Positions 1 to 64,000 of a stretch of 64,000 nucleotides of DNA are shown piece after piece. Within the stretch, counting starts at the first letter, position 1; each line of letters opens with the position of its first letter. Made by a program: the position numbers and the translations under genes. The notes beneath the pieces are model-generated. The model did no database searches. It was not told where the DNA came from and saw only the letters and a list, made by a program, of their open reading frames with translations. The stretch comes from Pseudomonas sp. J452 (lineage in GTDB: Bacteria; Pseudomonadota; Gammaproteobacteria; Pseudomonadales; Pseudomonadaceae), in assembly GCF_024666525.1 (NCBI RefSeq), contig NZ_CP088294.1, positions 2,294,001-2,358,000 on the forward strand. The letters are read 5' to 3'.

Positions 1-153
1 GTCGGCGCACCGGCGGTGGGTGGTGCGCTGTTCGTGGTCGACAAGCTGCTGGGTGATCGCGTGGCGCGTTTCGCCAGCGTGCAATACAGCGTCAAGGGGC
101 CCTGGCAGAACCCGGCCATCACCTTCGACAAACCTTTTGAAAAACCCCGATGA
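1..153 (+). CDS. yhdP: C-terminal end of YhdP/AsmA-like envelope protein (partial)
   Basis: Only the last 50 codons are present, read in frame from base 1 to a TGA at 151. The tail includes VDKLLGDRVARFASVQYSV and ends in FDKPFEKPR, which resembles the C-terminus of the large YhdP (TIGR02099, AsmA-like) proteins. These are inner-membrane anchored proteins thought to carry phospholipid toward the outer membrane. In Pseudomonas this gene lies directly before a nitrilase-family gene and tldD, the same order as here. The call rests on a short tail plus synteny; the rest of the gene is outside the window. Confidence 0.65.
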   Translation, partial: VGAPAVGGALFVVDKLLGDRVARFASVQYSVKGPWQNPAITFDKPFEKPR

Positions 154-208
154 AGTCCGCTGCCCGTACTTGGAGTAGCATGCAGTCATCACCCCGTCGG
201 TAGTCTTC

Positions 209-1063
209 ATGTCGCTTGCCGTGATTCAGATGGTCAGCCAGGACGATGTGCTGGCCAACCTCGCCGCCGCCCGCCGCCTGCTCGAACAGGCCGCCGCTGG
301 CGGTGCGCGCCTCGCCGTGCTGCCGGAGAATTTCGCCGCCATGGGCCGGCGTGACCTGGCCGCCCTCGGGCGTACCGAGGCCGAGGGCAGCGGGCCGATC
401 CTGCCCTGGTTGCAGCAGACCGCCCGCGACCTGCAGTTGTGGATAGTCGCCGGTACCATTCCCTTGCCGCCCGATGGCCAGCCGAATGCCAAGGCGCATG
501 CCTGTTCGTTGCTGCTCGATGCCCAGGGCCAGCGGGTGGCGCGCTACGACAAGCTGCACCTGTTCGATGTCGATGTGGCCGACAGCCGTGGCCGCTATCG
601 CGAGTCGGACGACTATGCCTTTGGCAGCCAGGTAGTAGTGGCCGATACCCCGGTGGGTCGCCTCGGCCTGACGGTCTGCTACGACCTGCGTTTTCCCGAG
701 CTGTACAGCCTGTTGCGGCAAGCGGGTGCCGAGCTGATCAGCGCGCCAGCTGCATTTACGGCGGTGACGGGCGCGGCGCATTGGCAGGTGCTGCTGCGCG
801 CCCGGGCCATCGAGACCCAGTGCTATGTGCTGGCGGCCGGGCAGGGTGGCAGCCATCCGGGCGGCCGCGAGACGTTCGGCCATTCGGCCATCATCGACCC
901 CTGGGGCCGGCCGCTGGCCGAGCAGCCCACAGGCGAGGCCGTCTTGCTGGCCACCCCGGATGTTGCCGAGCAGGCGCAGATCCGCCAGCGCATGCCAGTG
1001 GCCAGCCACCGACGATTTTTTGCCCCGGCCGTTCCAGGGCCGGCGCCTACGGAGAAGTTATGA
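209..1063 (+). CDS. Carbon-nitrogen hydrolase (nitrilase/Nit family amidase)
   Basis: This 284-aa cytoplasmic enzyme has the nitrilase-superfamily catalytic triad: Glu40 (LAVLPENFA), Lys115 (RYDKLHLFD) and Cys157 ([13 protein letters not shown]). The family hydrolyses or condenses carbon-nitrogen bonds. The closest well-studied relatives are Nit1/YbeM-type deaminated-glutathione amidases, a metabolite-repair role, but substrate cannot be fixed from sequence. Length is normal for the family. The stop codon overlaps the tldD start in an ATGA junction, so the two are probably translationally coupled. Confidence 0.9.
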
Positions 1064-2502
1064 GCGAGACATTGCTATCGGTCAGCGCGCACCTGCTGAC
1101 CCCCGGTGGCCTGAGCATCGAGCAGTTGCCGAATATCCTCGGCGAGCTGGCCGGCCCCGGCATTGATGCCGCCGACCTGTATTTCCAGAGCCAGATATCC
1201 GAGAGCTGGGTGCTGGAGGACGGCATCGTCAAGGAAGGCAGTTTCAACCTCGACCAGGGCGTCGGCGTGCGCGCCCAGTCCGGCGAGAAAACCGGCTTTG
1301 CCTACAGCAATGCGATCACCGCCGATGCCCTCAGCCAGGCCGCACGGGCAGCCCGCTCGATCTCGCGGGCCGGTCAGCAGGGCAGCGTGCAAGCCTTCAG
1401 CAGCCCGCAGGTGACCGCGCTGTATGCGCCGGGCAATCCGCTGGATGTGCTGGGTCGGGCGGAAAAGGTCGAACTGCTCAAGCGTATCGACCAGGCCACT
1501 CGCGCCCTTGATCCACGTATCCAGCAGGTCACCGTCAGCCTCTCCGGCGTCTGGGACCGCATTCTGGTCGCGGCCAGCGATGGCAGCCTGGGCGCGGATA
1601 TCCGTCCACTGGTGCGCTTCAATGTCAGCGTGATCGTCGAGCAGAACGGCCGCCGCGAGCGTGGCGGCCATGGCGGTGGTGGGCGTACCGACTACCGCTA
1701 TTTCTTGGAGGAGGACCGCGCCATGGGCTATGCCCGCGAGGCCTTGCGCCAGGCGCTGGTCAACCTCGAAGCGCAGCCCGCTCCGGCCGGTACCTTCCCG
1801 GTGGTGATGGGCGCCGGCTGGTCGGGCGTGCTGCTGCACGAGGCCGTGGGCCACGGCCTGGAGGGCGATTTCAACCGCAAGGGCAGTTCGGCCTACAGCG
1901 GCAAGATCGGCGAAAAGGTCGCCTCCAGCCTGTGCACCATCGTCGATGACGGCACCCTGGCCGGCCGTCGCGGCTCGCTCAGCGTCGATGACGAAGGCAC
2001 GCCAACCCACTGCACCACGCTGATCGAGAACGGCGTGCTCAAGGGTTACATGCAGGACAAGCTGAATGCCCGCCTGATGGGCGCGGCGCGTACCGGCAAT
2101 GGTCGCCGCGAATCCTACGCGCACCTGCCGATGCCGCGCATGACCAACACCTACATGCTGGCCGGCGAGAGCGACCCGGAAGAGATCATCCGTTCGGTGA
2201 AGAAGGGCATCTACTGCGCCAACCTCGGCGGCGGTCAGGTGGATATCACCAGTGGCAAGTTCGTGTTCTCTACCAGCGAGGCCTACCTGATCGAGGACGG
2301 CCGGATCACTGCGCCGGTCAAGGGCGCGACCCTGATCGGCAACGGCCCGGAGGCCATGAGCAAGGTGTCGATGGTCGGCAACGACCTGGCCCTGGACAGC
2401 GGCGTCGGTACCTGCGGCAAGGACGGTCAGTCGGTGCCGGTGGGCGTCGGCCAGCCGACGCTGAAGATCGATGCGATCACCGTGGGTGGAACAGGCGGCT
2501 GA
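1060..2502 (+). CDS. tldD: TldD, metalloprotease subunit
   Basis: The protein is 480 aa from an ATG that overlaps the preceding stop by 4 bp; the open frame extends further upstream but that part only shadows the nitrilase gene. The zinc-binding HEAVGH motif lies in [14 protein letters not shown], typical of the TldD half of the TldD/TldE (PmbA) protease. In enterobacteria the heterodimer matures microcin B17 and degrades CcdA; its housekeeping substrate in Pseudomonas is not settled. The partner pmbA lies just downstream beyond the oppositely oriented darP, as is usual in Pseudomonas. Confidence 0.96.
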
Positions 2503-2508
2503 GGAGTG

Positions 2509-2541
2509 GGCAGGGTTGAACGCGTAGCGGCCAACCCTGCC
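2509..2541. terminator. Hairpin between convergent tldD and darP
   Basis: GGCAGGGTTG pairs with CCAACCCTGCC around a 12-nt loop. It lies between two convergent genes but has no clear U-tract on either strand, so intrinsic termination is only a guess. Confidence 0.45.
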
Positions 2542-2552
2542 GGCACAGAGGT

Positions 2553-3074
2553 TTAACGCAGGCCGCGCTGGGTTTCGTCCAGTTCGCGGATGTATTTGAA
2601 GATTTTGCGTGCAGCGGCTGGCGGTTTGTTCCGCGCCGCTTCGTGCTGGGCATGACGGATCAGGCCGCGCAGGTGCTGGCGGTCGGCTTCCGGGAATTCG
2701 CTGACGAAGCTTTCCAGGGTGGTGTCGTCGCCGCCGATCAGGCGATCACGCCAGCGTTCCAGGGTGTGGAAGCGCTCGTTGTATTCGCGGGTGGAGCTGT
2801 CGACCTGGTCGATCAGGGCGAGGATGCCGTCGATGTCCTGGTCGCGCATGAGCTTGCCGATGAACTGTACGTGGCGTTTCTTTGCCGCGTTGGCCGTGTG
2901 CTTCGGCGCTTCGGCCAGGGCCTTGCGCAGACCGTCGGTCAGCGGCAGCTTGGCCTGGATGTCGGGCTTGAGGGTGGTCAGGCGTTGACCAAGCTCCTGC
3001 AGGGCATGCAGTTCGCGCTTGATCTGGGTTTTGCTCTTCTCGCCAGAGAAGTCTTCGTCGTATGAATCAGCCAT
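2553..3074 (-). CDS. darP: DarP/YjgA ribosome-associated protein (DUF615)
   Basis: This 173-aa, highly charged helical protein starts [20 protein letters not shown] and matches the DUF615 family (YjgA, renamed DarP), which binds late 50S assembly intermediates and assists peptidyl-transferase centre maturation. The acidic N-terminus followed by KSKTQIKRE and the C-terminal [11 protein letters not shown] are characteristic. It is transcribed against tldD and pmbA, sitting between them; this arrangement is common in Pseudomonas. A TATCAT -10-like sequence lies just upstream on the minus strand. Confidence 0.93.
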
Positions 3075-3189
3075 GGGGGCGGTCCGGATGGAAACGCCGC
3101 CATGATAGCAGCAAGGGTAGCGGCAAGCCTCAAACCGTAAGCACAGTGCTTGCCGGGTGGGCTGTCAGTTTGCAGTTTTGGAGCGAGTT

Positions 3190-4536
3190 ATGAGTGCAGC
3201 AGAAGTGGTGGGCCCGCAGGCTTTGCCGGCCTTGCAAGCGCAGGTCGAACAGATAATCGCCGAGGCTCGGCGCCAGGGTGCCAGTGCCTGTGAAGTGGCG
3301 GTGTCGATGGAGCAGGGCTTGTCGACCACGGTGCGTCAGGGCGAGGTGGAAACGGTCGAGTTCAATCGCGATCAGGGTTTCGGCATCACCCTGTACGTCG
3401 GTCAGCGCAAAGGCTCGGCCAGTACTTCGGCCAGCGGCGATGCGGCCATTCGCGAAACCGTGGCGGCGGCCCTGGCCATCGCCCAGCATGCCTCCGAGGA
3501 CGAGTGCGCCGGTCTGGCCGACGCGGCCCTGATGGCTCGCGAGTTTCCTGAGCTCGATCTCTATCATCCCTGGGCGTTGGCGCCCGAGCGCGCCGTCGAG
3601 CTGGCGTTGACCTGTGAGGAGGCTGCGTTCGCTGCCGATCCGCGGATCAGCAATGCCGATGGCACCACCCTCAATACCCACCAGGGCTGCCGGGTCTACG
3701 GCAACAGCCATGGTTTCGTCGGCGGCTACGCCAGCACCCGCCACAGCCTCAGCTGCGTGATGATCGCCGAAGGCGAAGGGCAGATGCAGCGCGACTACTG
3801 GTACGACGTCAATCGCCAGGGCGAGCTGCTGGCCGACCCGGCGCAGATCGGTCGGCATGCCGCGGCGCGCACGGCGGCCCGTTTGGGCGCGCGGCCGGTG
3901 CCGACCTGCGAGGTGCCGGTGCTGTTCGCTGCCGAGCTGGCCACCGGGCTGTTCGGCAGCTTCCTGGCGGCGATTTCCGGCGGCAACCTGTACCGCAAGT
4001 CGTCCTTCCTCGAAGGCACCCTGGGCCAGCAGCTGTTCCCTAGCTGGCTCAACCTCGACGAACGCCCGCATATCCCGCGGGCCATGGGCAGCGCGACCTT
4101 CGATGGCGATGGCCTGGCCACCTACGCCAAGCCGTTCGTCGCCGGCGGTGAGTTGGTTTCCTACATCCTCGGCACCTATTCCGGGCGCAAGCTGGGTTTG
4201 CCCAGCACGGCCAACTCCGGTGGCGTACACAACCTGTTCGTCAGCCATGGCGACGAAGACCAGAAGGCCCTGTTGCGCCGCATGGGCCGTGGCCTGCTGG
4301 TGACCGAACTGATGGGGCACGGCCTGAACATGGTCACCGGCGACTATTCGCGCGGCGCCGCTGGCTTCTGGGTGGAGAATGGCGAGATCCAGTTCCCGGT
4401 GCAGGAAGTGACCATCGCCGGCAATCTGCGCGACATGTTCCGCCAGATAGTCGCGGTCGGTAATGACCTGGAGCTGCGCGGCAATATCCGCACCGGCTCG
4501 GTACTGATCGAGAAGATGACCGTCGCTGGTAGCTGA
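3190..4536 (+). CDS. pmbA: PmbA/TldE, metalloprotease partner subunit
   Basis: The 448-aa protein starts MSAAEVVGPQALPALQ at an ATG preceded by GGAGCGAG. It is the TldE half of the TldD/TldE protease: same fold as TldD but without the HExxxH zinc motif. The family-typical C-terminal block is visible as MGHGLNMVTGDYSRGAAGFW and ENGEIQFPVQEVTIAGNL. It is expected to form a heterodimer with the TldD encoded 0.7 kb upstream. A strong bidirectional terminator follows. Confidence 0.95.
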   Translation: MSAAEVVGPQALPALQAQVEQIIAEARRQGASACEVAVSMEQGLSTTVRQGEVETVEFNRDQGFGITLYVGQRKGSASTSASGDAAIRETVAAALAIAQHASEDECAGLADAALMAREFPELDLYHPWALAPERAVELALTCEEAAFAADPRISNADGTTLNTHQGCRVYGNSHGFVGGYASTRHSLSCVMIAEGEGQMQRDYWYDVNRQGELLADPAQIGRHAAARTAARLGARPVPTCEVPVLFAAELATGLFGSFLAAISGGNLYRKSSFLEGTLGQQLFPSWLNLDERPHIPRAMGSATFDGDGLATYAKPFVAGGELVSYILGTYSGRKLGLPSTANSGGVHNLFVSHGDEDQKALLRRMGRGLLVTELMGHGLNMVTGDYSRGAAGFWVENGEIQFPVQEVTIAGNLRDMFRQIVAVGNDLELRGNIRTGSVLIEKMTVAGS

Positions 4537-4548
4537 GTCGGCAGGATG

Positions 4549-4576
4549 AAAAAAGGGGCCGGAAGGCCCCTTTTTT
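4549..4576. terminator. Bidirectional terminator, pmbA / npr
   Basis: A-run, GGGGCC-GGAA-GGCCCC stem, then six T residues; symmetric A and T tracts serve both convergent genes. Confidence 0.88.
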
Positions 4577-4586
4577 GCGGTGCGGC

Positions 4587-4859
4587 TTATTCGCCTTCGT
4601 CGAACTTGTTGTTGATCAGTTCGATCAGGGCGTTCAGCGCGTCGTCATCCTGTTCGCCTTCGCACTGCAGGTACAGGTTGGTGCCCTTGCCGGCCGCCAG
4701 CATCATCACGGCCATGATGCTCTTGCCGTCGATCAGGCTCTCGGCACTGCGGCCGACCCGCACCTGGCAAGGAAAGCGCGTCGCCACGCCGACGAACTTG
4801 GCCGCCGCACGGGCATGCAGGCCGAGTTTGTTGATGATGGTGATTTCGCAGGCAGGCAT
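4587..4859 (-). CDS. ptsO: NPr, HPr-like phosphocarrier of the nitrogen PTS
   Basis: The 90-aa HPr-fold protein carries the phosphorylatable His15 in KLGLHARAAAKF. It is last in the rpoN-hpf-ptsN-rapZ-npr cluster, which marks it as NPr (PtsO), relaying phosphate from EI-Ntr (PtsP) to EIIA-Ntr (PtsN). This pathway is regulatory, affecting nitrogen, potassium and carbon responses, and does not transport sugar. The start MPACEITIINKLG was chosen because the open frame upstream overlaps rapZ and does not resemble HPr. It lies 14 bp after rapZ. Confidence 0.95.
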   Translation of the reverse strand: MPACEITIINKLGLHARAAAKFVGVATRFPCQVRVGRSAESLIDGKSIMAVMMLAAGKGTNLYLQCEGEQDDDALNALIELINNKFDEGE

Positions 4860-4873
4860 TGCGTGGGCAGTCC

Positions 4874-5731
4874 TTAACCCAGGTCGCGGTGGCGGACCTG
4901 GACATTCTTCAAGGTGGGTTTGAGGGCTTCGCCCAGGCGATTGGCCAGGTACACGGAGCGATGGTGGCCGCCGGTGCAGCCAATGGCGATGGTCACATAG
5001 GCGCGGTTGCTGGCAGCGAAACGCGGTAGCCACTTGTGCAGGTAGGCATGGATGTCCTGGTACATCTCCTCGACATCCGGCTGTGCGGCCAGGTACTCGG
5101 CAACCGGTGCCTGCAGGCCGGACATCTCGCGCAGGTCAGGCTTCCAGTAGGGATTGGGCAGGCAGCGTACGTCGAACACCAGGTCGGCATCCACCGGCAT
5201 GCCACGCTTGAAACCGAAGGACTCGATCAGGAAAGCGGTACCCGGCTCGGGCTTGTTCAGCAGGCGCAGCTTGAGGGTGTCGCGCAACTGGTAAAGATTG
5301 AGGTGGGTGGTATCGATCTTCAGGTCGGCCAGATCGGTGATCGGGCTGAGCAGGGCCTCCTCGTCGCGAATGGCTTCGGCCAGGGCGCGGGTCTCGTTGG
5401 TCAGCGGGTGACGCCGGCGGGTCTCGGAGAAGCGCTTGAGCAGGGTTTCCTCGTCGGCATCCAGGTACAGCACGTCGCAGAGGATGTGGCGGGCGCGGAC
5501 TTCGGCGAGCAGTTCGGGAAAGCGCTTGAGCTGGCTGGGCAGGTTGCGGGCGTCGATGGAGACGGCGACCAGCGGGTGCAACAGTTCGGTTTCCAGCAGC
5601 GCACGCTCGGCCAGCTCGGGCAACAGGCCGGCCGGCAGGTTGTCGATGCAGTAGAAACCGTTGTCCTCCAGTACATCGAGAGCAGTGCTCTTGCCCGAGC
5701 CGGAGCGGCCGCTGACGATGATCAGGCGCAT
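4874..5731 (-). CDS. rapZ: RapZ, RNase adapter protein / P-loop nucleotide-binding protein
   Basis: The protein is 285 aa from ATG; a GTG codon directly before could add one residue. A Walker A motif GRSGSGKS occurs at residues 8-15, and the C-terminal domain contains the conserved [19 protein letters not shown] segment. In Escherichia coli RapZ delivers the GlmZ/GlmY small RNAs to RNase E and so controls GlmS; in pseudomonads the RNA partner is not established. It is embedded in the rpoN-linked nitrogen-PTS cluster between ptsN and npr, the usual place. Confidence 0.95.
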
Positions 5732-5750
5732 CACACTGTCCTACCCTGGC

Positions 5751-6215
5751 CTACTGGCCGTTCTGCACGTCGACGACTACCTGGTAGAGGCTTTCACTGC
5801 TTTGCGCCTGGCGCAGGCGCTCGCGCACATCGGCGCGGTCGAGCATGCTGGCGATCTGCCGGAGCAGCTCCAGGTGCTCGTCGGTCGCCGCTTCCGGTAC
5901 CAGCAGGACGAACAGCAGGTCCACCGGGGCGCCGTCGATGGCGTCGAAATCCACTGCCGCATCCAGGCGCAGCACGGCGCTGATCGGCGCTGCGCAGCCG
6001 GGCAGGCGGCAGTGAGGAATGGCGATGCCGTTGCCGAACCCGGTGGAACCGAGTTTTTCACGGGCAATCAGGCTTTCAAAAATGTCCTGGCCATCCAGGT
6101 CGGGCAATTCGCGCGCGACCAGGTTGGCAATTTGTTCCAGAACGCGTTTTTTGCTGCCGCCGGACACGTTCACCAGGGAACGGCCGGCGGTCAGGATATT
6201 TTCAAGTCGGATCAT
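5751..6215 (-). CDS. ptsN: PtsN, EIIA-Ntr regulatory protein
   Basis: This 154-aa EIIA-type protein has the phosphorylatable histidine at His68 in GNGIAIPHCRLPG. It receives phosphate from NPr and, by phosphorylation state, modulates potassium transport, sigma-54 dependent promoters and other targets. It lies 12 bp downstream of hpf and 19 bp before rapZ, consistent with one transcript. Confidence 0.96.
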   Translation of the reverse strand: MIRLENILTAGRSLVNVSGGSKKRVLEQIANLVARELPDLDGQDIFESLIAREKLGSTGFGNGIAIPHCRLPGCAAPISAVLRLDAAVDFDAIDGAPVDLLFVLLVPEAATDEHLELLRQIASMLDRADVRERLRQAQSSESLYQVVVDVQNGQ

Positions 6216-6227
6216 GTGTGGGGGATA

Positions 6228-6536
6228 TCAGCGGGCTGTCGCGCCTTGCAGGCGGTTGAGCTGCTTTTCCTTGTGTTTGATCAGTTGGCGGTCAAGTTTG
6301 TCGGCGAGCAGATCGATCGCCGCATACATGTCTTCGTGCTCTGCGTTGGCGACGACTTCACCGCCGGCAATGTGCAGGGTGGCTTCGATTTTCTGCTTGA
6401 GTTTCTCGACCTCCATGATCACCTGCACATTGGTGATCTTGTCGAAATGGCGCTCCAGTCGGCCGAGTTTCTCGCCGATGTAGTCGCGCAGGGCGTCGGT
6501 CACATCCAGTTGGTGTCCACTGATGTTGACTTGCAT
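6228..6536 (-). CDS. hpf: HPF, short-form ribosome hibernation promoting factor
   Basis: The 102-aa product begins MQVNISGHQLDVTDALRDYI and belongs to the HPF/RaiA (Sigma54 modulation protein) family. It binds the 30S decoding region and helps form inactive ribosome dimers in stationary phase. The length is that of the short form, lacking the extra dimerisation domain of long HPF. The upstream open frame in the same phase has no family similarity, so the internal ATG was chosen. It lies 199 bp downstream of rpoN. Confidence 0.95.
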   Translation of the reverse strand: MQVNISGHQLDVTDALRDYIGEKLGRLERHFDKITNVQVIMEVEKLKQKIEATLHIAGGEVVANAEHEDMYAAIDLLADKLDRQLIKHKEKQLNRLQGATAR

Positions 6537-6605
6537 ACCGCTTCTCCTTGTTGCCGTGTGTAAGAGACAGGCTAGCGGGCCTGCCACCGTAACACTTTGG
6601 CTTGA

Positions 6606-6684
6606 GAAGGCTTTTGCAGAACTGTCCTGTGCTTCCCCCTCGGGGCAGGGCGCCTGGCGCGCATGCAGTTTTGCAAAAGCCTTC
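6606..6684. repeat. Long imperfect inverted repeat between rpoN and hpf
   Basis: Arms 6606-6624 and 6666-6684 are complementary at 18 of 19 positions (GAAGGCTTTTGCAgAACTG against its inverse), separated by a 41-nt GC-rich loop. It lies wholly in the 199-bp gap between two genes that are usually co-transcribed. There is no U-tract, so it looks more like a processing, stability or attenuation structure than a simple terminator. Confidence 0.7.
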
Positions 6685-6735
6685 CCTCAGTGCCGCATCA
6701 CATCAGTCGCTGGCGCATGCATCAGGCACTGCGCG

Positions 6736-8232
6736 CTACATCAACCGCTTGCGTTCGCTCGAAGGCGCTATCCCGAGGGATTCGCGGTATTTGGCGACGG
6801 TGCGACGGGCTACCTGAATGCCCTGTTCTTCCAGTAAACCAGCGATCTTGCTGTCACTCAACGGCTTTTTCGCGTTTTCCGCTGCGACCAGTTTTTTGAT
6901 GATGGCGCGGATCGCCGTCGACGAGCATTCGCCGCCTTCCGAGGTGCTAACGTGGCTGGAGAAGAAGTATTTCAGCTCGTAAATGCCACGCGGGGTGTGC
7001 ATGAATTTCTGCGTGGTGACCCGCGAAATGGTCGATTCGTGCATGCCCACCGCTTCGGCGATGTCATGCAGGACCAGCGGCTTCATCGCCTCGTCGCCGT
7101 ATTCGAGGAAGCCGCGCTGGTGCTCGACGATCTGCGTGGCGACCTTCATCAGCGTCTCGTTGCGGCTCTGCAGGCTCTTGATGAACCAGCGCGCTTCCTG
7201 CAACTGGTTGCGCATGAAGGTGTTGTCGGCGCTGGAGTCGGCGCGTTTGACGAAGCCTGCGTACTGGGCGTTGACGCGCAGGCGCGGCACCGCCTCCTGG
7301 TTCAGCTCCACCAGCCAGCGTTCGTTATGCTTGCGTACCAGGACGTCGGGGATCACGTATTCCGGCTCGCTGGCTTCGATCTGTGAGCCGGGGCGCGGGT
7401 TGAGGCTCTGGATCAGCTCGATGATCTGGCGCAGCTCGTCTTCCTTGAGCTTCATGCGCCGCATCAGCTGGCTGTAGTCGCGGCTGCCGAGCAGGTCGAG
7501 GTGGTCGCCGGCCAGGCGCTGGGCCTCGCTCAGCCAGGGCGTGCTGGCCGGCAGCTGGCGCAGTTGCAGAAGCAGGCATTCGCGCAGGTCGCGGGCGCCG
7601 ACGCCGGCTGGGTCGAAGTTCTGGATGCGGTGCAGCACGGCTTCGACTTCGTCGAGCTCGACGTCCATTTCCGGGTCGAAGGCCTCGACGATTTCCTCGA
7701 GCGACTCTTCCAGGTAGCCCTGATTGTTGATGCAGTCGATCAGGGTTACGGCGATCAGGCGGTCGGTGTCCGACATCGGCGCCAGGTTGAGCTGCCAGAG
7801 CAAATGGGTCTGCAGGCTTTCGCCGGCCGAGGTACGGGTGGTGAAGTCCCACTCGTCATCGTCATTGCTCGGCAGGCTGCTGGCGCTGGTCTGGTAGACA
7901 TCTTCCCAGGCGGTATCGACCGGCAGTTCGTTGGGAATGCGTTCGTTCCACTCGCCGTCCTCGATGGAGTCGGCGGGGGTGCTGTTGGTTTCCTGGTAGG
8001 TGTCCTGCTGCTGTTTGGACTGGGCGTTCTGCTCTTCGCCGTCGGCCAGCGGATCGCTGTTGTCGAAGTCTTCGCCTTCTTCCTGGCGCTCCAGCATGGG
8101 GTTGGATTCCAGGGCTTCCTGGATTTCCTGTTGCAGGTCCAGGGTGGAAAGCTGGAGTAGGCGAATGGCTTGTTGCAGCTGCGGCGTCATCGTCAGCTGC
8201 TGGCCCATCTTGAGGACTAGCGAAGGTTTCAT
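6736..8232 (-). CDS. rpoN: RNA polymerase sigma-54 factor RpoN
   Basis: The 498-aa protein has the full sigma-54 layout: a glutamine-rich N-terminal activator-interacting region ([20 protein letters not shown]), an acidic region II (about 50-120), core-binding and DNA-binding domains, and the RpoN box [10 protein letters not shown] at about 475-484. It directs transcription of nitrogen, motility and many other genes with AAA+ activators. On the minus strand a TATAAT hexamer lies about 80 bp upstream (8311-8316), within the gap after lptB; the -35 is weak. Confidence 0.98.
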
Positions 8233-8378
8233 GGCAGGAAGCTTTGCACCTTATTTGCCGGCGCAATTGCGCCATTCACTACAGGGCGCCGGGGCGCCGC
8301 CAATAAGCAAATTATATGCCCGAAACTGGCGATCTTGCCTAGGCTTGACAACGTCCCTGTAGTGAAGCAGTGCCTGCG

Positions 8379-9103
<725 letters not shown>

Positions 9104-9104
<1 letters not shown>

Positions 9105-9652
9105 TACTGCGCTTGCTCCGGTTGGCCGGTTTTCTTGCGCGGCTGGATGACCATGTCGATACGTGGGCGCGGCGTGCTCAGGGCGGTGCCGTTGGCGCGG
9201 CCGGCGTTGACGATCTGGCGCTGGGTGTCATAGACGATCTTCTCGCCTTCGAAGGTATTGCCTTCCTGAATCACCTTGGCCTGATCGATCAGCACGATGC
9301 GCTCGTTGCTGGCAAAGTACTGGATGGTCAGGCCATAGGCCTTGACGATTTCCTTTTCTGCCGAAGGCTTTTGCTCGTAGTAGGCGGGTTTGCCCACCGA
9401 GGTGAAGACTTCGACTTCGCCATTGGCATCCTGGGTGATGGTCACGGTGTCGCCGGTGATCTTCAGGGTGCCCTGAGTGATCACTACGCCGCCGCGGTAT
9501 ACGGCCACGCCTTGCTTGTCGTCCAGCTCGGCGCTGTCGGCTTGCACCCGGATCGGCTGCTCGCGGTCGCTCGGCAGGGCCCAGGCACTGGCGCTTCCGA
9601 GCGCGGCACCGAGGCTGATGAACAATAGGGGGAGTGTTTTAACGAGCCTCAT
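9104..9652 (-). CDS. lptA: LptA, periplasmic LPS transport protein
   Basis: The 182-aa protein has a signal peptide with probable cleavage after SAWA (about residue 26), then an OstA beta-jellyroll domain including [19 protein letters not shown]. LptA oligomers span the periplasm between LptC and LptD. The start overlaps the end of lptC by 14 bp and the stop overlaps lptB, consistent with the kdsD-kdsC-lptC-lptA-lptB operon. Confidence 0.96.
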
Positions 9653-10208
9653 GCTGGCCTCTTACGTTGGACAGCAGGAGGATCCGGCCGTCATTCATGT
9701 ACGCTTTCATTCCTTGCGCCGTGGTCACCCCATTGGCGGCCTCGATTCTAACGGCTTGCTGGGTTTGCGCATATTCCTTGTCAGGAAATACGGTCATCCG
9801 GCTGCTGGTGATCACCGTCGGACGACCCTTGGCGTCGGTGCGTGCGACGCGCACGGCATCGATAAGTTCGACTTCCTTGCCCTCTGGCGCGACCTCGCCA
9901 CGCTCACTCTGCACATGCCAGGGATAGGCACTGCCGCGATACAGCTGCAGGTCGGGCTTGCTCAGCAGGGTGATGTCGCTGGCCTTGAGATGCTCCAGCT
10001 TGTCGGCGGTCATCTCGTAGTGCAGTTGGCCGTCTTCCTGGTACTGCAGAGTGCGGGCGTTGACCACGTAGAAGTCGATGGCATTGTCGGTTTCAGTTGT
10101 CGACGGCTTGTCCAGAAAGCTTTCCGGGCGGATGTTCCAATAGCCGACTGCGCCCAGCAGGGCAGCAATCAGGCTGTAGATCAGAGGTTGGCGCAGTTTG
10201 CCGAGCAT
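9639..10208 (-). CDS. lptC: LptC, membrane-anchored LPS transport protein
   Basis: The 189-aa bitopic protein has one N-terminal membrane segment (IYSLIAALLGAVGYWNI) and a periplasmic jellyroll domain containing NAIDFYVVNARTLQYQEDG. It receives LPS from LptB2FG and passes it to LptA. It lies 8 bp after kdsC. Confidence 0.95.
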   Translation of the reverse strand: MLGKLRQPLIYSLIAALLGAVGYWNIRPESFLDKPSTTETDNAIDFYVVNARTLQYQEDGQLHYEMTADKLEHLKASDITLLSKPDLQLYRGSAYPWHVQSERGEVAPEGKEVELIDAVRVARTDAKGRPTVITSSRMTVFPDKEYAQTQQAVRIEAANGVTTAQGMKAYMNDGRILLLSNVRGQHEAR

Positions 10209-10216
10209 GCTTGATC

Positions 10217-10741
10217 CTAGAGGTAGGCGGCTTGGGCGGCATCGAGGCTGCCCTGGGCGCGCATGATCAGTTCACAGAATTCGCGGGCGGCACCTTCGCC
10301 ACCGCGTGCTGCGGTGACGCCATGGGCGTGCTGACGGACAAAGCCGTCGGCACTGGCCACGGCCATGCCCAGGCCGACCCGGCGGATCACCGGCAGGTCC
10401 GGCAGGTCATCGCCCAGGTAGGCGACTTGCTCGTAGCTTAGACCGAGCTCACCGAGTAGTTCGTCCAGCACGACCAGCTTGTCCTCGCGGCCTTGGTACA
10501 GGTGCTGGATACCCAGGTTCTGTGCGCGGCGCTCGACTACCGGGGTCTTGCGCCCGCTGATGATGGCGGTGCGCACCCCGGAATTGATCAACATCTTGAT
10601 GCCGTGACCGTCGAGGGTATTGAAGGTCTTGAACTCGCTGCCGTCGGTGAGAAAGTACAGGCGGCCATCGGTCAGCACGCCGTCGACATCGAAGATGGCC
10701 AGTTTGATCGGCTTGGCGCGTTGCAGCAGTTCGCTGTTCAT
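10217..10741 (-). CDS. kdsC: KdsC, 3-deoxy-manno-octulosonate-8-phosphate phosphatase
   Basis: The 174-aa HAD-superfamily enzyme has the catalytic motif LAIFDVDGVLTDG and the downstream GDDLPDLPV metal-binding block. It removes phosphate from Kdo-8-phosphate, the third step of Kdo synthesis for lipid A inner core. The short, cap-less tetrameric form matches KdsC length. Its ATG directly abuts the kdsD stop codon with no gap. Confidence 0.96.
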   Translation of the reverse strand: MNSELLQRAKPIKLAIFDVDGVLTDGRLYFLTDGSEFKTFNTLDGHGIKMLINSGVRTAIISGRKTPVVERRAQNLGIQHLYQGREDKLVVLDELLGELGLSYEQVAYLGDDLPDLPVIRRVGLGMAVASADGFVRQHAHGVTAARGGEGAAREFCELIMRAQGSLDAAQAAYL

Positions 10742-11716
10742 TTACATCACTCCGGCGCGCAGCAGGTCGTGCATGTTGAGGGCGCCGACCGGCTGATCCT
10801 CGTCATCCACCACTACCAGCGCATTGATCTTGTGGTCTTCCATGATTTTCAGGGCTTCGGCGGCGAGCATGTCGGCGCGGGCGGTCTTGCCGTGCACGGT
10901 CATCACGCTATCAATGCTGGCATCGCGCACGTCGATGCCCTTGTCCAGGGTGCGGCGCAAGTCGCCGTCAGTGAAGATACCGGCCAGCTTGCCATCGTTT
11001 TCGACCACCACGGTCATGCCCAGGCCCTTGCGGGTCATTTCCAGCAAGGCGTCGCGCAGGCTGGTGCCGCGCTGGACCAGGGGCAGGCGAGTGCCGCTGT
11101 GCATGACGTTCTCCACCTTGAGCAGCAGGCGTCGGCCCAATGCGCCGCCCGGGTGGGAGAAGGCGAAGTCTTCGGCGGTAAAGCCGCGGGCTTCCAGCAG
11201 GGCGATGGCCAGGGCGTCGCCGAGCACCAGGGACACGGTGGTGGAGGAGGTCGGCGCCAGGTTCAGCGGGCAGGCTTCCTGGGCCACCTGGGCATCCAGG
11301 TTGACTTCGGCGGCCTTGGCCAGCGGCGATTCCGGGTTGCCGGTCATGCTGATCAGGGTGATGCCGAGGCGCTTGATCAGCGGCAGCAGGGTGACGATTT
11401 CCGCCGTGGAGCCGGAGTTGGACAGGGCCAGCACCACGTCGTCACGGGTGATCATGCCCATGTCGCCATGGCTGGCTTCGGCCGGATGGACGAAGAAGGC
11501 CGGTGTGCCGGTGCTGGCCAGGGTCGCGGCGATCTTGTTGCCGACGTGCCCGGACTTGCCCATGCCGACCACGACGATGCGGCCCTTGCAGGCCAGCATC
11601 AACTCGCAGGCGTGCACGAAATCGCCGTTGACGCGGTTGAGCAAGGCCTCGATGGCTTCGAGTTCGAGGCGCATGGTGCGCTGGGCGGATTGGATCAGAT
11701 CGCTGGACTGGCTCAT
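10742..11716 (-). CDS. kdsD: KdsD, arabinose-5-phosphate isomerase
   Basis: The 324-aa enzyme starts MSQSSDLIQSAQRTMRLE. It has an N-terminal SIS sugar-isomerase domain (GKSGHVGNKIAATLASTGT) and two C-terminal CBS domains. It converts ribulose-5-phosphate to arabinose-5-phosphate, the first committed precursor of Kdo. It is first in the kds-lpt operon. A TATAAT hexamer lies on the minus strand at 11751-11756, 35 bp before the start codon, but the -35 is poor. Confidence 0.96.
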   Translation of the reverse strand: MSQSSDLIQSAQRTMRLELEAIEALLNRVNGDFVHACELMLACKGRIVVVGMGKSGHVGNKIAATLASTGTPAFFVHPAEASHGDMGMITRDDVVLALSNSGSTAEIVTLLPLIKRLGITLISMTGNPESPLAKAAEVNLDAQVAQEACPLNLAPTSSTTVSLVLGDALAIALLEARGFTAEDFAFSHPGGALGRRLLLKVENVMHSGTRLPLVQRGTSLRDALLEMTRKGLGMTVVVENDGKLAGIFTDGDLRRTLDKGIDVRDASIDSVMTVHGKTARADMLAAEALKIMEDHKINALVVVDDEDQPVGALNMHDLLRAGVM

Positions 11717-11839
11717 GATGGTTTCACGATGGTCGGCAGAAAAGTCGGCGATTATAGCGGGAAAGCCGCTTCGCCTCACCCCTGGTGGATCGTGGCTGGG
11801 TGATGCAGCGCTTAAATTGCCTGAAAACATTGCGCCGCC

Positions 11840-11868
11840 TTGGGCACATAAGGCTTGGATGGTATATT
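11840..11868 (+). promoter_or_regulatory. Candidate sigma-70 promoter for the mla operon
   Basis: TTGGGC and TATATT are separated by 17 bp, about 90 bp upstream of the mlaF start in the divergent kdsD-mlaF gap. The match is reasonable but untested. Confidence 0.45.
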
Positions 11869-11959
11869 GCGCGCCCTGTTCGGCCTGCCTGCGCGGTTTG
11901 GTGTCCCCGCTCGGGAATACCGCGTCTGTCCAGGGATGACCGTTTCACAAGGAGTTTGG

Positions 11960-12769
11960 ATGAGCGCCGATAATGCCTACGCTGTGGAGTTGAAGGGCCT
12001 GACCTTCAAGCGCGGCGCACGCACCATCTTTGACAATGTCGATATCTGCATTCCGCGCGGCAAGGTCACCGGCATCATGGGGCCTTCCGGCTGCGGCAAG
12101 ACGACCTTGCTGCGCCTGATCGCGGCCCAGCTCAAGCCGTCCAGCGGCGAAGTGTGGGTCAACGGGCAGAACCTGCCGACGCTGTCGCGCAGCGACCTGT
12201 TCGACATGCGCAAGCAGTTCGGCGTGCTGTTCCAGAGCGGTGCCCTGTTTACCGATCTCGATGTGTTCGAGAACGTCGCCTTTCCGTTGCGCGTGCATAC
12301 CCAGCTGTCCGACGAGATGATTCGCGACATCGTGCTGATGAAGCTGCAGGCCGTGGGTCTGCGCGGCGCCATCGAGCTGATGCCGGATGAATTGTCTGGC
12401 GGCATGAAGCGTCGCGTGGCGCTGGCCCGGGCGATTGCCCTGGACCCGCAGATTCTGATGTACGACGAACCGTTCGTCGGCCAGGACCCGATCGCCATGG
12501 GCGTGTTGGTGCGCCTGATTCGCCTGCTCAACGACGCCCTGGGCATCACCAGTATCGTGGTCTCCCATGACCTGGCCGAAACCGCGAGCATCGCCGACTA
12601 CCTCTATGTGGTGGGCGATGGCCAGGTGTTGGGGCAGGGCACTCCGGATGAGCTGATGAACTCGGATAACCCACGCATCCAGCAGTTCATGAAAGGGATT
12701 CCGGATGGTCCGGTGCCTTTCCATTATCCGGCGCCGGATTATCTTGACGATTTATTGGGGGCGCGTTGA
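11960..12769 (+). CDS. mlaF: MlaF, phospholipid transport ABC ATPase
   Basis: The 269-aa ATPase starts [19 protein letters not shown] behind an AAGGAG ribosome site; the upstream in-frame extension is not family-like. Walker [10 protein letters not shown], signature [15 protein letters not shown] and Walker [14 protein letters not shown] are intact. With MlaE, MlaD and MlaB it forms the inner-membrane complex that keeps outer-membrane lipid asymmetry (Ttg2 in Pseudomonas, linked to solvent tolerance). The stop shares a base with the mlaE ATG. Confidence 0.96.
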
Positions 12770-13566
12770 TGCGTAAGTCTTCGCCACTCGAGCGCATCCG
12801 CCTGCTGGGCCGTTCCGGGATCGATGTGGTCCAGGCGCTAGGGCGCTCGTCACTATTCTTGTCTAGTTCGCTGTTCGGCCGCAGTGGCCTGAGCAATGGC
12901 GGCCAGCTGCTGATCCGTCAGCTGTATTTTGTCGGTGTACTGTCGTTGCCGATCATTGTGGTCGCCGGCCTGTTCATTGGCATGGTGCTGGCGCTGCAGG
13001 GCTTCAACATCCTCAGCAGCTACGGCTCCGAGCAGGCGGTGGGGCAGATGGTTGCCCTGACCCTGTTGCGTGAGCTGGGCCCGGTGGTGACCGGCTTGCT
13101 GTTTGCCGGGCGTGCCGGTTCGGCGCTGACCGCCGAAATCGGCAACATGAAGTCCACCGAGCAGCTGTCCAGCCTGGAAATGATCGGCGTCGATCCGCTC
13201 AAATACATCATCGCCCCGCGTCTGTGGGCCGGCTTCATCTCCATGCCGCTGCTGGCCACCATCTTCAGCGTGGTGGGCATCTGGGGCGGGGCGATGGTCG
13301 CGGTCGACTGGCTGGGGGTCTACGAAGGCTCGTTCTGGGCGAACATGCAGAACAGCGTGCAATTCACCGAAGATGTGCTCAATGGTGTGATCAAGAGCAT
13401 CGTATTTGCATTCGTGGTGACCTGGATCGCCGTGTTCCAGGGTTATGACTGCGAACCCACCTCGGAAGGCATCAGCAGTGCCACCACCAAAACCGTGGTG
13501 TATGCCTCCCTGGCTGTGCTCGGCCTCGACTTTATTCTGACCGCCCTGATGTTTGGAGATCTCTGA
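12769..13566 (+). CDS. mlaE: MlaE, phospholipid transport permease
   Basis: The 265-aa integral membrane protein begins [17 protein letters not shown] and has about five hydrophobic segments, with conserved permease stretches such as [20 protein letters not shown] and [20 protein letters not shown]. It forms the transmembrane core of the MlaFEDB complex. Start and stop each overlap neighbours by one base, indicating coupled translation. Confidence 0.96.
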
Positions 13567-14033
13567 TGCAAAGCCGCTCCCTGGAAATCGGCGTCGGCCT
13601 GTTCCTGCTGGCTGGATTGCTGGCCCTGTTGCTGTTGGCCCTGCGTGTCAGCGGCCTGTCGGCAGCGAGTTCGGGCGATACCTATAAGCTCTATGCGCAC
13701 TTCGACAATATTGCCGGGCTGACGGTCCGGGCCAAGGTGACCATGGCCGGCGTGACGATTGGCAAGGTCACTGCCATCGACCTCGATCACGACAGCTACA
13801 CCGGTCGGGTGACCATGGAAGTGGAAAAACGCGTGGACAATCTGCCGGTTGATTCCACTGCCTCGATTCTCACGGCCGGCCTGCTCGGCGAGAAATACAT
13901 CGGCATCAGTGTCGGTGGTGAGGAAGATGTGCTGAAGGCCGATAGTGTTATCCATGACACCCAGTCAGCGCTGGTGCTGGAAGACCTGATCGGCAAGTTC
14001 CTGATCAATTCGGTGAATAAAGAGAGCAAATGA
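13566..14033 (+). CDS. mlaD: MlaD, MCE-domain phospholipid-binding protein
   Basis: The 155-aa protein has one N-terminal membrane anchor (IGVGLFLLAGLLALLLLALR) followed by an MCE domain with YAHFDNIAGLTVRAKVTMAG. Hexameric MlaD forms the periplasmic lipid channel on MlaE. The stop overlaps the mlaC start by 4 bp. Confidence 0.96.
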   Translation: MQSRSLEIGVGLFLLAGLLALLLLALRVSGLSAASSGDTYKLYAHFDNIAGLTVRAKVTMAGVTIGKVTAIDLDHDSYTGRVTMEVEKRVDNLPVDSTASILTAGLLGEKYIGISVGGEEDVLKADSVIHDTQSALVLEDLIGKFLINSVNKESK

Positions 14034-14689
14034 GGATGTTCACCATGCTGAAGACTCTGCGAAACGCTCTGCTGGTGGCCCTGGCCGCCTTGCCGTTGCT
14101 GGCCCAGGCGGCGCCCAGCGCCCATGACGTGGTGCAACAGACCACTGATCAACTGATCGGCGACCTGAAAGCCAACAAGGCCTCTTACAAGCAGACGCCC
14201 CAGGACTTCTACGATGCGCTGAATCGCATTCTTGGCCCGGTGGTGGATAGCGAGGGCATCTCGCGCAGCATCATGACCGTCAAGTATTCGCGCAAGGCCA
14301 GCCCCGAGCAATTGCAGCGCTTCGAAGACAACTTCAAGCGCAGCTTGATGCAGTTCTACGGCAATGCCCTGCTCGAGTACGACAACCAGGACATTCGCGT
14401 GCTGCCGGCCAAGGCCGAGGGCGCCGATCGTGCCAGCGTTGGCATGGAAGTCAGTGACAGCAAGGGCACCGTCTACCCGGTCTCCTACACCATGGTGCAG
14501 ATCAACGGCCAGTGGATGCTGCGCAACGTGATCATCAACGGCATCAACATCGGCAAGCTGTTCCGTGACCAGTTCGCCGACAGCATGCAGCGCAATGGCA
14601 ACGACCTGGATAAGACCATCGACGGCTGGGCCGATGTAGTGGCCAAGGCCAAGGACAGCGCCACCGGCCAGCAGGCAAACGGGCAATGA
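14030..14689 (+). CDS. mlaC: MlaC, periplasmic phospholipid carrier
   Basis: The 219-aa protein has a signal peptide ending near LLAQAAPSAHD and a Tgt2/MlaC domain. It ferries phospholipid between the outer-membrane MlaA complex and MlaFEDB. Two in-frame ATGs lie near the start (14030 and 14045); the first, overlapping mlaD, was kept, but starting at MLKTLRNALL gives a more typical signal peptide. The stop overlaps the mlaB start by 4 bp. Confidence 0.94.
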   Translation: MRMFTMLKTLRNALLVALAALPLLAQAAPSAHDVVQQTTDQLIGDLKANKASYKQTPQDFYDALNRILGPVVDSEGISRSIMTVKYSRKASPEQLQRFEDNFKRSLMQFYGNALLEYDNQDIRVLPAKAEGADRASVGMEVSDSKGTVYPVSYTMVQINGQWMLRNVIINGINIGKLFRDQFADSMQRNGNDLDKTIDGWADVVAKAKDSATGQQANGQ

Positions 14690-14994
14690 GCGACGGCGCC
14701 ATTCATCAGGCAGCCAATGGCGAGCTGCAGCTCGTCGGCGTGCTCGACTATCGCACCGGGCCGGCGCTGCGTGAGGTCGGCCGCCAGTTGATCCAGGCCA
14801 GCACGCAGGCGAGCCTGGTGCTGGACTGCGCGCTGGTGGAGAAGTCCAGCAGCGTCGGTTTGTCTCTGCTCTTGGCTTTTCTGCGTGATGCCAAGGCCGC
14901 CGACAAGCCGCTGAGCATTCGCCAGCTGCCCGCAGACATGCTGGAAATCGCCAAGGTTTCCGGCCTGCTCGAAGTGCTCGCGCCGCAGGCTTGA
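14686..14994 (+). CDS. mlaB: MlaB, STAS-domain subunit
   Basis: The 102-aa STAS-domain protein (GELQLVGVLDYRTGPALREV, then LDCALVEKSSSVGLSLLLA) is the small cytoplasmic subunit that stabilises and activates MlaF. It closes the mlaFEDCB operon; mlaA is not in the window. Confidence 0.93.
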   Translation: MSDGAIHQAANGELQLVGVLDYRTGPALREVGRQLIQASTQASLVLDCALVEKSSSVGLSLLLAFLRDAKAADKPLSIRQLPADMLEIAKVSGLLEVLAPQA

Positions 14995-15080
14995 GCGCTT
15001 TAGCGCCCGTCGATGTGCTCTGGCTGGCCAGCGTGCAAGCAGGCGGCAAGGCCCTCCGTCAGCGATCCGGCTATCCGGGC

Positions 15081-15109
15081 TTCGCAGGCGGGGGGCTTTT
15101 TTGTATCAT
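15081..15109 (+). promoter_or_regulatory. Candidate promoter upstream of ibaG
   Basis: TTCGCA and TATCAT separated by 17 bp, about 60 bp upstream of ibaG. The -10 is good, the -35 weak. Confidence 0.3.
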
Positions 15110-15167
15110 GGCCGGCCCGCGAGCCTTGGCCCGCCACTGATTTCTTATGCGCCGATCGAGGTTGAGC

Positions 15168-16694
<1,527 letters not shown>

Positions 16695-16695
<1 letters not shown>

Positions 16696-16738
16696 GTTGG
16701 CGCTCCGCGTAGCCCAACCACCAGCCCGCAAGGGCTGG
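16695..16738. repeat. Two adjacent hairpins between murA and hisG
   Basis: GGTTGG/CCAACC (16695-16719) is followed by CCAGCCC-GCAA-GGGCTGG (16721-16738). No U-tract follows. The sequence resembles short REP-like palindromes found between Pseudomonas genes; it lies just upstream of the hisG ribosome-binding site. Confidence 0.5.
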
Positions 16739-16762
16739 CGCCTGCTCTAAGGAAATTGCGTA

Positions 16763-17395
16763 ATGCTGACCATCGCCCTGTCCAAAGGCCGCATTCTCGA
16801 TGACACCCTGCCGTTGCTGGCCGAAGCCGGCATCGTGCCCACCGAGAATCCGGAAAAGAGCCGCAAGCTGATCATCCCGACCACCCAGGATGATGTGCAG
16901 CTGCTAATCGTGCGTGCTACCGACGTGCCGACCTATGTCGAGCATGGCGCGGCTGATATCGGCGTAGCTGGCAAGGATGTGCTGCTCGAGTACGGCGGCG
17001 AGCTTTACGAACCGCTGGACCTGCAGATTGCCAAGTGCAAGCTGATGACCGCCGGCAAGGTCGGCGCGCCGGAGCCGAAAGGCCGCCTGCGCGTGGCCAC
17101 CAAGTTCGTCAACGTGGCCAAGCGTTACTACGCCGAGCAGGGCCGCCAGGTCGAAGTGATCAAGCTGTACGGCTCCATGGAGCTGGCGCCGCTGGTCGGT
17201 CTGGCCGACAAGATCATCGACGTGGTCGACACCGGCAACACCCTGCGTGCCAATGGCCTGGAAGCTCAGGAACTGATCGCCACCATCAGCTCGCGGCTGA
17301 TCGTCAACAAGGCCTCGATGAAGATGCAGCACAGCCGCATCCAGGCGCTGATCGATACCCTGCGCGCCGCCGTCGAATCGCGACACCCCAGCTAA
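16763..17395 (+). CDS. hisG: HisG, ATP phosphoribosyltransferase catalytic subunit (short form)
   Basis: The 210-aa enzyme catalyses the first step of histidine synthesis from ATP and PRPP. It has the PRPP-binding region [14 protein letters not shown]. At 210 aa it is the short form lacking the C-terminal regulatory domain, a class that needs the HisRS-like HisZ for activity and histidine feedback; hisZ is not in the window. It heads a hisG-hisD-hisC run. Confidence 0.97.
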
Positions 17396-17518
17396 TACCC
17401 TTCGCGCGACATTGCGTCGCGCCCGCCTATCCGTGTCATAGCCAGAATTCTCAGGTGCCCGCGCGGAGCGGCTGGTACCCTACGGGCGCCCGAGCATTTG
17501 CCAATCAAGAGGCCCGCT

Positions 17519-18829
17519 ATGACCAGTCCCATTGCTATCCGCCGACTCAACGCCGCTGACCAGGACTTCGCCCGTCATCTGGATCATCTGCTGAGCTGGG
17601 AAAGCGTGTCGGACGACGCGGTCAACCAGCGTGTGCTGGACATCATCAAGGCCGTGCGCGAACGCGGCGATGCCGCCCTGGTCGAGTTCACCAAGCAGTT
17701 CGACGGCCTCGATGTCGCCTCCATGGCTGACCTGATCCTGCCGCGCGAGCGCCTGGAGCTGGCCCTGACCCGCATCACCGCCGAGCAGCGCATCGCCCTG
17801 GAAAAGGCCGCCGAGCGCGTGCGCCTGTACCACGAGCGGCAGAAGCAGGACTCCTGGACCTACACCGAAGCCGACGGCACGGTGCTGGGGCAGAAGGTCA
17901 CCCCGCTGGATCGTGCCGGCCTGTACGTGCCGGGCGGCAAGGCCTCGTACCCATCCTCGGTACTGATGAACGCGATTCCGGCCAAGGTCGCCGGCGTGCC
18001 GGAAGTGGTGATGGTGGTGCCGACTCCGCGTGGCGAGATCAACGAGATCGTCCTCGCCGCCGCCTGCATCGCTGGCGTCGACCGCGTGTTCACCATCGGT
18101 GGCGCCCAGGCCGTGGCCGCGCTGGCCTATGGCACCGAGAGCGTGCCGCCGGTGGACAAGATCGTCGGCCCCGGCAACATCTACGTCGCCACCGCCAAGC
18201 GCCACGTGTTCGGCAAGGTCGGCATCGACATGATCGCCGGGCCTTCGGAGATCCTCGTGGTGTGCGACGGCCAGACCGATCCGGACTGGATCGCCATGGA
18301 CCTGTTCTCCCAGGCCGAGCACGACGAGGATGCCCAGGCCATCCTGGTCAGCCCGGATGCCGCCTTCCTCGACAAGGTGGCCGCAAGCATCGCCAAGCTG
18401 CTACCGACCCTGGAGCGCGAAACGATTGCCCGCACGTCCCTCGAAGGCCGCGGCGCGCTGATCCAGGTCGCCGACATGGCCCAGGCCATCGAAGTGGCCA
18501 ATCGCATCGCGCCAGAGCACCTGGAACTGTCGGTGGAAAATCCCGAGCAGTACCTGCCGCTGATCCGCCATGCCGGCGCGATCTTTATGGGTAGATACAC
18601 CGCTGAGGCCCTGGGCGACTACTGCGCCGGGCCCAACCACGTGCTGCCGACCTCCGGCACCGCGCGCTTCTCCTCGCCGCTGGGCGTGTACGACTTCCAG
18701 AAGCGCTCGTCGATCATCCACTGCTCGGCAGAAGGTGCGTCGGAGCTGGGCAAGGTCGCCAGCGTGCTGGCCCGCGGCGAGTCGCTGACTGCGCATGCGC
18801 GCAGCGCCGAGTACCGCATCAAGCCGTAA
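17519..18829 (+). CDS. hisD: HisD, histidinol dehydrogenase
   Basis: The 436-aa zinc enzyme oxidises histidinol to histidine in two NAD-dependent steps. Visible family blocks are [37 protein letters not shown] and [15 protein letters not shown]. The start ATG follows AAGAGG; a TTG 21 bp upstream could add seven residues but has no ribosome site. A hairpin (GCGCGAC/GTCGCGC, about 17404-17422) lies in the hisG-hisD gap. Confidence 0.97.
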
Positions 18830-18842
18830 GCCAACCCGGACC

Positions 18843-18899
18843 CTGTAGGAGCCAGCTTGCTGGCGATCAAGAGCATCGCGAGCAAGCTCGCTCCTACAG
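18843..18899. repeat. Pseudomonas REP pair (BIME-like) between hisD and hisC
   Basis: Two inverted copies of a short extragenic palindrome: CTGTAGGAGCCAGCTTGCTGG and its inverse ending GCAAGCTCGCTCCTACAG. This is the well-known REP family of pseudomonads, probably spread by RAYT transposases. It sits inside a probable his transcript. Confidence 0.85.
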
Positions 18900-18975
18900 A
18901 AAGCGGCTCCGTAAAAGTGGGTTGAGCGAAGCGATACCCATCACCCGTACAACGAATTCGAGGAGAGAAGGGCAG

Positions 18976-20031
18976 ATGAGCAAATTCTGGAGCCCCTTCG
19001 TCAAGGACCTGGTGCCCTACGTGCCGGGTGAGCAGCCGAAACTGGCCAAGCTGGTCAAGCTCAACACCAACGAGAATCCCTATGGCCCGTCGCCCAAGGC
19101 GATCGCCGCCATGCAGGCCGAGCTGGGCGACAGCCTGCGCCTGTATCCGGACCCCAATAGCGACCGCCTGAAGCAGGCGGTGGCCGACTACTACGGCGTG
19201 AGCACCGCCCAGGTGTTCGTCGGCAACGGTTCCGATGAAGTGCTGGCGCACGCTTTCCACGGCCTGTTCCAGCACGGCCGGCCGCTGCTGTTCCCAGACG
19301 TCACCTACAGCTTCTACCCGGTCTACTGCGGCCTGTACGGCATTCCCTACGAAGCGTTGCCGCTGGACGAGCAGTTCCAGATCCGCGTGGAAGACTACGC
19401 CCGCCCGAATGGCGGCATCATCTTCCCCAACCCCAACGCGCCGACCGGCTGCGCCCTGGGCCTGGCGGCCATCGAGCGCCTGCTCAAGGCCAATCCGGAT
19501 ACCGTGGTGCTAGTCGACGAGGCCTATATCGACTTTGGCGGCGAGACGGCGATCAGCCTGGTGAACCAGTATCCCAACCTGCTGGTCAGCCAGACTCTGT
19601 CCAAGTCGCGCTCCCTGGCCGGCCTGCGCGTTGGCCTGGCGGTGGGCCACCCAGATCTGATCGAGGCGCTGGAGCGGATCAAGAACAGCTTCAACTCCTA
19701 CCCGCTGGACCGCATGGCGATTGCCGGCGCGGCGGCGGCGTTCGAGGACAAGGCCTACTTCCAGCAGACCTGCCAGGCGGTGATCGCCAGCCGTGAAACG
19801 CTGGTCGAAGCCATGACCACCCTGGGCTTCGAGGTGCTGCCGTCGGCGGCAAACTTCGTCTTCACCCGCCACCCGCAGCGCGATGCCGGCGAGCTGGCCG
19901 CGGCTTTGCGCGAGCACGGCGTCATCGTGCGCCACTTCAAGCAGCAGCGTATCGCCCAGTTCCTGCGCATCACCATCGGCGCGCCGGAACAGAACCAGGC
20001 GTTGCTGGATGCTTTGCGGCAAATCCTCTGA
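18976..20031 (+). CDS. hisC: HisC, histidinol-phosphate aminotransferase
   Basis: The 351-aa PLP enzyme transaminates imidazole acetol phosphate with glutamate. The PLP lysine is Lys210 in [16 protein letters not shown], and [10 protein letters not shown] carries the cofactor-binding Asp/Tyr. The start [20 protein letters not shown] is preceded by GAGGAGAG; an upstream in-frame extension of 18 residues is not conserved. The REP element separates it from hisD. Confidence 0.96.
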
Positions 20032-20034
20032 ATG

Positions 20035-20062
20035 AAAAACGGCGCCCTAGGGCGCCGTTTTT
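20035..20062. terminator. Bidirectional terminator, hisC / small lipoprotein
   Basis: A5-CGGCGCCC-TAG-GGCGCCG-T5 stem-loop between convergent genes; it overlaps the last base of the lipoprotein stop codon. Confidence 0.9.
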
Positions 20063-20277
20063 CATTGCTGCTCAGTGCTGGGCGCCTGTTCTGCCATCTG
20101 TTGCAGGCGCTGCTGACTCTGGGCATTGGCCTGCTCGACCTGCTGCTTGAGCTGATCCATCTGCTGCTGTGCCTGCTTGACCTGTTCGGCTTGCAGGCTG
20201 GCCTGGGTTGCCGTGGCGCCGCTGTCGCAGCCGGTCAGGAGCAGCAGGGCGAGGGTAGATGCGATGGCTGTACGCAT
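20062..20277 (-). CDS. Small coiled-coil lipoprotein, unknown function
   Basis: The 71-aa product has a lipoprotein signal with lipobox LLTGC (Cys17), followed by a glutamine-rich helical region (EQVKQAQQQMDQLKQQVEQA) that should form a coiled coil. The residue after Cys is Asp (CDS), which by enterobacterial rules would retain it in the inner membrane; the rule is less strict in Pseudomonas. It resembles small Lpp-like lipoproteins in general shape only. Confidence 0.75.
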   Translation of the reverse strand: MRTAIASTLALLLLTGCDSGATATQASLQAEQVKQAQQQMDQLKQQVEQANAQSQQRLQQMAEQAPSTEQQ

Positions 20278-20344
20278 GGCGGACTCCATGGAGGGTCGGC
20301 TGCCACCCTAGCGTGTTAGCCACGCCGATGGCAGCACTGGCTAA

Positions 20345-21610
20345 TCAGCCGTAGCGCTTCTTCGCCTCGATGGCCAGGCCGCTGCCGATGCTGCCGAAGG
20401 TGTTGCCTTCGGTGGCGCGGGCGTTGGGCAACAGGGCGCAGATGCTCTGGCGCAGGGCCGGGATGCCGCTGGAGCCGCCGGTGAAGAACACCGTGTCGAT
20501 CTCTTCGGCCTTCACGCCGGCCTGCGTGAGCAGCTCGGCGACGCTGGCGGTGACGCGCTCCAGCAGGCCGCCGATGGCCTGGTCGAACAACGGCCGGTCG
20601 AGCAGGACGTGTAGGCCACTTTCGACCCGCTGCAGGTCGATGCGGTACTGGTCGTGTTCGGTCAGGGCGATCTTGCCTTCTTCCACCTGCATGGCCAGCC
20701 AGTGCCCGGCGCGCTGCTCGATCAGCTTGAACAGGCGGTCGATGCCGCTCGGGTCGACGATGTCGTAGCGCATGTTCTGCAACGCCAGCTGCGACTTCTG
20801 CGCGTACACCGCGTTGATCGTGTGCCAGGTGGCCAGGTTGAGGTGGTAGCTGGTCGGCATGAAGGCGTCGCTCTTCATCCGGCTGCCGTAGCCGAACAAC
20901 GGCATCACGCCTTCCAGGCTGAGCTGCTTGTCGAAGTCGGTGCCGCCGATGTGCACGCCGCCGGTGGCGAGGATGTCGCTCTGCCGATCGGCAACGTCAC
21001 GACGCTCGGGCGACAGGCGGATCAACGAGAAGTCCGAGGTGCCGCCGCCGATGTCGACGATCAGCACGCGCTCCTCGCGGGTCACTGTGCGCTCGTAATC
21101 GAAGGCTGCGGCGATCGGCTCGAACTGGAACGACACGTCCTTGAAACCGAGCTTGTTGGCCACCGACACCAGGGTATTGGCGGCTTCCTGATCGGCGATC
21201 GGGTCGTCGTCGACGAAAAATACTGGCCGGCCCAGCACCACCTGCTCGAACTCGCGGCCGGCGAAGGCTTCGGCGCGCTTCTTCAGCTCGCCGATAAAGA
21301 AACCGAGCAGGTCACGAAACGGCAGGGCGCTGCCGAGTACGGTGGTTTCGCTTTTCAGCAGCTTGGAGCCCAGCAGGCTCTTCAGCGAGCGCATCAGGCG
21401 GCCTTCGTAGCCGTCCAGGTATTCGTGCAGGGCCAGGCGGCCATACACCGGGCGGCGCTCCTCGGTGTTGAAGAACACCACCGAGGGCAGGGTGATCTTG
21501 CCGTCTTCCAGTTCCAGCAACGGCTCGACGCCGTTGCGCCACCAGCCGACGGTGGAGTTGGAAGTACCGAAGTCGATGCCCAGGGCATTGGCGGGAAGAT
21601 CGAGACTCAT
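20345..21610 (-). CDS. Hsp70-family chaperone-like ATPase (YegD type)
   Basis: The 421-aa protein has an Hsp70/actin-like ATPase domain: phosphate-1 motif LGIDFGTSNSTVGWW, phosphate-2 VLIVDIGGGTSDFSLIRL and adenosine motif VFFTGGSSGIPALR. It ends near the ATPase domain and lacks the peptide-binding domain and C-terminal lid of DnaK, as in YegD. Clients are unknown. In P. aeruginosa a homologous gene is near the oxaloacetate decarboxylase gene, as here. The start MSLDLPANALG was preferred over a 36-residue upstream extension. Confidence 0.88.
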   Translation of the reverse strand: MSLDLPANALGIDFGTSNSTVGWWRNGVEPLLELEDGKITLPSVVFFNTEERRPVYGRLALHEYLDGYEGRLMRSLKSLLGSKLLKSETTVLGSALPFRDLLGFFIGELKKRAEAFAGREFEQVVLGRPVFFVDDDPIADQEAANTLVSVANKLGFKDVSFQFEPIAAAFDYERTVTREERVLIVDIGGGTSDFSLIRLSPERRDVADRQSDILATGGVHIGGTDFDKQLSLEGVMPLFGYGSRMKSDAFMPTSYHLNLATWHTINAVYAQKSQLALQNMRYDIVDPSGIDRLFKLIEQRAGHWLAMQVEEGKIALTEHDQYRIDLQRVESGLHVLLDRPLFDQAIGGLLERVTASVAELLTQAGVKAEEIDTVFFTGGSSGIPALRQSICALLPNARATEGNTFGSIGSGLAIEAKKRYG

Positions 21611-21801
21611 GCTGCAGCGGTTCCGGGAAAAAACGGCCGCGCAGTTTATGCGAGAGCGGCGTGCTGTGCTCGGGGAATCTGCGGCCGCGTGTCGGGCCGG
21701 GGTGGGGGTAATGGCCAACTGCTACAGTAATGGAAGCCAAGGAGCTCGGCGCCGATCACGACAACAGGCTTCGTCGACTTCCTCGCCGCATTGGACCCTT
21801 C

Positions 21802-22734
21802 ATGCCTATCTCACGTATGACTGTTTTGCCGATTCGCTGGTTTGTTGGCGCATTTGCCCTGTTGCCTGGGCTGCTGCTGGCGGACTGCATCAACATGGTC
21901 TCTGGCGCGGGTGGCCATACATTCTGGCGGCAGGTACAGCTGGGGGCGGAGATGGCCGCGCAGCAGAACGGGCTGAACCTGCATTTTCGCGGGCCGCAGA
22001 GCGAGCGTGATCCGCAGCAGCAATTGCAGATCATCGACAAGGTATTGGAGCGGCCTTGCGCTGCGTTGATCGTGGCGCCCAGTGGCAACGAGCTGTTACC
22101 GCGACTGGCGGCGCTCAAGCAGCGCGGCGTGACCATTCTGTTTATCGATCGTGACCTGGATACTGAGGATGTTTCAGCAGTGGTCGCCACCGATAATTAT
22201 CAGGCTGGGCTGCTGGCGGGACAGCAGATGGCCCGCTTGCTCAAGGGCGAGGGGCGTGTCGCGCTGCTGCGACCCAGTTCCAGGGCGCAATCGGTTGTCG
22301 AGCGGGCCCGTGGCTTTATCCAGGGGGCGGGTGTTGGCGGTTTGCAGGTGGTTCTCGAGCGTTACTTGCCGGCCAACGAGAGTGCCGAGCGTAGCAGTCT
22401 GGCTCGGGAACTGGGTGAGCTGGATGGGGTGTTCTCGACCAGTGAAGCGGTTAGCCTGATTACCTTGGGGGCGCTGCGTCGGGCAAAAGTCAGTGGCCAA
22501 CTGGTGCATATCGGTTTCGATGCCAACCCGCAGCTGGTCGATGCGCTGCGCGATGGTCATATGGCTGGGCTGCTGATCCAGCAGCCCTATCAGATGGGCT
22601 ACCAGAGCGTGGTTCTGGCTCAGCGCCATCTGCGTGGCGAGGCCGTCGGCCCGCGTACCATTGCCTTGGCTGCAGTGTTTGTCGAGCGCAGCAATCTCGA
22701 GGAAGAACGCATCCAGCGCTTGCTGTCGCCCTGA
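21802..22734 (+). CDS. Orphan periplasmic sugar-binding-type protein
   Basis: The protein is about 310 aa with a signal peptide (WFVGAFALLPGLLLADC) and a type I periplasmic-binding fold (Peripla_BP_4): FIDRDLDTEDVSAVVATDNY and HIGFDANPQLVDALRDGHM resemble ribose/xylose binding proteins. No permease or ATPase is adjacent, so it may act as a sensor input or work with a distant transporter. The true start may be the ATG at 21802 or at 21817. Confidence 0.8.
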   Translation: MPISRMTVLPIRWFVGAFALLPGLLLADCINMVSGAGGHTFWRQVQLGAEMAAQQNGLNLHFRGPQSERDPQQQLQIIDKVLERPCAALIVAPSGNELLPRLAALKQRGVTILFIDRDLDTEDVSAVVATDNYQAGLLAGQQMARLLKGEGRVALLRPSSRAQSVVERARGFIQGAGVGGLQVVLERYLPANESAERSSLARELGELDGVFSTSEAVSLITLGALRRAKVSGQLVHIGFDANPQLVDALRDGHMAGLLIQQPYQMGYQSVVLAQRHLRGEAVGPRTIALAAVFVERSNLEEERIQRLLSP

Positions 22735-22798
22735 GCGGCGTAATCCAGCAAGCATTCAGCCATCGACTAGGCTGAGCTGAACGGGGAGGGAGGCGAAT

Positions 22799-23539
22799 AT
22801 GCGTGCATGGCTGTTGGCCTGCTGGCTGATAGGGCTGCTGTTGCCGAGCGTCGGTTCGGCCGAATTGCTGCTGCTGACCGAGGAGGCGCCACCGACCAGC
22901 TTTCGCCGCGACGGCAAGCTGGATGGCTACTCGGTAGAGGTGGTGCGCATGCTGGTGCAGCGCACCGGGCATGCCGTGCACATGGAGTTGCTGCCCTGGA
23001 CCCGTGGCTACCACCTGGTCAAGACCGAGCCCGATACCGCCTTGTTCTCCATGGTGCGGACCGAGGAGCGCGAACCGCTGTTCCAGTGGGTGGGGCCGAT
23101 CCTGCAGGGCTCCACGCGCTTCTATTCGCTGAAATCCAGCAACCTGCGCATCGACACCCTGGAGGATGCGGCAAACAGTGGCCCCTTGGCCTTGCCCAAG
23201 CAGTGGTACACCTTCGAGACCTTGCAGCGTATGGGCTTCACCAATCTCTACGGCGTGCCGAGCTCCAAGCAGATGGTGACCATGCTCAAGCACGGCCGGG
23301 TCAAGCTGATCGCCACCGAGGATGTAACCCTGCGCGAGGAGCTGGCGACCGGTGGCCTGCGTCCGGAGGACGTGCAGGCGCACCTGTCGTTGATGCAGTC
23401 GGACTACTACATCGCCTTCTCCAAGAAGACCGACGCGACGCTGGTAGCCAAATGGCAGGGCGAACTCGATGGCATGCGCCGCGATGGCAGTCTGCGGCAG
23501 ATCTTTACCCGCTGGTTTCCCCTCGCCAGTCAGCGCTGA
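22799..23539 (+). CDS. Amino-acid-type substrate-binding protein (SBP_bac_3), orphan
   Basis: This 246-aa protein has a signal peptide cleaved near VGSA (about 21) and an SBP family 3 fold: LTEEAPPTSFRRDGKLDGYS followed by VEVVRMLVQRTG. The class binds amino acids or related polar compounds; here no ABC transporter genes adjoin. The 295 bp after it, up to the GspF/PilC-like gene, shows no gene or clear signal. Confidence 0.85.
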   Translation: MRAWLLACWLIGLLLPSVGSAELLLLTEEAPPTSFRRDGKLDGYSVEVVRMLVQRTGHAVHMELLPWTRGYHLVKTEPDTALFSMVRTEEREPLFQWVGPILQGSTRFYSLKSSNLRIDTLEDAANSGPLALPKQWYTFETLQRMGFTNLYGVPSSKQMVTMLKHGRVKLIATEDVTLREELATGGLRPEDVQAHLSLMQSDYYIAFSKKTDATLVAKWQGELDGMRRDGSLRQIFTRWFPLASQR

Positions 23540-23834
23540 GGCACTCCGGCTCTGGGCGTGCGCTACTCGTGTGGTCTTGGTATCGATATAGGCACAGGCG
23601 CTGATCAGGCGTAGTGCCTCCTGAACAGGTCGGCAGCGAGACTGCGTAATAGTTAGGTGTGGGCAGAGGGCGGGCGTGTGCCTTAATTTCCTCTAATGGC
23701 GTGACAATAAATGCGAGATCTACGCAATGGCACGGATCGCCATTTGATGGGCTCGATGCGCGGTTAAACTGCGGCACCTGTAGGGCGGAAAATTGATCGC
23801 ATGGCCGCCTGTAATACCTGTCGTGGAGTTGTCG

Positions 23835-24833
23835 ATGCCTGCGAAATCCGTTGTGCCTGTGTGCCTGGCCGACCGCGCCATCCTGTTCGCCCAGCTGGCG
23901 GCCATGGAAAAGGCCGGGCTGCCGGCGGACCGTGCGCTGGCCACCGTGCAGTTGCCGGGCGGCGGACAGAAACGGGTCGATGCCATGCTGCGCTTGCTGA
24001 CCCAGGGGCGTGATCTGGCGGCTGCCGGGCAGAAGTCCGGCCTGTTCACTCCACTGGAGGTGACCCTGCTCCAGGCCGCGCAGAGTGCCGGCAGTCCGGC
24101 GCGGGTGTATGAGCGCCTGGCTGCGCACTACGCGCACAAGGTCACCCAGGCCAAGGCCCTGCAGTCGCGCCTGCTGCTGCCGGCGGCGGTGCTGGTGCTG
24201 GCCCTGCTGATCCAGCCCTTGCCCAGCCTGGTGGCTGGCAGTCTGAGCCTGTTCGGCTATCTGTGGGGTGTGCTCCAGCCGCTATTGATCCTGGCGGCTC
24301 TGGTTCTGTGCGGGCGTCAGTTGCTGCTGCGCCTGGAGCGGCCGGCGGCGTTGCGGGCCGGCGCGTTGGATGCCTGGTTGTTGCGTGTGCCGCTGTTCGG
24401 CCAGGCCCACGCGCGACGCAATGCGCGGGATTTCTTCGAAAGCCTGGGGCTGATGCTGGAAGCCGGTCTGCCGATGTTCGAGGCCTTGCCCAAGGCCTGC
24501 GCGACCCTGAGCAACAGCCAGTTACGCCGCGATTTCCTCGCCCTGCAGCAGCGCGTGCAGGCTGGCGCGCCGCTGGCCCAGGCCATCCTGCCGCTGGATT
24601 TTCCCGGCAAGCCGCAACTGGCCAGCCTGATTCGTACTGGTGAGGCCAGCGGTACCTTGCCGGCAACTTTGCTCGCTTATGCCGCCCGTGAGTCGCTGGC
24701 GCTGGCCGATTTCCAGGAGCAGCTGGCGACCTGGTTACCGCGCCTGGTGTATGTCGCCGTGGCTTTGTGGATCGCCTATGGCCTGCTGACCGGTGCTGGC
24801 ATTGGCCCACGACTGCCGGCAGAGCTGGGCTGA
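23835..24833 (+). CDS. Orphan type II secretion / type IV pilus F-family membrane protein
   Basis: The 332-aa protein contains two T2SF (GspF/PilC) domains. The first begins LADRAILFAQLAAMEKAGLP and the second RNARDFFESLGLMLEAGLP, with family-typical TGEASGTLPATL near the C-terminus. Membrane segments lie at about residues 115-160 and 305-325. PilC/GspF anchor assembly ATPases in the inner membrane. No ATPase, pilin or secretin gene is nearby, so function is open. It is shorter than PilC (about 400 aa), lacking the N-terminal arm. Confidence 0.82.
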   Translation: MPAKSVVPVCLADRAILFAQLAAMEKAGLPADRALATVQLPGGGQKRVDAMLRLLTQGRDLAAAGQKSGLFTPLEVTLLQAAQSAGSPARVYERLAAHYAHKVTQAKALQSRLLLPAAVLVLALLIQPLPSLVAGSLSLFGYLWGVLQPLLILAALVLCGRQLLLRLERPAALRAGALDAWLLRVPLFGQAHARRNARDFFESLGLMLEAGLPMFEALPKACATLSNSQLRRDFLALQQRVQAGAPLAQAILPLDFPGKPQLASLIRTGEASGTLPATLLAYAARESLALADFQEQLATWLPRLVYVAVALWIAYGLLTGAGIGPRLPAELG

Positions 24834-24911
24834 CGGGTCGCGAGGCAAGCCAGAAGTGCGACGGGCTGTCATCCGTCGCTGAAAGCTGGCTGCAAGGCTA
24901 ATCGGTGTATA

Positions 24912-24926
24912 TGTAGTTTTACTACA
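24912..24926. promoter_or_regulatory. TGTAG-N5-CTACA palindrome, copy 1
   Basis: Perfect palindrome TGTAG-TTTTA-CTACA, flanked by A/T to give ATGTAG...CTACAT. It lies 81 bp upstream of the oxaloacetate decarboxylase start in an AT-rich stretch. Likely an operator for an unidentified regulator. Confidence 0.6.
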
Positions 24927-24936
24927 TGACTGCTTT

Positions 24937-24951
24937 TGTAGTTTTGCTACA
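24937..24951. promoter_or_regulatory. TGTAG-N5-CTACA palindrome, copy 2
   Basis: TGTAG-TTTTG-CTACA, 25 bp downstream of copy 1 measured start to start, i.e. somewhat over two helical turns; 41 bp upstream of the start codon. Confidence 0.6.
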
Positions 24952-24992
24952 TAATTGATCGAACCTGACAGACCAAGACGACAGTGCATCCC

Positions 24993-25856
24993 ATGCAAAG
25001 ATCCTCGCATCACGACCTTCGCGCGCAGTTTCGCGCGCTTCTCGCCTCGAACGCCTGCTATCACACCGCTTCGGTGTTCGATCCCATGTCTGCACGGATC
25101 GCCGCCGATCTCGGTTTCGAGGTGGGTATCCTGGGCGGTTCTGTAGCTTCACTACAAGTTCTGGCGGCACCGGACTTTGCCCTGATCAGCCTCAGCGAAT
25201 TCGTCGAGCAGGCCACTCGCATCGGCCGGGTCGCCCGCCTGCCGGTCATCGCCGACGCCGACCACGGCTATGGCAACGCGCTCAACGTGATGCGCACGGT
25301 GGTCGAGCTGGAGCGTGCCGGCATCGCCGCCCTGACCCTGGAAGATACCCTGTTGCCGGCCCAGTTCGGGCGCAAGTCCACCGACCTGATCGGGGTCGAC
25401 GAGGGCGTCGGCAAGATCCGCGCGGCGCTGGAGGCGCGGGTCGATCCCGATCTGGCCATCATCGCCCGCACCCATGCCGGCGTGCTCGATGTCGACGAGG
25501 TGATCCGCCGCACCCTGGCCTACCAGGCCGCTGGCGCCGATGCCATCTGCATGGTCGGTATTCGTGATTTCAGCCACCTGGAACAGATCGCGCAGAACCT
25601 CAGCGTGCCACTGATGCTGGTTAGCTACGGCAATCCGCTGCTGCGCGACGATGCGCGCCTGGCCAGCCTTGGCGTGCGTATCGTGGTCGACGGCCACGCA
25701 GCCTACTTCGCCGCGATCAAGGCCACCTACGACTGCCTGCGCGAGCAGCGTGGCATCGCCGCTAGCGACCTGAATGCCACCGAACTGACGCACAAGTACA
25801 CCCAGCCCGAGGACTACTTTGTCTGGGCGCGTGAATACATGGATGTGCAGGAGTAG
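24993..25856 (+). CDS. Oxaloacetate decarboxylase, PEP mutase/isocitrate lyase superfamily
   Basis: The 287-aa protein closely resembles P. aeruginosa PA4872, a structurally characterised oxaloacetate decarboxylase of the PEP mutase/isocitrate lyase superfamily that makes pyruvate and CO2. Diagnostic segments are [37 protein letters not shown] and [14 protein letters not shown] (Mg-binding acidic residues). I chose ATG 24993, giving the same length as I recall for PA4872; a GTG 9 bp upstream is possible. It has two palindromic operator-like boxes upstream and a third inside the gene. Confidence 0.92.
25142..25156. promoter_or_regulatory. TGTAG-N5-CTACA palindrome, copy 3, inside the coding sequence
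   Basis: TGTAG-CTTCA-CTACA lies 230 bp downstream of copy 1, at codons 50-55 (around SVASLQV) of the oxaloacetate decarboxylase gene. The codons used (TCT GTA GCT TCA CTA CAA GTT) look unusual for this GC-rich gene, suggesting the DNA sequence itself is constrained. Confidence 0.55.
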
Positions 25857-25930
25857 ACGGACAGCACTGGTAAAAAGCGGCCGGCCTGCGCATAACTGTG
25901 CGTAGACGTTAGCGAAACGCGGAGGTTGCC

Positions 25931-26197
25931 ATGGCCGGTGGCTGGACCAACGACGGCGCGGTGCAGGAACAGATCGACAGCAGCATCGAGGACGCCGTCC
26001 AGCGTGCCCGCAGCCAGCTGCCGCGCGGCGCCAGCCTGACGCACTGCGAGGAGTGCGATGCGGCCATTCCCGAGGCTCGCCGCCAGGCCGTGCCCGGTGT
26101 GCGCCTGTGCGTGCCATGCCAGTCGCAACACGACCAGGAACAGGCACAGTTCAGCGGCTACAACCGCCGCGGCAGCAAGGACAGCCAGCTGCGCTAA
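25931..26197 (+). CDS. ybiI: YbiI-like DksA/TraR C4 zinc-finger protein
   Basis: The 88-aa protein begins MAGGWTNDGAVQEQIDSSIE, carries a four-cysteine zinc finger (CEECDAAIP then VRLCVPCQ) and ends YNRRGSKDSQLR, matching E. coli YbiI along its length. It is in the DksA/TraR superfamily but lacks the long coiled-coil with acidic tip needed to enter the RNA polymerase channel as DksA does. Its role is unknown. Confidence 0.9.
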   Translation: MAGGWTNDGAVQEQIDSSIEDAVQRARSQLPRGASLTHCEECDAAIPEARRQAVPGVRLCVPCQSQHDQEQAQFSGYNRRGSKDSQLR

Positions 26198-26222
26198 GTG
26201 CGCGTCCCTGGAGGCTGCGCAC

Positions 26223-26252
26223 AAAAAAGGGAGGCCCATGGCCTCCCCTTTT
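26223..26252. terminator. Bidirectional terminator, ybiI / bamD
   Basis: A6-GGGAGGCC-CAT-GGCCTCCC-T4 stem between convergent genes. Confidence 0.88.
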
Positions 26253-26267
26253 ATGCTGCGCTGGCGA

Positions 26268-27287
26268 TCAGTCGAATACGCCAAAGGTCATGTAGCTGAA
26301 CCAGGAGCGGTCATCAGCACTGTCTTGCGCTTCTTCCTGCTGTTCTTCTGCTTCGTCCTGATTTTCCGGCTGCAGTTCGTCCGGGATCTGCTCTTCGGCG
26401 TCTTCGTACTGGCGGATCACGTCCTGGCTGGCGCGGGTTTCGCCCGGTGGCAGGGGCGTGTCGGTCTCGATCAGGCCGAGGGTGGCCTTGGCCAGCCAGG
26501 AGCGGTTGTCGGCTTCTTCTTCGCGCGGCACGAAGTTGCCATCCACCAGGCTCGGGTGGTCCGGGTAGTTCAGCTTCAGGGTTTCCAGGCTGGTGGCGGC
26601 CAGGTCGTTCATTTCCAGGCGCTGGTAGGCTTCGGTCATCACCGCCAGGCCGTCACCGACAGCCGGGGTTTCCTGGAAGTTTTCCACTACATAACGGCCG
26701 CGGTTGGCGGCGGCGACATAGGCCTGACGGGTCAGGTAGTAGTGGGCGGCGTGAATTTCATAGGCGGCCAGCAGGTTGCGCAGGTAGACCATGCGCGCCT
26801 TGGCGTCCGGAGCGTAGCGGCTGTTGGGGAAGCGGCTGGTGAGCTGGGCAAACTCGTTGAACGAGTCACGCGCCGCGCCCGGGTCGCGCTTGGTCATGTC
26901 CAGCGGCAGGAAGCGCGCCAGCAGGCCACGGTCCTGGTCGAACGAGGCCAGGCCTTTCAGGTAGTAGGCGTAGTCGACGTTGGCATGCTGCGGGTGCAGA
27001 CGGATGAAACGCTCGGCGGCGGACTTGGCGGCCTCCGGCTCAGCGCTCTTGTAATAGGCATAGATCAGTTCAAGCTGGGCCTGCTCGGCATAGCGGCCGA
27101 ACGGGTAGCGCGACTCCAGGGCTTTCAGCTTGGCCGTGGCGATGCTGTAGCTGCCATTGTTCAGGTCATCCTGAGCCTGCTGATAGAGCTCTGTTTCACT
27201 CAGGTTTTCATCCACTTCCGGCTTGTTGGAAGAGCACGCGGCGGTGATGGCGAGCATGGCGATCAGCAGCAGGTGTTTCACTTGCAT
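26268..27287 (-). CDS. bamD: BamD, outer membrane protein assembly lipoprotein
   Basis: The 339-aa lipoprotein has lipobox ITAAC (Cys18) and TPR-like repeats ([40 protein letters not shown]). BamD is the essential partner of BamA that recognises outer-membrane protein signals. The acidic, glutamate/glutamine-rich C-terminus ([20 protein letters not shown]) makes it longer than the E. coli protein (about 245 aa), as in other pseudomonads. It is divergent from rluD across 147 bp. Confidence 0.96.
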
Positions 27288-27434
27288 GGCGGCTTGCGTC
27301 CCTGTGACGGCCGGCTGTCTTGGCCTGGACCGTCCTGTTATGATGAGCGCCCCGGTTCAGCCGGGACAAAGACGCCGTATTTAACCACAGCGTGCAGCCG
27401 AAACCAAAAGCTGCACCTCCCTCCGCAGTAGCCC

Positions 27435-28406
27435 ATGTCCGAAGACGCCGTTCAGCTCATCCAACTCTCCGCCGAGGTGCCGTCCGCACTGGGTGGTCAA
27501 CGCCTCGATCAGGTCGCCGCCCAGCTGTTCGACGAATACTCGCGTTCGCGCCTGTCGACCTGGATCAAGGATGGCCGCCTGACCGTCGACGGCGCCGTAG
27601 TGCGCCCGCGTGACATCGTCCACGGCGGCGCCGTGCTGGCCCTGGAGGCCGAGCAGGAAGCCCAGGGCGAGTGGATCGCCCAGGACATCGCGCTGAACAT
27701 CGTCTACGAGGACGAGCACCTGCTGGTGATCGACAAGCCGGCCGGCCTGGTGGTGCACCCGGCTGCCGGTCACGCCGATGGCACCCTGCTCAACGCCTTG
27801 CTGCACCATGTGCCGGACATCATCAACGTGCCGCGCGCCGGCATTGTCCACCGCCTGGACAAGGACACCACCGGCCTGATGGTGGTTGCCAAGACCCTGC
27901 AGGCGCAGACCAGGCTGGTCGACCAGATGCAGAAGCGCACGGTCAGCCGTATCTATGAATGCATCGTGATCGGCGTGATCACTTCCGGCGGCAAGATCGA
28001 CGCACCGATTGGCCGCAGCTCGGCCAACCGCCAGCGCATGGCGGTAATCGACGGCGGCAAGCCGGCAGTTACCCATTACCGTGTGCTCGAGCGTTTCCGC
28101 TCGCACACCCATGTGCGGGTCAAGCTGGAAACCGGGCGTACTCACCAGATCCGCGTGCACATGACCCACGTCGGCTACCCGCTGGTCGGTGACCCGCTGT
28201 ACGCCGGGCGCTTCCGTATCCCGCCGGCCGCCAGTCCGACTCTGGTGCAGACGCTCAAGGAGTTCCCGCGCCAGGCCCTGCATGCGCGTTTCCTCGAACT
28301 GAGCCACCCGATCACCGGGCAGCGCATGAAGTGGGAATCGGCACTGCCCGATGACCTGGTGTGGATGCTTAGCCTGCTGCGCCAGGACAACGAATCCTTC
28401 GTCTGA
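27435..28406 (+). CDS. rluD: RluD, 23S rRNA pseudouridine synthase
   Basis: The 323-aa enzyme has an N-terminal S4 RNA-binding domain (about 15-75) and a RluA-type catalytic domain with the catalytic Asp142 in IVHRLDKDTTGLM. RluD modifies helix 69 of 23S rRNA (positions 1911, 1915, 1917 in E. coli). Its stop overlaps the pgeF start by one base. The bamD / rluD-pgeF-clpB order is standard in Pseudomonas. Confidence 0.96.
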   Translation: MSEDAVQLIQLSAEVPSALGGQRLDQVAAQLFDEYSRSRLSTWIKDGRLTVDGAVVRPRDIVHGGAVLALEAEQEAQGEWIAQDIALNIVYEDEHLLVIDKPAGLVVHPAAGHADGTLLNALLHHVPDIINVPRAGIVHRLDKDTTGLMVVAKTLQAQTRLVDQMQKRTVSRIYECIVIGVITSGGKIDAPIGRSSANRQRMAVIDGGKPAVTHYRVLERFRSHTHVRVKLETGRTHQIRVHMTHVGYPLVGDPLYAGRFRIPPAASPTLVQTLKEFPRQALHARFLELSHPITGQRMKWESALPDDLVWMLSLLRQDNESFV

Positions 28407-29134
28407 TGAGTACTCACTGGCTGACGCCTGACTGGCCAGCGCCTGTCCATGTGCGGGCCTGCGTTACCACCCGTGCGGAGGGTGTCAGCCAGGCGCCGTT
28501 CGACAGCCTCAACCTCGGCGACCATGTCGAGGATGATCCGCAGGCCGTGGCCCTCAATCGCCAGATACTTACCTCCGCCTTGCACTGCCGGCCGGCCTGG
28601 CTGCGCCAGGTGCATGGCGTGCAGGTAGTCGAGGCCGATCCGGCTCAGGTGGCCGAGGCCGATGCCAGCTGGAGCGCCACGCCCGGCATCGCCAGTGCCG
28701 TATTGACTGCCGATTGTCTGCCCGCGCTGTTCTGCGATCGCGCCGGTACCCGTGTGGCGGCGGCCCATGCTGGCTGGCGCGGGCTGGCCGGTGGCGTGCT
28801 GGAGGCGACCCTGGATGCCCTGGCCCTGCCGCCCGATGAGGTGCTGGTGTGGCTCGGCCCGGCCATCGGCCCGCAGGTCTTCGAGGTTGGGGCGGAAGTG
28901 CGTGAGGCCTTCCTGGCCAGTCATGCAGAGGTTGTCCAGGCCTTTATCCCCAGCGTCAACGCCGGCAAGTACCTGGCCGACATCTACCAGCTGGCGCGCA
29001 TCCGCCTGGCCGCTCGCGGTGTCAATGCCGTGTACGGCGGCGGCTTGTGCACCGTCAGCGATCAACGCTTCTATTCCTACCGCCGCGCCGCCCGCACCGG
29101 GCGCTTCGCTTCGCTGATCTGGCTCGCCGACTGA
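28406..29134 (+). CDS. pgeF: PgeF/YfiH, peptidoglycan editing factor (laccase-fold)
   Basis: The 242-aa protein has the conserved metal-binding His-Cys-His set: His70 (RQVHGVQVVEAD), Cys104 (TADCLPALF) and His121 (AAHAGWRGL). The family was first described as polyphenol oxidase, then as purine nucleosidase/adenosine deaminase, and in E. coli as PgeF, which removes misincorporated residues from peptidoglycan precursors. It is translationally coupled to rluD. Confidence 0.94.
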   Translation: MSTHWLTPDWPAPVHVRACVTTRAEGVSQAPFDSLNLGDHVEDDPQAVALNRQILTSALHCRPAWLRQVHGVQVVEADPAQVAEADASWSATPGIASAVLTADCLPALFCDRAGTRVAAAHAGWRGLAGGVLEATLDALALPPDEVLVWLGPAIGPQVFEVGAEVREAFLASHAEVVQAFIPSVNAGKYLADIYQLARIRLAARGVNAVYGGGLCTVSDQRFYSYRRAARTGRFASLIWLAD

Positions 29135-29154
29135 CCTGCATCAAGGTCGTCACG

Positions 29155-29182
29155 CTTGAATCGCGGAAAACTGTCCTCATCT
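29155..29182 (+). promoter_or_regulatory. Sigma-32 (RpoH) heat-shock promoter of clpB
   Basis: CTTGAA is followed after 14 bp by CCTCATCT, matching the RpoH consensus CTTGAA-N13-15-CCCCATNT at all but one fixed position. It lies about 80 bp upstream of clpB. Confidence 0.85.
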
Positions 29183-29261
29183 AGTATCCATCTCGGCGGG
29201 CTTTTCGTTTCTGGGGCGCTCATCGCCTCGGCCCGCCTTCTAAAAGGAAGGACGAACCTCC

Positions 29262-31826
<2,565 letters not shown>

Positions 31827-31843
31827 GTTGCTCGGCGCATAAC

Positions 31844-31870
31844 AAAAAGCCCCGCATTGCGGGGCTTTTT
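31844..31870. terminator. Terminator between clpB and the PilZ gene
   Basis: A5-GCCCCGC-ATT-GCGGGGC-T5 hairpin between convergent genes, usable in both directions. Confidence 0.9.
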
Positions 31871-31882
31871 CATGGGCGCTGT

Positions 31883-32215
31883 TCAGATGTGCTGCAACAC
31901 GACTTCCAAGGCTTCGGCCTGATCATCGGCCAGGTCGATGATGTGAAAACCGCTCCAGCCGTGCTGGCCGTTGGCGCCTGGGCGGCTCCACAGGCAGTCG
32001 GCACCCAGGCGGATCTCGTGGATATCGCCGAGGGGCGCGCCGAGTACCAGGCGGCATTCCCACACGGAGTCGGCCTCCAGCGGCATGTCGCTGACCAGCA
32101 TGAAGCCGTCGGCGGATAGGTCGACGACACGTCCCAGGCGTGTGCCCGAGTGGAGGTCGAGCACTTCCAGGCTCAGTTCGGTGGTGTGGCGGCTGTGCTG
32201 GCGACGATCGTCCAT
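31883..32215 (-). CDS. PilZ-domain protein
   Basis: The 110-aa protein is essentially one PilZ domain. It opens with DDRRQHSRHTTELSLEVLD, which provides the RxxxR-type arginines of a c-di-GMP site (R4-R5-x-x-x-R9), and has DLSADGFMLVSD in place of the consensus D/NxSxxG (DLSADG fits). It therefore looks competent for c-di-GMP binding. Its ATG is directly adjacent to the stop of the DUF1631 gene, so the two are co-transcribed and may act together. Confidence 0.85.
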   Translation of the reverse strand: MDDRRQHSRHTTELSLEVLDLHSGTRLGRVVDLSADGFMLVSDMPLEADSVWECRLVLGAPLGDIHEIRLGADCLWSRPGANGQHGWSGFHIIDLADDQAEALEVVLQHI

Positions 32216-34618
32216 TCAGGCTCCTTGGCCGACTTCATTGGCGCGTCCGGTGAAGCGTTGCAGAACGCGATAGATGGCATGCAGGGCGCGATCCACCAGT
32301 GGCGAATCACGTTCCGTGGGCACGATGCGCGCCCGGCCTTGTTCCATTTCGCTGGCCAGTTGCTTGATCGGCTTGATCGCCACACGCTGACCGCTGTGGT
32401 CGACGAACATGTAGTTGTGGGTGGTCGGGCTGAACCAGGACAGCTTGAGCGTGCGGGTTTCCTCGCCCTGAACGAACTCGAACCAGGTGCCGAACTCCAG
32501 TTTCTGCAGCTCCTTGATCAGCGCCTGGGCGCGAGCTGAGACGACTTCATTGCTTTGTATAGAGGCAGCCAATGCCGCGTCTTCGCCGAGCATGGCGCCC
32601 AGTGGGCTTTCTGGTAGCGAGGCCTTGAGCTTGGCCGCCAGTTGCGGTTGTTTGGCCTGGACGGCGTGCTGGCAGGCGACGATGTCCTGCAGCAGGCGGC
32701 GGATGCCGTCTTCGTGGTAGCCGCCGAGCAGTTCCAGACCCTTGCGTAATTCGTCGAGCAGGCTCACGCGCAGGCCCTGCAGGCGGCTGCGGCCGGCCTC
32801 GTCGAGCACGGTGCCACTCCAGGCCAGTTGCTCGGCAACTTCGCAGGCGCGCTGCCATTCGCTGCTGCGCTCGCTGTGGCGAAGCAGGACGAACACCAGT
32901 ACGTCGGTCCAGGTCAGTTCGAGGAAGTTGCGGATGATGGCTGGCAGCTCGCGGCCCTTGAGCGCCTGATTGATCGCATCGACCGCCAGCTGGCGGGCGC
33001 CGAGCAGCTTGTCACGGCCCTTGGCGGCCTCGACGGCGCGCCGCTCGCGCAACTCGACCTTGTGCTGGAGGGTGGCAACGAATTCATTGAACTCGTCGAG
33101 CAGGCTGTCGAACAGCAGCAGGTCGCCGGCGAAGCCATGGATCACCCGCTCCACCACCCAGTGCATCTTCGCCAGCAGGCCACGCTCGTCACCTTCACTG
33201 CCATACAGCACGCCGGCCTGGGCCATGCTGTTGAGCAGGCGTCGCGCCGGGTGGTGGTGCTGGGTGAACAGTGCCTTGTCCTGCAGGGCGACCTTTAGAT
33301 AGGGCGTATGCAGGTGGGAGAGGGCGGTCTTGCAGGCGTCCGGCAGGTTGTCGTCGTCGAGGATGAAGTCGAACAGCATGCCGACCAGATCGATGACGTC
33401 GGCTTCCTGATCCGACAGCTTCTGCTGGCCTGGTAGTTGGCTGTAGGCCTCGAGCTGGTCCTGCAGGTCGGCTTTCAGGCCTTCCACTGCCTGCGGGCGA
33501 TGCAGGCGCTGGCTGATGTCGTGTGCCGACTGTTGTTGCAGGCGACTGAGGGCGTTGAGCAGTTCGCTGGCGCTGTAGGTGCTGGTGGCGGTGCGCGGGG
33601 CGAAGCTGGCGATGCTGCGGGTGCCGCCGAGCAGGGGGGCATCGACATTGCGTTCGCGGTGTTCGCTGAGCAGGGCGGCCAGACCGCCGAACAGTTGTGC
33701 TGGATCCTGCGGTGGCGGGCTGTTCAGGTCTGCTGGTGTTGGGGGCTGGCCGGCGGTGGGGGCGGGGCCTGGCTGGTGGGCGCTGGTCGACTGTGCCGGG
33801 CCCTGCTGGGGAGATCCGCTGCGTGCTGGCTGGGCGCTTGCGGGGTTGCCGGTAGTGGTCGGCGCGGGCTGTGCTGCGCTCGCTGAGGTAGGCGCGGCGC
33901 TGGCCGGGTTGCGCTGTGCGTTGTACTTCAGGTTGGGCAGGATGCCGGCATCGATCAGGCGCTGGTTGAGCGCGTCGTAGAGCGGATCGAGACTTTGCAT
34001 CACATGCTGATCGAAGAGCGTATAGAGGATGATCTTGATCCGCAGCGGCAACGGGTGCACGGCCAGTGCCAGATGAAAGGCGTTGGCAATGGCGGGTGGG
34101 CCGAAGGGGTTGCTGTCTTCAACCAGCTTGTGGCCGTTGTTGAGCAGGGCCAGGCGTTGTTCGAGGGTATATAGAGGGCGAGCACAGCGCGCCTTGACCC
34201 GGCTGACCATGTTGATGATCTGCAGGCTTTCCTCGTACTCCTCGTTCTGCACCAGGGACAGCTGTTCGGCATCCAGGGCGCTGGGCGCCACTGCTGTTTT
34301 GAGTTTGCCGTCGAGGAAGTCGGAGAAGTTCTGCGCGATCTGCTGGTGGTAGCTGCGCTCGATCTGCGGCCGCAGCTTGCGGATTTCGCGCATGCTGTCG
34401 AAGAACAGAGTTTGCAGGCGATTGTTCTCGGCTTTCTCTGCGCACTCGAAGAGGGTGTCGTCCACCTGGCCGAACACCCCGGCCAAGTGCTCGGCCAGGC
34501 GGTTCATCACCAGCTTGCGGCAGTCCTGCACCAGTTCGCTGAAGCGAGGTTGAATCCCGCGGCTGGCCAGCCCTGGAATTGAGCGGGGTGGGGTGGATGG
34601 GGTATCCGGGGAACTCAT
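32216..34618 (-). CDS. DUF1631 protein, large, unknown function
   Basis: The 800-aa protein matches the DUF1631 family (sometimes wrongly named thymidine phosphorylase). It is predicted cytoplasmic and mostly helical, with a low-complexity Ala/Pro/Gln/Ser linker at about 240-310. The C-terminal part includes FEFVQGEETRTLKLSWFS and YMFVDHSGQRVAIKPIKQL, a beta-rich region that resembles a PilZ-like fold, so a c-di-GMP link is plausible given the adjoining PilZ gene. Function is unknown. Confidence 0.85.
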   Translation of the reverse strand: MSSPDTPSTPPRSIPGLASRGIQPRFSELVQDCRKLVMNRLAEHLAGVFGQVDDTLFECAEKAENNRLQTLFFDSMREIRKLRPQIERSYHQQIAQNFSDFLDGKLKTAVAPSALDAEQLSLVQNEEYEESLQIINMVSRVKARCARPLYTLEQRLALLNNGHKLVEDSNPFGPPAIANAFHLALAVHPLPLRIKIILYTLFDQHVMQSLDPLYDALNQRLIDAGILPNLKYNAQRNPASAAPTSASAAQPAPTTTGNPASAQPARSGSPQQGPAQSTSAHQPGPAPTAGQPPTPADLNSPPPQDPAQLFGGLAALLSEHRERNVDAPLLGGTRSIASFAPRTATSTYSASELLNALSRLQQQSAHDISQRLHRPQAVEGLKADLQDQLEAYSQLPGQQKLSDQEADVIDLVGMLFDFILDDDNLPDACKTALSHLHTPYLKVALQDKALFTQHHHPARRLLNSMAQAGVLYGSEGDERGLLAKMHWVVERVIHGFAGDLLLFDSLLDEFNEFVATLQHKVELRERRAVEAAKGRDKLLGARQLAVDAINQALKGRELPAIIRNFLELTWTDVLVFVLLRHSERSSEWQRACEVAEQLAWSGTVLDEAGRSRLQGLRVSLLDELRKGLELLGGYHEDGIRRLLQDIVACQHAVQAKQPQLAAKLKASLPESPLGAMLGEDAALAASIQSNEVVSARAQALIKELQKLEFGTWFEFVQGEETRTLKLSWFSPTTHNYMFVDHSGQRVAIKPIKQLASEMEQGRARIVPTERDSPLVDRALHAIYRVLQRFTGRANEVGQGA

Positions 34619-34737
34619 GACTTATCCTGTGCGGGCCTTGCTGGCGCGCGCATCCTGCTGTGATGTACTTCAAGCTATAGACTTATAGTAGCCTGAAGTT
34701 CAATCGCAAGGCTTTGTAAAGAAAGTGATTTCAAGGG

Positions 34738-34765
34738 TTGACAGGCGCGCGCGGAAACGTAAAAT
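34738..34765 (+). promoter_or_regulatory. Sigma-70 promoter of the tRNA cluster
   Basis: TTGACA and TAAAAT separated by 16 bp, followed by a GC-rich discriminator-like stretch (GGCGCGCC) typical of stringently controlled stable-RNA promoters, about 65 bp before tRNA-Asn. Confidence 0.8.
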
Positions 34766-34830
34766 GGCGCGCCTCTGATACGGGAAACGGCGCAAGCCAA
34801 AGCCGGTAGCAGAGCTAGGAAGTTATACGT

Positions 34831-34906
34831 TCCGCGATAGCTCAGTCGGTAGAGCAAATGACTGTTAATCATTGGGTCCCTGGTTCGAGTCCAGGTCGCG
34901 GAGCCA
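34831..34906 (+). tRNA. tRNA-Asn (GTT)
   Basis: 76 nt including encoded CCA. Acceptor TCCGCGA/TCGCGGA, D-loop AGCTCAGTCGGTAGAGC, anticodon GTT at 34864-34866, T-loop GGTTCGAGTCC. Confidence 0.98.
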
Positions 34907-34916
34907 ACTTTCTTAT

Positions 34917-34993
34917 CGGGGTATAGCGCAGTCCGGTAGCGCGCTTGCTTTGGGAGCAAGATGTCGGGAGTTCGAATCCCCCTACCCCGACCA
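34917..34993 (+). tRNA. tRNA-Pro (TGG)
   Basis: 77 nt including encoded CCA. Acceptor CGGGGTA/TACCCCG, anticodon loop TTTGGGA with anticodon TGG at 34951-34953, T-loop AGTTCGAATCC. Confidence 0.97.
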
Positions 34994-34998
34994 TTTTT

Positions 34999-35074
34999 GG
35001 GTCGTTAGCTCAGTTGGTAGAGCAGTTGGCTTTTAACCAATTGGTCGTAGGTTCGAATCCTACACGACCCACCA
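34999..35074 (+). tRNA. tRNA-Lys (TTT)
   Basis: 76 nt including encoded CCA. Acceptor GGGTCGT/ACGACCC, anticodon loop CTTTTAA with anticodon TTT at 35032-35034, T-loop GGTTCGAATCC. Confidence 0.98.
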
Positions 35075-35104
35075 TATATTCTCGGGTCTGGTCCGAGAAA
35101 CAAG

Positions 35105-35128
35105 AAACCCGCCTAGTGCGGGTTTTTT
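35105..35128 (+). terminator. Terminator of the tRNA cluster
   Basis: CCCGC-CTAGT-GCGGG stem followed by six T residues, 30 bp after tRNA-Lys. Confidence 0.88.
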
Positions 35129-35210
35129 GTTGCCTGGATTTTATAGGCTGGCTGGTCATGGGGCGCCGTGTCGCACCGCTACGGGCGGTACGCACGGCTA
35201 ACCGTGTCCG

Positions 35211-36509
35211 TCAATGCAGCTTCAGGCGCGGCTCGGTGCTGCGGCCGATACGGTCGCTGAGCATCAGCAGCAGGGTGCGGAAGCCACCGTACAGGGCCAT
35301 CTGGTGCATGCGGTAGAGCGAGATGTAGAACATCCGCGCCAGCCAGCCTTCCAGTTTGACGCTGCCCATCAGATTGCCCATCAGGTTGCCGACCGCGGAG
35401 AAGCGCGACAGCGAGATCAGCGAGCCGTAGTCCTGGTAGCGGAACTCCGGCAGCGGCTTGCCTTCCAGGCGCAGTTTGAGCGACTTGGCTAACAGCGAGG
35501 CCTGCTGATGTGCGGCCTGGGCGCGCGGCGGGATGGTGCGCTCGCTGCCGTCGCCGAGCGGGCAGGCGGCGCAGTCGCCGAAGGCGAAGATGTTGTCATC
35601 CAGGGTGGTCTGCAGGCTCGGACGCACCACCAGCTGGTTGATGCGATTGCTCTCCAGGCCGTCCAGCTCCTTGAGGAAGCCTGGTGCGCGAATGCCGGCG
35701 GCCCACACCTTGAGGCTGGCTGCTACTTCCATGCCGCTCGCGGTGAGCAGGGCTTGCTGGGTGACCTGGCTGACGGCGGTGCCGGTGAGGACGGTGACGC
35801 CGAGCTTTTCCAGGGTCTGGTGCACGGGCCGGCTGATGCGTTCCGGCAGCGCCGGCAGCACCCGCGAACCGGCTTCGATCAGGGTAATGCGCATGTTCTG
35901 CGGCTGGATGTTGTTCAGGCCGTAGGCGGCCAGCTCATGGGCGGCGTGGTGCAGTTCGGCGGCCAGTTCGACCCCGGTAGCGCCAGCGCCGACGATGGCC
36001 ACGCTGATCTGCCCGTCATCGGTCTTGCCGGCGTGGGCGCGCAGGTAGTGGCTGAGCAGCTTGCCGTGGAAACGCTCGGCCTGCTCGCGGGTGTCGAGGA
36101 AGATGCAGTGCTCGGCCGCGCCCGGCGTGCCGAAGTCGTTGGTGGTGCTGCCAACGGCGATCACCAGGCTGTCGTAGTTCAGCTCGCGGGCGGGCAGCAG
36201 CTCCTCGCCAGTCTCGTCGAGGGTGGCGGCCAGGCTGATGCATTGGCGTGCGCGATCCAGCCCGCTCATGCGGCCGAGCTGGAACTGGAAGTGATTCCAC
36301 TTGGCCTGGGCCACGTAGTTCAGCTCGTCCTCGGAGGAGTTCAGCGAGCCGGACGCAACCTCGTGCAGCAGCGGTTTCCAGATATGGGTGAGGTTGGCGT
36401 CGACCAGGGTAATGCTGGCCTGGCCGCGCTTGCCCAGGGTTCTACCCAGGCGGGTAGCAAGCTCCAGGCCGCCGGCGCCGCCGCCGACGATCACAATGCG
36501 ATGGGTCAT
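35211..36509 (-). CDS. ndh: Type II NADH dehydrogenase-like FAD oxidoreductase (NDH-2)
   Basis: The 432-aa flavoprotein has an N-terminal FAD site (IVIVGGGAGGLELATRLG) and a second Rossmann NADH site (VAIVGAGATGVELAAEL, about residue 170), plus NIFAFGDCAACPLGDG binding FAD near the end. The C-terminal stretch KLEGWLARMFYISLYRMHQM is the membrane-binding region typical of NDH-2. It oxidises NADH and reduces quinone without pumping protons. Confidence 0.92.
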   Translation of the reverse strand: MTHRIVIVGGGAGGLELATRLGRTLGKRGQASITLVDANLTHIWKPLLHEVASGSLNSSEDELNYVAQAKWNHFQFQLGRMSGLDRARQCISLAATLDETGEELLPARELNYDSLVIAVGSTTNDFGTPGAAEHCIFLDTREQAERFHGKLLSHYLRAHAGKTDDGQISVAIVGAGATGVELAAELHHAAHELAAYGLNNIQPQNMRITLIEAGSRVLPALPERISRPVHQTLEKLGVTVLTGTAVSQVTQQALLTASGMEVAASLKVWAAGIRAPGFLKELDGLESNRINQLVVRPSLQTTLDDNIFAFGDCAACPLGDGSERTIPPRAQAAHQQASLLAKSLKLRLEGKPLPEFRYQDYGSLISLSRFSAVGNLMGNLMGSVKLEGWLARMFYISLYRMHQMALYGGFRTLLLMLSDRIGRSTEPRLKLH

Positions 36510-36572
36510 GGGGATATCTCATAAGGTTTGCGGAATCCGGGGAGGAGTCCGGCCGGGCGAGCGCTAAGCAGC

Positions 36573-36746
36573 TCATAGCACCAGTCGACTCAGAAGGCGG
36601 CTCAGTACACCAAGGGCGATGACCGCGAGCAGGATGACCAGCAACAGGCGCCAGACCCGAAAGGGTTGGCGTTCGACCTGATGTTGCGGGGCGTTCAGGT
36701 ATTGATCGACGCGCTGCTGGTCTTCGGGGCTCAAGCGGCTGGACAT
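36573..36746 (-). CDS. DUF3094-like small membrane protein
   Basis: A 57-aa frame starts MSSRLSPEDQQRVDQYLNAP, with one C-terminal transmembrane segment (VWRLLLVILLAVIALGVL) and a short basic tail. It matches the shape of the short DUF3094 proteins found next to ndh in pseudomonads. It lies upstream of ndh in the same direction, 63 bp away, so the two may be co-transcribed. Function unknown. Confidence 0.75.
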   Translation of the reverse strand: MSSRLSPEDQQRVDQYLNAPQHQVERQPFRVWRLLLVILLAVIALGVLSRLLSRLVL

Positions 36747-36770
36747 GGTGTGCCTCGCATGAAAGTTGGC

Positions 36771-37283
36771 TCATTCTAGCCCTGCGCTCGTCAGTGGCTC
36801 AACGCGCAGGTCGTCATCCAGGCGAATAATGCCGCTGTGCAGCACGCGAGCGGTGATCCCGCCGTGGCCGCGCATGGCCTGGAAGGTGCCCGGGCCCAGG
36901 CGTTCCTCCAGCTTGGCGCAGGGTTGGCACCAGCCGGTGGTTTGCAGGATCGCCTGGCCGATGCGAAAGCAGCGATTCTTCAGGCTGAACAGATTGATGC
37001 CGCTGATGGCGAGATTGCGGCGCAGGTCCAGGGGCGTGATCTGCCGGTCTTCCGGCCGTGCCAGCAGGGCGTTGATCACCGCCAGGTGTTCCCACTGGAT
37101 CAGGGTGACCTGGCGCAGGTTGCGCGGGCCGGGACGAGTGTGGTCGCCGGTCAGGCCGGCTTCGCGGCGGGCCTCCACGGCTTGCAGCTCGAGCATTGCG
37201 CCGCGTGCCTGCGGGCGTACGCCAATCCAGCACACGCGGCCCTGTTGCGGGACTGCGGCGAGCAGTTCGTGCAGTGGGCTCAC
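36771..37283 (-). CDS. MOSC-domain protein
   Basis: The 170-aa protein shows MOSC (molybdenum cofactor sulfurase C-terminal) features: RNLAISGINLFSLKNRCFRIG, the cysteine pair in TTGWCQPCAKLEERLGPG and RGHGGITARVL. MOSC proteins handle Moco-bound sulfur or, like YcbX/YiiM, reduce N-hydroxylated compounds. The start is a GTG that overlaps the upstream gene stop as GTGA; the longer frame upstream is a shadow of that gene. Confidence 0.83.
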   Translation of the reverse strand: MSPLHELLAAVPQQGRVCWIGVRPQARGAMLELQAVEARREAGLTGDHTRPGPRNLRQVTLIQWEHLAVINALLARPEDRQITPLDLRRNLAISGINLFSLKNRCFRIGQAILQTTGWCQPCAKLEERLGPGTFQAMRGHGGITARVLHSGIIRLDDDLRVEPLTSAGLE

Positions 37284-37909
37284 AGGCTGATACCCACGTC
37301 GAACAGTACGGTGCGGCCGAGGTTGTTGCGCAGAAAGTCGGGTGCGTCGGCATGGGCGAACAGCACGCGGGCATAGGTCGGGCCGACCAGGGCCAGGGAG
37401 CGCCAGCCCTGGCGCAGGTATTCGCCGGGTGGCGGGAAGTGGCTGTTGAAGTCCGGCAGGTCGCGTTTCAGGTTGATGTAGGCGAGCAGGTCCAGTTCGC
37501 TCAGGTCGATGCCGCGTTCGCGGTAGTTGTGGGCTTTCTTGCGCAGGGTCGGTGCCAGGCGGGCCTGCAGTTCGCTGGCGGCGATTCGTCGTGGGCGTGG
37601 CTCGCGACGCAGCAGCTGGCTGAGCGAGAGGGCGCTGCGGCGGCGCTCCAGCTCGGCGCGCCACTCGTCGTTGAGGCGGCGGCCATGATCGAGGACGAAG
37701 AACACCTCGAAGTTGGCCTCGCGGAACTGTACATCCGGCGGCTCCTGGGCGGCGCTGCCGAATTCGTCTTGGCGAAAGGGTACATTCAGGCCCAGCAGCA
37801 GGCGCTGGCAGACCCAGCGCTCGCGTTCCCACTTGCGCGCATTGGATAGGAAGTCGTTGGCCTGTTCGGCCTGCCGGGTGAGCAGGCGCAGGTAGTCAGA
37901 ATCGTCCAT
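37280..37909 (-). CDS. DUF1780 protein
   Basis: The 209-aa protein opens MDDSDYLRLLTRQAEQANDF and matches DUF1780, a family largely restricted to pseudomonads and relatives. It has a block of charged residues around RRRSALSLSQLLRREPRPRR and a C-terminus with RSLALVGPTYARVLFAHADA. No catalytic motif is recognisable. Its stop overlaps the MOSC gene start by 4 bp, so expression is coupled. Confidence 0.78.
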   Translation of the reverse strand: MDDSDYLRLLTRQAEQANDFLSNARKWERERWVCQRLLLGLNVPFRQDEFGSAAQEPPDVQFREANFEVFFVLDHGRRLNDEWRAELERRRSALSLSQLLRREPRPRRIAASELQARLAPTLRKKAHNYRERGIDLSELDLLAYINLKRDLPDFNSHFPPPGEYLRQGWRSLALVGPTYARVLFAHADAPDFLRNNLGRTVLFDVGISL

Positions 37910-38007
37910 GGCCGCAGCATAACCGCAAAATCGGCTTGCGACAGCAGGCCGCGCTGATGGGCTGCAGGCGCCGGTGTAGACTCGTCGATCGTCAGTGAGG
38001 AGCTCTT

Positions 38008-38430
38008 ATGTCGATTCGCCCCATCACTCCGGCCGACCATGCGGCTCTTCTGGCTCTATGGCGGCGTACCCCTGGGATCTGCGTGCGCCCCGAGGATGCC
38101 TTGCAACCGTTTTCGGCCTATCTGGCGCGCAATCCAGGCTTGAGTCTGCTTGCCGAGATGGATGGCCAGTTAGCGGCCTGCCTGCTGGCCGGACATGACG
38201 GCCGGCGTGGCTATCTGCAGCATCTGGTTGTCGATCTGCCCTGGCGTGGCCGCGGCCTGGCGCAGGCGCTACTGGATGAGGCGTTGCGCCGCCTGGCGGA
38301 GCAGGGCATCAGCAAGGCGCATGTCTTCGTCTTGCGTGATGCACCGCAGGCGCTGTCCTTCTGGCTGGCGCAGGAGGGCTGGGCGAAGCGTGAGGATATT
38401 GAGGTCTTTTCCACCAATAGACTGGCATGA
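38008..38430 (+). CDS. GNAT-family N-acetyltransferase
   Basis: The 140-aa protein has the acetyl-CoA binding motif A in [20 protein letters not shown] (R/QxxGxG/A type) and motif B around [20 protein letters not shown]. It resembles the YpeA/RimI-like GNATs in size. The acceptor is unknown. It is transcribed alone; a TTATG start follows GAGGAG. Confidence 0.9.
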
Positions 38431-38474
38431 AAAGGGCTGGGTCCCCGTCAACTGTTGCTGCAGGTTACGGCTTT

Positions 38475-38494
38475 TGTAGGAGCTTCAGCCGCGA
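38475..38494. repeat. Half REP element
   Basis: TGTAGGAGCTTCAGCCGCGAA-type sequence, one half of the Pseudomonas REP family (compare the full pair near 18.85 kb), without its inverted partner. It lies between convergent genes. Confidence 0.55.
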
Positions 38495-38530
38495 ATGCCC
38501 TCACGCACTCAGCCATGGTCGCGCCTTTCC

Positions 38531-39544
38531 TCAGAACCCTTCGAGCACAATCTTGCCGCGCGCCTGGCCACTCTCCAGCAGGGCGTGGGCGCGGCGCAGG
38601 TTGGCCGCGTTGATGGGACCGAAGTGTTCGCCCAGGGTGGTTTTCAGCACACCGTCGTCGATCAGCTGGCTGACCCGGTTGAGCAGGCGATGCTGCTCGA
38701 TCATATCGGCGGTCTGGAACAGCGAGCGGGTGTACATGAACTCCCAGTGCAGCGACAGGCTCTTGCGCTTGAGCTGCACCACGTCGAGCTGCGCCGGGTC
38801 GTCGATCAGCGCCAGGCGGCCCTGGGGCGCCAGGGCTTCGATGATCTGCGCGTAGTGCTGGTCGGTGTGGGTCAGGCTGGCGACATGGCTGACCTGGGCG
38901 ATGCCGATGCGCTTGAGTTCCTCGCTCAGCGGCAGGCTGTGATCGATGACGTGGTGCGCGCCGAGCGACTGCACCCAGTCGCGGGTTTCTGCGCGCGAGG
39001 CGGTGCCGATCACGGTCAGGCCGGTGAGCTGGCGGGCCAGCTGCACCAGGATCGAACCCACGCCACCGGCGGCGCCGACGATCAGCAGGCTCTGCTGCTG
39101 GTCGCCCTGGCCTTCTTTGATCTGCAGGCGCTCGAACAGCAGTTCCCAGGCGGTGATGGCGGTCAGCGGCAGGGCGGCGGCGCGGGCGAAGTCCAGCGAG
39201 CCGGGCATGCGCCCGACGATGCGTTCATCGACTACATGCAGCTCGCTGTTGGCCCCGGGGCGGTCGATGGCGCCGGCGTAGAACACCCGGTCACCGGGGC
39301 GGAACTGTTTGACCTGCGCGCCAACGGCCTTGACCACGCCGGCTACATCCCAACCCAGCACCTTGGCCTGGCCGGCCTCTGGCTGGACGTTGCGGCGAAT
39401 CTTGGTGTCCACCGGGTTGACCGAGATGGCCTTCACCTCTACCAGCAGGTCGTGGTCGCCCGGTTGTGGCTCGGCCAGCTGCACATCCTGCAGGGCTTCG
39501 GGGTGGTCGATGGGCAGGCTCTGGTAGTAGGCAATGGCTTTCAC
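38531..39544 (-). CDS. MDR-family alcohol dehydrogenase / quinone oxidoreductase
   Basis: The 337-aa protein has a GroES-like N-terminal domain and a Rossmann NADPH domain (SLLIVGAAGGVGSILVQLAR). Near the usual zinc position it has VNPVDTKIRRN where zinc enzymes have Cys, so it is probably a zinc-free quinone/zeta-crystallin-type reductase despite the common zinc-binding annotation. It is divergent from a LysR gene across 164 bp and is that regulator's likely target. Confidence 0.88.
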   Translation of the reverse strand: MKAIAYYQSLPIDHPEALQDVQLAEPQPGDHDLLVEVKAISVNPVDTKIRRNVQPEAGQAKVLGWDVAGVVKAVGAQVKQFRPGDRVFYAGAIDRPGANSELHVVDERIVGRMPGSLDFARAAALPLTAITAWELLFERLQIKEGQGDQQQSLLIVGAAGGVGSILVQLARQLTGLTVIGTASRAETRDWVQSLGAHHVIDHSLPLSEELKRIGIAQVSHVASLTHTDQHYAQIIEALAPQGRLALIDDPAQLDVVQLKRKSLSLHWEFMYTRSLFQTADMIEQHRLLNRVSQLIDDGVLKTTLGEHFGPINAANLRRAHALLESGQARGKIVLEGF

Positions 39545-39677
39545 AGGTGGGCTCCACAGGGATGCGCGAACAAGACGAATGCTCCAGCTTAGTCGCCCGG
39601 AGGCGGGCTGGTAACAGGTGATGACGGCATGCTCGGCTATTTCACTGGCAAGAAAAAGCGGCGGCCAATAGAGTCTC

Positions 39678-39696
39678 TTTCAATATTTTTTTGAAA
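39678..39696. promoter_or_regulatory. Palindromic LysR-type operator candidate
   Basis: TTTCAA-N7-TTGAAA, a 19-bp perfect dyad with the T-N11-A core expected of LysR binding sites, lying directly before the ribosome site of the LysR gene and inside the divergent promoter region. Confidence 0.5.
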
Positions 39697-39708
39697 ATGG
39701 AGCGCGCC

Positions 39709-40629
39709 ATGCTGCGTCTCGACGATCTCGCCCTGTTTGCCCGCACCGCCGAACTGGGCAGCCTGTCTGCCGCCGCCCGTGAGCTGGACTGCTCTCCGGC
39801 GGTGGCCAGCGCCGCGCTCAAGCGCCTGGAGCAGCAGCTGCAGGTGCGCCTGTTCGTGCGCTCCACCCGCAGCCTGCGCCTGACCGGCGAAGGCGAGCAG
39901 TTTCTCGAACACGCCCGCAATGCCCTGCACAGCCTGGAGCAGGGGCGCCAGCAACTGGCCGGTGGCAAGGCCGCGATCAGTGGCGTGCTGCAGCTGGCGG
40001 CGCCCTCGGATTTCGGCCGCAACGTGCTGCTGCCCTGGCTCGACCAGCTGCAGCAAGAACATCCGCAGCTCAGCCTGCGCCTGTTGCTCAGCGATCGGGT
40101 TGCCGACCTGTTCCGCCAGCCGGTGGACATCGCCCTGCGCTATGGCGCCCCGGAAGACTCCAGCCTGGTGGCGCTGCCGATCGCCGCGCAGAACCGCCGC
40201 GTACTGTGCGCCGCGCCGGCCTACCTGGCGCGGCATGGCGCACCGCGTCAGCTGGAGGAGCTGCGCCAGCACAACTGCCTGCAGTACATGCTCGGTGGCC
40301 GGGTGCATGAGCGCTGGAGTTTCAGCGATGGCCGGCGCAGCCAGACCGTGACGGTCAGCGGCAACCGCATCAGCGACGATGCCGACGTGGTGCGGCGCTG
40401 GGCCGTGGCCGGGCAGGGGCTGGTGTACAAGTCCTGGCTGGATGTGGCCGCCGATGTGCAGGCCGGCCGCCTGCAGGTGCTTTTGCCGCACTGGCAGGGC
40501 GAGCCGACGCCGCTCAACCTGATCTGCGCCCACCGCGAGCAGTTGAGCAAGCCGGTGCAGCTGCTGCGCGAGCACCTGCGCCAGGGCTGCGCGCGCCTGT
40601 TGCAGCAGGCGCCCTGGTTGGGGCAGTGA
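39709..40629 (+). CDS. LysR-family transcriptional regulator
   Basis: The 306-aa protein has an N-terminal winged HTH (LRLDDLALFARTAELGSLSA) and a LysR substrate domain of the CrgA/DmlR-like type. It is divergent from the MDR oxidoreductase, so it probably controls that gene and itself through the dyad upstream. ATG 39709 was chosen because GGAG lies 8 bp before it; two upstream in-frame ATGs lack this. Confidence 0.92.
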   Translation: MLRLDDLALFARTAELGSLSAAARELDCSPAVASAALKRLEQQLQVRLFVRSTRSLRLTGEGEQFLEHARNALHSLEQGRQQLAGGKAAISGVLQLAAPSDFGRNVLLPWLDQLQQEHPQLSLRLLLSDRVADLFRQPVDIALRYGAPEDSSLVALPIAAQNRRVLCAAPAYLARHGAPRQLEELRQHNCLQYMLGGRVHERWSFSDGRRSQTVTVSGNRISDDADVVRRWAVAGQGLVYKSWLDVAADVQAGRLQVLLPHWQGEPTPLNLICAHREQLSKPVQLLREHLRQGCARLLQQAPWLGQ

Positions 40630-40721
40630 GCGCCGGGATGGTTTTTTTGTGGAGCTTAAGAATGCTTTAAGCCTGGCCAGGCAAATTGAGCACGCATTCC
40701 ACCCATCCCGAGGAAATCCCC

Positions 40722-40985
40722 ATGCGTAAATTGCTCCTGCTGTCCCTGGCTCTCGCCAGCCCCCTGGCCTTTGCCGGCCCGCAATGCAGCACGGCCGAGC
40801 CGAGCCAGTGGCAGGACCAGGCCAAGTTCCAGGAAAACCTCAAGGCCGAAGGCTACGAGATCAAGAAGTTCAAGGTCACCGCCGGCAACTGCTACGAAAT
40901 CTACGGCTGGAACAAGGACAAGCAGAAGGTCGAGATCTACTTCGACCCGGTCAGCGGCAAGGCCGTGAAGAGTGAGATCGACTGA
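40722..40985 (+). CDS. Secreted PepSY-domain protein
   Basis: The 87-aa protein has a signal peptide (LLLLSLALASPLAFA, cleaved near residue 18) and one PepSY domain: WQDQAKFQENLKAEGYEIKK then YGWNKDKQKVEIYFDPVSGK. Single-PepSY periplasmic proteins often sit beside cytochrome b561 or sensor genes. The next gene starts 1 bp after the stop, so they form an operon. Confidence 0.88.
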   Translation: MRKLLLLSLALASPLAFAGPQCSTAEPSQWQDQAKFQENLKAEGYEIKKFKVTAGNCYEIYGWNKDKQKVEIYFDPVSGKAVKSEID

Positions 40986-40986
40986 T

Positions 40987-41514
40987 ATGGCAGCCCCCAC
41001 CCTGCGCCTGTGGGACCCGCTCGTGCGCCTGTTTCACTGGTCCATGGCCGCCGCCTTCATCGCCAACTACTGCTTTACCGAAGCGGGCGACGACTGGCAC
41101 CGCTGGTTCGGCTACTACGCCGTCGGCTGGCTGGCCATTCGCGGGGTGTGGGGCTTTATCGGTACGCCGGCGGCGCGCTGGACGGATTTCTGGCCGACCC
41201 GCGCGCGCCTGACCGAACATCTGCGCGCGCTGCTCGGCGGGCGCCCCTATCACCGCCTCGGCCATTCACCGCTGGGTGCTTTGGTGATGATCCTGATGAT
41301 GCTCTTTATGCTCGGCCTGGGCCTGAGCGGCTTCCTGATGGAGGAGGTCGACTACTTCTGGGGCGAGGACTGGATCGAGGAGCTGCACGAACTGTTCGCC
41401 AATGGCCTGCTGGCCCTGGTTGGCCTGCACCTGCTGGCGGCGCTGGTAGAGAGCGTGCGTTTGCGCGAGAACCTGCCGCTGTCGATGGTCACCGGCAAGC
41501 GGCGTCGGCGCTGA
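40987..41514 (+). CDS. Cytochrome b561-family di-heme membrane protein
   Basis: The 175-aa protein has four hydrophobic segments and histidines positioned for heme b: RLFHWSMAAAFIANY, RLGHSPLGALVMILMM and ALVGLHLLAALVES. It matches the Ni/Fe-hydrogenase-type cytochrome b (cytb_B561) domain. It probably passes electrons across the inner membrane to a periplasmic acceptor. The pairing with a PepSY protein is recurrent in Pseudomonas. Confidence 0.88.
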   Translation: MAAPTLRLWDPLVRLFHWSMAAAFIANYCFTEAGDDWHRWFGYYAVGWLAIRGVWGFIGTPAARWTDFWPTRARLTEHLRALLGGRPYHRLGHSPLGALVMILMMLFMLGLGLSGFLMEEVDYFWGEDWIEELHELFANGLLALVGLHLLAALVESVRLRENLPLSMVTGKRRRR

Positions 41515-41551
41515 GTCTGGGGCCGCGTGCCGGCCCCGCTCGTCGCATGGC

Positions 41552-42211
41552 TCAGCCGGCCTTGAGGGTCAGCCCGCAGCCCTTGAGGATGATGCGTTCG
41601 AGGTTGTCGGCCGCCTCGTCGAAATCGGCTTTCTTCAGGCTGTTCTTGCCGGTCAGGCGGCAGATCTGGCTAGCGAAGTCGGCGTAGTGCTGGGTGCTGC
41701 CCCACAGCAGGAAGATCAGGTGGATCGGGTCGATCGGGTCCATCTTGCCGGCATCGATCCAGGCCTGGAACACCGCCGCGCGGCCGCGGAACCAGTCGCG
41801 GTAGTCCTGGTTGAAGTGGCCACTCAGGCACTCGCCGCCGCTGATCACTTCCATGGCGAAAATCCGCGAGGCCAGCGGCTGGGTGCGCGAGAACTCGATC
41901 TTGGCGCGGATATAGCGGCTCAGCGCCTGTGCCGGGTCGTCGTTGACGCTGAGGTTGCTGAACGTGGCATCCCACAGATCGAGGATATTGTTGAGCACCG
42001 CGACGTACAGGCCCAGTTTGTTGTTGAAGTAGTAGTGCAGGTTGGCCTTGGGCAGCCCCACCGCGAGGGCGATGGTATTCATGCTGGTGCCTTTGTAGCC
42101 GTGGCGAGCGAATTGCTCTTCGGCCGCGGCGATGATCGCCTTCTCGTTCTTCTGGCGAATGCGGCCAGCAGGTTTGGCGGGACTCGGAACGGGGGAGGTG
42201 TCAGCAGGCAT
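41552..42211 (-). CDS. TetR-family regulator, RutR-like
   Basis: The 219-aa protein has a TetR HTH (EQFARHGYKGTSMNTIALAV) and a C-terminal domain similar to E. coli RutR, including PLASRIFAMEVISGGECL and PIDPIHLIFLLWGSTQHYAD. RutR senses uracil and controls pyrimidine breakdown; Pseudomonas homologues are found beside reductive pyrimidine (hydantoinase/pyd) genes. No such genes are here, but the beta-alanine genes, which consume an end product of that pathway, begin 0.4 kb away. Confidence 0.85.
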   Translation of the reverse strand: MPADTSPVPSPAKPAGRIRQKNEKAIIAAAEEQFARHGYKGTSMNTIALAVGLPKANLHYYFNNKLGLYVAVLNNILDLWDATFSNLSVNDDPAQALSRYIRAKIEFSRTQPLASRIFAMEVISGGECLSGHFNQDYRDWFRGRAAVFQAWIDAGKMDPIDPIHLIFLLWGSTQHYADFASQICRLTGKNSLKKADFDEAADNLERIILKGCGLTLKAG

Positions 42212-42457
42212 GGAGGGATTCCGTACAAATCAACGGGTTGGTGACGAACAGATACCCCAGCGCGGGTCACGAAACAACCCTTGAGCGTCAAAATCGTGTG
42301 CCTTTGGGCAGAAGATTGCCGATTGTCGGCCAATTAGCTGATTTTGCGCCAAAAAACCGTCTTAAGGGACAGGTTGAGAACCCGCTGGTCGCGTTCTGCG
42401 CTGCGCTGAAAGCCTTGTGGGACTAGCGTTCCAGGTGGCTGGCTGGGTTGCTTTGCT

Positions 42458-42498
42458 CCCCTCTCCCACTCTTGGTTTATGAGGAGGTGGGAGAGGGG
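42458..42498. repeat. CCCCTCTCCCAC hairpin in the TetR-bauR gap
   Basis: Perfect 12-bp arms (42458-42469 and 42487-42498) around a 17-nt loop, followed by more GGGGAGAGGG sequence. This is a common intergenic repeat type of pseudomonads. The 423-bp gap (42212-42634) holds nothing else I can recognise. Confidence 0.65.
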
Positions 42499-42634
42499 GT
42501 GGGGGAGAGGGCGACAGACCACACCAAAGCCCTTTTCCCTTAAACATCCTGCGTCGCTTTAACTCCTGCATCCCTGCAGTCGTCTTCCGAAACGGGAGAG
42601 GGGAGAAAGCACGTGTCTTAGCCAACGTTCCTCG

Positions 42635-43558
42635 TCAGCTCCCCGTCTCCGCCAGCGCCTCAAGAAAACTCTCCAGCACCAGTTGCGGGCGCCGGCCCTT
42701 GCGGGTTACCGAGGCCAGGGTCAGCTCATAGAAACGCGAGTCCGGCTTGAGCACGCGCAGGCGGCCCTGCTGCACCCACTGCTGGGCGTAGTGGTCGGCC
42801 AGGTAGCCGATATAGCGCCCGGTGAGAATCAGGAAGGCCATGCCCTCGCGGTCCGAGGCGCTCGCCGTGCAATTGAGCACCTGGTACTGCGCCTGGATCT
42901 CCGGCGGCAGGCGGAAGGTTGGGGCAATCGCCTCCTGGGCATTCAGGCGGGTATCGGAGAGCTGCGCATCATCCACATAGAACAGCGGGTGGCCCACCGC
43001 GCAGTACAGCTGCGAGCGCTCGCCATACAGCGGCTGGTATTCCAGGCCGGACAGCGGATGGCTCTGCGGCACCACGCCGACGTGCAGGCTGCCATCCAGC
43101 ACACCCTGTTCCACCTCGGAGGGCGGGGTCATGCGGATCTGGATGCGCACGTCCGGGCCGCGCTCCTTGAGGCGCGACAGGGCGTGGGTGATGCGCATAT
43201 GCGGCACCGTCACCAGGTTGTCGGTGAGGCCGATATGCAGCTCGCCGCGCAGCTCGCGGTGCAGGCCGTTGACCCCGTTGCGAAAGCTCTCCAGCGCGCC
43301 GAACAGCTGCAAGGCCGACTGGTACACCTCTCGTCCTTCCTCGGTCAGGGCAAACCCCGCGCGCCCGCGCTGGCACAAGCGCAGGCCCAGGCGCTGCTCC
43401 AGATCGCTCATCTGCTGGCTGATCGCCGAACGGCCGATGCCCAGCACACTTTCCGCGGCGGAGAAGCCGCCGCACTCGACCACGCTGCGGAACAGGCGCA
43501 GCAGGCGGATTTCAAAATCGCTGACCTGGGCCAGTGGATCGGGGCGGCGCACACTCAT
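42635..43558 (-). CDS. bauR: BauR, LysR-family regulator of beta-alanine use
   Basis: The 307-aa LysR protein has its HTH at about 16-75 (FSAAESVLGIGRSAISQQMS) and a standard effector domain. It is divergent from bauA and matches P. aeruginosa BauR (PA0133) in position and type; BauR activates the bau operon in response to beta-alanine. The divergent gap is 114 bp. Confidence 0.88.
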   Translation of the reverse strand: MSVRRPDPLAQVSDFEIRLLRLFRSVVECGGFSAAESVLGIGRSAISQQMSDLEQRLGLRLCQRGRAGFALTEEGREVYQSALQLFGALESFRNGVNGLHRELRGELHIGLTDNLVTVPHMRITHALSRLKERGPDVRIQIRMTPPSEVEQGVLDGSLHVGVVPQSHPLSGLEYQPLYGERSQLYCAVGHPLFYVDDAQLSDTRLNAQEAIAPTFRLPPEIQAQYQVLNCTASASDREGMAFLILTGRYIGYLADHYAQQWVQQGRLRVLKPDSRFYELTLASVTRKGRRPQLVLESFLEALAETGS

Positions 43559-43561
43559 TGT

Positions 43562-43580
43562 TTAGCTCTGACTTAACTAA
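43562..43580. promoter_or_regulatory. Candidate BauR site, TTAG-N11-CTAA
   Basis: An inverted TTAG/CTAA dyad with an 11-bp centre lies 4 bp before bauR and about 90 bp before bauA, fitting a LysR-type autoregulatory site. No experiment supports it. Confidence 0.35.
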
Positions 43581-43672
43581 GGATAAGAAGAGTTGTGTTT
43601 TAGTGACTTTATGCCCGTGGCACCTTTCGCTGCAACAAGCACACAACAAAACCTCCTTGCGAGAGCTCTCCG

Positions 43673-45019
43673 ATGAACATGCCGCAGACCGCCACCCCGT
43701 CCCTGGCCAGCCAGCTCAAGCTGGATGCCCACTGGATGCCGTTTTCCGCCAACCGTAACTTCAAGCGCGACCCGCGCCTGATCGTCGGTGCCGACGGCAA
43801 CTACTTCATCGACGACAAGGGCCGCCGCGTGTTCGACAGCCTGTCCGGCCTGTGGACCTGTGGCGCCGGGCACAACCGCAAGGAAATCCAGGAAGCCGTG
43901 GCCAAGCAGCTCGGCACCCTGGACTACGCCCCGGGCTTCCAGTATGGCCACCCGCTGTCCTACCAGCTGGCCGAGAAAATCACCGAGCTGACCCCGGCCG
44001 GCCTCGACCATGTGTTCTACACCGACTCCGGCTCCGAGTGCGCCGACACCGCGGTGAAGATGGCCAAGGCCTACTGGCGCCTGAAAGGTCAGCCGAGCAA
44101 AACCAAGTTCATCGGCCGTGCCCGTGGCTACCACGGCGTCAACATCGCCGGCACCAGCCTCGGCGGCATCGGCGGCAACCGTAAGATGTTCGGCCAGATG
44201 ATGGATGCCGACCACCTGCCGCACACCCTGCAGGCGCACCTGGCCTTCACCAAGGGCATGGCCGCGACCGGCGGCGTAGAGCTGGCCAACGAGCTGCTCA
44301 AGCTGATCGAACTGCACGACGCCTCCAACATCGCCGCGGTGATCGTCGAGCCGATGTCCGGTTCCGCCGGCGTCATCGTGCCGCCCACCGGCTACCTGCA
44401 GCGCCTGCGCGAGATCTGCACCCAGCACAACATCCTGCTGATCTTCGACGAAGTGATCACCGCCTTCGGCCGCATGGGCAAATGGACTGGCTCCGAGTAC
44501 TTCGGCGTGGTGCCGGACATCATGAACACCGCCAAGCAGGTCACCAACGGTGCCATCCCGCTGGGCGCGGTGATCGCCTCCAGCGAGATCTACAACACCT
44601 TCATGCAGCAGGCGATTCCCGAGCACATGGTCGAGTTCGGCCACGGCTACACCTACTCCGGCCACCCGGTGGCCTGCGCCGCCGGCCTGGCGACCCTGGA
44701 GCTGCTCAAGCGCGACAACCTGATCGAGCAGTCGGCCGCCCTGGCGCCGGTGTTCGAAGAGAAGCTGCACAGCCTCAAGGGCAGCAAGCACATCATCGAC
44801 ATCCGCAACTGCGGCCTGGCCGGTGCCCTGCAACTGGCTCCGCGTGACGGCGACGGCGTGATCCGCCCGTACGAGGCTGGCATCAAGCTGTGGGAAGCCG
44901 GTTTCTACGTGCGCTTCGGTGGCGACACCCTGCAGTTCGGGCCGACCTTCAACACCAAGCCCGAGCAGCTGGACACCCTGTTCAACGCCGTTGGCGAAAT
45001 CCTCGCCAAGGTCGACTGA
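43673..45019 (+). CDS. bauA: BauA, beta-alanine (omega-amino acid):pyruvate transaminase
   Basis: The 448-aa class III PLP aminotransferase has the PLP lysine at Lys288 (NTAKQVTNGAIPLGAV), the same number as I recall for the P. putida omega-amino acid transaminase, and the Asp259 pocket in LLIFDEVITAFGR. It converts beta-alanine and pyruvate into malonate semialdehyde and alanine. The stop overlaps the bauB start by one base. Confidence 0.95.
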   Translation: MNMPQTATPSLASQLKLDAHWMPFSANRNFKRDPRLIVGADGNYFIDDKGRRVFDSLSGLWTCGAGHNRKEIQEAVAKQLGTLDYAPGFQYGHPLSYQLAEKITELTPAGLDHVFYTDSGSECADTAVKMAKAYWRLKGQPSKTKFIGRARGYHGVNIAGTSLGGIGGNRKMFGQMMDADHLPHTLQAHLAFTKGMAATGGVELANELLKLIELHDASNIAAVIVEPMSGSAGVIVPPTGYLQRLREICTQHNILLIFDEVITAFGRMGKWTGSEYFGVVPDIMNTAKQVTNGAIPLGAVIASSEIYNTFMQQAIPEHMVEFGHGYTYSGHPVACAAGLATLELLKRDNLIEQSAALAPVFEEKLHSLKGSKHIIDIRNCGLAGALQLAPRDGDGVIRPYEAGIKLWEAGFYVRFGGDTLQFGPTFNTKPEQLDTLFNAVGEILAKVD

Positions 45020-45306
45020 TGAACCCGCGTGCGCAGGCAGTGTCCACCGTGCAGGTGGACAACGACCGGGTGATCGTCACCGAGTGGCGCTTCGCCCCCG
45101 GTGCCGAAACCGGTCGTCACTGCCACGGCTACGACTACGTGGTGGTGCCGATGACCAACGGCACCCTGCTGCTGGAAACCCCGGAGGGCGACAAGCATGC
45201 GCCCCTGGTGGCCGGCCAGGCGTACTTCCGCAAGGCGGGCGTCGAGCACAACGTGATCAACGCCAGCGACCACGAAGTGGTCTTCGTCGAAACCGAAATC
45301 AAATGA
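45019..45306 (+). CDS. bauB: BauB, small cupin protein
   Basis: The 95-aa single-domain cupin carries the metal-binding motif in RHCHGYDYVVVPMTNGTLLL (GxHxHxxDE type; His-x-His with Tyr/Asp) and the second motif VEHNVINAS. In P. aeruginosa the gene in this position is bauB (PA0131), needed or helpful for beta-alanine growth by an undefined role. It is coupled to bauA. Confidence 0.88.
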   Translation: MNPRAQAVSTVQVDNDRVIVTEWRFAPGAETGRHCHGYDYVVVPMTNGTLLLETPEGDKHAPLVAGQAYFRKAGVEHNVINASDHEVVFVETEIK

Positions 45307-45363
45307 TTCGCGGCGGTTGCGCCCAGCGCAGCCGCCCTCCAGAACACCAATGAGGGAACACCC

Positions 45364-46860
45364 ATGAGCACCATCGCCCACTTCATCAATGGCGAAATCG
45401 TTCTGCGCAACGGTCGCACCACCCAGGTCTTCAACCCGTCCATCGGCGAGCCGGTGCGTCAGGTCGAGCTGGCCGACCGCGCCACCATCCAGTCCGCCAT
45501 CGACGCCGCCAAGGCCGCCTTCCCGGCCTGGCGCAACACCCCGCCGGCCAAGCGTGCCCAGGTGATGTTCCGCTTCAAGCAACTGCTGGAGCAGAACAAG
45601 GACAAGATCGCCGCGCTGATCAGCGAAGAACATGGCAAGACCCTCGAAGACGCCGTCGGCGAACTGCAACGCGGCATCGAGAACGTCGAGTACGCCTGTG
45701 GCGCCCCCGAGCTGCTGAAAGGCGAGTTCAACCGCAACGCCGGCCCGAACATCGACAGCTGGTCCGACCACCAGCCCCTGGGCGTGGTCGCCGGGATCAC
45801 CCCGTTCAACTTCCCGGCCATGGTGCCGCTGTGGATGTACCCGCTGGCCATCGTCTGCGGCAACTGCTTCATCCTCAAGCCGTCCGAGCGTGACCCGAGC
45901 TCCACCCTGTACATCGCCCAGCTGCTGCACGAAGCCGGCTTGCCGAATGGCGTGATCAACGTCATCAACGGTGACAAGGAAGCCGTGGACGCGCTGATCG
46001 AAGCACCGGAAGTCAAAGCCATCAGCTTCGTCGGCTCCACCCCGATCGCCGAATACATCTACACCGAGGCCAACCGCCGCGGTAAGCGCGTGCAGGCCCT
46101 GGGCGGCGCCAAGAACCACGCCGTGGTCCTGCCGGACGCCGACATCGACAACACCGTCAACGCCCTGATGGGCGCGGCCTACGGTTCCTGCGGCGAGCGC
46201 TGCATGGCCATCTCCGTGGTCGTCGCCGTGGGTGATCAGGTTGCCGATACCCTGGTGGCCAAGCTGACCCCGAAAATCCAGGCGCTGAAAATCGGTGCCG
46301 GCACCTCCTGCGGCCTCGACATGGGCCCGCTGGTGACTGGCGCTGCGCGTGACAAGGTCAAGGGCTACGTCGACGCCGGTGTCGCCCAGGGCGCTACCCT
46401 GGTCGTCGACGGTCGCGGCCTGGTGGTACCGGGCAACGAAGCCGGCTTCTTCCTCGGCGGCAGCCTGTTCGACCACGTCACCACCGAGATGAGCATCTAC
46501 CAGGAGGAGATCTTCGGCCCGGTACTGTGCATCGTCCGCGTCGGCAGCCTGGAAGAGGCGATGAAGCTGATCAACGACCACGAATACGGCAACGGCACCT
46601 GCATCTTCACCCGCGACGGTGAAGCGGCGCGCCTGTTCTGCGACGAGATCGAAGTCGGCATGGTCGGCGTCAACGTACCGCTGCCGGTACCGGTGGCCTA
46701 CCACAGCTTCGGCGGCTGGAAGCGCTCGCTGTTCGGCGACCTGCATGCCTACGGCCCGGATGGCGTGCGCTTCTACACCAAGCGCAAGACCATCACCCAG
46801 CGCTGGCCGCAGCGCGCGAGCCACGAGGCCGCGCAGTTCGCCTTCCCGAGCAACGGTTAA
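45364..46860 (+). CDS. bauC: BauC, 3-oxopropanoate (malonate/methylmalonate semialdehyde) dehydrogenase
   Basis: The 498-aa aldehyde dehydrogenase has its catalytic Cys280 in GSCGERCMAIS, as in CoA-acylating methylmalonate-semialdehyde dehydrogenases, and VVAGITPFNFPAMVPLWMYP. It turns malonate semialdehyde from BauA into acetyl-CoA and CO2. It is very like MmsA, but position in bauABC favours BauC. No bauD permease follows. Confidence 0.94.
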   Translation: MSTIAHFINGEIVLRNGRTTQVFNPSIGEPVRQVELADRATIQSAIDAAKAAFPAWRNTPPAKRAQVMFRFKQLLEQNKDKIAALISEEHGKTLEDAVGELQRGIENVEYACGAPELLKGEFNRNAGPNIDSWSDHQPLGVVAGITPFNFPAMVPLWMYPLAIVCGNCFILKPSERDPSSTLYIAQLLHEAGLPNGVINVINGDKEAVDALIEAPEVKAISFVGSTPIAEYIYTEANRRGKRVQALGGAKNHAVVLPDADIDNTVNALMGAAYGSCGERCMAISVVVAVGDQVADTLVAKLTPKIQALKIGAGTSCGLDMGPLVTGAARDKVKGYVDAGVAQGATLVVDGRGLVVPGNEAGFFLGGSLFDHVTTEMSIYQEEIFGPVLCIVRVGSLEEAMKLINDHEYGNGTCIFTRDGEAARLFCDEIEVGMVGVNVPLPVPVAYHSFGGWKRSLFGDLHAYGPDGVRFYTKRKTITQRWPQRASHEAAQFAFPSNG

Positions 46861-46870
46861 GCAGTACCCA

Positions 46871-46899
46871 GGGCTGGTCTTCGGACCGGCCCTTTTTTT
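46871..46899 (+). terminator. Terminator of bauABC
   Basis: GGGC-T-GGTC / GGACCGGCCC stem with seven T residues, 11 bp after the bauC stop. Confidence 0.88.
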
Positions 46900-46985
46900 G
46901 CTTTGGTTTTTCGCAACACAACCTGCCGCGCGGGCGCGGCATTGGTGCAGTAACTCGCCGGCGTCCTGCCGGCGGGAAGCGGCAC

Positions 46986-47041
46986 CCCTTGGGTGAGCGG
47001 GTTCACGGTTATCGTGACCCGGTAGCCCGCTGTCCCAAGGG
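46986..47041. repeat. Long palindromic hairpin between bauC and the PuuD-type gene
   Basis: CCCTTGGG/CCCAAGGG at the base, then AGCGGG/CCCGCT, then an apical GGGTTCACG-GTTAT-CGTGACCC hairpin. A smaller CGCCGGC/GCCGGCG hairpin lies just upstream. No coding frame is supported in 46900-47060. Role unknown. Confidence 0.65.
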
Positions 47042-47060
47042 CAGCCCACTTCAATTAAAT

Positions 47061-47201
47061 AGAACCGACATAGGGTTGAGCGAGCTAGAGAAAAACAAGG
47101 CAAAAGCGGGCGAGGGCGCGGAGTTTACGCGCTGTAAATGAGCAGCCCGAGCCCGCTTTTAACGCAGTTTTTCCGACGCGCAGCCGACCCTACAAGGTTC
47201 T
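47061..47201 (+). repeat. Structured MITE-like element, copy A
   Basis: Terminal inverted repeats AGAACCGACATAGGGTTG and its near-inverse end in CTACAAGGTTCT. The centre forms a nested hairpin: AAAAGCGGGC/GCCCGCTTTT, GGG/CCC and an apical TTTAC-GCGCT-GTAAA. A 70-nt core (from about 47096 to 47164) aligns without gaps to copy B at 57.4 kb with 55 identities. The element ends 21 bp before the next start codon. Confidence 0.8.
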
Positions 47202-47221
47202 CAGAAGAGGACACCCTTGCA

Positions 47222-48004
47222 ATGAGTAAACCCATGATTGGCCTTCCCCTGTGCCGCTGGCAGCTGACGAGTCGTGATATCGGCTGGTTCCATCTGGTGG
47301 GGGAGAAGTACATTCACGCGGTCACCGGTTTCGACGCTTTCCCGCTGATGATTCCGGCCTTTGGCGACGACCTGGACATGGAGACCGTGCTCGACAGCGT
47401 CTCCGGCATCATGTTCGGCGGCTCGCTGTCCAACGTGCACCCCAGCTGCTACGGCGACGACCACCCCGGCCTGGGCCTGGCCGACCAACCCCGCGATGCC
47501 ACCGTGCTACGCCTGATGCGCGCCTGCATCGAGCGTGGCATTCCCTTCCTCGGCATCTGCCGTGGCGTGCAGGAACTCAACGTGTTGTACGGCGGCACCC
47601 TGCACCGTGAAGTGCATGAGGTGGAAGGTCGCCTGGATCACCGCGAAGTAAAAGACGTGCCGGACGACGTGGCCTACGGCCCGATCCACAAGGTCGCCCT
47701 GACCGAGGGTGGCGTGCTGCACAAGCTGCTCGGCGAGCGCGAGATCAGCGTCAACTCGCTGCATGGGCAGGGGATCGACCGTCTCGGTGAGGGGCTACAG
47801 GTCGAGGCGGTCTGTGAGGACGGGCAGATCGAGGCGGTCAGTGTGATTGGTGCCAAGGCGTTTGCTGTGGGGGTGCAGTGGCATCCGGAGTATCGCTATT
47901 GGGAGAAGGCCGATTACAACGCGCTGATTGGGGCGTTTCATGAGGCGGCGAGGGAGTATCAGGCCAGCAAAATCACCAAGCGGAGGGCGGCGGTGGGGGC
48001 TTGA
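47222..48004 (+). CDS. PuuD-type gamma-glutamyl hydrolase (class I glutamine amidotransferase), copy 1
   Basis: The 260-aa protein has the nucleophile Cys113 in FLGICRGVQELN and the His221/Glu223 pair in GVQWHPEYR. The family (peptidase C26; PuuD/PauD) cleaves gamma-glutamyl amides in polyamine breakdown. Beside bauABC it may release beta-alanine or GABA from its gamma-glutamyl form. The start MSKPMIGLPL was chosen; upstream in-frame codons lie in the repeat element and are not conserved. Confidence 0.9.
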   Translation: MSKPMIGLPLCRWQLTSRDIGWFHLVGEKYIHAVTGFDAFPLMIPAFGDDLDMETVLDSVSGIMFGGSLSNVHPSCYGDDHPGLGLADQPRDATVLRLMRACIERGIPFLGICRGVQELNVLYGGTLHREVHEVEGRLDHREVKDVPDDVAYGPIHKVALTEGGVLHKLLGEREISVNSLHGQGIDRLGEGLQVEAVCEDGQIEAVSVIGAKAFAVGVQWHPEYRYWEKADYNALIGAFHEAAREYQASKITKRRAAVGA

Positions 48005-48029
48005 ATAGTGCCGCGTTGAACGGTTATTG

Positions 48030-48060
48030 AAAAAAGCCCGTCGTATGACGGGCTTTTTTT
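48030..48060. terminator. Bidirectional terminator before the OLD-family gene
   Basis: A6-GCCCGTC-GTAT-GACGGGC-T7 hairpin between convergent genes. Confidence 0.92.
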
Positions 48061-48085
48061 ATGAGTTGCTCTACCTGGGTAGGTT

Positions 48086-49792
48086 TTAATATGGCTTAGA
48101 TTGCTTAATTAGCTCCGGTATTTTTCTTCTGATTCGCTTATATGCGCCAGGCAGATTTCTCGGGGGGAGCAGTTTGATTACCGGCAGTATTCTGTCGAGC
48201 TTTTTGATAGATTTCTTGTTCTTGATTAATAGCTCTGCGGGGTTTCTGTCTTGTGCGGGAATGTTATATGAGTTGTATAGAAGGTTTGCTGCGGTTGGCG
48301 CGGCGACCAAGTCTACTTCGAGAGACCATCTGAAACAGAAGAAGCTCTTTGATTCGAGGATATCCATAGCTTTTGAGTGGTTGGTGCTAAGGTTGTTAAG
48401 TAAGTCTTCCTGTTCCTGTTGTAGTGGTAGGATATCGTGAACGAGAATTCCATTGTTGTAATTGCTTTTGTATTTTGGGAAGCCGCTGCCATCTCTGCTT
48501 TTTTCTAGTTCATCGTGCAGGTAAGGGGTGAAGTAATCTCTGTCAACTACAACGGCAAATGGGATCGCTAGCTCTTTTAAAAGCCAGTAAGCATAGGGGA
48601 GTGCCTTTACGCCATCTAGGGCAATAATTGATACGGAGTAATCAATAGGGTCGGCGCCACCTTCTCGCAATAGGTGCTTAACTATTTCAGCATCTATTGG
48701 ACTTTCGGTTGTTACTACAAAGTTTGAGAAGAAAAATTCTGAATTCCTTCTTCTGTAGAATTGGTAATACCCATCCTTGTCAATATCTCTACTTCTCCAG
48801 AAATCTTTCGATAGTTGTGTTGTTGTGACTTCTATTCCTCTGTTTGGAGTGCTCTTTTTTCTGCAGAGAACAACTTCTTCATGTAAGAGTTCATCAAGCA
48901 TTACCGTTGAGTGAGTGGTAAATATCACCTGTAGAGGCAGTTTGCGCAGGTTGTTAATCAGTTCTCTCTGCGCCTGAGGGTGAAGGTTACTTTCAGGCTC
49001 TTCGATTCCTAGTATATAGGTGCTCTGGTTTTGCTCGGCCAAGTATGAGTAGAGTGCGAATGCCGCCATGCTTTGAGTGCCGCTTCCGCAATCTTCAAGA
49101 TCAACTGTAGTGTCGCCTTCAGTCACCCTGAGAGCTATATCATTCAGAAATATTGAGTAGTCTGGCTGGGTTTTGTATCCAAGATTAAATGTAAACACTC
49201 CAGAAAGCGGCGTAACCTTTCTTAAATGCTTGTCGAGTCCATCTAAAGTTCGGGTTTGAATACTTTTACTAAGTTCGGCAACCTTTGGGCTTATTCTGTC
49301 TCTTCGGCTGGTGTGGTTTGTTAGCCAAGCATGGACGGCCTTTTTTAATAGGCTATTATCTGTCCAGTTCGCAACCTCATGATCCCTGCGAAGAGGAATG
49401 TATGCGTAGTTGATGTGTCTCTTGATTTTCTCATGCAGGTCTTGTGGGGCTGTCAGCCACTCTTGTCCATTATAGATTTGCCATGTTTCGGATTTCTTAT
49501 ATTTCAATCTTGCTCTTAGTGTGTTGTCTTGTCCATATGTCGTTAGCTCAATTTCAATCGGAACATCAGAGAATTCTACTTCTATTACTGTTGTGGATGT
49601 TTTTTGGAATGCATGTCTGCCCGACTCAAAGTGTGGCTTTTCTTCTGTGAAATTAAAAAATGCATTTATTGCTCTGAGTATTGAGGACTTTCCGGCGCTG
49701 TTTTGTCCTACAAGAGCTAGTTCGGAGTTAACTGAGATAACCGAGGTTCTTATTGCTCTGAATTTCTCTATATATACTTCGGTTAGCTTCAT
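48086..49792 (-). CDS. OLD-family ATPase-nuclease (AAA + TOPRIM), candidate phage defence
   Basis: The 568-aa protein has an N-terminal ABC-type ATPase: Walker A GQNSAGKSS (29-37), signature-like CGSGTQSM (235-242), Walker B YILGIEEPE (259-267) and H-loop His294. A TOPRIM nuclease domain follows, with Glu363/Glu369 (VTTESPIDAEIV), Asp417/Asp419 (VVVDRDYF) and FRWSLEVDLV near the end. P2 Old and GajA share this layout. No UvrD-like partner adjoins, so class 1 OLD is more likely than Gabija. Base composition is clearly AT-richer than all neighbours, indicating horizontal gain. Confidence 0.88.
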   Translation of the reverse strand: MKLTEVYIEKFRAIRTSVISVNSELALVGQNSAGKSSILRAINAFFNFTEEKPHFESGRHAFQKTSTTVIEVEFSDVPIEIELTTYGQDNTLRARLKYKKSETWQIYNGQEWLTAPQDLHEKIKRHINYAYIPLRRDHEVANWTDNSLLKKAVHAWLTNHTSRRDRISPKVAELSKSIQTRTLDGLDKHLRKVTPLSGVFTFNLGYKTQPDYSIFLNDIALRVTEGDTTVDLEDCGSGTQSMAAFALYSYLAEQNQSTYILGIEEPESNLHPQAQRELINNLRKLPLQVIFTTHSTVMLDELLHEEVVLCRKKSTPNRGIEVTTTQLSKDFWRSRDIDKDGYYQFYRRRNSEFFFSNFVVTTESPIDAEIVKHLLREGGADPIDYSVSIIALDGVKALPYAYWLLKELAIPFAVVVDRDYFTPYLHDELEKSRDGSGFPKYKSNYNNGILVHDILPLQQEQEDLLNNLSTNHSKAMDILESKSFFCFRWSLEVDLVAAPTAANLLYNSYNIPAQDRNPAELLIKNKKSIKKLDRILPVIKLLPPRNLPGAYKRIRRKIPELIKQSKPY

Positions 49793-49921
49793 AAATTCTC
49801 CTATGGTTATTAACGGTCGTGAGAAATCTGAGCATTTGTAGGATGTGCAACACTTCGCTTTCTCGCTATCGGAGCCCAGTTAGGCTTCTTATTTACTCCG
49901 AAATCACGCTTTTCGCCTTCC

Positions 49922-50131
49922 CGGCGAGTCACTTTCTCTTTGCTTGTGCAAAGAGAAAGTAACCAAAGAGAAAGCACACCCGGCATCCGGGTCTCGCTGC
50001 GCGAGACTCCCTTCGTTCCATCCTTGCTCCAGGGGCCCGCCGCGAAGGGCCATCCCTGGCCCATCGCGGCTCTCGCGGCATCCATGCCGCTCAACCCCTT
50101 ACGCAACGATTCCACTCAGCCTCCTGACGGG
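49922..50131. repeat. 210-bp inverted repeat, left arm
   Basis: Starts CGGCGAGTCACTTTCTCTTT and ends CCTCCTGACGGG; an imperfect inverted copy lies at 50420-50629. Contains the CTTTCTCTTT / AAAGAGAAAG hairpin. Open frames here are not conserved proteins. The whole gap 49793-50865 has no supported gene. Confidence 0.8.
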
Positions 50132-50204
50132 ACCCGGTCCCGGCCCGACCTGTTGGCGCAAGGGCGGCAGTGTGGTGTTGGCGTTTGAGTTCGTTTTACC
50201 GATG

Positions 50205-50299
50205 GTTCCCACGCTCCGCGTGGGAACCCATCCGGGGACGCTCCGCGTCCCGCAGACGCGGAGCGTCTGTGGCTGCATGCCCACGCGGAGCGTGGGAAC
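50205..50299. repeat. Nested GTTCCCACGCTCCGCGTGGGAAC palindromes
   Basis: A 23-bp palindrome (50205-50227), a related GGGACGCTCCGCGTCCC pair (50234-50268) and a third copy CCCACGCGGAGCGTGGGAAC (50280-50299) in a row. This is a common pseudomonad intergenic palindrome family. Confidence 0.8.
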
Positions 50300-50305
50300 G
50301 ATCGA

Positions 50306-50358
50306 GTAGGGCGGGTGAAACCCGCGTGGGCCGGCGGCGCGGGTTGCACCCGCCCTAC
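50306..50358. repeat. REP-like inverted pair (GTAGGGCGGGTGAAACCCGC)
   Basis: GTAGGGCGGGTGAAACCCGC and its near-inverse ending GCACCCGCCCTAC, separated by 13 bp. A REP family distinct from the one near 18.85 kb. Confidence 0.78.
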
Positions 50359-50419
50359 GGCGAGGCATACCGACAACGCCGAGCAACCTGAAACGTGAAG
50401 CCTTCATGCGCGCAGACTC

Positions 50420-50629
50420 CCCGTCAGGAGGCCGAGCGTAGGTGTTGCGTAGGGGGACGAGCCGCATGGATGCGGCGAGAGGCTTAAAGGGCCAGGGATG
50501 GCCCTTGTAAGCCGGCCCCCGGAGCGGCACCGGAGGGAGGGGAGTTTCGCGCAGCGAAACCCGGATGTCGGGCGCGCTTTCTCTTTGGTTACTTTCTCTT
50601 TGCGCGCGAAAAGAGAAAGTGACTCGCCG
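50420..50629. repeat. 210-bp inverted repeat, right arm
   Basis: Inverse of the 49922-50131 arm, with scattered differences: begins CCCGTCAGGAGG and ends AAAGTGACTCGCCG. The equal arm lengths and 288-bp centre make a very long potential hairpin. Confidence 0.8.
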
Positions 50630-50865
50630 TGCGAGGCGAAACCTGTAGCCCAAAGCCGAGGAAAGCGTATCGGGTGAAACAAGGAGAGGGCGCCAACTCC
50701 CAGCACCCACCCCACGAAACGTGACGGCACCGGGGGGAAAGTCCTGTTGGCAATACAGCGCGGCTTCAATGGCCATAAGCGCATCCATGCAAGTCGATGC
50801 CCCGACCTTACTGCGAAATACTCGCTCAAGGCCATAGCTGACAGACCAGTCAGCAAGCTCCGCCG

Positions 50866-51600
50866 CTAACTAACCCAGCGCGCCTCCCGCACCACCATAT
50901 AGAGAAACCCTCGCTCACTCGGCGCCCGATAGGAGCCAATGGCCCCCAGCTGGTGGGCCATCACCGCCGTCATCTCCCAGCCATCGACCGGGTCGGCCGA
51001 CCAGGTGGCACAGGCCAGCTTCAGAAAATCCAACGACTCCCCCAGCTCGCGAACTACCCGCGAGCGGGCTTTGACCAGCTCCAGAAACGACTCGTTCGCC
51101 CAGGCCCACATCCAGGTGTCGGAATGGCTGGAGAACGTACCGACGAAATCCACCGCGCACTCCACCGCTGGCTTGCCGTCATTGGAGAAAATCAGCTGGC
51201 CGGTTTCCTGATACCAGTCCCAGCGCTTGTGCTCGCCAATCCGGTAGGTGGCCATGAAACTGTCCTGCTGCGCCTGCAGGTAGTCGAAGCTCTCGGCGAT
51301 CAGCGCGTGCAGCACTTCCTCATCCTCATGCCAGTTGCGCTCGCGGCTCTGGCAGTAGCACTCCGCACACACCACGCAGATGTCAGCAAACGCCTCGGCG
51401 CGATCATTCCATTCGCCTTCCTGCTCCAGCACGGCGTCGCACTGGTCGCACCAGGCATCGGGGTAGAGGTCGTCAGGCTGCTCCGGGTCGTACGCCACGT
51501 TGAAGCCCTGGCCCTCGCCGCTCTGCAGGTGCTGGCAGATGAACGTGGCGGTGTTGGAGCCATGCACGCCACATTCAACGTTGCGCTCTTCATCACTCAT
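50866..51600 (-). CDS. DUF6882-like protein with cysteine-rich N-terminus
   Basis: The 244-aa protein has eight cysteines in its first 83 residues, including CDQC (51-54) and CVVC-AECYC (75-83), likely zinc-binding. The rest resembles DUF6882: QDSFMATYRIGEHKRWDWYQ, WMWAWANESFLELV and MAHQLGAIGSYRAPSERGFL. Function unknown; similar domains occur in polymorphic-toxin immunity settings but no toxin gene is near. Composition is normal for the genome. Confidence 0.72.
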   Translation of the reverse strand: MSDEERNVECGVHGSNTATFICQHLQSGEGQGFNVAYDPEQPDDLYPDAWCDQCDAVLEQEGEWNDRAEAFADICVVCAECYCQSRERNWHEDEEVLHALIAESFDYLQAQQDSFMATYRIGEHKRWDWYQETGQLIFSNDGKPAVECAVDFVGTFSSHSDTWMWAWANESFLELVKARSRVVRELGESLDFLKLACATWSADPVDGWEMTAVMAHQLGAIGSYRAPSERGFLYMVVREARWVS

Positions 51601-51822
51601 GGGTGGTCCTCGAATACCGTGCTAGGCAGCATCTTTGATCGTCCTGCCAGTCACGTCCAGCGGCACCCGCTGTCCTTGCGCGGGCTCGTTCTGACAATTA
51701 GCCGCCCCTGTGATCGCCGCCGCACAGACACCCGCTCCGCGCCAGCGAACACTCAGCATTCCTCCCGTGCGCCGCGATTCAGCGCCAGCGAGGTCCCTGA
51801 GTTTTGCATTGGAGTACCGAAC

Positions 51823-52038
51823 ATGAGCATCTTCAAACTGTTTGCCACCGGCATCCTGCTCGCCACCCTGGGCTTGAGCGGCTGCTCGGGAATGTCCCAC
51901 CAGGAGAAGGGCACCGTCGCAGGCGCTGCCGTGGGTGGTGTGGCGGGTAACCTGCTGTGTGGTGGCGTGCTGTGTACCGGCGCCGGCGCGGTAGTGGGTG
52001 GCGTGATTGGCCACGAAGTGACCAAGGATAAAAAATAA
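51823..52038 (+). CDS. Glycine-zipper lipoprotein (OsmB-like)
   Basis: The 71-aa protein has a lipobox LGLSGC (Cys21) and a glycine-zipper hairpin (GTVAGAAVGGVAGNLLCGGV, then GAGAVVGGVIGHEV), the layout of OsmB-type small lipoproteins, which are often stress-induced. Two extra cysteines in LLCGGVLCTG lie in the turn between the two zipper helices. Confidence 0.85.
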   Translation: MSIFKLFATGILLATLGLSGCSGMSHQEKGTVAGAAVGGVAGNLLCGGVLCTGAGAVVGGVIGHEVTKDKK

Positions 52039-52154
52039 CCAGCAGCAGGCTGCGTTCGCCACGGGTTAAACGGCTTTGCGGGAGCTCTCTGTACCAGCAA
52101 AGCCAGTAGTTCAACGCCGACGCGCGATTCATCCGGCGCTGGGCCGAACAAGGC

Positions 52155-52532
52155 TCAGTGCAACATCAACACACTGCTTTCCGGCTCTTTAGGGTTGTAG
52201 TACACATCGACCTGCTGCCCCACCGGGTAGTCCGCCAGTTCGCGGCGGGCGTGCTTCTCGTTGCTGTAGGCATGGCTGCGGATGCGCAGACGTTTGCCGC
52301 TGTAGGGCTGGCCATCGACCTGATAGGAGTAGCTCAGCCGAACCTCGTACCTGGGCGTGTAGGAACTGTAGTCGCCCTTGGGTGAGACCCGCTCCGATAC
52401 CTGGACGATCCGCGAGCTGGTGATCTGCCCCAGGGTCGTCGGCCATTCGCGCGAGTCGCCCATTTCCAGAGCCTGCTTGATCCCTAAGAACATCACCACG
52501 GCAAAGATGGCGACATGCAGCAGCTTCTTCAT
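52155..52532 (-). CDS. DUF3592 small membrane protein
   Basis: The 125-aa product has one N-terminal membrane segment (MKKLLHVAIFAVVMFLGIKQ) and a DUF3592 domain: REWPTTLGQITSSRIVQVSE, VRLSYSYQVDGQPYSGKRL and ADYPVGQQVDVYYNPKEPES. The domain is probably periplasmic. Function unknown. The start is the internal ATG; upstream in-frame residues are not conserved. Confidence 0.85.
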   Translation of the reverse strand: MKKLLHVAIFAVVMFLGIKQALEMGDSREWPTTLGQITSSRIVQVSERVSPKGDYSSYTPRYEVRLSYSYQVDGQPYSGKRLRIRSHAYSNEKHARRELADYPVGQQVDVYYNPKEPESSVLMLH

Positions 52533-52706
52533 TGCGCACCACCGACTGGCTGAAGGCGAGGCGAGGGGCAATCTGCGTGGTTGAGGCGGGGCAAGGCGGC
52601 TTCCATCCGATGGTTAACACCGGCATCTGCCGGCCGGACAGCACGCTACTGCAGGCCTGTACCACTGTCCATCCGGCGCTGGCTGCTTTTCTCACCTCTC
52701 CCTAAC

Positions 52707-52731
52707 CCTCTCCCATCAGTGTGAGAGGGGA
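52707..52731. repeat. CCCTCTCCCA hairpin
   Basis: CCCTCTCCCA-TCAG-TGTGAGAGGGG, related to the hairpin near 42.46 kb, in the gap between two minus-strand genes. Confidence 0.5.
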
Positions 52732-52790
52732 CTGTCCGGGTGGCCAGCAAGTCATTATCCCGTTGTATGGGCGCGGCATTGGCCGCAAAG

Positions 52791-52825
52791 AAAAACGCCG
52801 CATTCCAGGAGAAAGGCGGCGTTTT
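52791..52825 (-). terminator. Terminator of the His/Tyr-rich protein gene
   Basis: On the minus strand GCCGCC-type stem (CGCCGC/GCGGCG) with a 14-nt loop followed by five U. Confidence 0.7.
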
Positions 52826-52864
52826 CCTTGAGTGAGCAGGTTTAACGCAGTGCGGGGCTCGTGC

Positions 52865-53209
52865 TTACCAGCGGTAGCCGTGATGGCGGTGATGATGCCG
52901 GTGGTGGCGTTTTTTGTAGTGGCGATGGCTATCGACGTAATACACCGGCGCCGGGGTGTAGTAGACCGGGCGCGCTTCGTAATACACCGGTTGTGGCGGG
53001 TAATAGGCCACGGGCGGCGGAGCGTAGTAGACCGGTTCCTGTTGGTAAACCTGCACTGGCCGTGCGGTGGCGCCAATGATGCCACCGATTATTGCACCCA
53101 CAGCGACCCCCGCGGCGACATCGCCGCGATCTGCCGCAATGGCAGGTTGCTGGCTGAACAGCGCCAGGCTGGCAACCAGCCCTGTGATAAGGGGGATACG
53201 CGCAAGCAT
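52865..53209 (-). CDS. Exported glycine-zipper protein with Tyr/Pro repeats and a His-rich tail
   Basis: The 114-aa protein has a signal peptide cleaved near QPAIA, a glycine zipper (DVAAGVAVGAIIGGIIGATA), a tyrosine-proline repeat region (PVYYAPPPVAYYPPQPVYYE) and a C-terminus of histidine and basic residues (HYKKRHHRHHHRHHGYRW). Similar proteins are common in Pseudomonas but uncharacterised. The histidine tail could bind metal ions. The 487-bp region upstream (53210-53696) contains no other gene I can support. Confidence 0.8.
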   Translation of the reverse strand: MLARIPLITGLVASLALFSQQPAIAADRGDVAAGVAVGAIIGGIIGATARPVQVYQQEPVYYAPPPVAYYPPQPVYYEARPVYYTPAPVYYVDSHRHYKKRHHRHHHRHHGYRW

Positions 53210-53696
53210 GATCGAAACTCCTCTGGTAACCGGCCTGTTCCGGTTACTGGTTTCGACTGCGCAATAACGCGCTAAATCCCCGCGGGAAATGTAAATCCTG
53301 TGTAAACGCCTTATCACGCTACTCCGCACCTGGGTGGGTTCGCGGCGTGCTGCCGGATGCGCGGTAAGCAGGGCGTTAGTCACCCGAGCAAGCTTGCCAG
53401 TGCGGGCTGCGCTGTATGGGAAACCGGTGAACCAAGCCGGGGGCACAATTCTTGGCCCCTGCTCTCAACGGCAGTGACGGCTGGGTTGCGCTGCAGGCGG
53501 TGAGCCAGCGCAGGCTCAGGTATGGGCGGTGTGTCGGCGCAATATGACCTGGCAGTCGTCGCTTGAGTGCATGGCAAGATGCCATTACTCTGCCGGTGTG
53601 TTCAGGGATGATCGCGCGGATGGTTTTTCGCCTCCTGCAGGCCCTGGCGCACCGGGCCTGGCCCGGCTCAAAAAACATCATTTGAAGGAACAAACC

Positions 53697-54254
53697 ATGC
53701 GGCGTTTGCTGTGCCTCTCCCTGTTTTCCCTGCTGCTCACCGGCTGTGCCTCTTCGGCCAAGATCGAAGGCATGACGGTTGCCGAGTCTCAGGCTCGTGC
53801 CAACACCTACGCCCCGGCACTGCAGGAAAACCTGCAACTGGCCGAGGTCAAGGGCGGTCAAGAAACCAACCCAATGTGGACCTCGGAAATCGGCGGTGCG
53901 GACTTCCAGGCTGCTCTGCAGCAGTCGCTGGGTAATGCCGGTCTGCTCGATAACTCGGGCAAGGCTCCGTACTCGTTGCGTGCCAATCTGCTGCGTGTCG
54001 ATCAGCCGCTGTTCGGCCTGGACTTCGAAGTGACCAGCGAGGTCGAGTACAGCCTGATCGACAATGCGACAGGCCAGGAAATCCTCCGTGAGACCGTGCG
54101 TACACCCTTCACTGCAGGTGTAGGCGATGCGTTTGTCGCGGTCACCCGCCTGCGTCTGGCTAACGAAGGCGCCGCGCGTGAAAACATCAGCGCTTTGCTC
54201 AAGCGTCTGGCGACGCTGAACATCGAGGCCAAGCAGGTTTCGCTGAGTCAGTGA
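53697..54254 (+). CDS. YajG-like lipoprotein
   Basis: The 185-aa lipoprotein has lipobox LLLTGC (Cys17) and resembles the YajG family of uncharacterised lipoproteins, with TSEIGGADFQAALQQSLGNA, a beta-rich middle and LRLANEGAARENISALLKRL near the end. The start ATG follows GAAGGAAC. Function unknown. Confidence 0.82.
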   Translation: MRRLLCLSLFSLLLTGCASSAKIEGMTVAESQARANTYAPALQENLQLAEVKGGQETNPMWTSEIGGADFQAALQQSLGNAGLLDNSGKAPYSLRANLLRVDQPLFGLDFEVTSEVEYSLIDNATGQEILRETVRTPFTAGVGDAFVAVTRLRLANEGAARENISALLKRLATLNIEAKQVSLSQ

Positions 54255-54301
54255 GAACCGCCGGGGGGGGCGGCGGTAAGCCTGTCTCCCCTTTGCTATC
54301 A

Positions 54302-54332
54302 GGGCGCAACCACTGCTGCAGTGGTTGCGCCC
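54302..54332 (+). terminator. Strong hairpin after the YajG-like gene
   Basis: Perfect 14-bp stem GGGCGCAACCACTG / CAGTGGTTGCGCCC with a 3-nt loop, followed by TGTTCATTTT. Confidence 0.75.
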
Positions 54333-54387
54333 TGTTCATTTTCGGGTCATGAAGCCAGCCTGCAGGGCGTGCCGGTTCTGTGGCGGG

Positions 54388-55254
54388 CTACTGCTTGACC
54401 AGCTCGACGCGGCGGTTCTTTGCCCGGCCTTCTTCGCTGCGGTTGTCCGCCACCGGACGTTCCTGGCCGAAGCCGGCGGCCTGCAGGCGCTCGGCCGGGA
54501 TGCCGGCAGCGACGATGGCGGCCATCACGCTCTGTGCGCGGCGTTCCGATAGCGCCTTGTTGTCTGCCGGCTGGCCGACGTTGTCGGTGTGGCCTTCGAT
54601 GGCGATCTTCAAGTCGGGCGCGCTGCTGAGCATGCTGACGATTTCACGCACGCTGGCCTGGCCGTCGGCTTTGAGGTCGGCCTTGCCGGTGTCGAAGTTG
54701 ATATAGAGGGCGATGAAGCCGTTGCGGTTGAGTTCGTCGAGCAGCTGGTTGGCGCTGACCACCTGTTGCATGGCGGCGACTTCGACAATGGCCAGCCGGT
54801 AGCTCTGCGTCGGCGCGCTGAAGATGCCCGGCTCGACCCGCACCCAGACCTCCTTGCCGCCAGTGAGCACCTTGAGCGTGGTCTCGCCGCCGTCGCCCTC
54901 GCTGGGCAGGCGCTCGTAGATCACTTCGCCGCCGATGGCCTTGATCGCGTTCTGGTAGTTGCGCAGCAGTTGCAGCGGGCTGGGCTGGGTTTCGGCGCTG
55001 TCGTGGAAGTAGAAGATCTGCGTGGCATTACCTTCGACGCTATGGCGCTGTGGCACGCCATCAATGCTGTCGGTGGCGAAGTCGACGGCGTTGTAGTTCT
55101 GCTGGTATTCGGTGATGTGCGAGTTCGGGTAGCGGCTCAGCAGCGGGTGATCCTTGGCGCCGCCAATATCTTCGCCGGCTTGGGTCGGTAGCGCGAGGGC
55201 CAGCACCAGGCCGGCCAGGGGCAGGCGGTGCAGCAGGGTGGCGAGCATGGTCAT
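54388..55254 (-). CDS. OmpA-family peptidoglycan-associated envelope protein
   Basis: The 288-aa protein has a signal peptide (cleavage near LPTQA, residue 26), a 130-residue N-terminal region starting EDIGGAKDHPLLSRYPNSHI, and a C-terminal OmpA domain (about 165-288) with IEGHTDNVGQPADNKALSER and NRRVELVKQ, which bind peptidoglycan. The N-terminal domain resembles DUF4892. Not a beta-barrel porin; more like a periplasmic stabiliser. Confidence 0.88.
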   Translation of the reverse strand: MTMLATLLHRLPLAGLVLALALPTQAGEDIGGAKDHPLLSRYPNSHITEYQQNYNAVDFATDSIDGVPQRHSVEGNATQIFYFHDSAETQPSPLQLLRNYQNAIKAIGGEVIYERLPSEGDGGETTLKVLTGGKEVWVRVEPGIFSAPTQSYRLAIVEVAAMQQVVSANQLLDELNRNGFIALYINFDTGKADLKADGQASVREIVSMLSSAPDLKIAIEGHTDNVGQPADNKALSERRAQSVMAAIVAAGIPAERLQAAGFGQERPVADNRSEEGRAKNRRVELVKQ

Positions 55255-55405
55255 GACGGAACTCCTGCCGGGTTGGCAATGGCGCAGCGAACTTCCCCAT
55301 GTTGAGAAACTCTAGTTCATGGCCCCCGCGCATGCCGTGAGCCCTGCCGGACGGCCGGCTTTGCGCTTTACTGCAAGCGGGGATCACGGGCACGGGGGCG
55401 AGGCG

Positions 55406-56167
55406 ATGGGGGCAGCATGGTTGGGCATGGCAAGGCTGGCCGCCTGGGCGCAGGCGCCTGGTTACGGCGGCAGGCTGTTGCTGATTGCGCTGTTCGGCAT
55501 GGCGCTGACGGCCTGCCAGGGCCGCCTGGCGCATGAGTCGATCGTCAGCAAGAGCAGCGCGCCCCAGGCCGGCGAGTTGCTGCAGACCGATGTCGATCGC
55601 ATGGCGACCCTGGCCATGCGCGACAACCTCAACAGCCTGTACCAGCTGATGAGCAAGCTGTACCAGCGCAACCCGCAGGAGTGGCAGAAGACCGGGTTGG
55701 CGAGCCGCGCCGCAGCCGAGCGGGCCATCCATCAGGCCATCGAGCAGAACCGGCCACTGCCACAGCTGGGCGGGCGCCGCGATGTGGCGGCGCTGGATTA
55801 CGCTCTCAGCCCGGATTTTTCCGGTGACCGGGTCGGCGCCTTTATCTTCGCCCTGGGCAGCATGCTGGTCACCGCCCACGGCGGGCGCACCGAGTTCTAT
55901 CTGACCGATTCATTCAACGCCGAATTCATCTACAACGCCGCACGCAATATCGAGAAGGCCGCCTGGATGCTTGGTCAGCGCCGCGACAGCCGTGGGCGCC
56001 CGCTGCTGTTGTCGAATGAGGGCGGCAACCTGAGCTTTGCCGTGGAGTTCGGCAAGATGGTGGCGCGGCTCGACCTGCTGACCCACATGCTGGAGGAGCG
56101 CTACCGGCGTCTGGGGGTCAACTATGCGCAGAGTCTGTTGTTCATGAACTTCCTGCCGGTGCAGTGA
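55406..56167 (+). CDS. Predicted lipoprotein, unknown family
   Basis: The product is about 253 aa with a lipobox MALTAC (Cys37 from this start, Cys30 if it starts at 55427). The mature part is helical and contains DVDRMATLAMRDNLNSLYQL and FSGDRVGAFIFALGSMLVTA. Similar lipoproteins are annotated as hypothetical in Pseudomonas. It is divergent from the OmpA-like gene. The following 411 bp (56168-56578) is AT-rich near its start and shows no gene. Confidence 0.78.
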   Translation: MGAAWLGMARLAAWAQAPGYGGRLLLIALFGMALTACQGRLAHESIVSKSSAPQAGELLQTDVDRMATLAMRDNLNSLYQLMSKLYQRNPQEWQKTGLASRAAAERAIHQAIEQNRPLPQLGGRRDVAALDYALSPDFSGDRVGAFIFALGSMLVTAHGGRTEFYLTDSFNAEFIYNAARNIEKAAWMLGQRRDSRGRPLLLSNEGGNLSFAVEFGKMVARLDLLTHMLEERYRRLGVNYAQSLLFMNFLPVQ

Positions 56168-56578
56168 AGTGCGCGCCGCTGCGTATTTCGCTGCTGGTGC
56201 TGTTCGTAAAATATATTGGACTATATGCGCGAGAAAAATATTCTTTCCAGCGTGCCGTCCCTTGCCGTTAGGTGGTTACAGCGCTGTTTTGCAAAGAATT
56301 CCTGATGAAAATCGTCTGCCAATGTTTGACATATTTTACGGCTTTGGCAGACTGGCTAGCAGGTTCCGACTGCCAACAGGCCGGCTCGGGCAGACGACCA
56401 GCACTTTTCGGGCTTGTAACGAGGGGTGTTCCAGAGCGTGCCAGTGCGGCTCTGGAAGGGGTGTTGCCCAAGCCGCCGTCCTGTGTGTGAAGTCTGCGAA
56501 CCTGCAAAACAGGCAGCGCCAGGCCTTGGCCGCGCGCCTGCACAGCAATGACAGGCCCGGCCTGTCCCAAGGTGATGT

Positions 56579-57370
56579 ATGTCTAACAACAACACAGTTA
56601 ACACTGCTAAAGCCCCACGCAAACCCGTGGTCCTGATGTCCATGGGCAGCCAGGAGCGCAAGGGTCACGACTACCAGGTGATGACCCACAAATACATCGT
56701 GCCGCTCGTCGAGATTTCCGGCTGCGTTCCGCTGCTGGCGCCGACCTGCTGCGGCACCGACGATCTCGAGCAGTACCTGGATATGGTCGATGGCGTGTAC
56801 CTGACCGGTGCCGGCAGCAACATCGACCCGAGCCTCTACGGCCAGGAAAACCTCACCCCCGGCAAGTCCCAGGATCGTGACCGCGATCTGTTCGACCTGC
56901 CGTTGATTCGCGCGGCCATCGCCCGTGGCCTGCCGATCTTCGGCATCTGCCGCGGCATGCAGGAAATCAACGTGGCCCTGGGCGGCGACATGCACCAGAA
57001 GGTCTATGCGGAGCCGGGCTTCGACGATCACCGCGAAGACACCGACGAGCCGGTGGAGGTGCAGTACGCGCAAAGCCACGCTGTACGCCTGGTGCCGGAC
57101 AGCTGGCTGGCCAAGCTGATGGGCAGCGAAGAGATCCACGTCAACTCGCTGCATGGCCAGGGCATCAAGACCCTGGGCGAGGGCCTGGAGGCCCTGGCCT
57201 ACGCCGAAGACGGCCTGGTCGAGGCATTCCATGCACCGGCGCTGCCGCAGTTCACCTTCGCCGTGCAGTGGCACCCGGAATGGCGCGCGGCGTCCAACCC
57301 GGATTCGGTGAAGATCTTCCAGGCGTTTGGTGACGCCTGTCGTGAGCGGGCCGCGCAAGGCGCCCGTTAA
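56579..57370 (+). CDS. PuuD/SpuA-type gamma-glutamyl hydrolase, copy 2
   Basis: The 263-aa protein has Cys124 in FGICRGMQEINVALGG and His232/Glu234 in AVQWHPEWR. It belongs to the same C26 family as the 47.2-kb gene and shares VNSLHGQGI with it, but overall similarity is moderate, so they are old paralogues. Its TAA stop lies within the terminal repeat of the element that follows. Likely role: releasing GABA or related amino acids from gamma-glutamyl conjugates in polyamine breakdown. Confidence 0.9.
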   Translation: MSNNNTVNTAKAPRKPVVLMSMGSQERKGHDYQVMTHKYIVPLVEISGCVPLLAPTCCGTDDLEQYLDMVDGVYLTGAGSNIDPSLYGQENLTPGKSQDRDRDLFDLPLIRAAIARGLPIFGICRGMQEINVALGGDMHQKVYAEPGFDDHREDTDEPVEVQYAQSHAVRLVPDSWLAKLMGSEEIHVNSLHGQGIKTLGEGLEALAYAEDGLVEAFHAPALPQFTFAVQWHPEWRAASNPDSVKIFQAFGDACRERAAQGAR

Positions 57371-57514
57371 CAGGCTGTTGAAAAACTACCTGCGTTGCCA
57401 TCGCGGCGTTAAAAACAGGCTAAAAATGCTCATTTACAGCTCGTAAACTGCGCTTTTTCGCCTGTTTTTGCCTTGCGCTGGCTGCCTCGCCAACGTTTTT
57501 CAGCAGCCTGTTAA
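57367..57514 (-). repeat. Structured MITE-like element, copy B
   Basis: Perfect-ended inverted repeats TTAACAGGCTGTTGAAAAA and TTTTTCAGCAGCCTGTTAA bracket 148 bp. The centre pairs as AAAAACAGGC/GCCTGTTTTT, AAAA/TTTT and an apical TTTAC-GAGCT-GTAAA. It is the inverse orientation of copy A, with compensatory differences in each arm. Confidence 0.85.
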
Positions 57515-57570
57515 GCGGTGATCAGGTGGTGCTGGCGCTTCGGGCCGGCACTGCCCGCAGCACTTCCTCG

Positions 57571-58293
57571 TTACTCCCAGCGCTTGTAGATGCTCGCCAG
57601 CTTGCCTGCGCCCTTGAGGCGCTGCAGGGCGGCGCCGAACTGCTCGGCACGCGCCGTATCGCCCTTGGCAAACGCCACATAGCGCGGCATCTCAACCAGC
57701 GGTCGCGGCAGGATGCGCACCTGTTCCTGGGCGCGTTGCTCGCGCACGAAATACAGCAACTGCGTGCGATCGCCGACGATGATGTCGATGCGTCCGGCCA
57801 GCAGCATGGAAACCAGTTGGCGCGGGTTCTGCGCGCTGGTGTCGCGGGCCAGGTCGGCCTGGTCGAAGTTTGCTTCGTAGGAATAACCCTTCACCTGGCC
57901 GATTACATACGACTGCAGGTCTTCCAGGTCTTGCCAGTCCTGGATGGCCAGGGTGTGGCGGGTCATGAAGACCGTGGAGCCGGTGCGGATGGGGCCGGCC
58001 AGTTCGTACTGCGCCATGCGCTCCGGGGTGCCGGCAAACTGGAAGGCCATCTCCACTTCGCCACGATTGAGCATGTGTTTGACCCGCTCCCAGGGATACA
58101 GACGCAGGCTGTAGGCGAGGTCGGCTTCATCCATGACCGCCCGCACCAGTTCGACATCCAGGCCCTGCGGTGTATCGCTGTCGAGACTTACAAAACTGTA
58201 GGGGGCGAACTGCTCGTCACCCACTACGCGCCATTCTTCGGCCCAGGCGGCCGGGCCGAAAAGCAGAAGCAGGCAAAGCAACAGGCTGCGCAT
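57571..58293 (-). CDS. Orphan amino-acid-type substrate-binding protein (SBP_bac_3)
   Basis: The 240-aa protein has a signal peptide (LLLCLLLLFGPAAWA) and an SBP family 3 fold, with EEWRVVGDEQFAPYSFVSLD and GLDVELVRAVMDEADLAYSL. No permease or ATPase genes adjoin. It is similar in type to the 22.8-kb gene. Confidence 0.85.
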   Translation of the reverse strand: MRSLLLCLLLLFGPAAWAEEWRVVGDEQFAPYSFVSLDSDTPQGLDVELVRAVMDEADLAYSLRLYPWERVKHMLNRGEVEMAFQFAGTPERMAQYELAGPIRTGSTVFMTRHTLAIQDWQDLEDLQSYVIGQVKGYSYEANFDQADLARDTSAQNPRQLVSMLLAGRIDIIVGDRTQLLYFVREQRAQEQVRILPRPLVEMPRYVAFAKGDTARAEQFGAALQRLKGAGKLASIYKRWE

Positions 58294-58444
58294 GGAAACC
58301 TCCCCTTGCAGGCCGATGCCCCGCCGCCAGTTCGGGCGCGGGGTGTATCAGTCATGCTAGACAATCTTGAGGCAGGGCGTTGGCGGTTGCCCTGGTGGCG
58401 CGGGGTGCCTGGATGGCGCCCCGCACTATGGCGGCGCCGAGGGC

Positions 58445-58789
58445 TCAGACCTTCTTGACGAATTCGGACTTCAATTTCATGGCGCCGATGCCATCGATCT
58501 TGCAGTCGATGTCGTGGTCGCCGTCGCACAGACGGATGCCCTTGACCTTGGTGCCGACCTTGACCACCAGCGAGGAACCTTTGACCTTGAGGTCCTTGAT
58601 CACGCTGACGGTGTCGCCATCCTGCAGCACATTGCCAACGGCATCCTTGATCACCTTGTCGGCTTCGCCGGCACTGTCCGCGCTGCCGCTGGCGGACCAC
58701 TCGTGGGCGCACTCCGGGCAGACCAGCATGGCGCCGTCTTCGTAGGTGTATTCGGAGTTGCATTTGGGGCAGGGCGGCAAAGTGCTCAC
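58445..58789 (-). CDS. yjdM: YjdM (PhnA) zinc-ribbon protein
   Basis: The 114-aa protein has an N-terminal zinc ribbon ([20 protein letters not shown] then CPECAHEW) and the conserved C-terminal domain with [20 protein letters not shown] and [20 protein letters not shown]. It is the protein historically called PhnA in E. coli; despite that name it is not required for phosphonate use. Function unknown. Confidence 0.92.
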
Positions 58790-58916
58790 GGTGGATCCTC
58801 GGGGGTCGTAAAACTAAAGCCGCATATTATATAGGGTTTTGTCAGCATTATTCAGCACTGCACCCCCGGGTGCTGCCTATCCGCTGCTATACGGTCCTGC
58901 TTGCCGGGCTATCTGC

Positions 58917-59399
58917 TCAGGGCGGCGGGGCCGTTTGCGGCCAGTTCAGGGTGCCGCTATCGCTGAAGCGCGCACTGCCGAACAGGCCACCCGCCAGCTT
59001 GCCGTGCAGGGTGTAAGGCAAGCCTTGGCCCTGCTGGTAGCCCGCGGCGGCCCAGGCCTGGCGGATGGCGGCAAACGCGGAAATGCTCACCGGAACACGA
59101 ATCAGGGTCTCACCGAAGCGGGGCACCTGGCCGCTCTGGTCGCTCACACCACTGGCCAGCGTATGTCCGTTGACCTCCAGTTGCAGGGCCACGCCGTTGA
59201 AGTCGAGCGGCTGGTCGTTGGGGTTCTGTACTCGCAGGAGGAGGCTGAAGCGCATTTCCAGGCCTTGGCCGGGGAGTGGTTCCAGGCCTGCCAGGTCGAT
59301 ATGCAGTGGGTCGCGCAGGGCCAGCGCGCTACAGCCACTCAGCGCGATACCGAGTGCGACGCAGAGCAGGAGAAACAGCCTGGCATGTCTCTGGAACAT
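58917..59399 (-). CDS. LEA-type-2 (WHy-domain) lipoprotein
   Basis: The 160-aa lipoprotein has lipobox ALSGC (Cys23) and a WHy/LEA2 domain: LLRVQNPNDQPLDFNGVALQ then LEVNGHTLASGVSDQS. LEA2 domains occur in stress-protective proteins. An internal ATG was chosen because the upstream in-frame part overlaps the prrF RNA and is not conserved. Confidence 0.85.
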   Translation of the reverse strand: MFQRHARLFLLLCVALGIALSGCSALALRDPLHIDLAGLEPLPGQGLEMRFSLLLRVQNPNDQPLDFNGVALQLEVNGHTLASGVSDQSGQVPRFGETLIRVPVSISAFAAIRQAWAAAGYQQGQGLPYTLHGKLAGGLFGSARFSDSGTLNWPQTAPPP

Positions 59400-59491
59400 C
59401 ACGGCCTCTGCGGATGGCGGGCAACGCTGTGCCATGCAGTATAGGGTCGGCCAGGGCCTGTTGCTGGGCAGGGCGGGGCTTTCCCACAGGC

Positions 59492-59605
59492 AAAAAAAGA
59501 CCCGGCAAAGTGCCGGGTCAATAACCGTGATTAGCCTGATGAGGAGATAATCTGAAGAGCCCGACTGTTGGCCTTCCAGCTTATCGGCTGATCTCGCGAC
59601 CAGTT
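59492..59605 (-). ncRNA. prrF: PrrF iron-responsive small RNA
   Basis: The minus-strand transcript of about 114 nt begins AACTGGTCGCGAGATCAGCC, contains the core TCTCCTCATCAGGCTAATCA and ends in a terminator GACCCGGC-ACTTT-GCCGGGTC with a U7 tract, matching the PrrF RNAs of Pseudomonas. PrrF base-pairs with mRNAs for iron-using proteins (the functional counterpart of RyhB) and is made when iron is low. Start and end are approximate. The P. aeruginosa tandem pair is not present here; a second copy would be elsewhere. Confidence 0.92.
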
Positions 59606-59610
59606 GAGTT

Positions 59611-59639
59611 AATAATAACAATTCTCATTTTTGCGTCAA
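59611..59639 (-). promoter_or_regulatory. prrF promoter with Fur box
   Basis: Minus strand: -35 TTGACG (59634-59639), 16-bp spacer, -10 TATTAT (59612-59617). The spacer and -10 overlap AATGAGAATTGTTATTATT (59611-59629), a good Fur box, so iron-loaded Fur would block transcription. Confidence 0.85.
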
Positions 59640-59689
59640 TAGCTAAATGCGAATTATTTTCGACTAGTTGGCAAAACCCTAGAAAAACA

Positions 59690-59712
59690 AACCCCGGCAC
59701 TGGGCCGGGGTT
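59690..59712 (-). terminator. Terminator of the cNMP-binding protein gene
   Basis: AACCCCGGC-ACTGG-GCCGGGGTT stem, with A5 on the plus strand at 59683-59687 giving a U-tract on the minus strand. Confidence 0.82.
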
Positions 59713-59731
59713 GGGGTGACCGCTGTGGCTA

Positions 59732-60532
59732 TCAGGCCAACTGGTGCTGGGTGCGCAGCTGGGTGACTTCCTTGTTCAGCAGATCGATGCGCCGGGCCAT
59801 GCTCTCGATCAGGCTGTGGGCGATGCGCGGGTTGCTCTGCATCAGGCTGAGGAACTGATCCTTGGGGATGACCATGACAGTGCAGGGCTCGCTGGCGATT
59901 ACCGTGGCACTGCGCTTCTCGCGGGTGAACACGGCCATGGCGCCGAAAATCTCGTCCTTCTGCACATCACCGACCTTCTGCCCATCGACATGGGCTTCGG
60001 CGTGACCCTCGATGATTACGAACACGTGGTCGGCATCGTCGCCCTGGTGAATCAGTTCTTCGCCAGCGGCGAAGTGCTGGAAGCCGGTGGCCGGACGAAT
60101 TTCCGGCTGCTTGAGGCGCGCCAGGGCATCGGACAGCAGGGCGGTGTGGCCGATCAGGTACTGGATGAACAGTTCCTGGCGCTGCTCGCTGCCGTAGATG
60201 TGCTTGAACACGTCGGCGCGGGAGTAGGGCACCAGAGTCAGTTGTTCTTCGCTGCTGTAGCGGCAGCTGGGCAGGTCGATGCCCTGACGCAGGCCGACCA
60301 GGTCGCCTTCCTGCAGATAGAACAGCGGGCGGTCATCGACCTGAGCGTGCAGCAGGCCGTTCTCGATGATGTACAGCTGGTTGCCGGGCAGGATCTTGGC
60401 CAGGTCGTCGACCTGTTCCAGGCGCAAGGGCGAGCCGTTGGGCTGCAGGCCGTCGAGCAACTGCGCAGGAATGCTCTGCAAGCGTTGGATCAGTTGATCG
60501 GCGTAAGCCGGTTGCTCCCCGAGTAGGTACAT
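59732..60532 (-). CDS. Cyclic nucleotide-binding domain protein (two cNMP folds, no HTH)
   Basis: The 266-aa protein has a degenerate cNMP fold (about 40-120) and a second, better conserved one (about 150-250; FAAGEELIHQGDDADHVFVI, EIFGAMAVFTREKRSATVIA, PCTVMVIPKDQF). The RSATV region fits a phosphate-binding cassette. It has no DNA-binding domain, so it is a regulatory or scaffold protein and not a Crp/Fnr regulator. The ligand is unknown. Confidence 0.85.
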   Translation of the reverse strand: MYLLGEQPAYADQLIQRLQSIPAQLLDGLQPNGSPLRLEQVDDLAKILPGNQLYIIENGLLHAQVDDRPLFYLQEGDLVGLRQGIDLPSCRYSSEEQLTLVPYSRADVFKHIYGSEQRQELFIQYLIGHTALLSDALARLKQPEIRPATGFQHFAAGEELIHQGDDADHVFVIIEGHAEAHVDGQKVGDVQKDEIFGAMAVFTREKRSATVIASEPCTVMVIPKDQFLSLMQSNPRIAHSLIESMARRIDLLNKEVTQLRTQHQLA

Positions 60533-60638
60533 GACTCAAATTCCTTGAACTGGCTGGGCTGACGATAAGGCACGCACGCCCCTGCAACAATAGGTGGCGC
60601 CGCGCTGCAGGTAAATCACGGCACTCGGAGGTTGTGAG

Positions 60639-60911
60639 CTAGCTCTTGTTGCTCATGCCCAGTGAGTCTACCTGGCCGTTGAGTTCAGCCTTGTGTGCCG
60701 GTGGCAGCTCGTTCCAGTGGACGTCCAGCAGTGCGCCTTCGATTGCGTAGAGCAGCACCTTGGAGGCGCGGAAACCTCGGGCACGCACGGCCCGGTAGGC
60801 ATCCACGGCGCCCAGTCGGCGCAGGTCGTTGGCGTTGTGGATGCCGACGGCATGCAGCCATTGCGCCGAGGTTTTACCGAGGTTTTTCAGGTGCTGAAGT
60901 TCATCGTTCAT
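60639..60911 (-). CDS. Stand-alone TfoX C-terminal domain protein
   Basis: The 90-aa product (MNDELQHLKNLGKTSAQWLH) is the helix-hairpin-helix TfoX_C domain alone: LHAVGIHNANDLRRLGAVDA then YRAVRARGF. TfoX/Sxy regulates competence in other bacteria, but here the N-terminal domain is absent, so that role cannot be assumed. It lies close upstream of nothing related. Confidence 0.85.
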   Translation of the reverse strand: MNDELQHLKNLGKTSAQWLHAVGIHNANDLRRLGAVDAYRAVRARGFRASKVLLYAIEGALLDVHWNELPPAHKAELNGQVDSLGMSNKS

Positions 60912-60936
60912 TGCGCCTCCATGCATTGCTGCGCAG

Positions 60937-61698
60937 CTACTGATGAGAGGGATTGGGTAGGCCTGCAAGAAAGTGTAGCGGCCAACTGACAAAACGCTCT
61001 TGATGTGGGTCACCCCAGGCTTCAAGCAGCGCGGGCTCCAGGGCCAGCAGCGGATCACGGCCACTGGCCTGCTGCAGGCGCTGTACGGCGGACCAGGTGC
61101 CGAGATAGCCGAGCAACTGCGGCAGATTCCAGTGCAGCTGGATGGCGAATGGTGGTGGCTGCAGGCGCGGAAAGGGCGCCTGGATATCCCGGTAACCCGC
61201 ATCGACGCTGGCGCGGCCCGCTGGCCAGTAGGCGCCAAGGGTATTGCTGTAGAAATCGTCGAGCAGGGCGTCCAGCTTGCTGTCGATGCGCAGCAGGCTG
61301 TAGCACCAGGCGCAGAACAGGCCGTCGGGCTTGAGCAGGCGGCGCACTTCGCTAAAGAACGCCGGCGTGGCGAACCAGTGCAGCGCTTGGGCGACGATGA
61401 TCAGGTCGAGGCTGGCATCCGCCAGGGGCAGGGCCTCGGCATCGGCGGCGAAGCAATCGATCCCCTGCAGATCCCTGGCGGCTAGTAACTGTTCGGGGCT
61501 GCCATCGCAGGCCAGTACCTGGCTGAAGTGTTGCAGTAGCGGGCGGCTGGCCTGGCCATTGCCGCAACCTATGTCGAGGGCGCGCTCACGGCCGGGGCTG
61601 TGGCTGGCCAGCCAGGCGAACAGGGCGTCCGGGTATTGCGGGCGAAAGGCGGCGTAGGCGTTGGCGCCTGCGCCGAACAGGCTGGCAATTTCACTCAT
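60937..61698 (-). CDS. Class I SAM-dependent methyltransferase
   Basis: The 253-aa protein has the SAM site ALDIGCGNGQASRPLL and motif II around ADASLDLIIVAQALHWF, resembling small-molecule methyltransferases of the UbiE/trans-aconitate type. It starts 13 bp after the pentapeptide-repeat gene. Substrate unknown. Confidence 0.88.
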   Translation of the reverse strand: MSEIASLFGAGANAYAAFRPQYPDALFAWLASHSPGRERALDIGCGNGQASRPLLQHFSQVLACDGSPEQLLAARDLQGIDCFAADAEALPLADASLDLIIVAQALHWFATPAFFSEVRRLLKPDGLFCAWCYSLLRIDSKLDALLDDFYSNTLGAYWPAGRASVDAGYRDIQAPFPRLQPPPFAIQLHWNLPQLLGYLGTWSAVQRLQQASGRDPLLALEPALLEAWGDPHQERFVSWPLHFLAGLPNPSHQ

Positions 61699-61711
61699 GG
61701 GCAGGCGATGC

Positions 61712-62056
61712 TCAGCGGGTGCGATAGCGCAGGCGGGTGCCGAAGTTGAGGGACATGAGGATTTCGTCGGCGCTCAGGTCAGCCGGGAAGTAGGCTCCGG
61801 ATATTTGCGCGTGGGCGATGCTGGCGCCCTCCATGCAGGCATTGCGCAGATCCAGGCCGCGCAGGTCGGCGCCGCGGAAGTAGGCGTCGGTGAAGTCGAT
61901 AGCGTTGGCATCCAGCAGGCGCAGATCGAGGCCGCGAAAGTCGCCACCCTTGAGGTCGACTGTGCCGTCCTTGGGTTTTTGCGCATTGAAGTCGCGGACT
62001 TTCTCGGTATACAGCAGGCGGTACAGCGGATTGTCGAGCTGGCGTGGTTGGCTCAT
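61712..62056 (-). CDS. Short pentapeptide-repeat protein
   Basis: The 114-aa protein has A(D/N)LxX repeats at about 40-90 (LKGGDFRGLDLRLLDANAID, FRGADLRGLDLRNACMEGAS), enough for about two coils of a quadrilateral beta-helix. Too short to resemble Qnr-type gyrase protectors. Function unknown. Confidence 0.82.
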   Translation of the reverse strand: MSQPRQLDNPLYRLLYTEKVRDFNAQKPKDGTVDLKGGDFRGLDLRLLDANAIDFTDAYFRGADLRGLDLRNACMEGASIAHAQISGAYFPADLSADEILMSLNFGTRLRYRTR

Positions 62057-62121
62057 GGGCGACTCCGGACAGGGCACGAGGCAAGTATAGAAGCTGCGTC
62101 GTGCTCTGCCCGAAGCGCGTG

Positions 62122-63684
62122 TCAGAGCCCGGGCAGGCGCTGGCGGATGCGTTGGATCAGGCTGTCCAGACTGGCGCTGTCGTGGGTGTCGACGCGTTTG
62201 CTGTGGGCCAGTTCGTCATCGCTGAGGGTTTCGCGACTGGCCTGCTGGGCCTCGATCACTGCCAGGGTGGCATCCGACGGGTCGGTGCCGGCGGCCTGGC
62301 GCTGTTGCAGCCAGCCGGCAATAACTTCTTGCGGGGCCTGGCAGTCGAGAATCAGGAAGGGGTCGCCATTCTGTTCGGCAACCTGCCAGGCGGCGGCGCG
62401 CTGGGCCTGCTTCAGGTAGGCGCCATCGAGCACCACCGGGAAGCCAGCGTGCAGGGCGTTTTCTGCCAGTTGGTGCAGGCGCTGGTAGGTGGCGACGCCG
62501 GCCTCGGCACTGTAGATGCCGGCATGCAGCTGACCCTTGGCGGCCTCCGGCTGGTTGCCGAACAGGCGCTTGCGCTCGACGTCGGAGCGAATGCGGATGG
62601 CGCCCAGCTCATCGACCAGGCGCAGGGCCACATGGCTCTTGCCGACGGCGGAAACGCCACAGGTAATGGCCAGGAACGGAGAGGGGATGGCGCTGTAGCT
62701 TTCCGCCAGGTTGGCGTAGTTGCGGTACTGGCGCAGGGTCGCGGCTTTCTGCTCGTCCTCGGTCTGGAAGGCCAGGCTGAACAGGGCAACCTTGGCCCGC
62801 ACCAGGGCGCGGTAGGCCTTGTAGAAGTTGAGCAGTTCCAGGGCGGCATAGTCGCCGGTGTGTTCCAGCCAGGCGCTGACGAAGCGCCGGGCCAGGGGCT
62901 TGAGGCCACGGTCTTCAAGATCCATGGCGAGGAAGGCGGCGTCCGAGGCGATGTCGATCAGGCGGAACGGCTCGTTGAACTCGATGCAATCGAACAGTAC
63001 TACCTGGCCATCCAGCAGGGTGGCGTTGCCCAGGTGGATGTCACCGTGGCATTCGCGGATCGAGCCATTGGCAGCGCGCTGTGCCAGCAGCGGTTCGAGG
63101 CGGGCGAAGCTGGCTTCGGTCCAGGCCTCCAGCGCATCGACCTGGCGCAGATCGGCGGCCTCGCTGAGCATCGGGCGGATCTGTTCGAAGTTCTGCCGCA
63201 TCGGCGCCATGATCGCGGTCGGCGAGCACAGCGGGTGGCTGCTCGGCACGGCCGGGGTCTGGCTGTGGAAGTCGGCAATCTGCTTGGCCAGGGCCTCGAT
63301 ATGTTCAGGTGTCAGCTCGCCACGGGCCTGCACGACGCTGAGCAGCTGGCTCTGCGGGAATTGACGCATTTTCAACATGTATTCGATGGCCGGGCCGTTG
63401 CCGCCCAGCTGCGGGGCGCTTTCGCTGCCGCTGATCGGCAGCACTTCCAGATACAGACCCTCGGTCAGGCGCTGGTTGAGGCGCAGCTCTTCACCACAGA
63501 AATGCTGGCGGGCCTCCAGGCTGGTGAAGTCGAGGAAGCCGAAGTTGACCGGCTTCTTGATCTTGTAGGCGAAGGGGCCGGTGAGCAGCACCCAGGAGAT
63601 GTGCGTCTCGATGACCTGAAACCCTTCCACCGGATGGGGGAAAAGGGCCGGGTTCTGCAGGGCGGCAATCAGTGCTTGGCTCAC
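62122..63684 (-). CDS. Fusion of aminoglycoside phosphotransferase-like and P-loop kinase domains
   Basis: The 520-aa protein joins an N-terminal APH/choline-kinase fold (catalytic block IRECHGDIHLGNATLLDGQV) to a C-terminal P-loop kinase (AITCGVSAVGKSHVALRLVD). This two-domain family is common in proteobacteria; substrates are unknown and the name does not imply antibiotic resistance. I chose the GTG start at 63684, with AAGGA 6 bp before it; a longer upstream frame reaches the mrcB promoter. Confidence 0.85.
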   Translation of the reverse strand: MSQALIAALQNPALFPHPVEGFQVIETHISWVLLTGPFAYKIKKPVNFGFLDFTSLEARQHFCGEELRLNQRLTEGLYLEVLPISGSESAPQLGGNGPAIEYMLKMRQFPQSQLLSVVQARGELTPEHIEALAKQIADFHSQTPAVPSSHPLCSPTAIMAPMRQNFEQIRPMLSEAADLRQVDALEAWTEASFARLEPLLAQRAANGSIRECHGDIHLGNATLLDGQVVLFDCIEFNEPFRLIDIASDAAFLAMDLEDRGLKPLARRFVSAWLEHTGDYAALELLNFYKAYRALVRAKVALFSLAFQTEDEQKAATLRQYRNYANLAESYSAIPSPFLAITCGVSAVGKSHVALRLVDELGAIRIRSDVERKRLFGNQPEAAKGQLHAGIYSAEAGVATYQRLHQLAENALHAGFPVVLDGAYLKQAQRAAAWQVAEQNGDPFLILDCQAPQEVIAGWLQQRQAAGTDPSDATLAVIEAQQASRETLSDDELAHSKRVDTHDSASLDSLIQRIRQRLPGL

Positions 63685-63786
63685 GGTCAATCCTTGCTTT
63701 TCTGGTCTTTCGGAGGCGGCATTATGGACGCTGTGAGGCGCTCTGCAAACCGCCGGGGAGCGCCTGTTGGGCCTCGGCAAAGTGCG

Positions 63787-63792
63787 TATAAT
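63787..63792 (+). promoter_or_regulatory. -10 element close to the mrcB start
   Basis: TATAAT ends 8 bp before the mrcB ATG, with CTGTTG 17 bp upstream as a weak -35. The predicted transcription start is at or within a few bases of the ATG, suggesting a leaderless or nearly leaderless mRNA. Confidence 0.4.
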
Positions 63793-63800
63793 GCCGCGCC

Positions 63801-64000
63801 ATGACTCGTTCCCGTACTCCGCGCAAAAGCGCCAAACGCCGCTCCGGCGCCTCTCGTCCCTGGCTTGGCTGGGCTCTCAAACTCGCATTGGTCGGGCTGG
63901 TGGTGCTGGCCGGCTTCGCCGTGTACCTGGATGCGGTGGTGCAGGAGAAATTCTCCGGCAAGCGCTGGACCGTGCCAGCCAAGGTCTATGCGCGGCCGTT
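63801..64000 (+). CDS. mrcB: MrcB, penicillin-binding protein 1B (N-terminal fragment)
   Basis: The first 66 codons are in the window. They encode a basic cytoplasmic start (MTRSRTPRKSAKRRSGASRP), one membrane segment (WALKLALVGLVVLAGFAVYL) and the beginning of the UB2H-linked region with FSGKRWTVPAKVYARP, typical of bifunctional class A PBP1B. The rest lies beyond the window end. Confidence 0.85.
   Translation, partial: MTRSRTPRKSAKRRSGASRPWLGWALKLALVGLVVLAGFAVYLDAVVQEKFSGKRWTVPAKVYARP

Follow-up and report, generated by a model that had tools for sequence, protein, structure and literature searches.

Transposon-like elements with differing ends share a strand-specific folded core in Pseudomonas sp. 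J452 and other bacteria

Two copies of a structured repeat lie in a 64,000-nt stretch of the Pseudomonas sp. J452 genome (contig NZ_CP088294.1, positions 2,294,001 to 2,358,000; hereafter the window), and they pose a question: why should two repeats share a fold when many of the bases that form it, and the ends that bound it, differ? An earlier note on this DNA had taken the pairing of differing arms as a sign of selection for the folded form. It placed the copies correctly; copy A proper spans 47062-47200 and copy B proper 57371-57510 on the minus strand, TTAA standing on both sides of B. The features are as follows, in window coordinates.

47059..47061: left flank of copy A, ATA, at the TNA target position
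47062..47200, plus strand (folding strand): copy A, whole element, 139 nt, A-type ends GAACC...GGTTC
47088..47175, plus strand: 88-nt model core of copy A (covariance-model match G000:C1:2341088-2341175, E 5.2e-23)
47121..47144, plus strand: apical motif of copy A, GAGTTTAC-N5-GTAAATGAGCA
47201..47203: right flank of copy A, TCA, at the TNA target position
47222..48004, plus strand: ORF following copy A (47222 is a chosen start; the mechanically called frame opens at 47138, within the element)
56579..57370, plus strand: ORF stopping at copy B, whose folding strand is antisense to it
57367..57370: target duplication of copy B, TTAA, containing the stop TAA (57368-57370) of ORF 56579-57370
57371..57510, minus strand (folding strand): copy B, whole element, 140 nt, B-type ends CAGGCTG...CAGCCTG
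57396..57483, minus strand: 88-nt model core of copy B (covariance-model match G000:C1:2351396-2351483, E 1.6e-20)
57427..57450, minus strand: apical motif of copy B, CAGTTTAC-N5-GTAAATGAGCA
57511..57514: target duplication of copy B, second side, TTAA

With its unequal flanks, ATA and TCA, copy A is probably old. Across an ungapped 70-nt core A and B share 55 identities (BLAST E 1.4e-11 within the window), and the arms named in the earlier note pair in each copy as it had stated. The apical stem TTTAC-N5-GTAAA is common to both; the ends are dissimilar and each is self-complementary, with imperfect pairing in A. Computed as RNA on the folding strand, each copy forms one long hairpin, with z scores of -8.05 (A) and -6.95 (B) and none of 200 shuffles folding equally well. 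Copy B is exceptional in that its complement is slightly stabler as RNA (-68.6 versus -65.6 kcal/mol), the opposite of most copies. As the sole query, copy B had no match in the phage and E. coli collections. At gathering score, no Rfam 15 family overlapped either of the window's two copies; for six loci searched at E <=1, every match lay outside the element (positions compared by hand), and sub-threshold matches at locus L045 lay outside it as well.

To assess the fold we used 219 pattern matches, which gave 115 distinct copies with both anchor words in place, the remainder having inserted modules, lacking anchors or being duplicates. From these, 72 were chosen for diversity rather than pairing, and 69 were aligned. 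In this alignment 95.8% of 1725 cells are paired, and 341 cells carry double-sided changes, compared with 98.5 in shuffles and 31-82 when partners are slid. A second set, 20 copies that only the model had detected and that were unused in building it, gave the same result: 97.3% of cells are paired and double changes number 91 versus 22.6, in a model-fitted alignment that leans toward the model. The invariant apex of the pattern-picked set is partly a product of the exact search pattern; in model-only copies the apical stem varies with compensation (TTTGC/GCAAA, TTGGC/GCCAA and TGTAC/GTACA at loci L287, L293 and L294).

Unpaired parts of the core are the least changed, and the stems drift. The kept internal loops are CAAGG/AACGC, a tandem G·A and GCGSAG/TGAGCA. 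The tandem G·A lies between two stems; in 99 of the 115 copies both arms read YGAR, and the pair next outward is G-C in 65 and C-G in 36. Pyrimidine-purine flanks of this kind are well suited to sheared G·A pairing, be it in RNA or in DNA. Some copies carry modules, seen by eye as extra hairpins at three fixed places (the left arm, after TGAGCA and the right arm); the short left module and the right module are, again by eye, mutual reverse complements. AAGCGG, a motif of primosome-assembly sites, is found in many cores; its first two positions covary with the opposite arm, so the hexamer is not conserved as such, and we set that reading aside.

The two strands of the element are not equivalent. 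On the folding strand, the stems of the 115 copies hold 57 G·T and 14 A·C pairs (p 3e-7), and since random change would yield the two equally, the excess favours one strand. Distinct end pairs give G·T to A·C ratios of 113:25 in this genome and 91:43 elsewhere. Under alternative filters, wobble to A·C counts are 13:4 and 16:5 in this genome and 30:5 and 23:16 elsewhere, one of the four being weak. Among distinct copies with well-paired ends, drawn from 221, the folding strand is stabler than its complement by RNA values in 80/88 cases in this genome and 72/82 elsewhere (152/170), and by DNA values in 82/88 and 76/82. Because copies share ancestry, all these strand tests overstate independence. 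Lagging-strand targeting was considered and rejected: by coarse GC skew 68/109 copies have their folding strand on the lagging side, which gene orientation may explain. Together, the double changes and their recurrence in model-only copies, the loops kept while stems drift, the covarying apical stem and the asymmetric wobble pairs bear out the earlier note's proposal that the folded form is under selection, and we regard both the fold and its conservation as well founded.

The J452 genome is a single contig of 4.86 Mb. A covariance model built from the core and run on it gave 132 matches at E <=0.001 among the 150 of 1136 candidates that were scored. The 24-nt apical motif with <=3 mismatches occurs at 111 sites (53 plus, 58 minus), with none for the reversed control, and a looser pattern retrieved the 109 genome copies on which our end and placement counts are based. 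With the J452 genome counted in each set, 15 of 57 relatives have the exact apex, as do 40 of 369 genomes drawn from across the class, which represent 33 of 272 genera. Reversed controls gave 0 in both sets, and presence among relatives is patchy. As for empty insertion sites, which the earlier note had suggested looking for, the element is absent from the 70 nt past the orthologous stop in 19 relatives read in frame, and exact empty sites were not found.

Copies extend well beyond Pseudomonas. A scan of species genomes yielded at least 119 stretches, and among the matches listed were Pseudomonas, Stutzerimonas, Halomonas, Salinicola, Chromohalobacter, Marinospirillum and Methylophaga, along with Nitrosomonadales MAGs and Bacteroidota MAGs. 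The Bacteroidota cases, all MAGs, have loops and stems in common with the family beyond the apex. A model without Rikenellaceae matched all 11 Bacteroidota loci scored (of 17), two partially, at E 6.4e-15 to 4.2e-7, values not independent of the apex because the loci were fetched by it. The copy in a "Pedobacter" MAG resembles the Pseudomonas type and may reflect mis-binning. Weak model matches came from a Christensenella MAG (E 0.0012) and a Deltaproteobacteria MAG (E 0.00013).

The elements also resemble transposons. Those in the window measure 139-140 nt, with paired ends and without coding capacity, as is typical of MITEs. End-pairing scores have a median of 14 versus 7 in shuffles; 108 of 221 copies beat every shuffle and the rest do not. 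By consensus, 216 classed copies fall into end types A (87), B (29), H (21), C (5) and other (74); of the 109 genome copies, 68 are A, 12 are B and 29 are neither. Transposon-like ends of several types, as well as placement at stop codons, go beyond what the earlier note had described.

Target sites differ with the ends. A copies sit in C|TNA|G, with flanking C in 44/68 and G in 47/68, TNA on the right in 61/68 and on the left in 48/68, and 3-nt flanks identical in 39/68 and unequal in 29/68. B copies, whose assignment required a left flank YTAR, have YTAR on the right in 11/12 and identical 4-nt flanks in 8/12. Target-site duplication, a MITE trait, is thus present in A and B copies; by eye, the flanks of H copies are often TA or YTAR-like. 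The same core is thus found with differing ends, whose target rules also differ. A tree of 85 copies places 8 changes among four end classes, a short and weak tree without a shuffled control, and none of 68 distinct cores was seen with two end types.

For the C type there is a candidate source of the enzyme that might move the elements. The ends of C copies, CAGGCTGTGTGAAAAC and close variants, match the perfect 16-bp ends CAGACTGTGTGAAAAC of a degraded IS1182-family element in the J452 genome (~G000:C1:62589-64102, locus L232). That element lies inside a terminator-like palindrome (by eye), and some C copies share this setting: at a 99% null score, such palindromes hold 2/5 C copies, 2/87 A, 1/29 B and 1/21 H. 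It differs from C copies in having a (broken) transposase gene and in lacking the family core within 450 bp of its ends. The families searched yielded no intact mobiliser in the J452 genome (DDE_Tnp_1 gave 2 remnants, NF033580 0); PF13737 also gave 0, a zero that says nothing since control genomes were silent too. No autonomous element with A or B ends occurred in the sequence stretches searched, and an IS5-like piece in locus L233 has ends that do not match A copies.

Placement relative to genes is biased in this genome. By a crude gene caller, none of the 109 copies lies within a gene; relative to the folding strand, 36 are in convergent settings, 11 divergent, 40 tandem antisense, 21 tandem sense and 1 unresolved. 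Counting ORFs of at least 90 codons, the right end of A copies contains the stop of an antisense ORF in 44/68 cases, whereas in 9/68 a sense ORF stops within the left end (p 1e-6); the corresponding counts for B copies are 8/12 and 2/12. Stops make up 53 of the 156 C|TNA|G sites that fall outside the interiors of genes, which sets an expectation of ~17% per orientation under the gene-caller rule; the ORF rule gives 8.1% per orientation over 442 C|TNA|G sites. Ten of 52 abutting ORFs were scanned and 9 had a Pfam match, including SSB, adenylate kinase, chorismate synthase and RmlD. These matches reach almost to the model end, so the stops are natural gene ends. Beyond this genome the bias is weaker, at 29 right versus 15 left among 80 copies, with subsets of 38 Pseudomonas copies (12 right, 8 left), 9 from other Gamma- and Betaproteobacteria (1 right, 2 left) and 7 from Bacteroidota and others (2 right, 0 left). 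The bias could reflect either insertion preference or survival.

We consider it fairly probable that these are non-autonomous MITE-like elements mobilised in trans by several transposases and carrying a selected single-strand fold. Each ~140-nt element would combine a shared, strand-specific folded core with terminal inverted repeats, of which there are several types. Transposases acting in trans on the ends are likely: an IS1182-family type would serve C ends, and IS5-like DDE types may serve A, B and H ends, as their target duplications alone suggest. The core would retain its fold as the ends differ, the ends presumably having been exchanged. That the fold stays unchanged amid changing pairs and ends suggests that the folded strand does a job, and we propose that selection sees this single strand because something conserved across bacteria binds it. 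We lean slightly towards the strand acting as single-stranded DNA, because the asymmetry extends through the ends, where a transposase acts; that it acts as RNA is a serious possibility, a little short of an even one.

The pattern could instead come from an RNA element selected by the host, its folded RNA regulating or stabilising neighbouring transcripts while MITE movement merely spreads copies. Wobble tolerance would fit RNA, as would the absence of copies within genes (0/109, crude caller) and the preponderance of convergent over divergent settings (36 versus 11). Yet where A copies abut a stop, the folding strand is mostly antisense to the ORF (44 of 68 copies, against 9 of 68 in sense), so the abutting mRNA would contain the strand whose fold is usually the less stable. 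Scattered occurrence among relatives (15 of 57) and the lack of an Rfam match over the element, in the window at gathering score and at six loci at E <=1, also count against this explanation, which we regard as unlikely.

Another alternative dispenses with selection: an ordinary double-stranded MITE whose covariation arose by template-switch correction of imperfect palindromes. Such correction of long near-palindromes is known, and stems are indeed the variable part here. It would, however, erase the tandem G·A mismatches, which are kept (YGAR in both arms of 99/115 copies); the loops are common to the Bacteroidota copies, and strand asymmetry of wobbles would be unexpected unless one strand were preferentially corrected. 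We therefore disfavour template-switch correction and hold it improbable. Least credible of all is a folded single-stranded recombination site like integron attC or a REPIN, which work through one folded strand, with cutting and joining by an enzyme that recognises the hairpin of one strand: a strand-specific hairpin, conserved unpaired bases with free stems and a position at gene ends would suit it, but the attC core motifs RYYYAAC and GTTRRRY occur as outer-arm sites in only 1 of 221 copies, which led us to reject attC identity, and the target duplications, a further difference, fit DDE transposition.

The reading of MITE-like elements with a selected fold finds its nearest published relatives in MITEPsy1 and in repeats of P. 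fluorescens, likened here by description rather than by sequence comparison. MITEPsy1 of Pseudomonas syringae is 100 nt long, with 18-nt inverted ends GGAAGGTCTGAAAAAGCC; it duplicates 4 nt, CTAG or YTAA, its transposition is reported and relatives in other genera are noted (PMC3189936; also treated in PMC3191145). It is like our family in being short, non-autonomous, at home in Pseudomonas and, as B copies are, flanked by a 4-nt duplication; unlike for our family, the accessible part of that account (PMC3189936) mentions neither a structured core nor a preference for stop codons nor an exchange of ends. The R0, R2 and R178 repeats of P. fluorescens are high-copy, intergenic, hairpin-forming and MITE-like and favour tail-to-tail positions, matching our family in copy number, intergenic placement, hairpin and convergent setting; R0 and R2 have the ends of resident insertion sequences, and the part of the source at hand describes no covariation or strand analysis (PMC2718517). 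The C|TNA|G target rule of A copies is shared with IS5-related PHIS transposons, a group described as eukaryotic in the accessible text (PMC4482050); A copies differ from it in that no matching transposase was found for their ends in the J452 genome. In the open-licence literature, subscription journals excluded, we found no account of the core, its strand-specific covariation or its stop-codon placement.

MITEs are usually viewed as leftovers of deletion, their interiors without meaning. In this family conservation lies in the interior, whose fold and loops are kept between genera rather than left as an unconserved relic of a parent, and the differences lie in the ends. Small mobile elements would then be able to bring a functional fold into one genus after another, served by transposases of more than one family. 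We tentatively suggest, as a possible though less than probable extension, a cross-phylum class of selfish nucleic acids whose defining feature is a structured single strand, either RNA or single-stranded DNA, and not the ends. Such a core would borrow its ends from an available transposase and be recognised by some conserved factor of the cell; in the J452 genome it would settle on stops, antisense to the gene. For experiment, the family offers one hairpin in many natural variants, with a defined strand, kept loops and a defined landing site.

Some of the ~140-nt elements carry optional modules. These extra hairpins, present in some copies and absent from others, occupy three fixed places of the element (fetched loci L050, L053, L055, L070, L076 and L104, among others). 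The stems of these modules vary in sequence between copies while their pairing is kept, as in CGCGCTAAAGCGCG and GTGCTAAAGCAC. Across the whole host genome, the folding strand lay on the lagging side in 68 of the 109 copies recovered with a looser pattern, with replication direction taken from a coarse GC skew of sampled stretches.

Within the window, both copies adjoin open reading frames, and an RNA gene lies elsewhere:

47222-48004: ORF near copy A
56579-57370: ORF near copy B
59491-59639, minus strand: PrrF RNA (Rfam match)

Copy A sits directly 5' of its neighbouring ORF; copy B abuts the stop codon of its own neighbour. The two ORFs appear to encode PuuD-like class-I glutamine amidotransferases that are related to each other.

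Some copies depart from the single, complete form. In a Thalassolituus MAG (L214, 732-1330), copies are tandem or nested, one apparently sitting inside the apical loop of a second; their right end is close to the stop of an antisense ORF, presumably ribonuclease J-like. At L067 (3375-3462), two A-type ends flank 54 bp and the core is absent, probably a remnant left by deletion.

The host chromosome also carries an insertion sequence:

L232 782-2295 (host chromosome contig G000:C1, about 62589-64102): degraded IS1182-family element

Its 16-bp ends are perfect, and a terminator-like palindrome encloses the whole element.

Copies of the ~140-nt family also occur on viral and plasmid sequences. 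IMG/VR viral contigs carry copies with H-type ends (L269, L271 and L273), and a plasmid of Candidatus Fukatsuia symbiotica, an aphid symbiont of the Enterobacterales, bears a copy with A-like ends (L264, 2985-3056).
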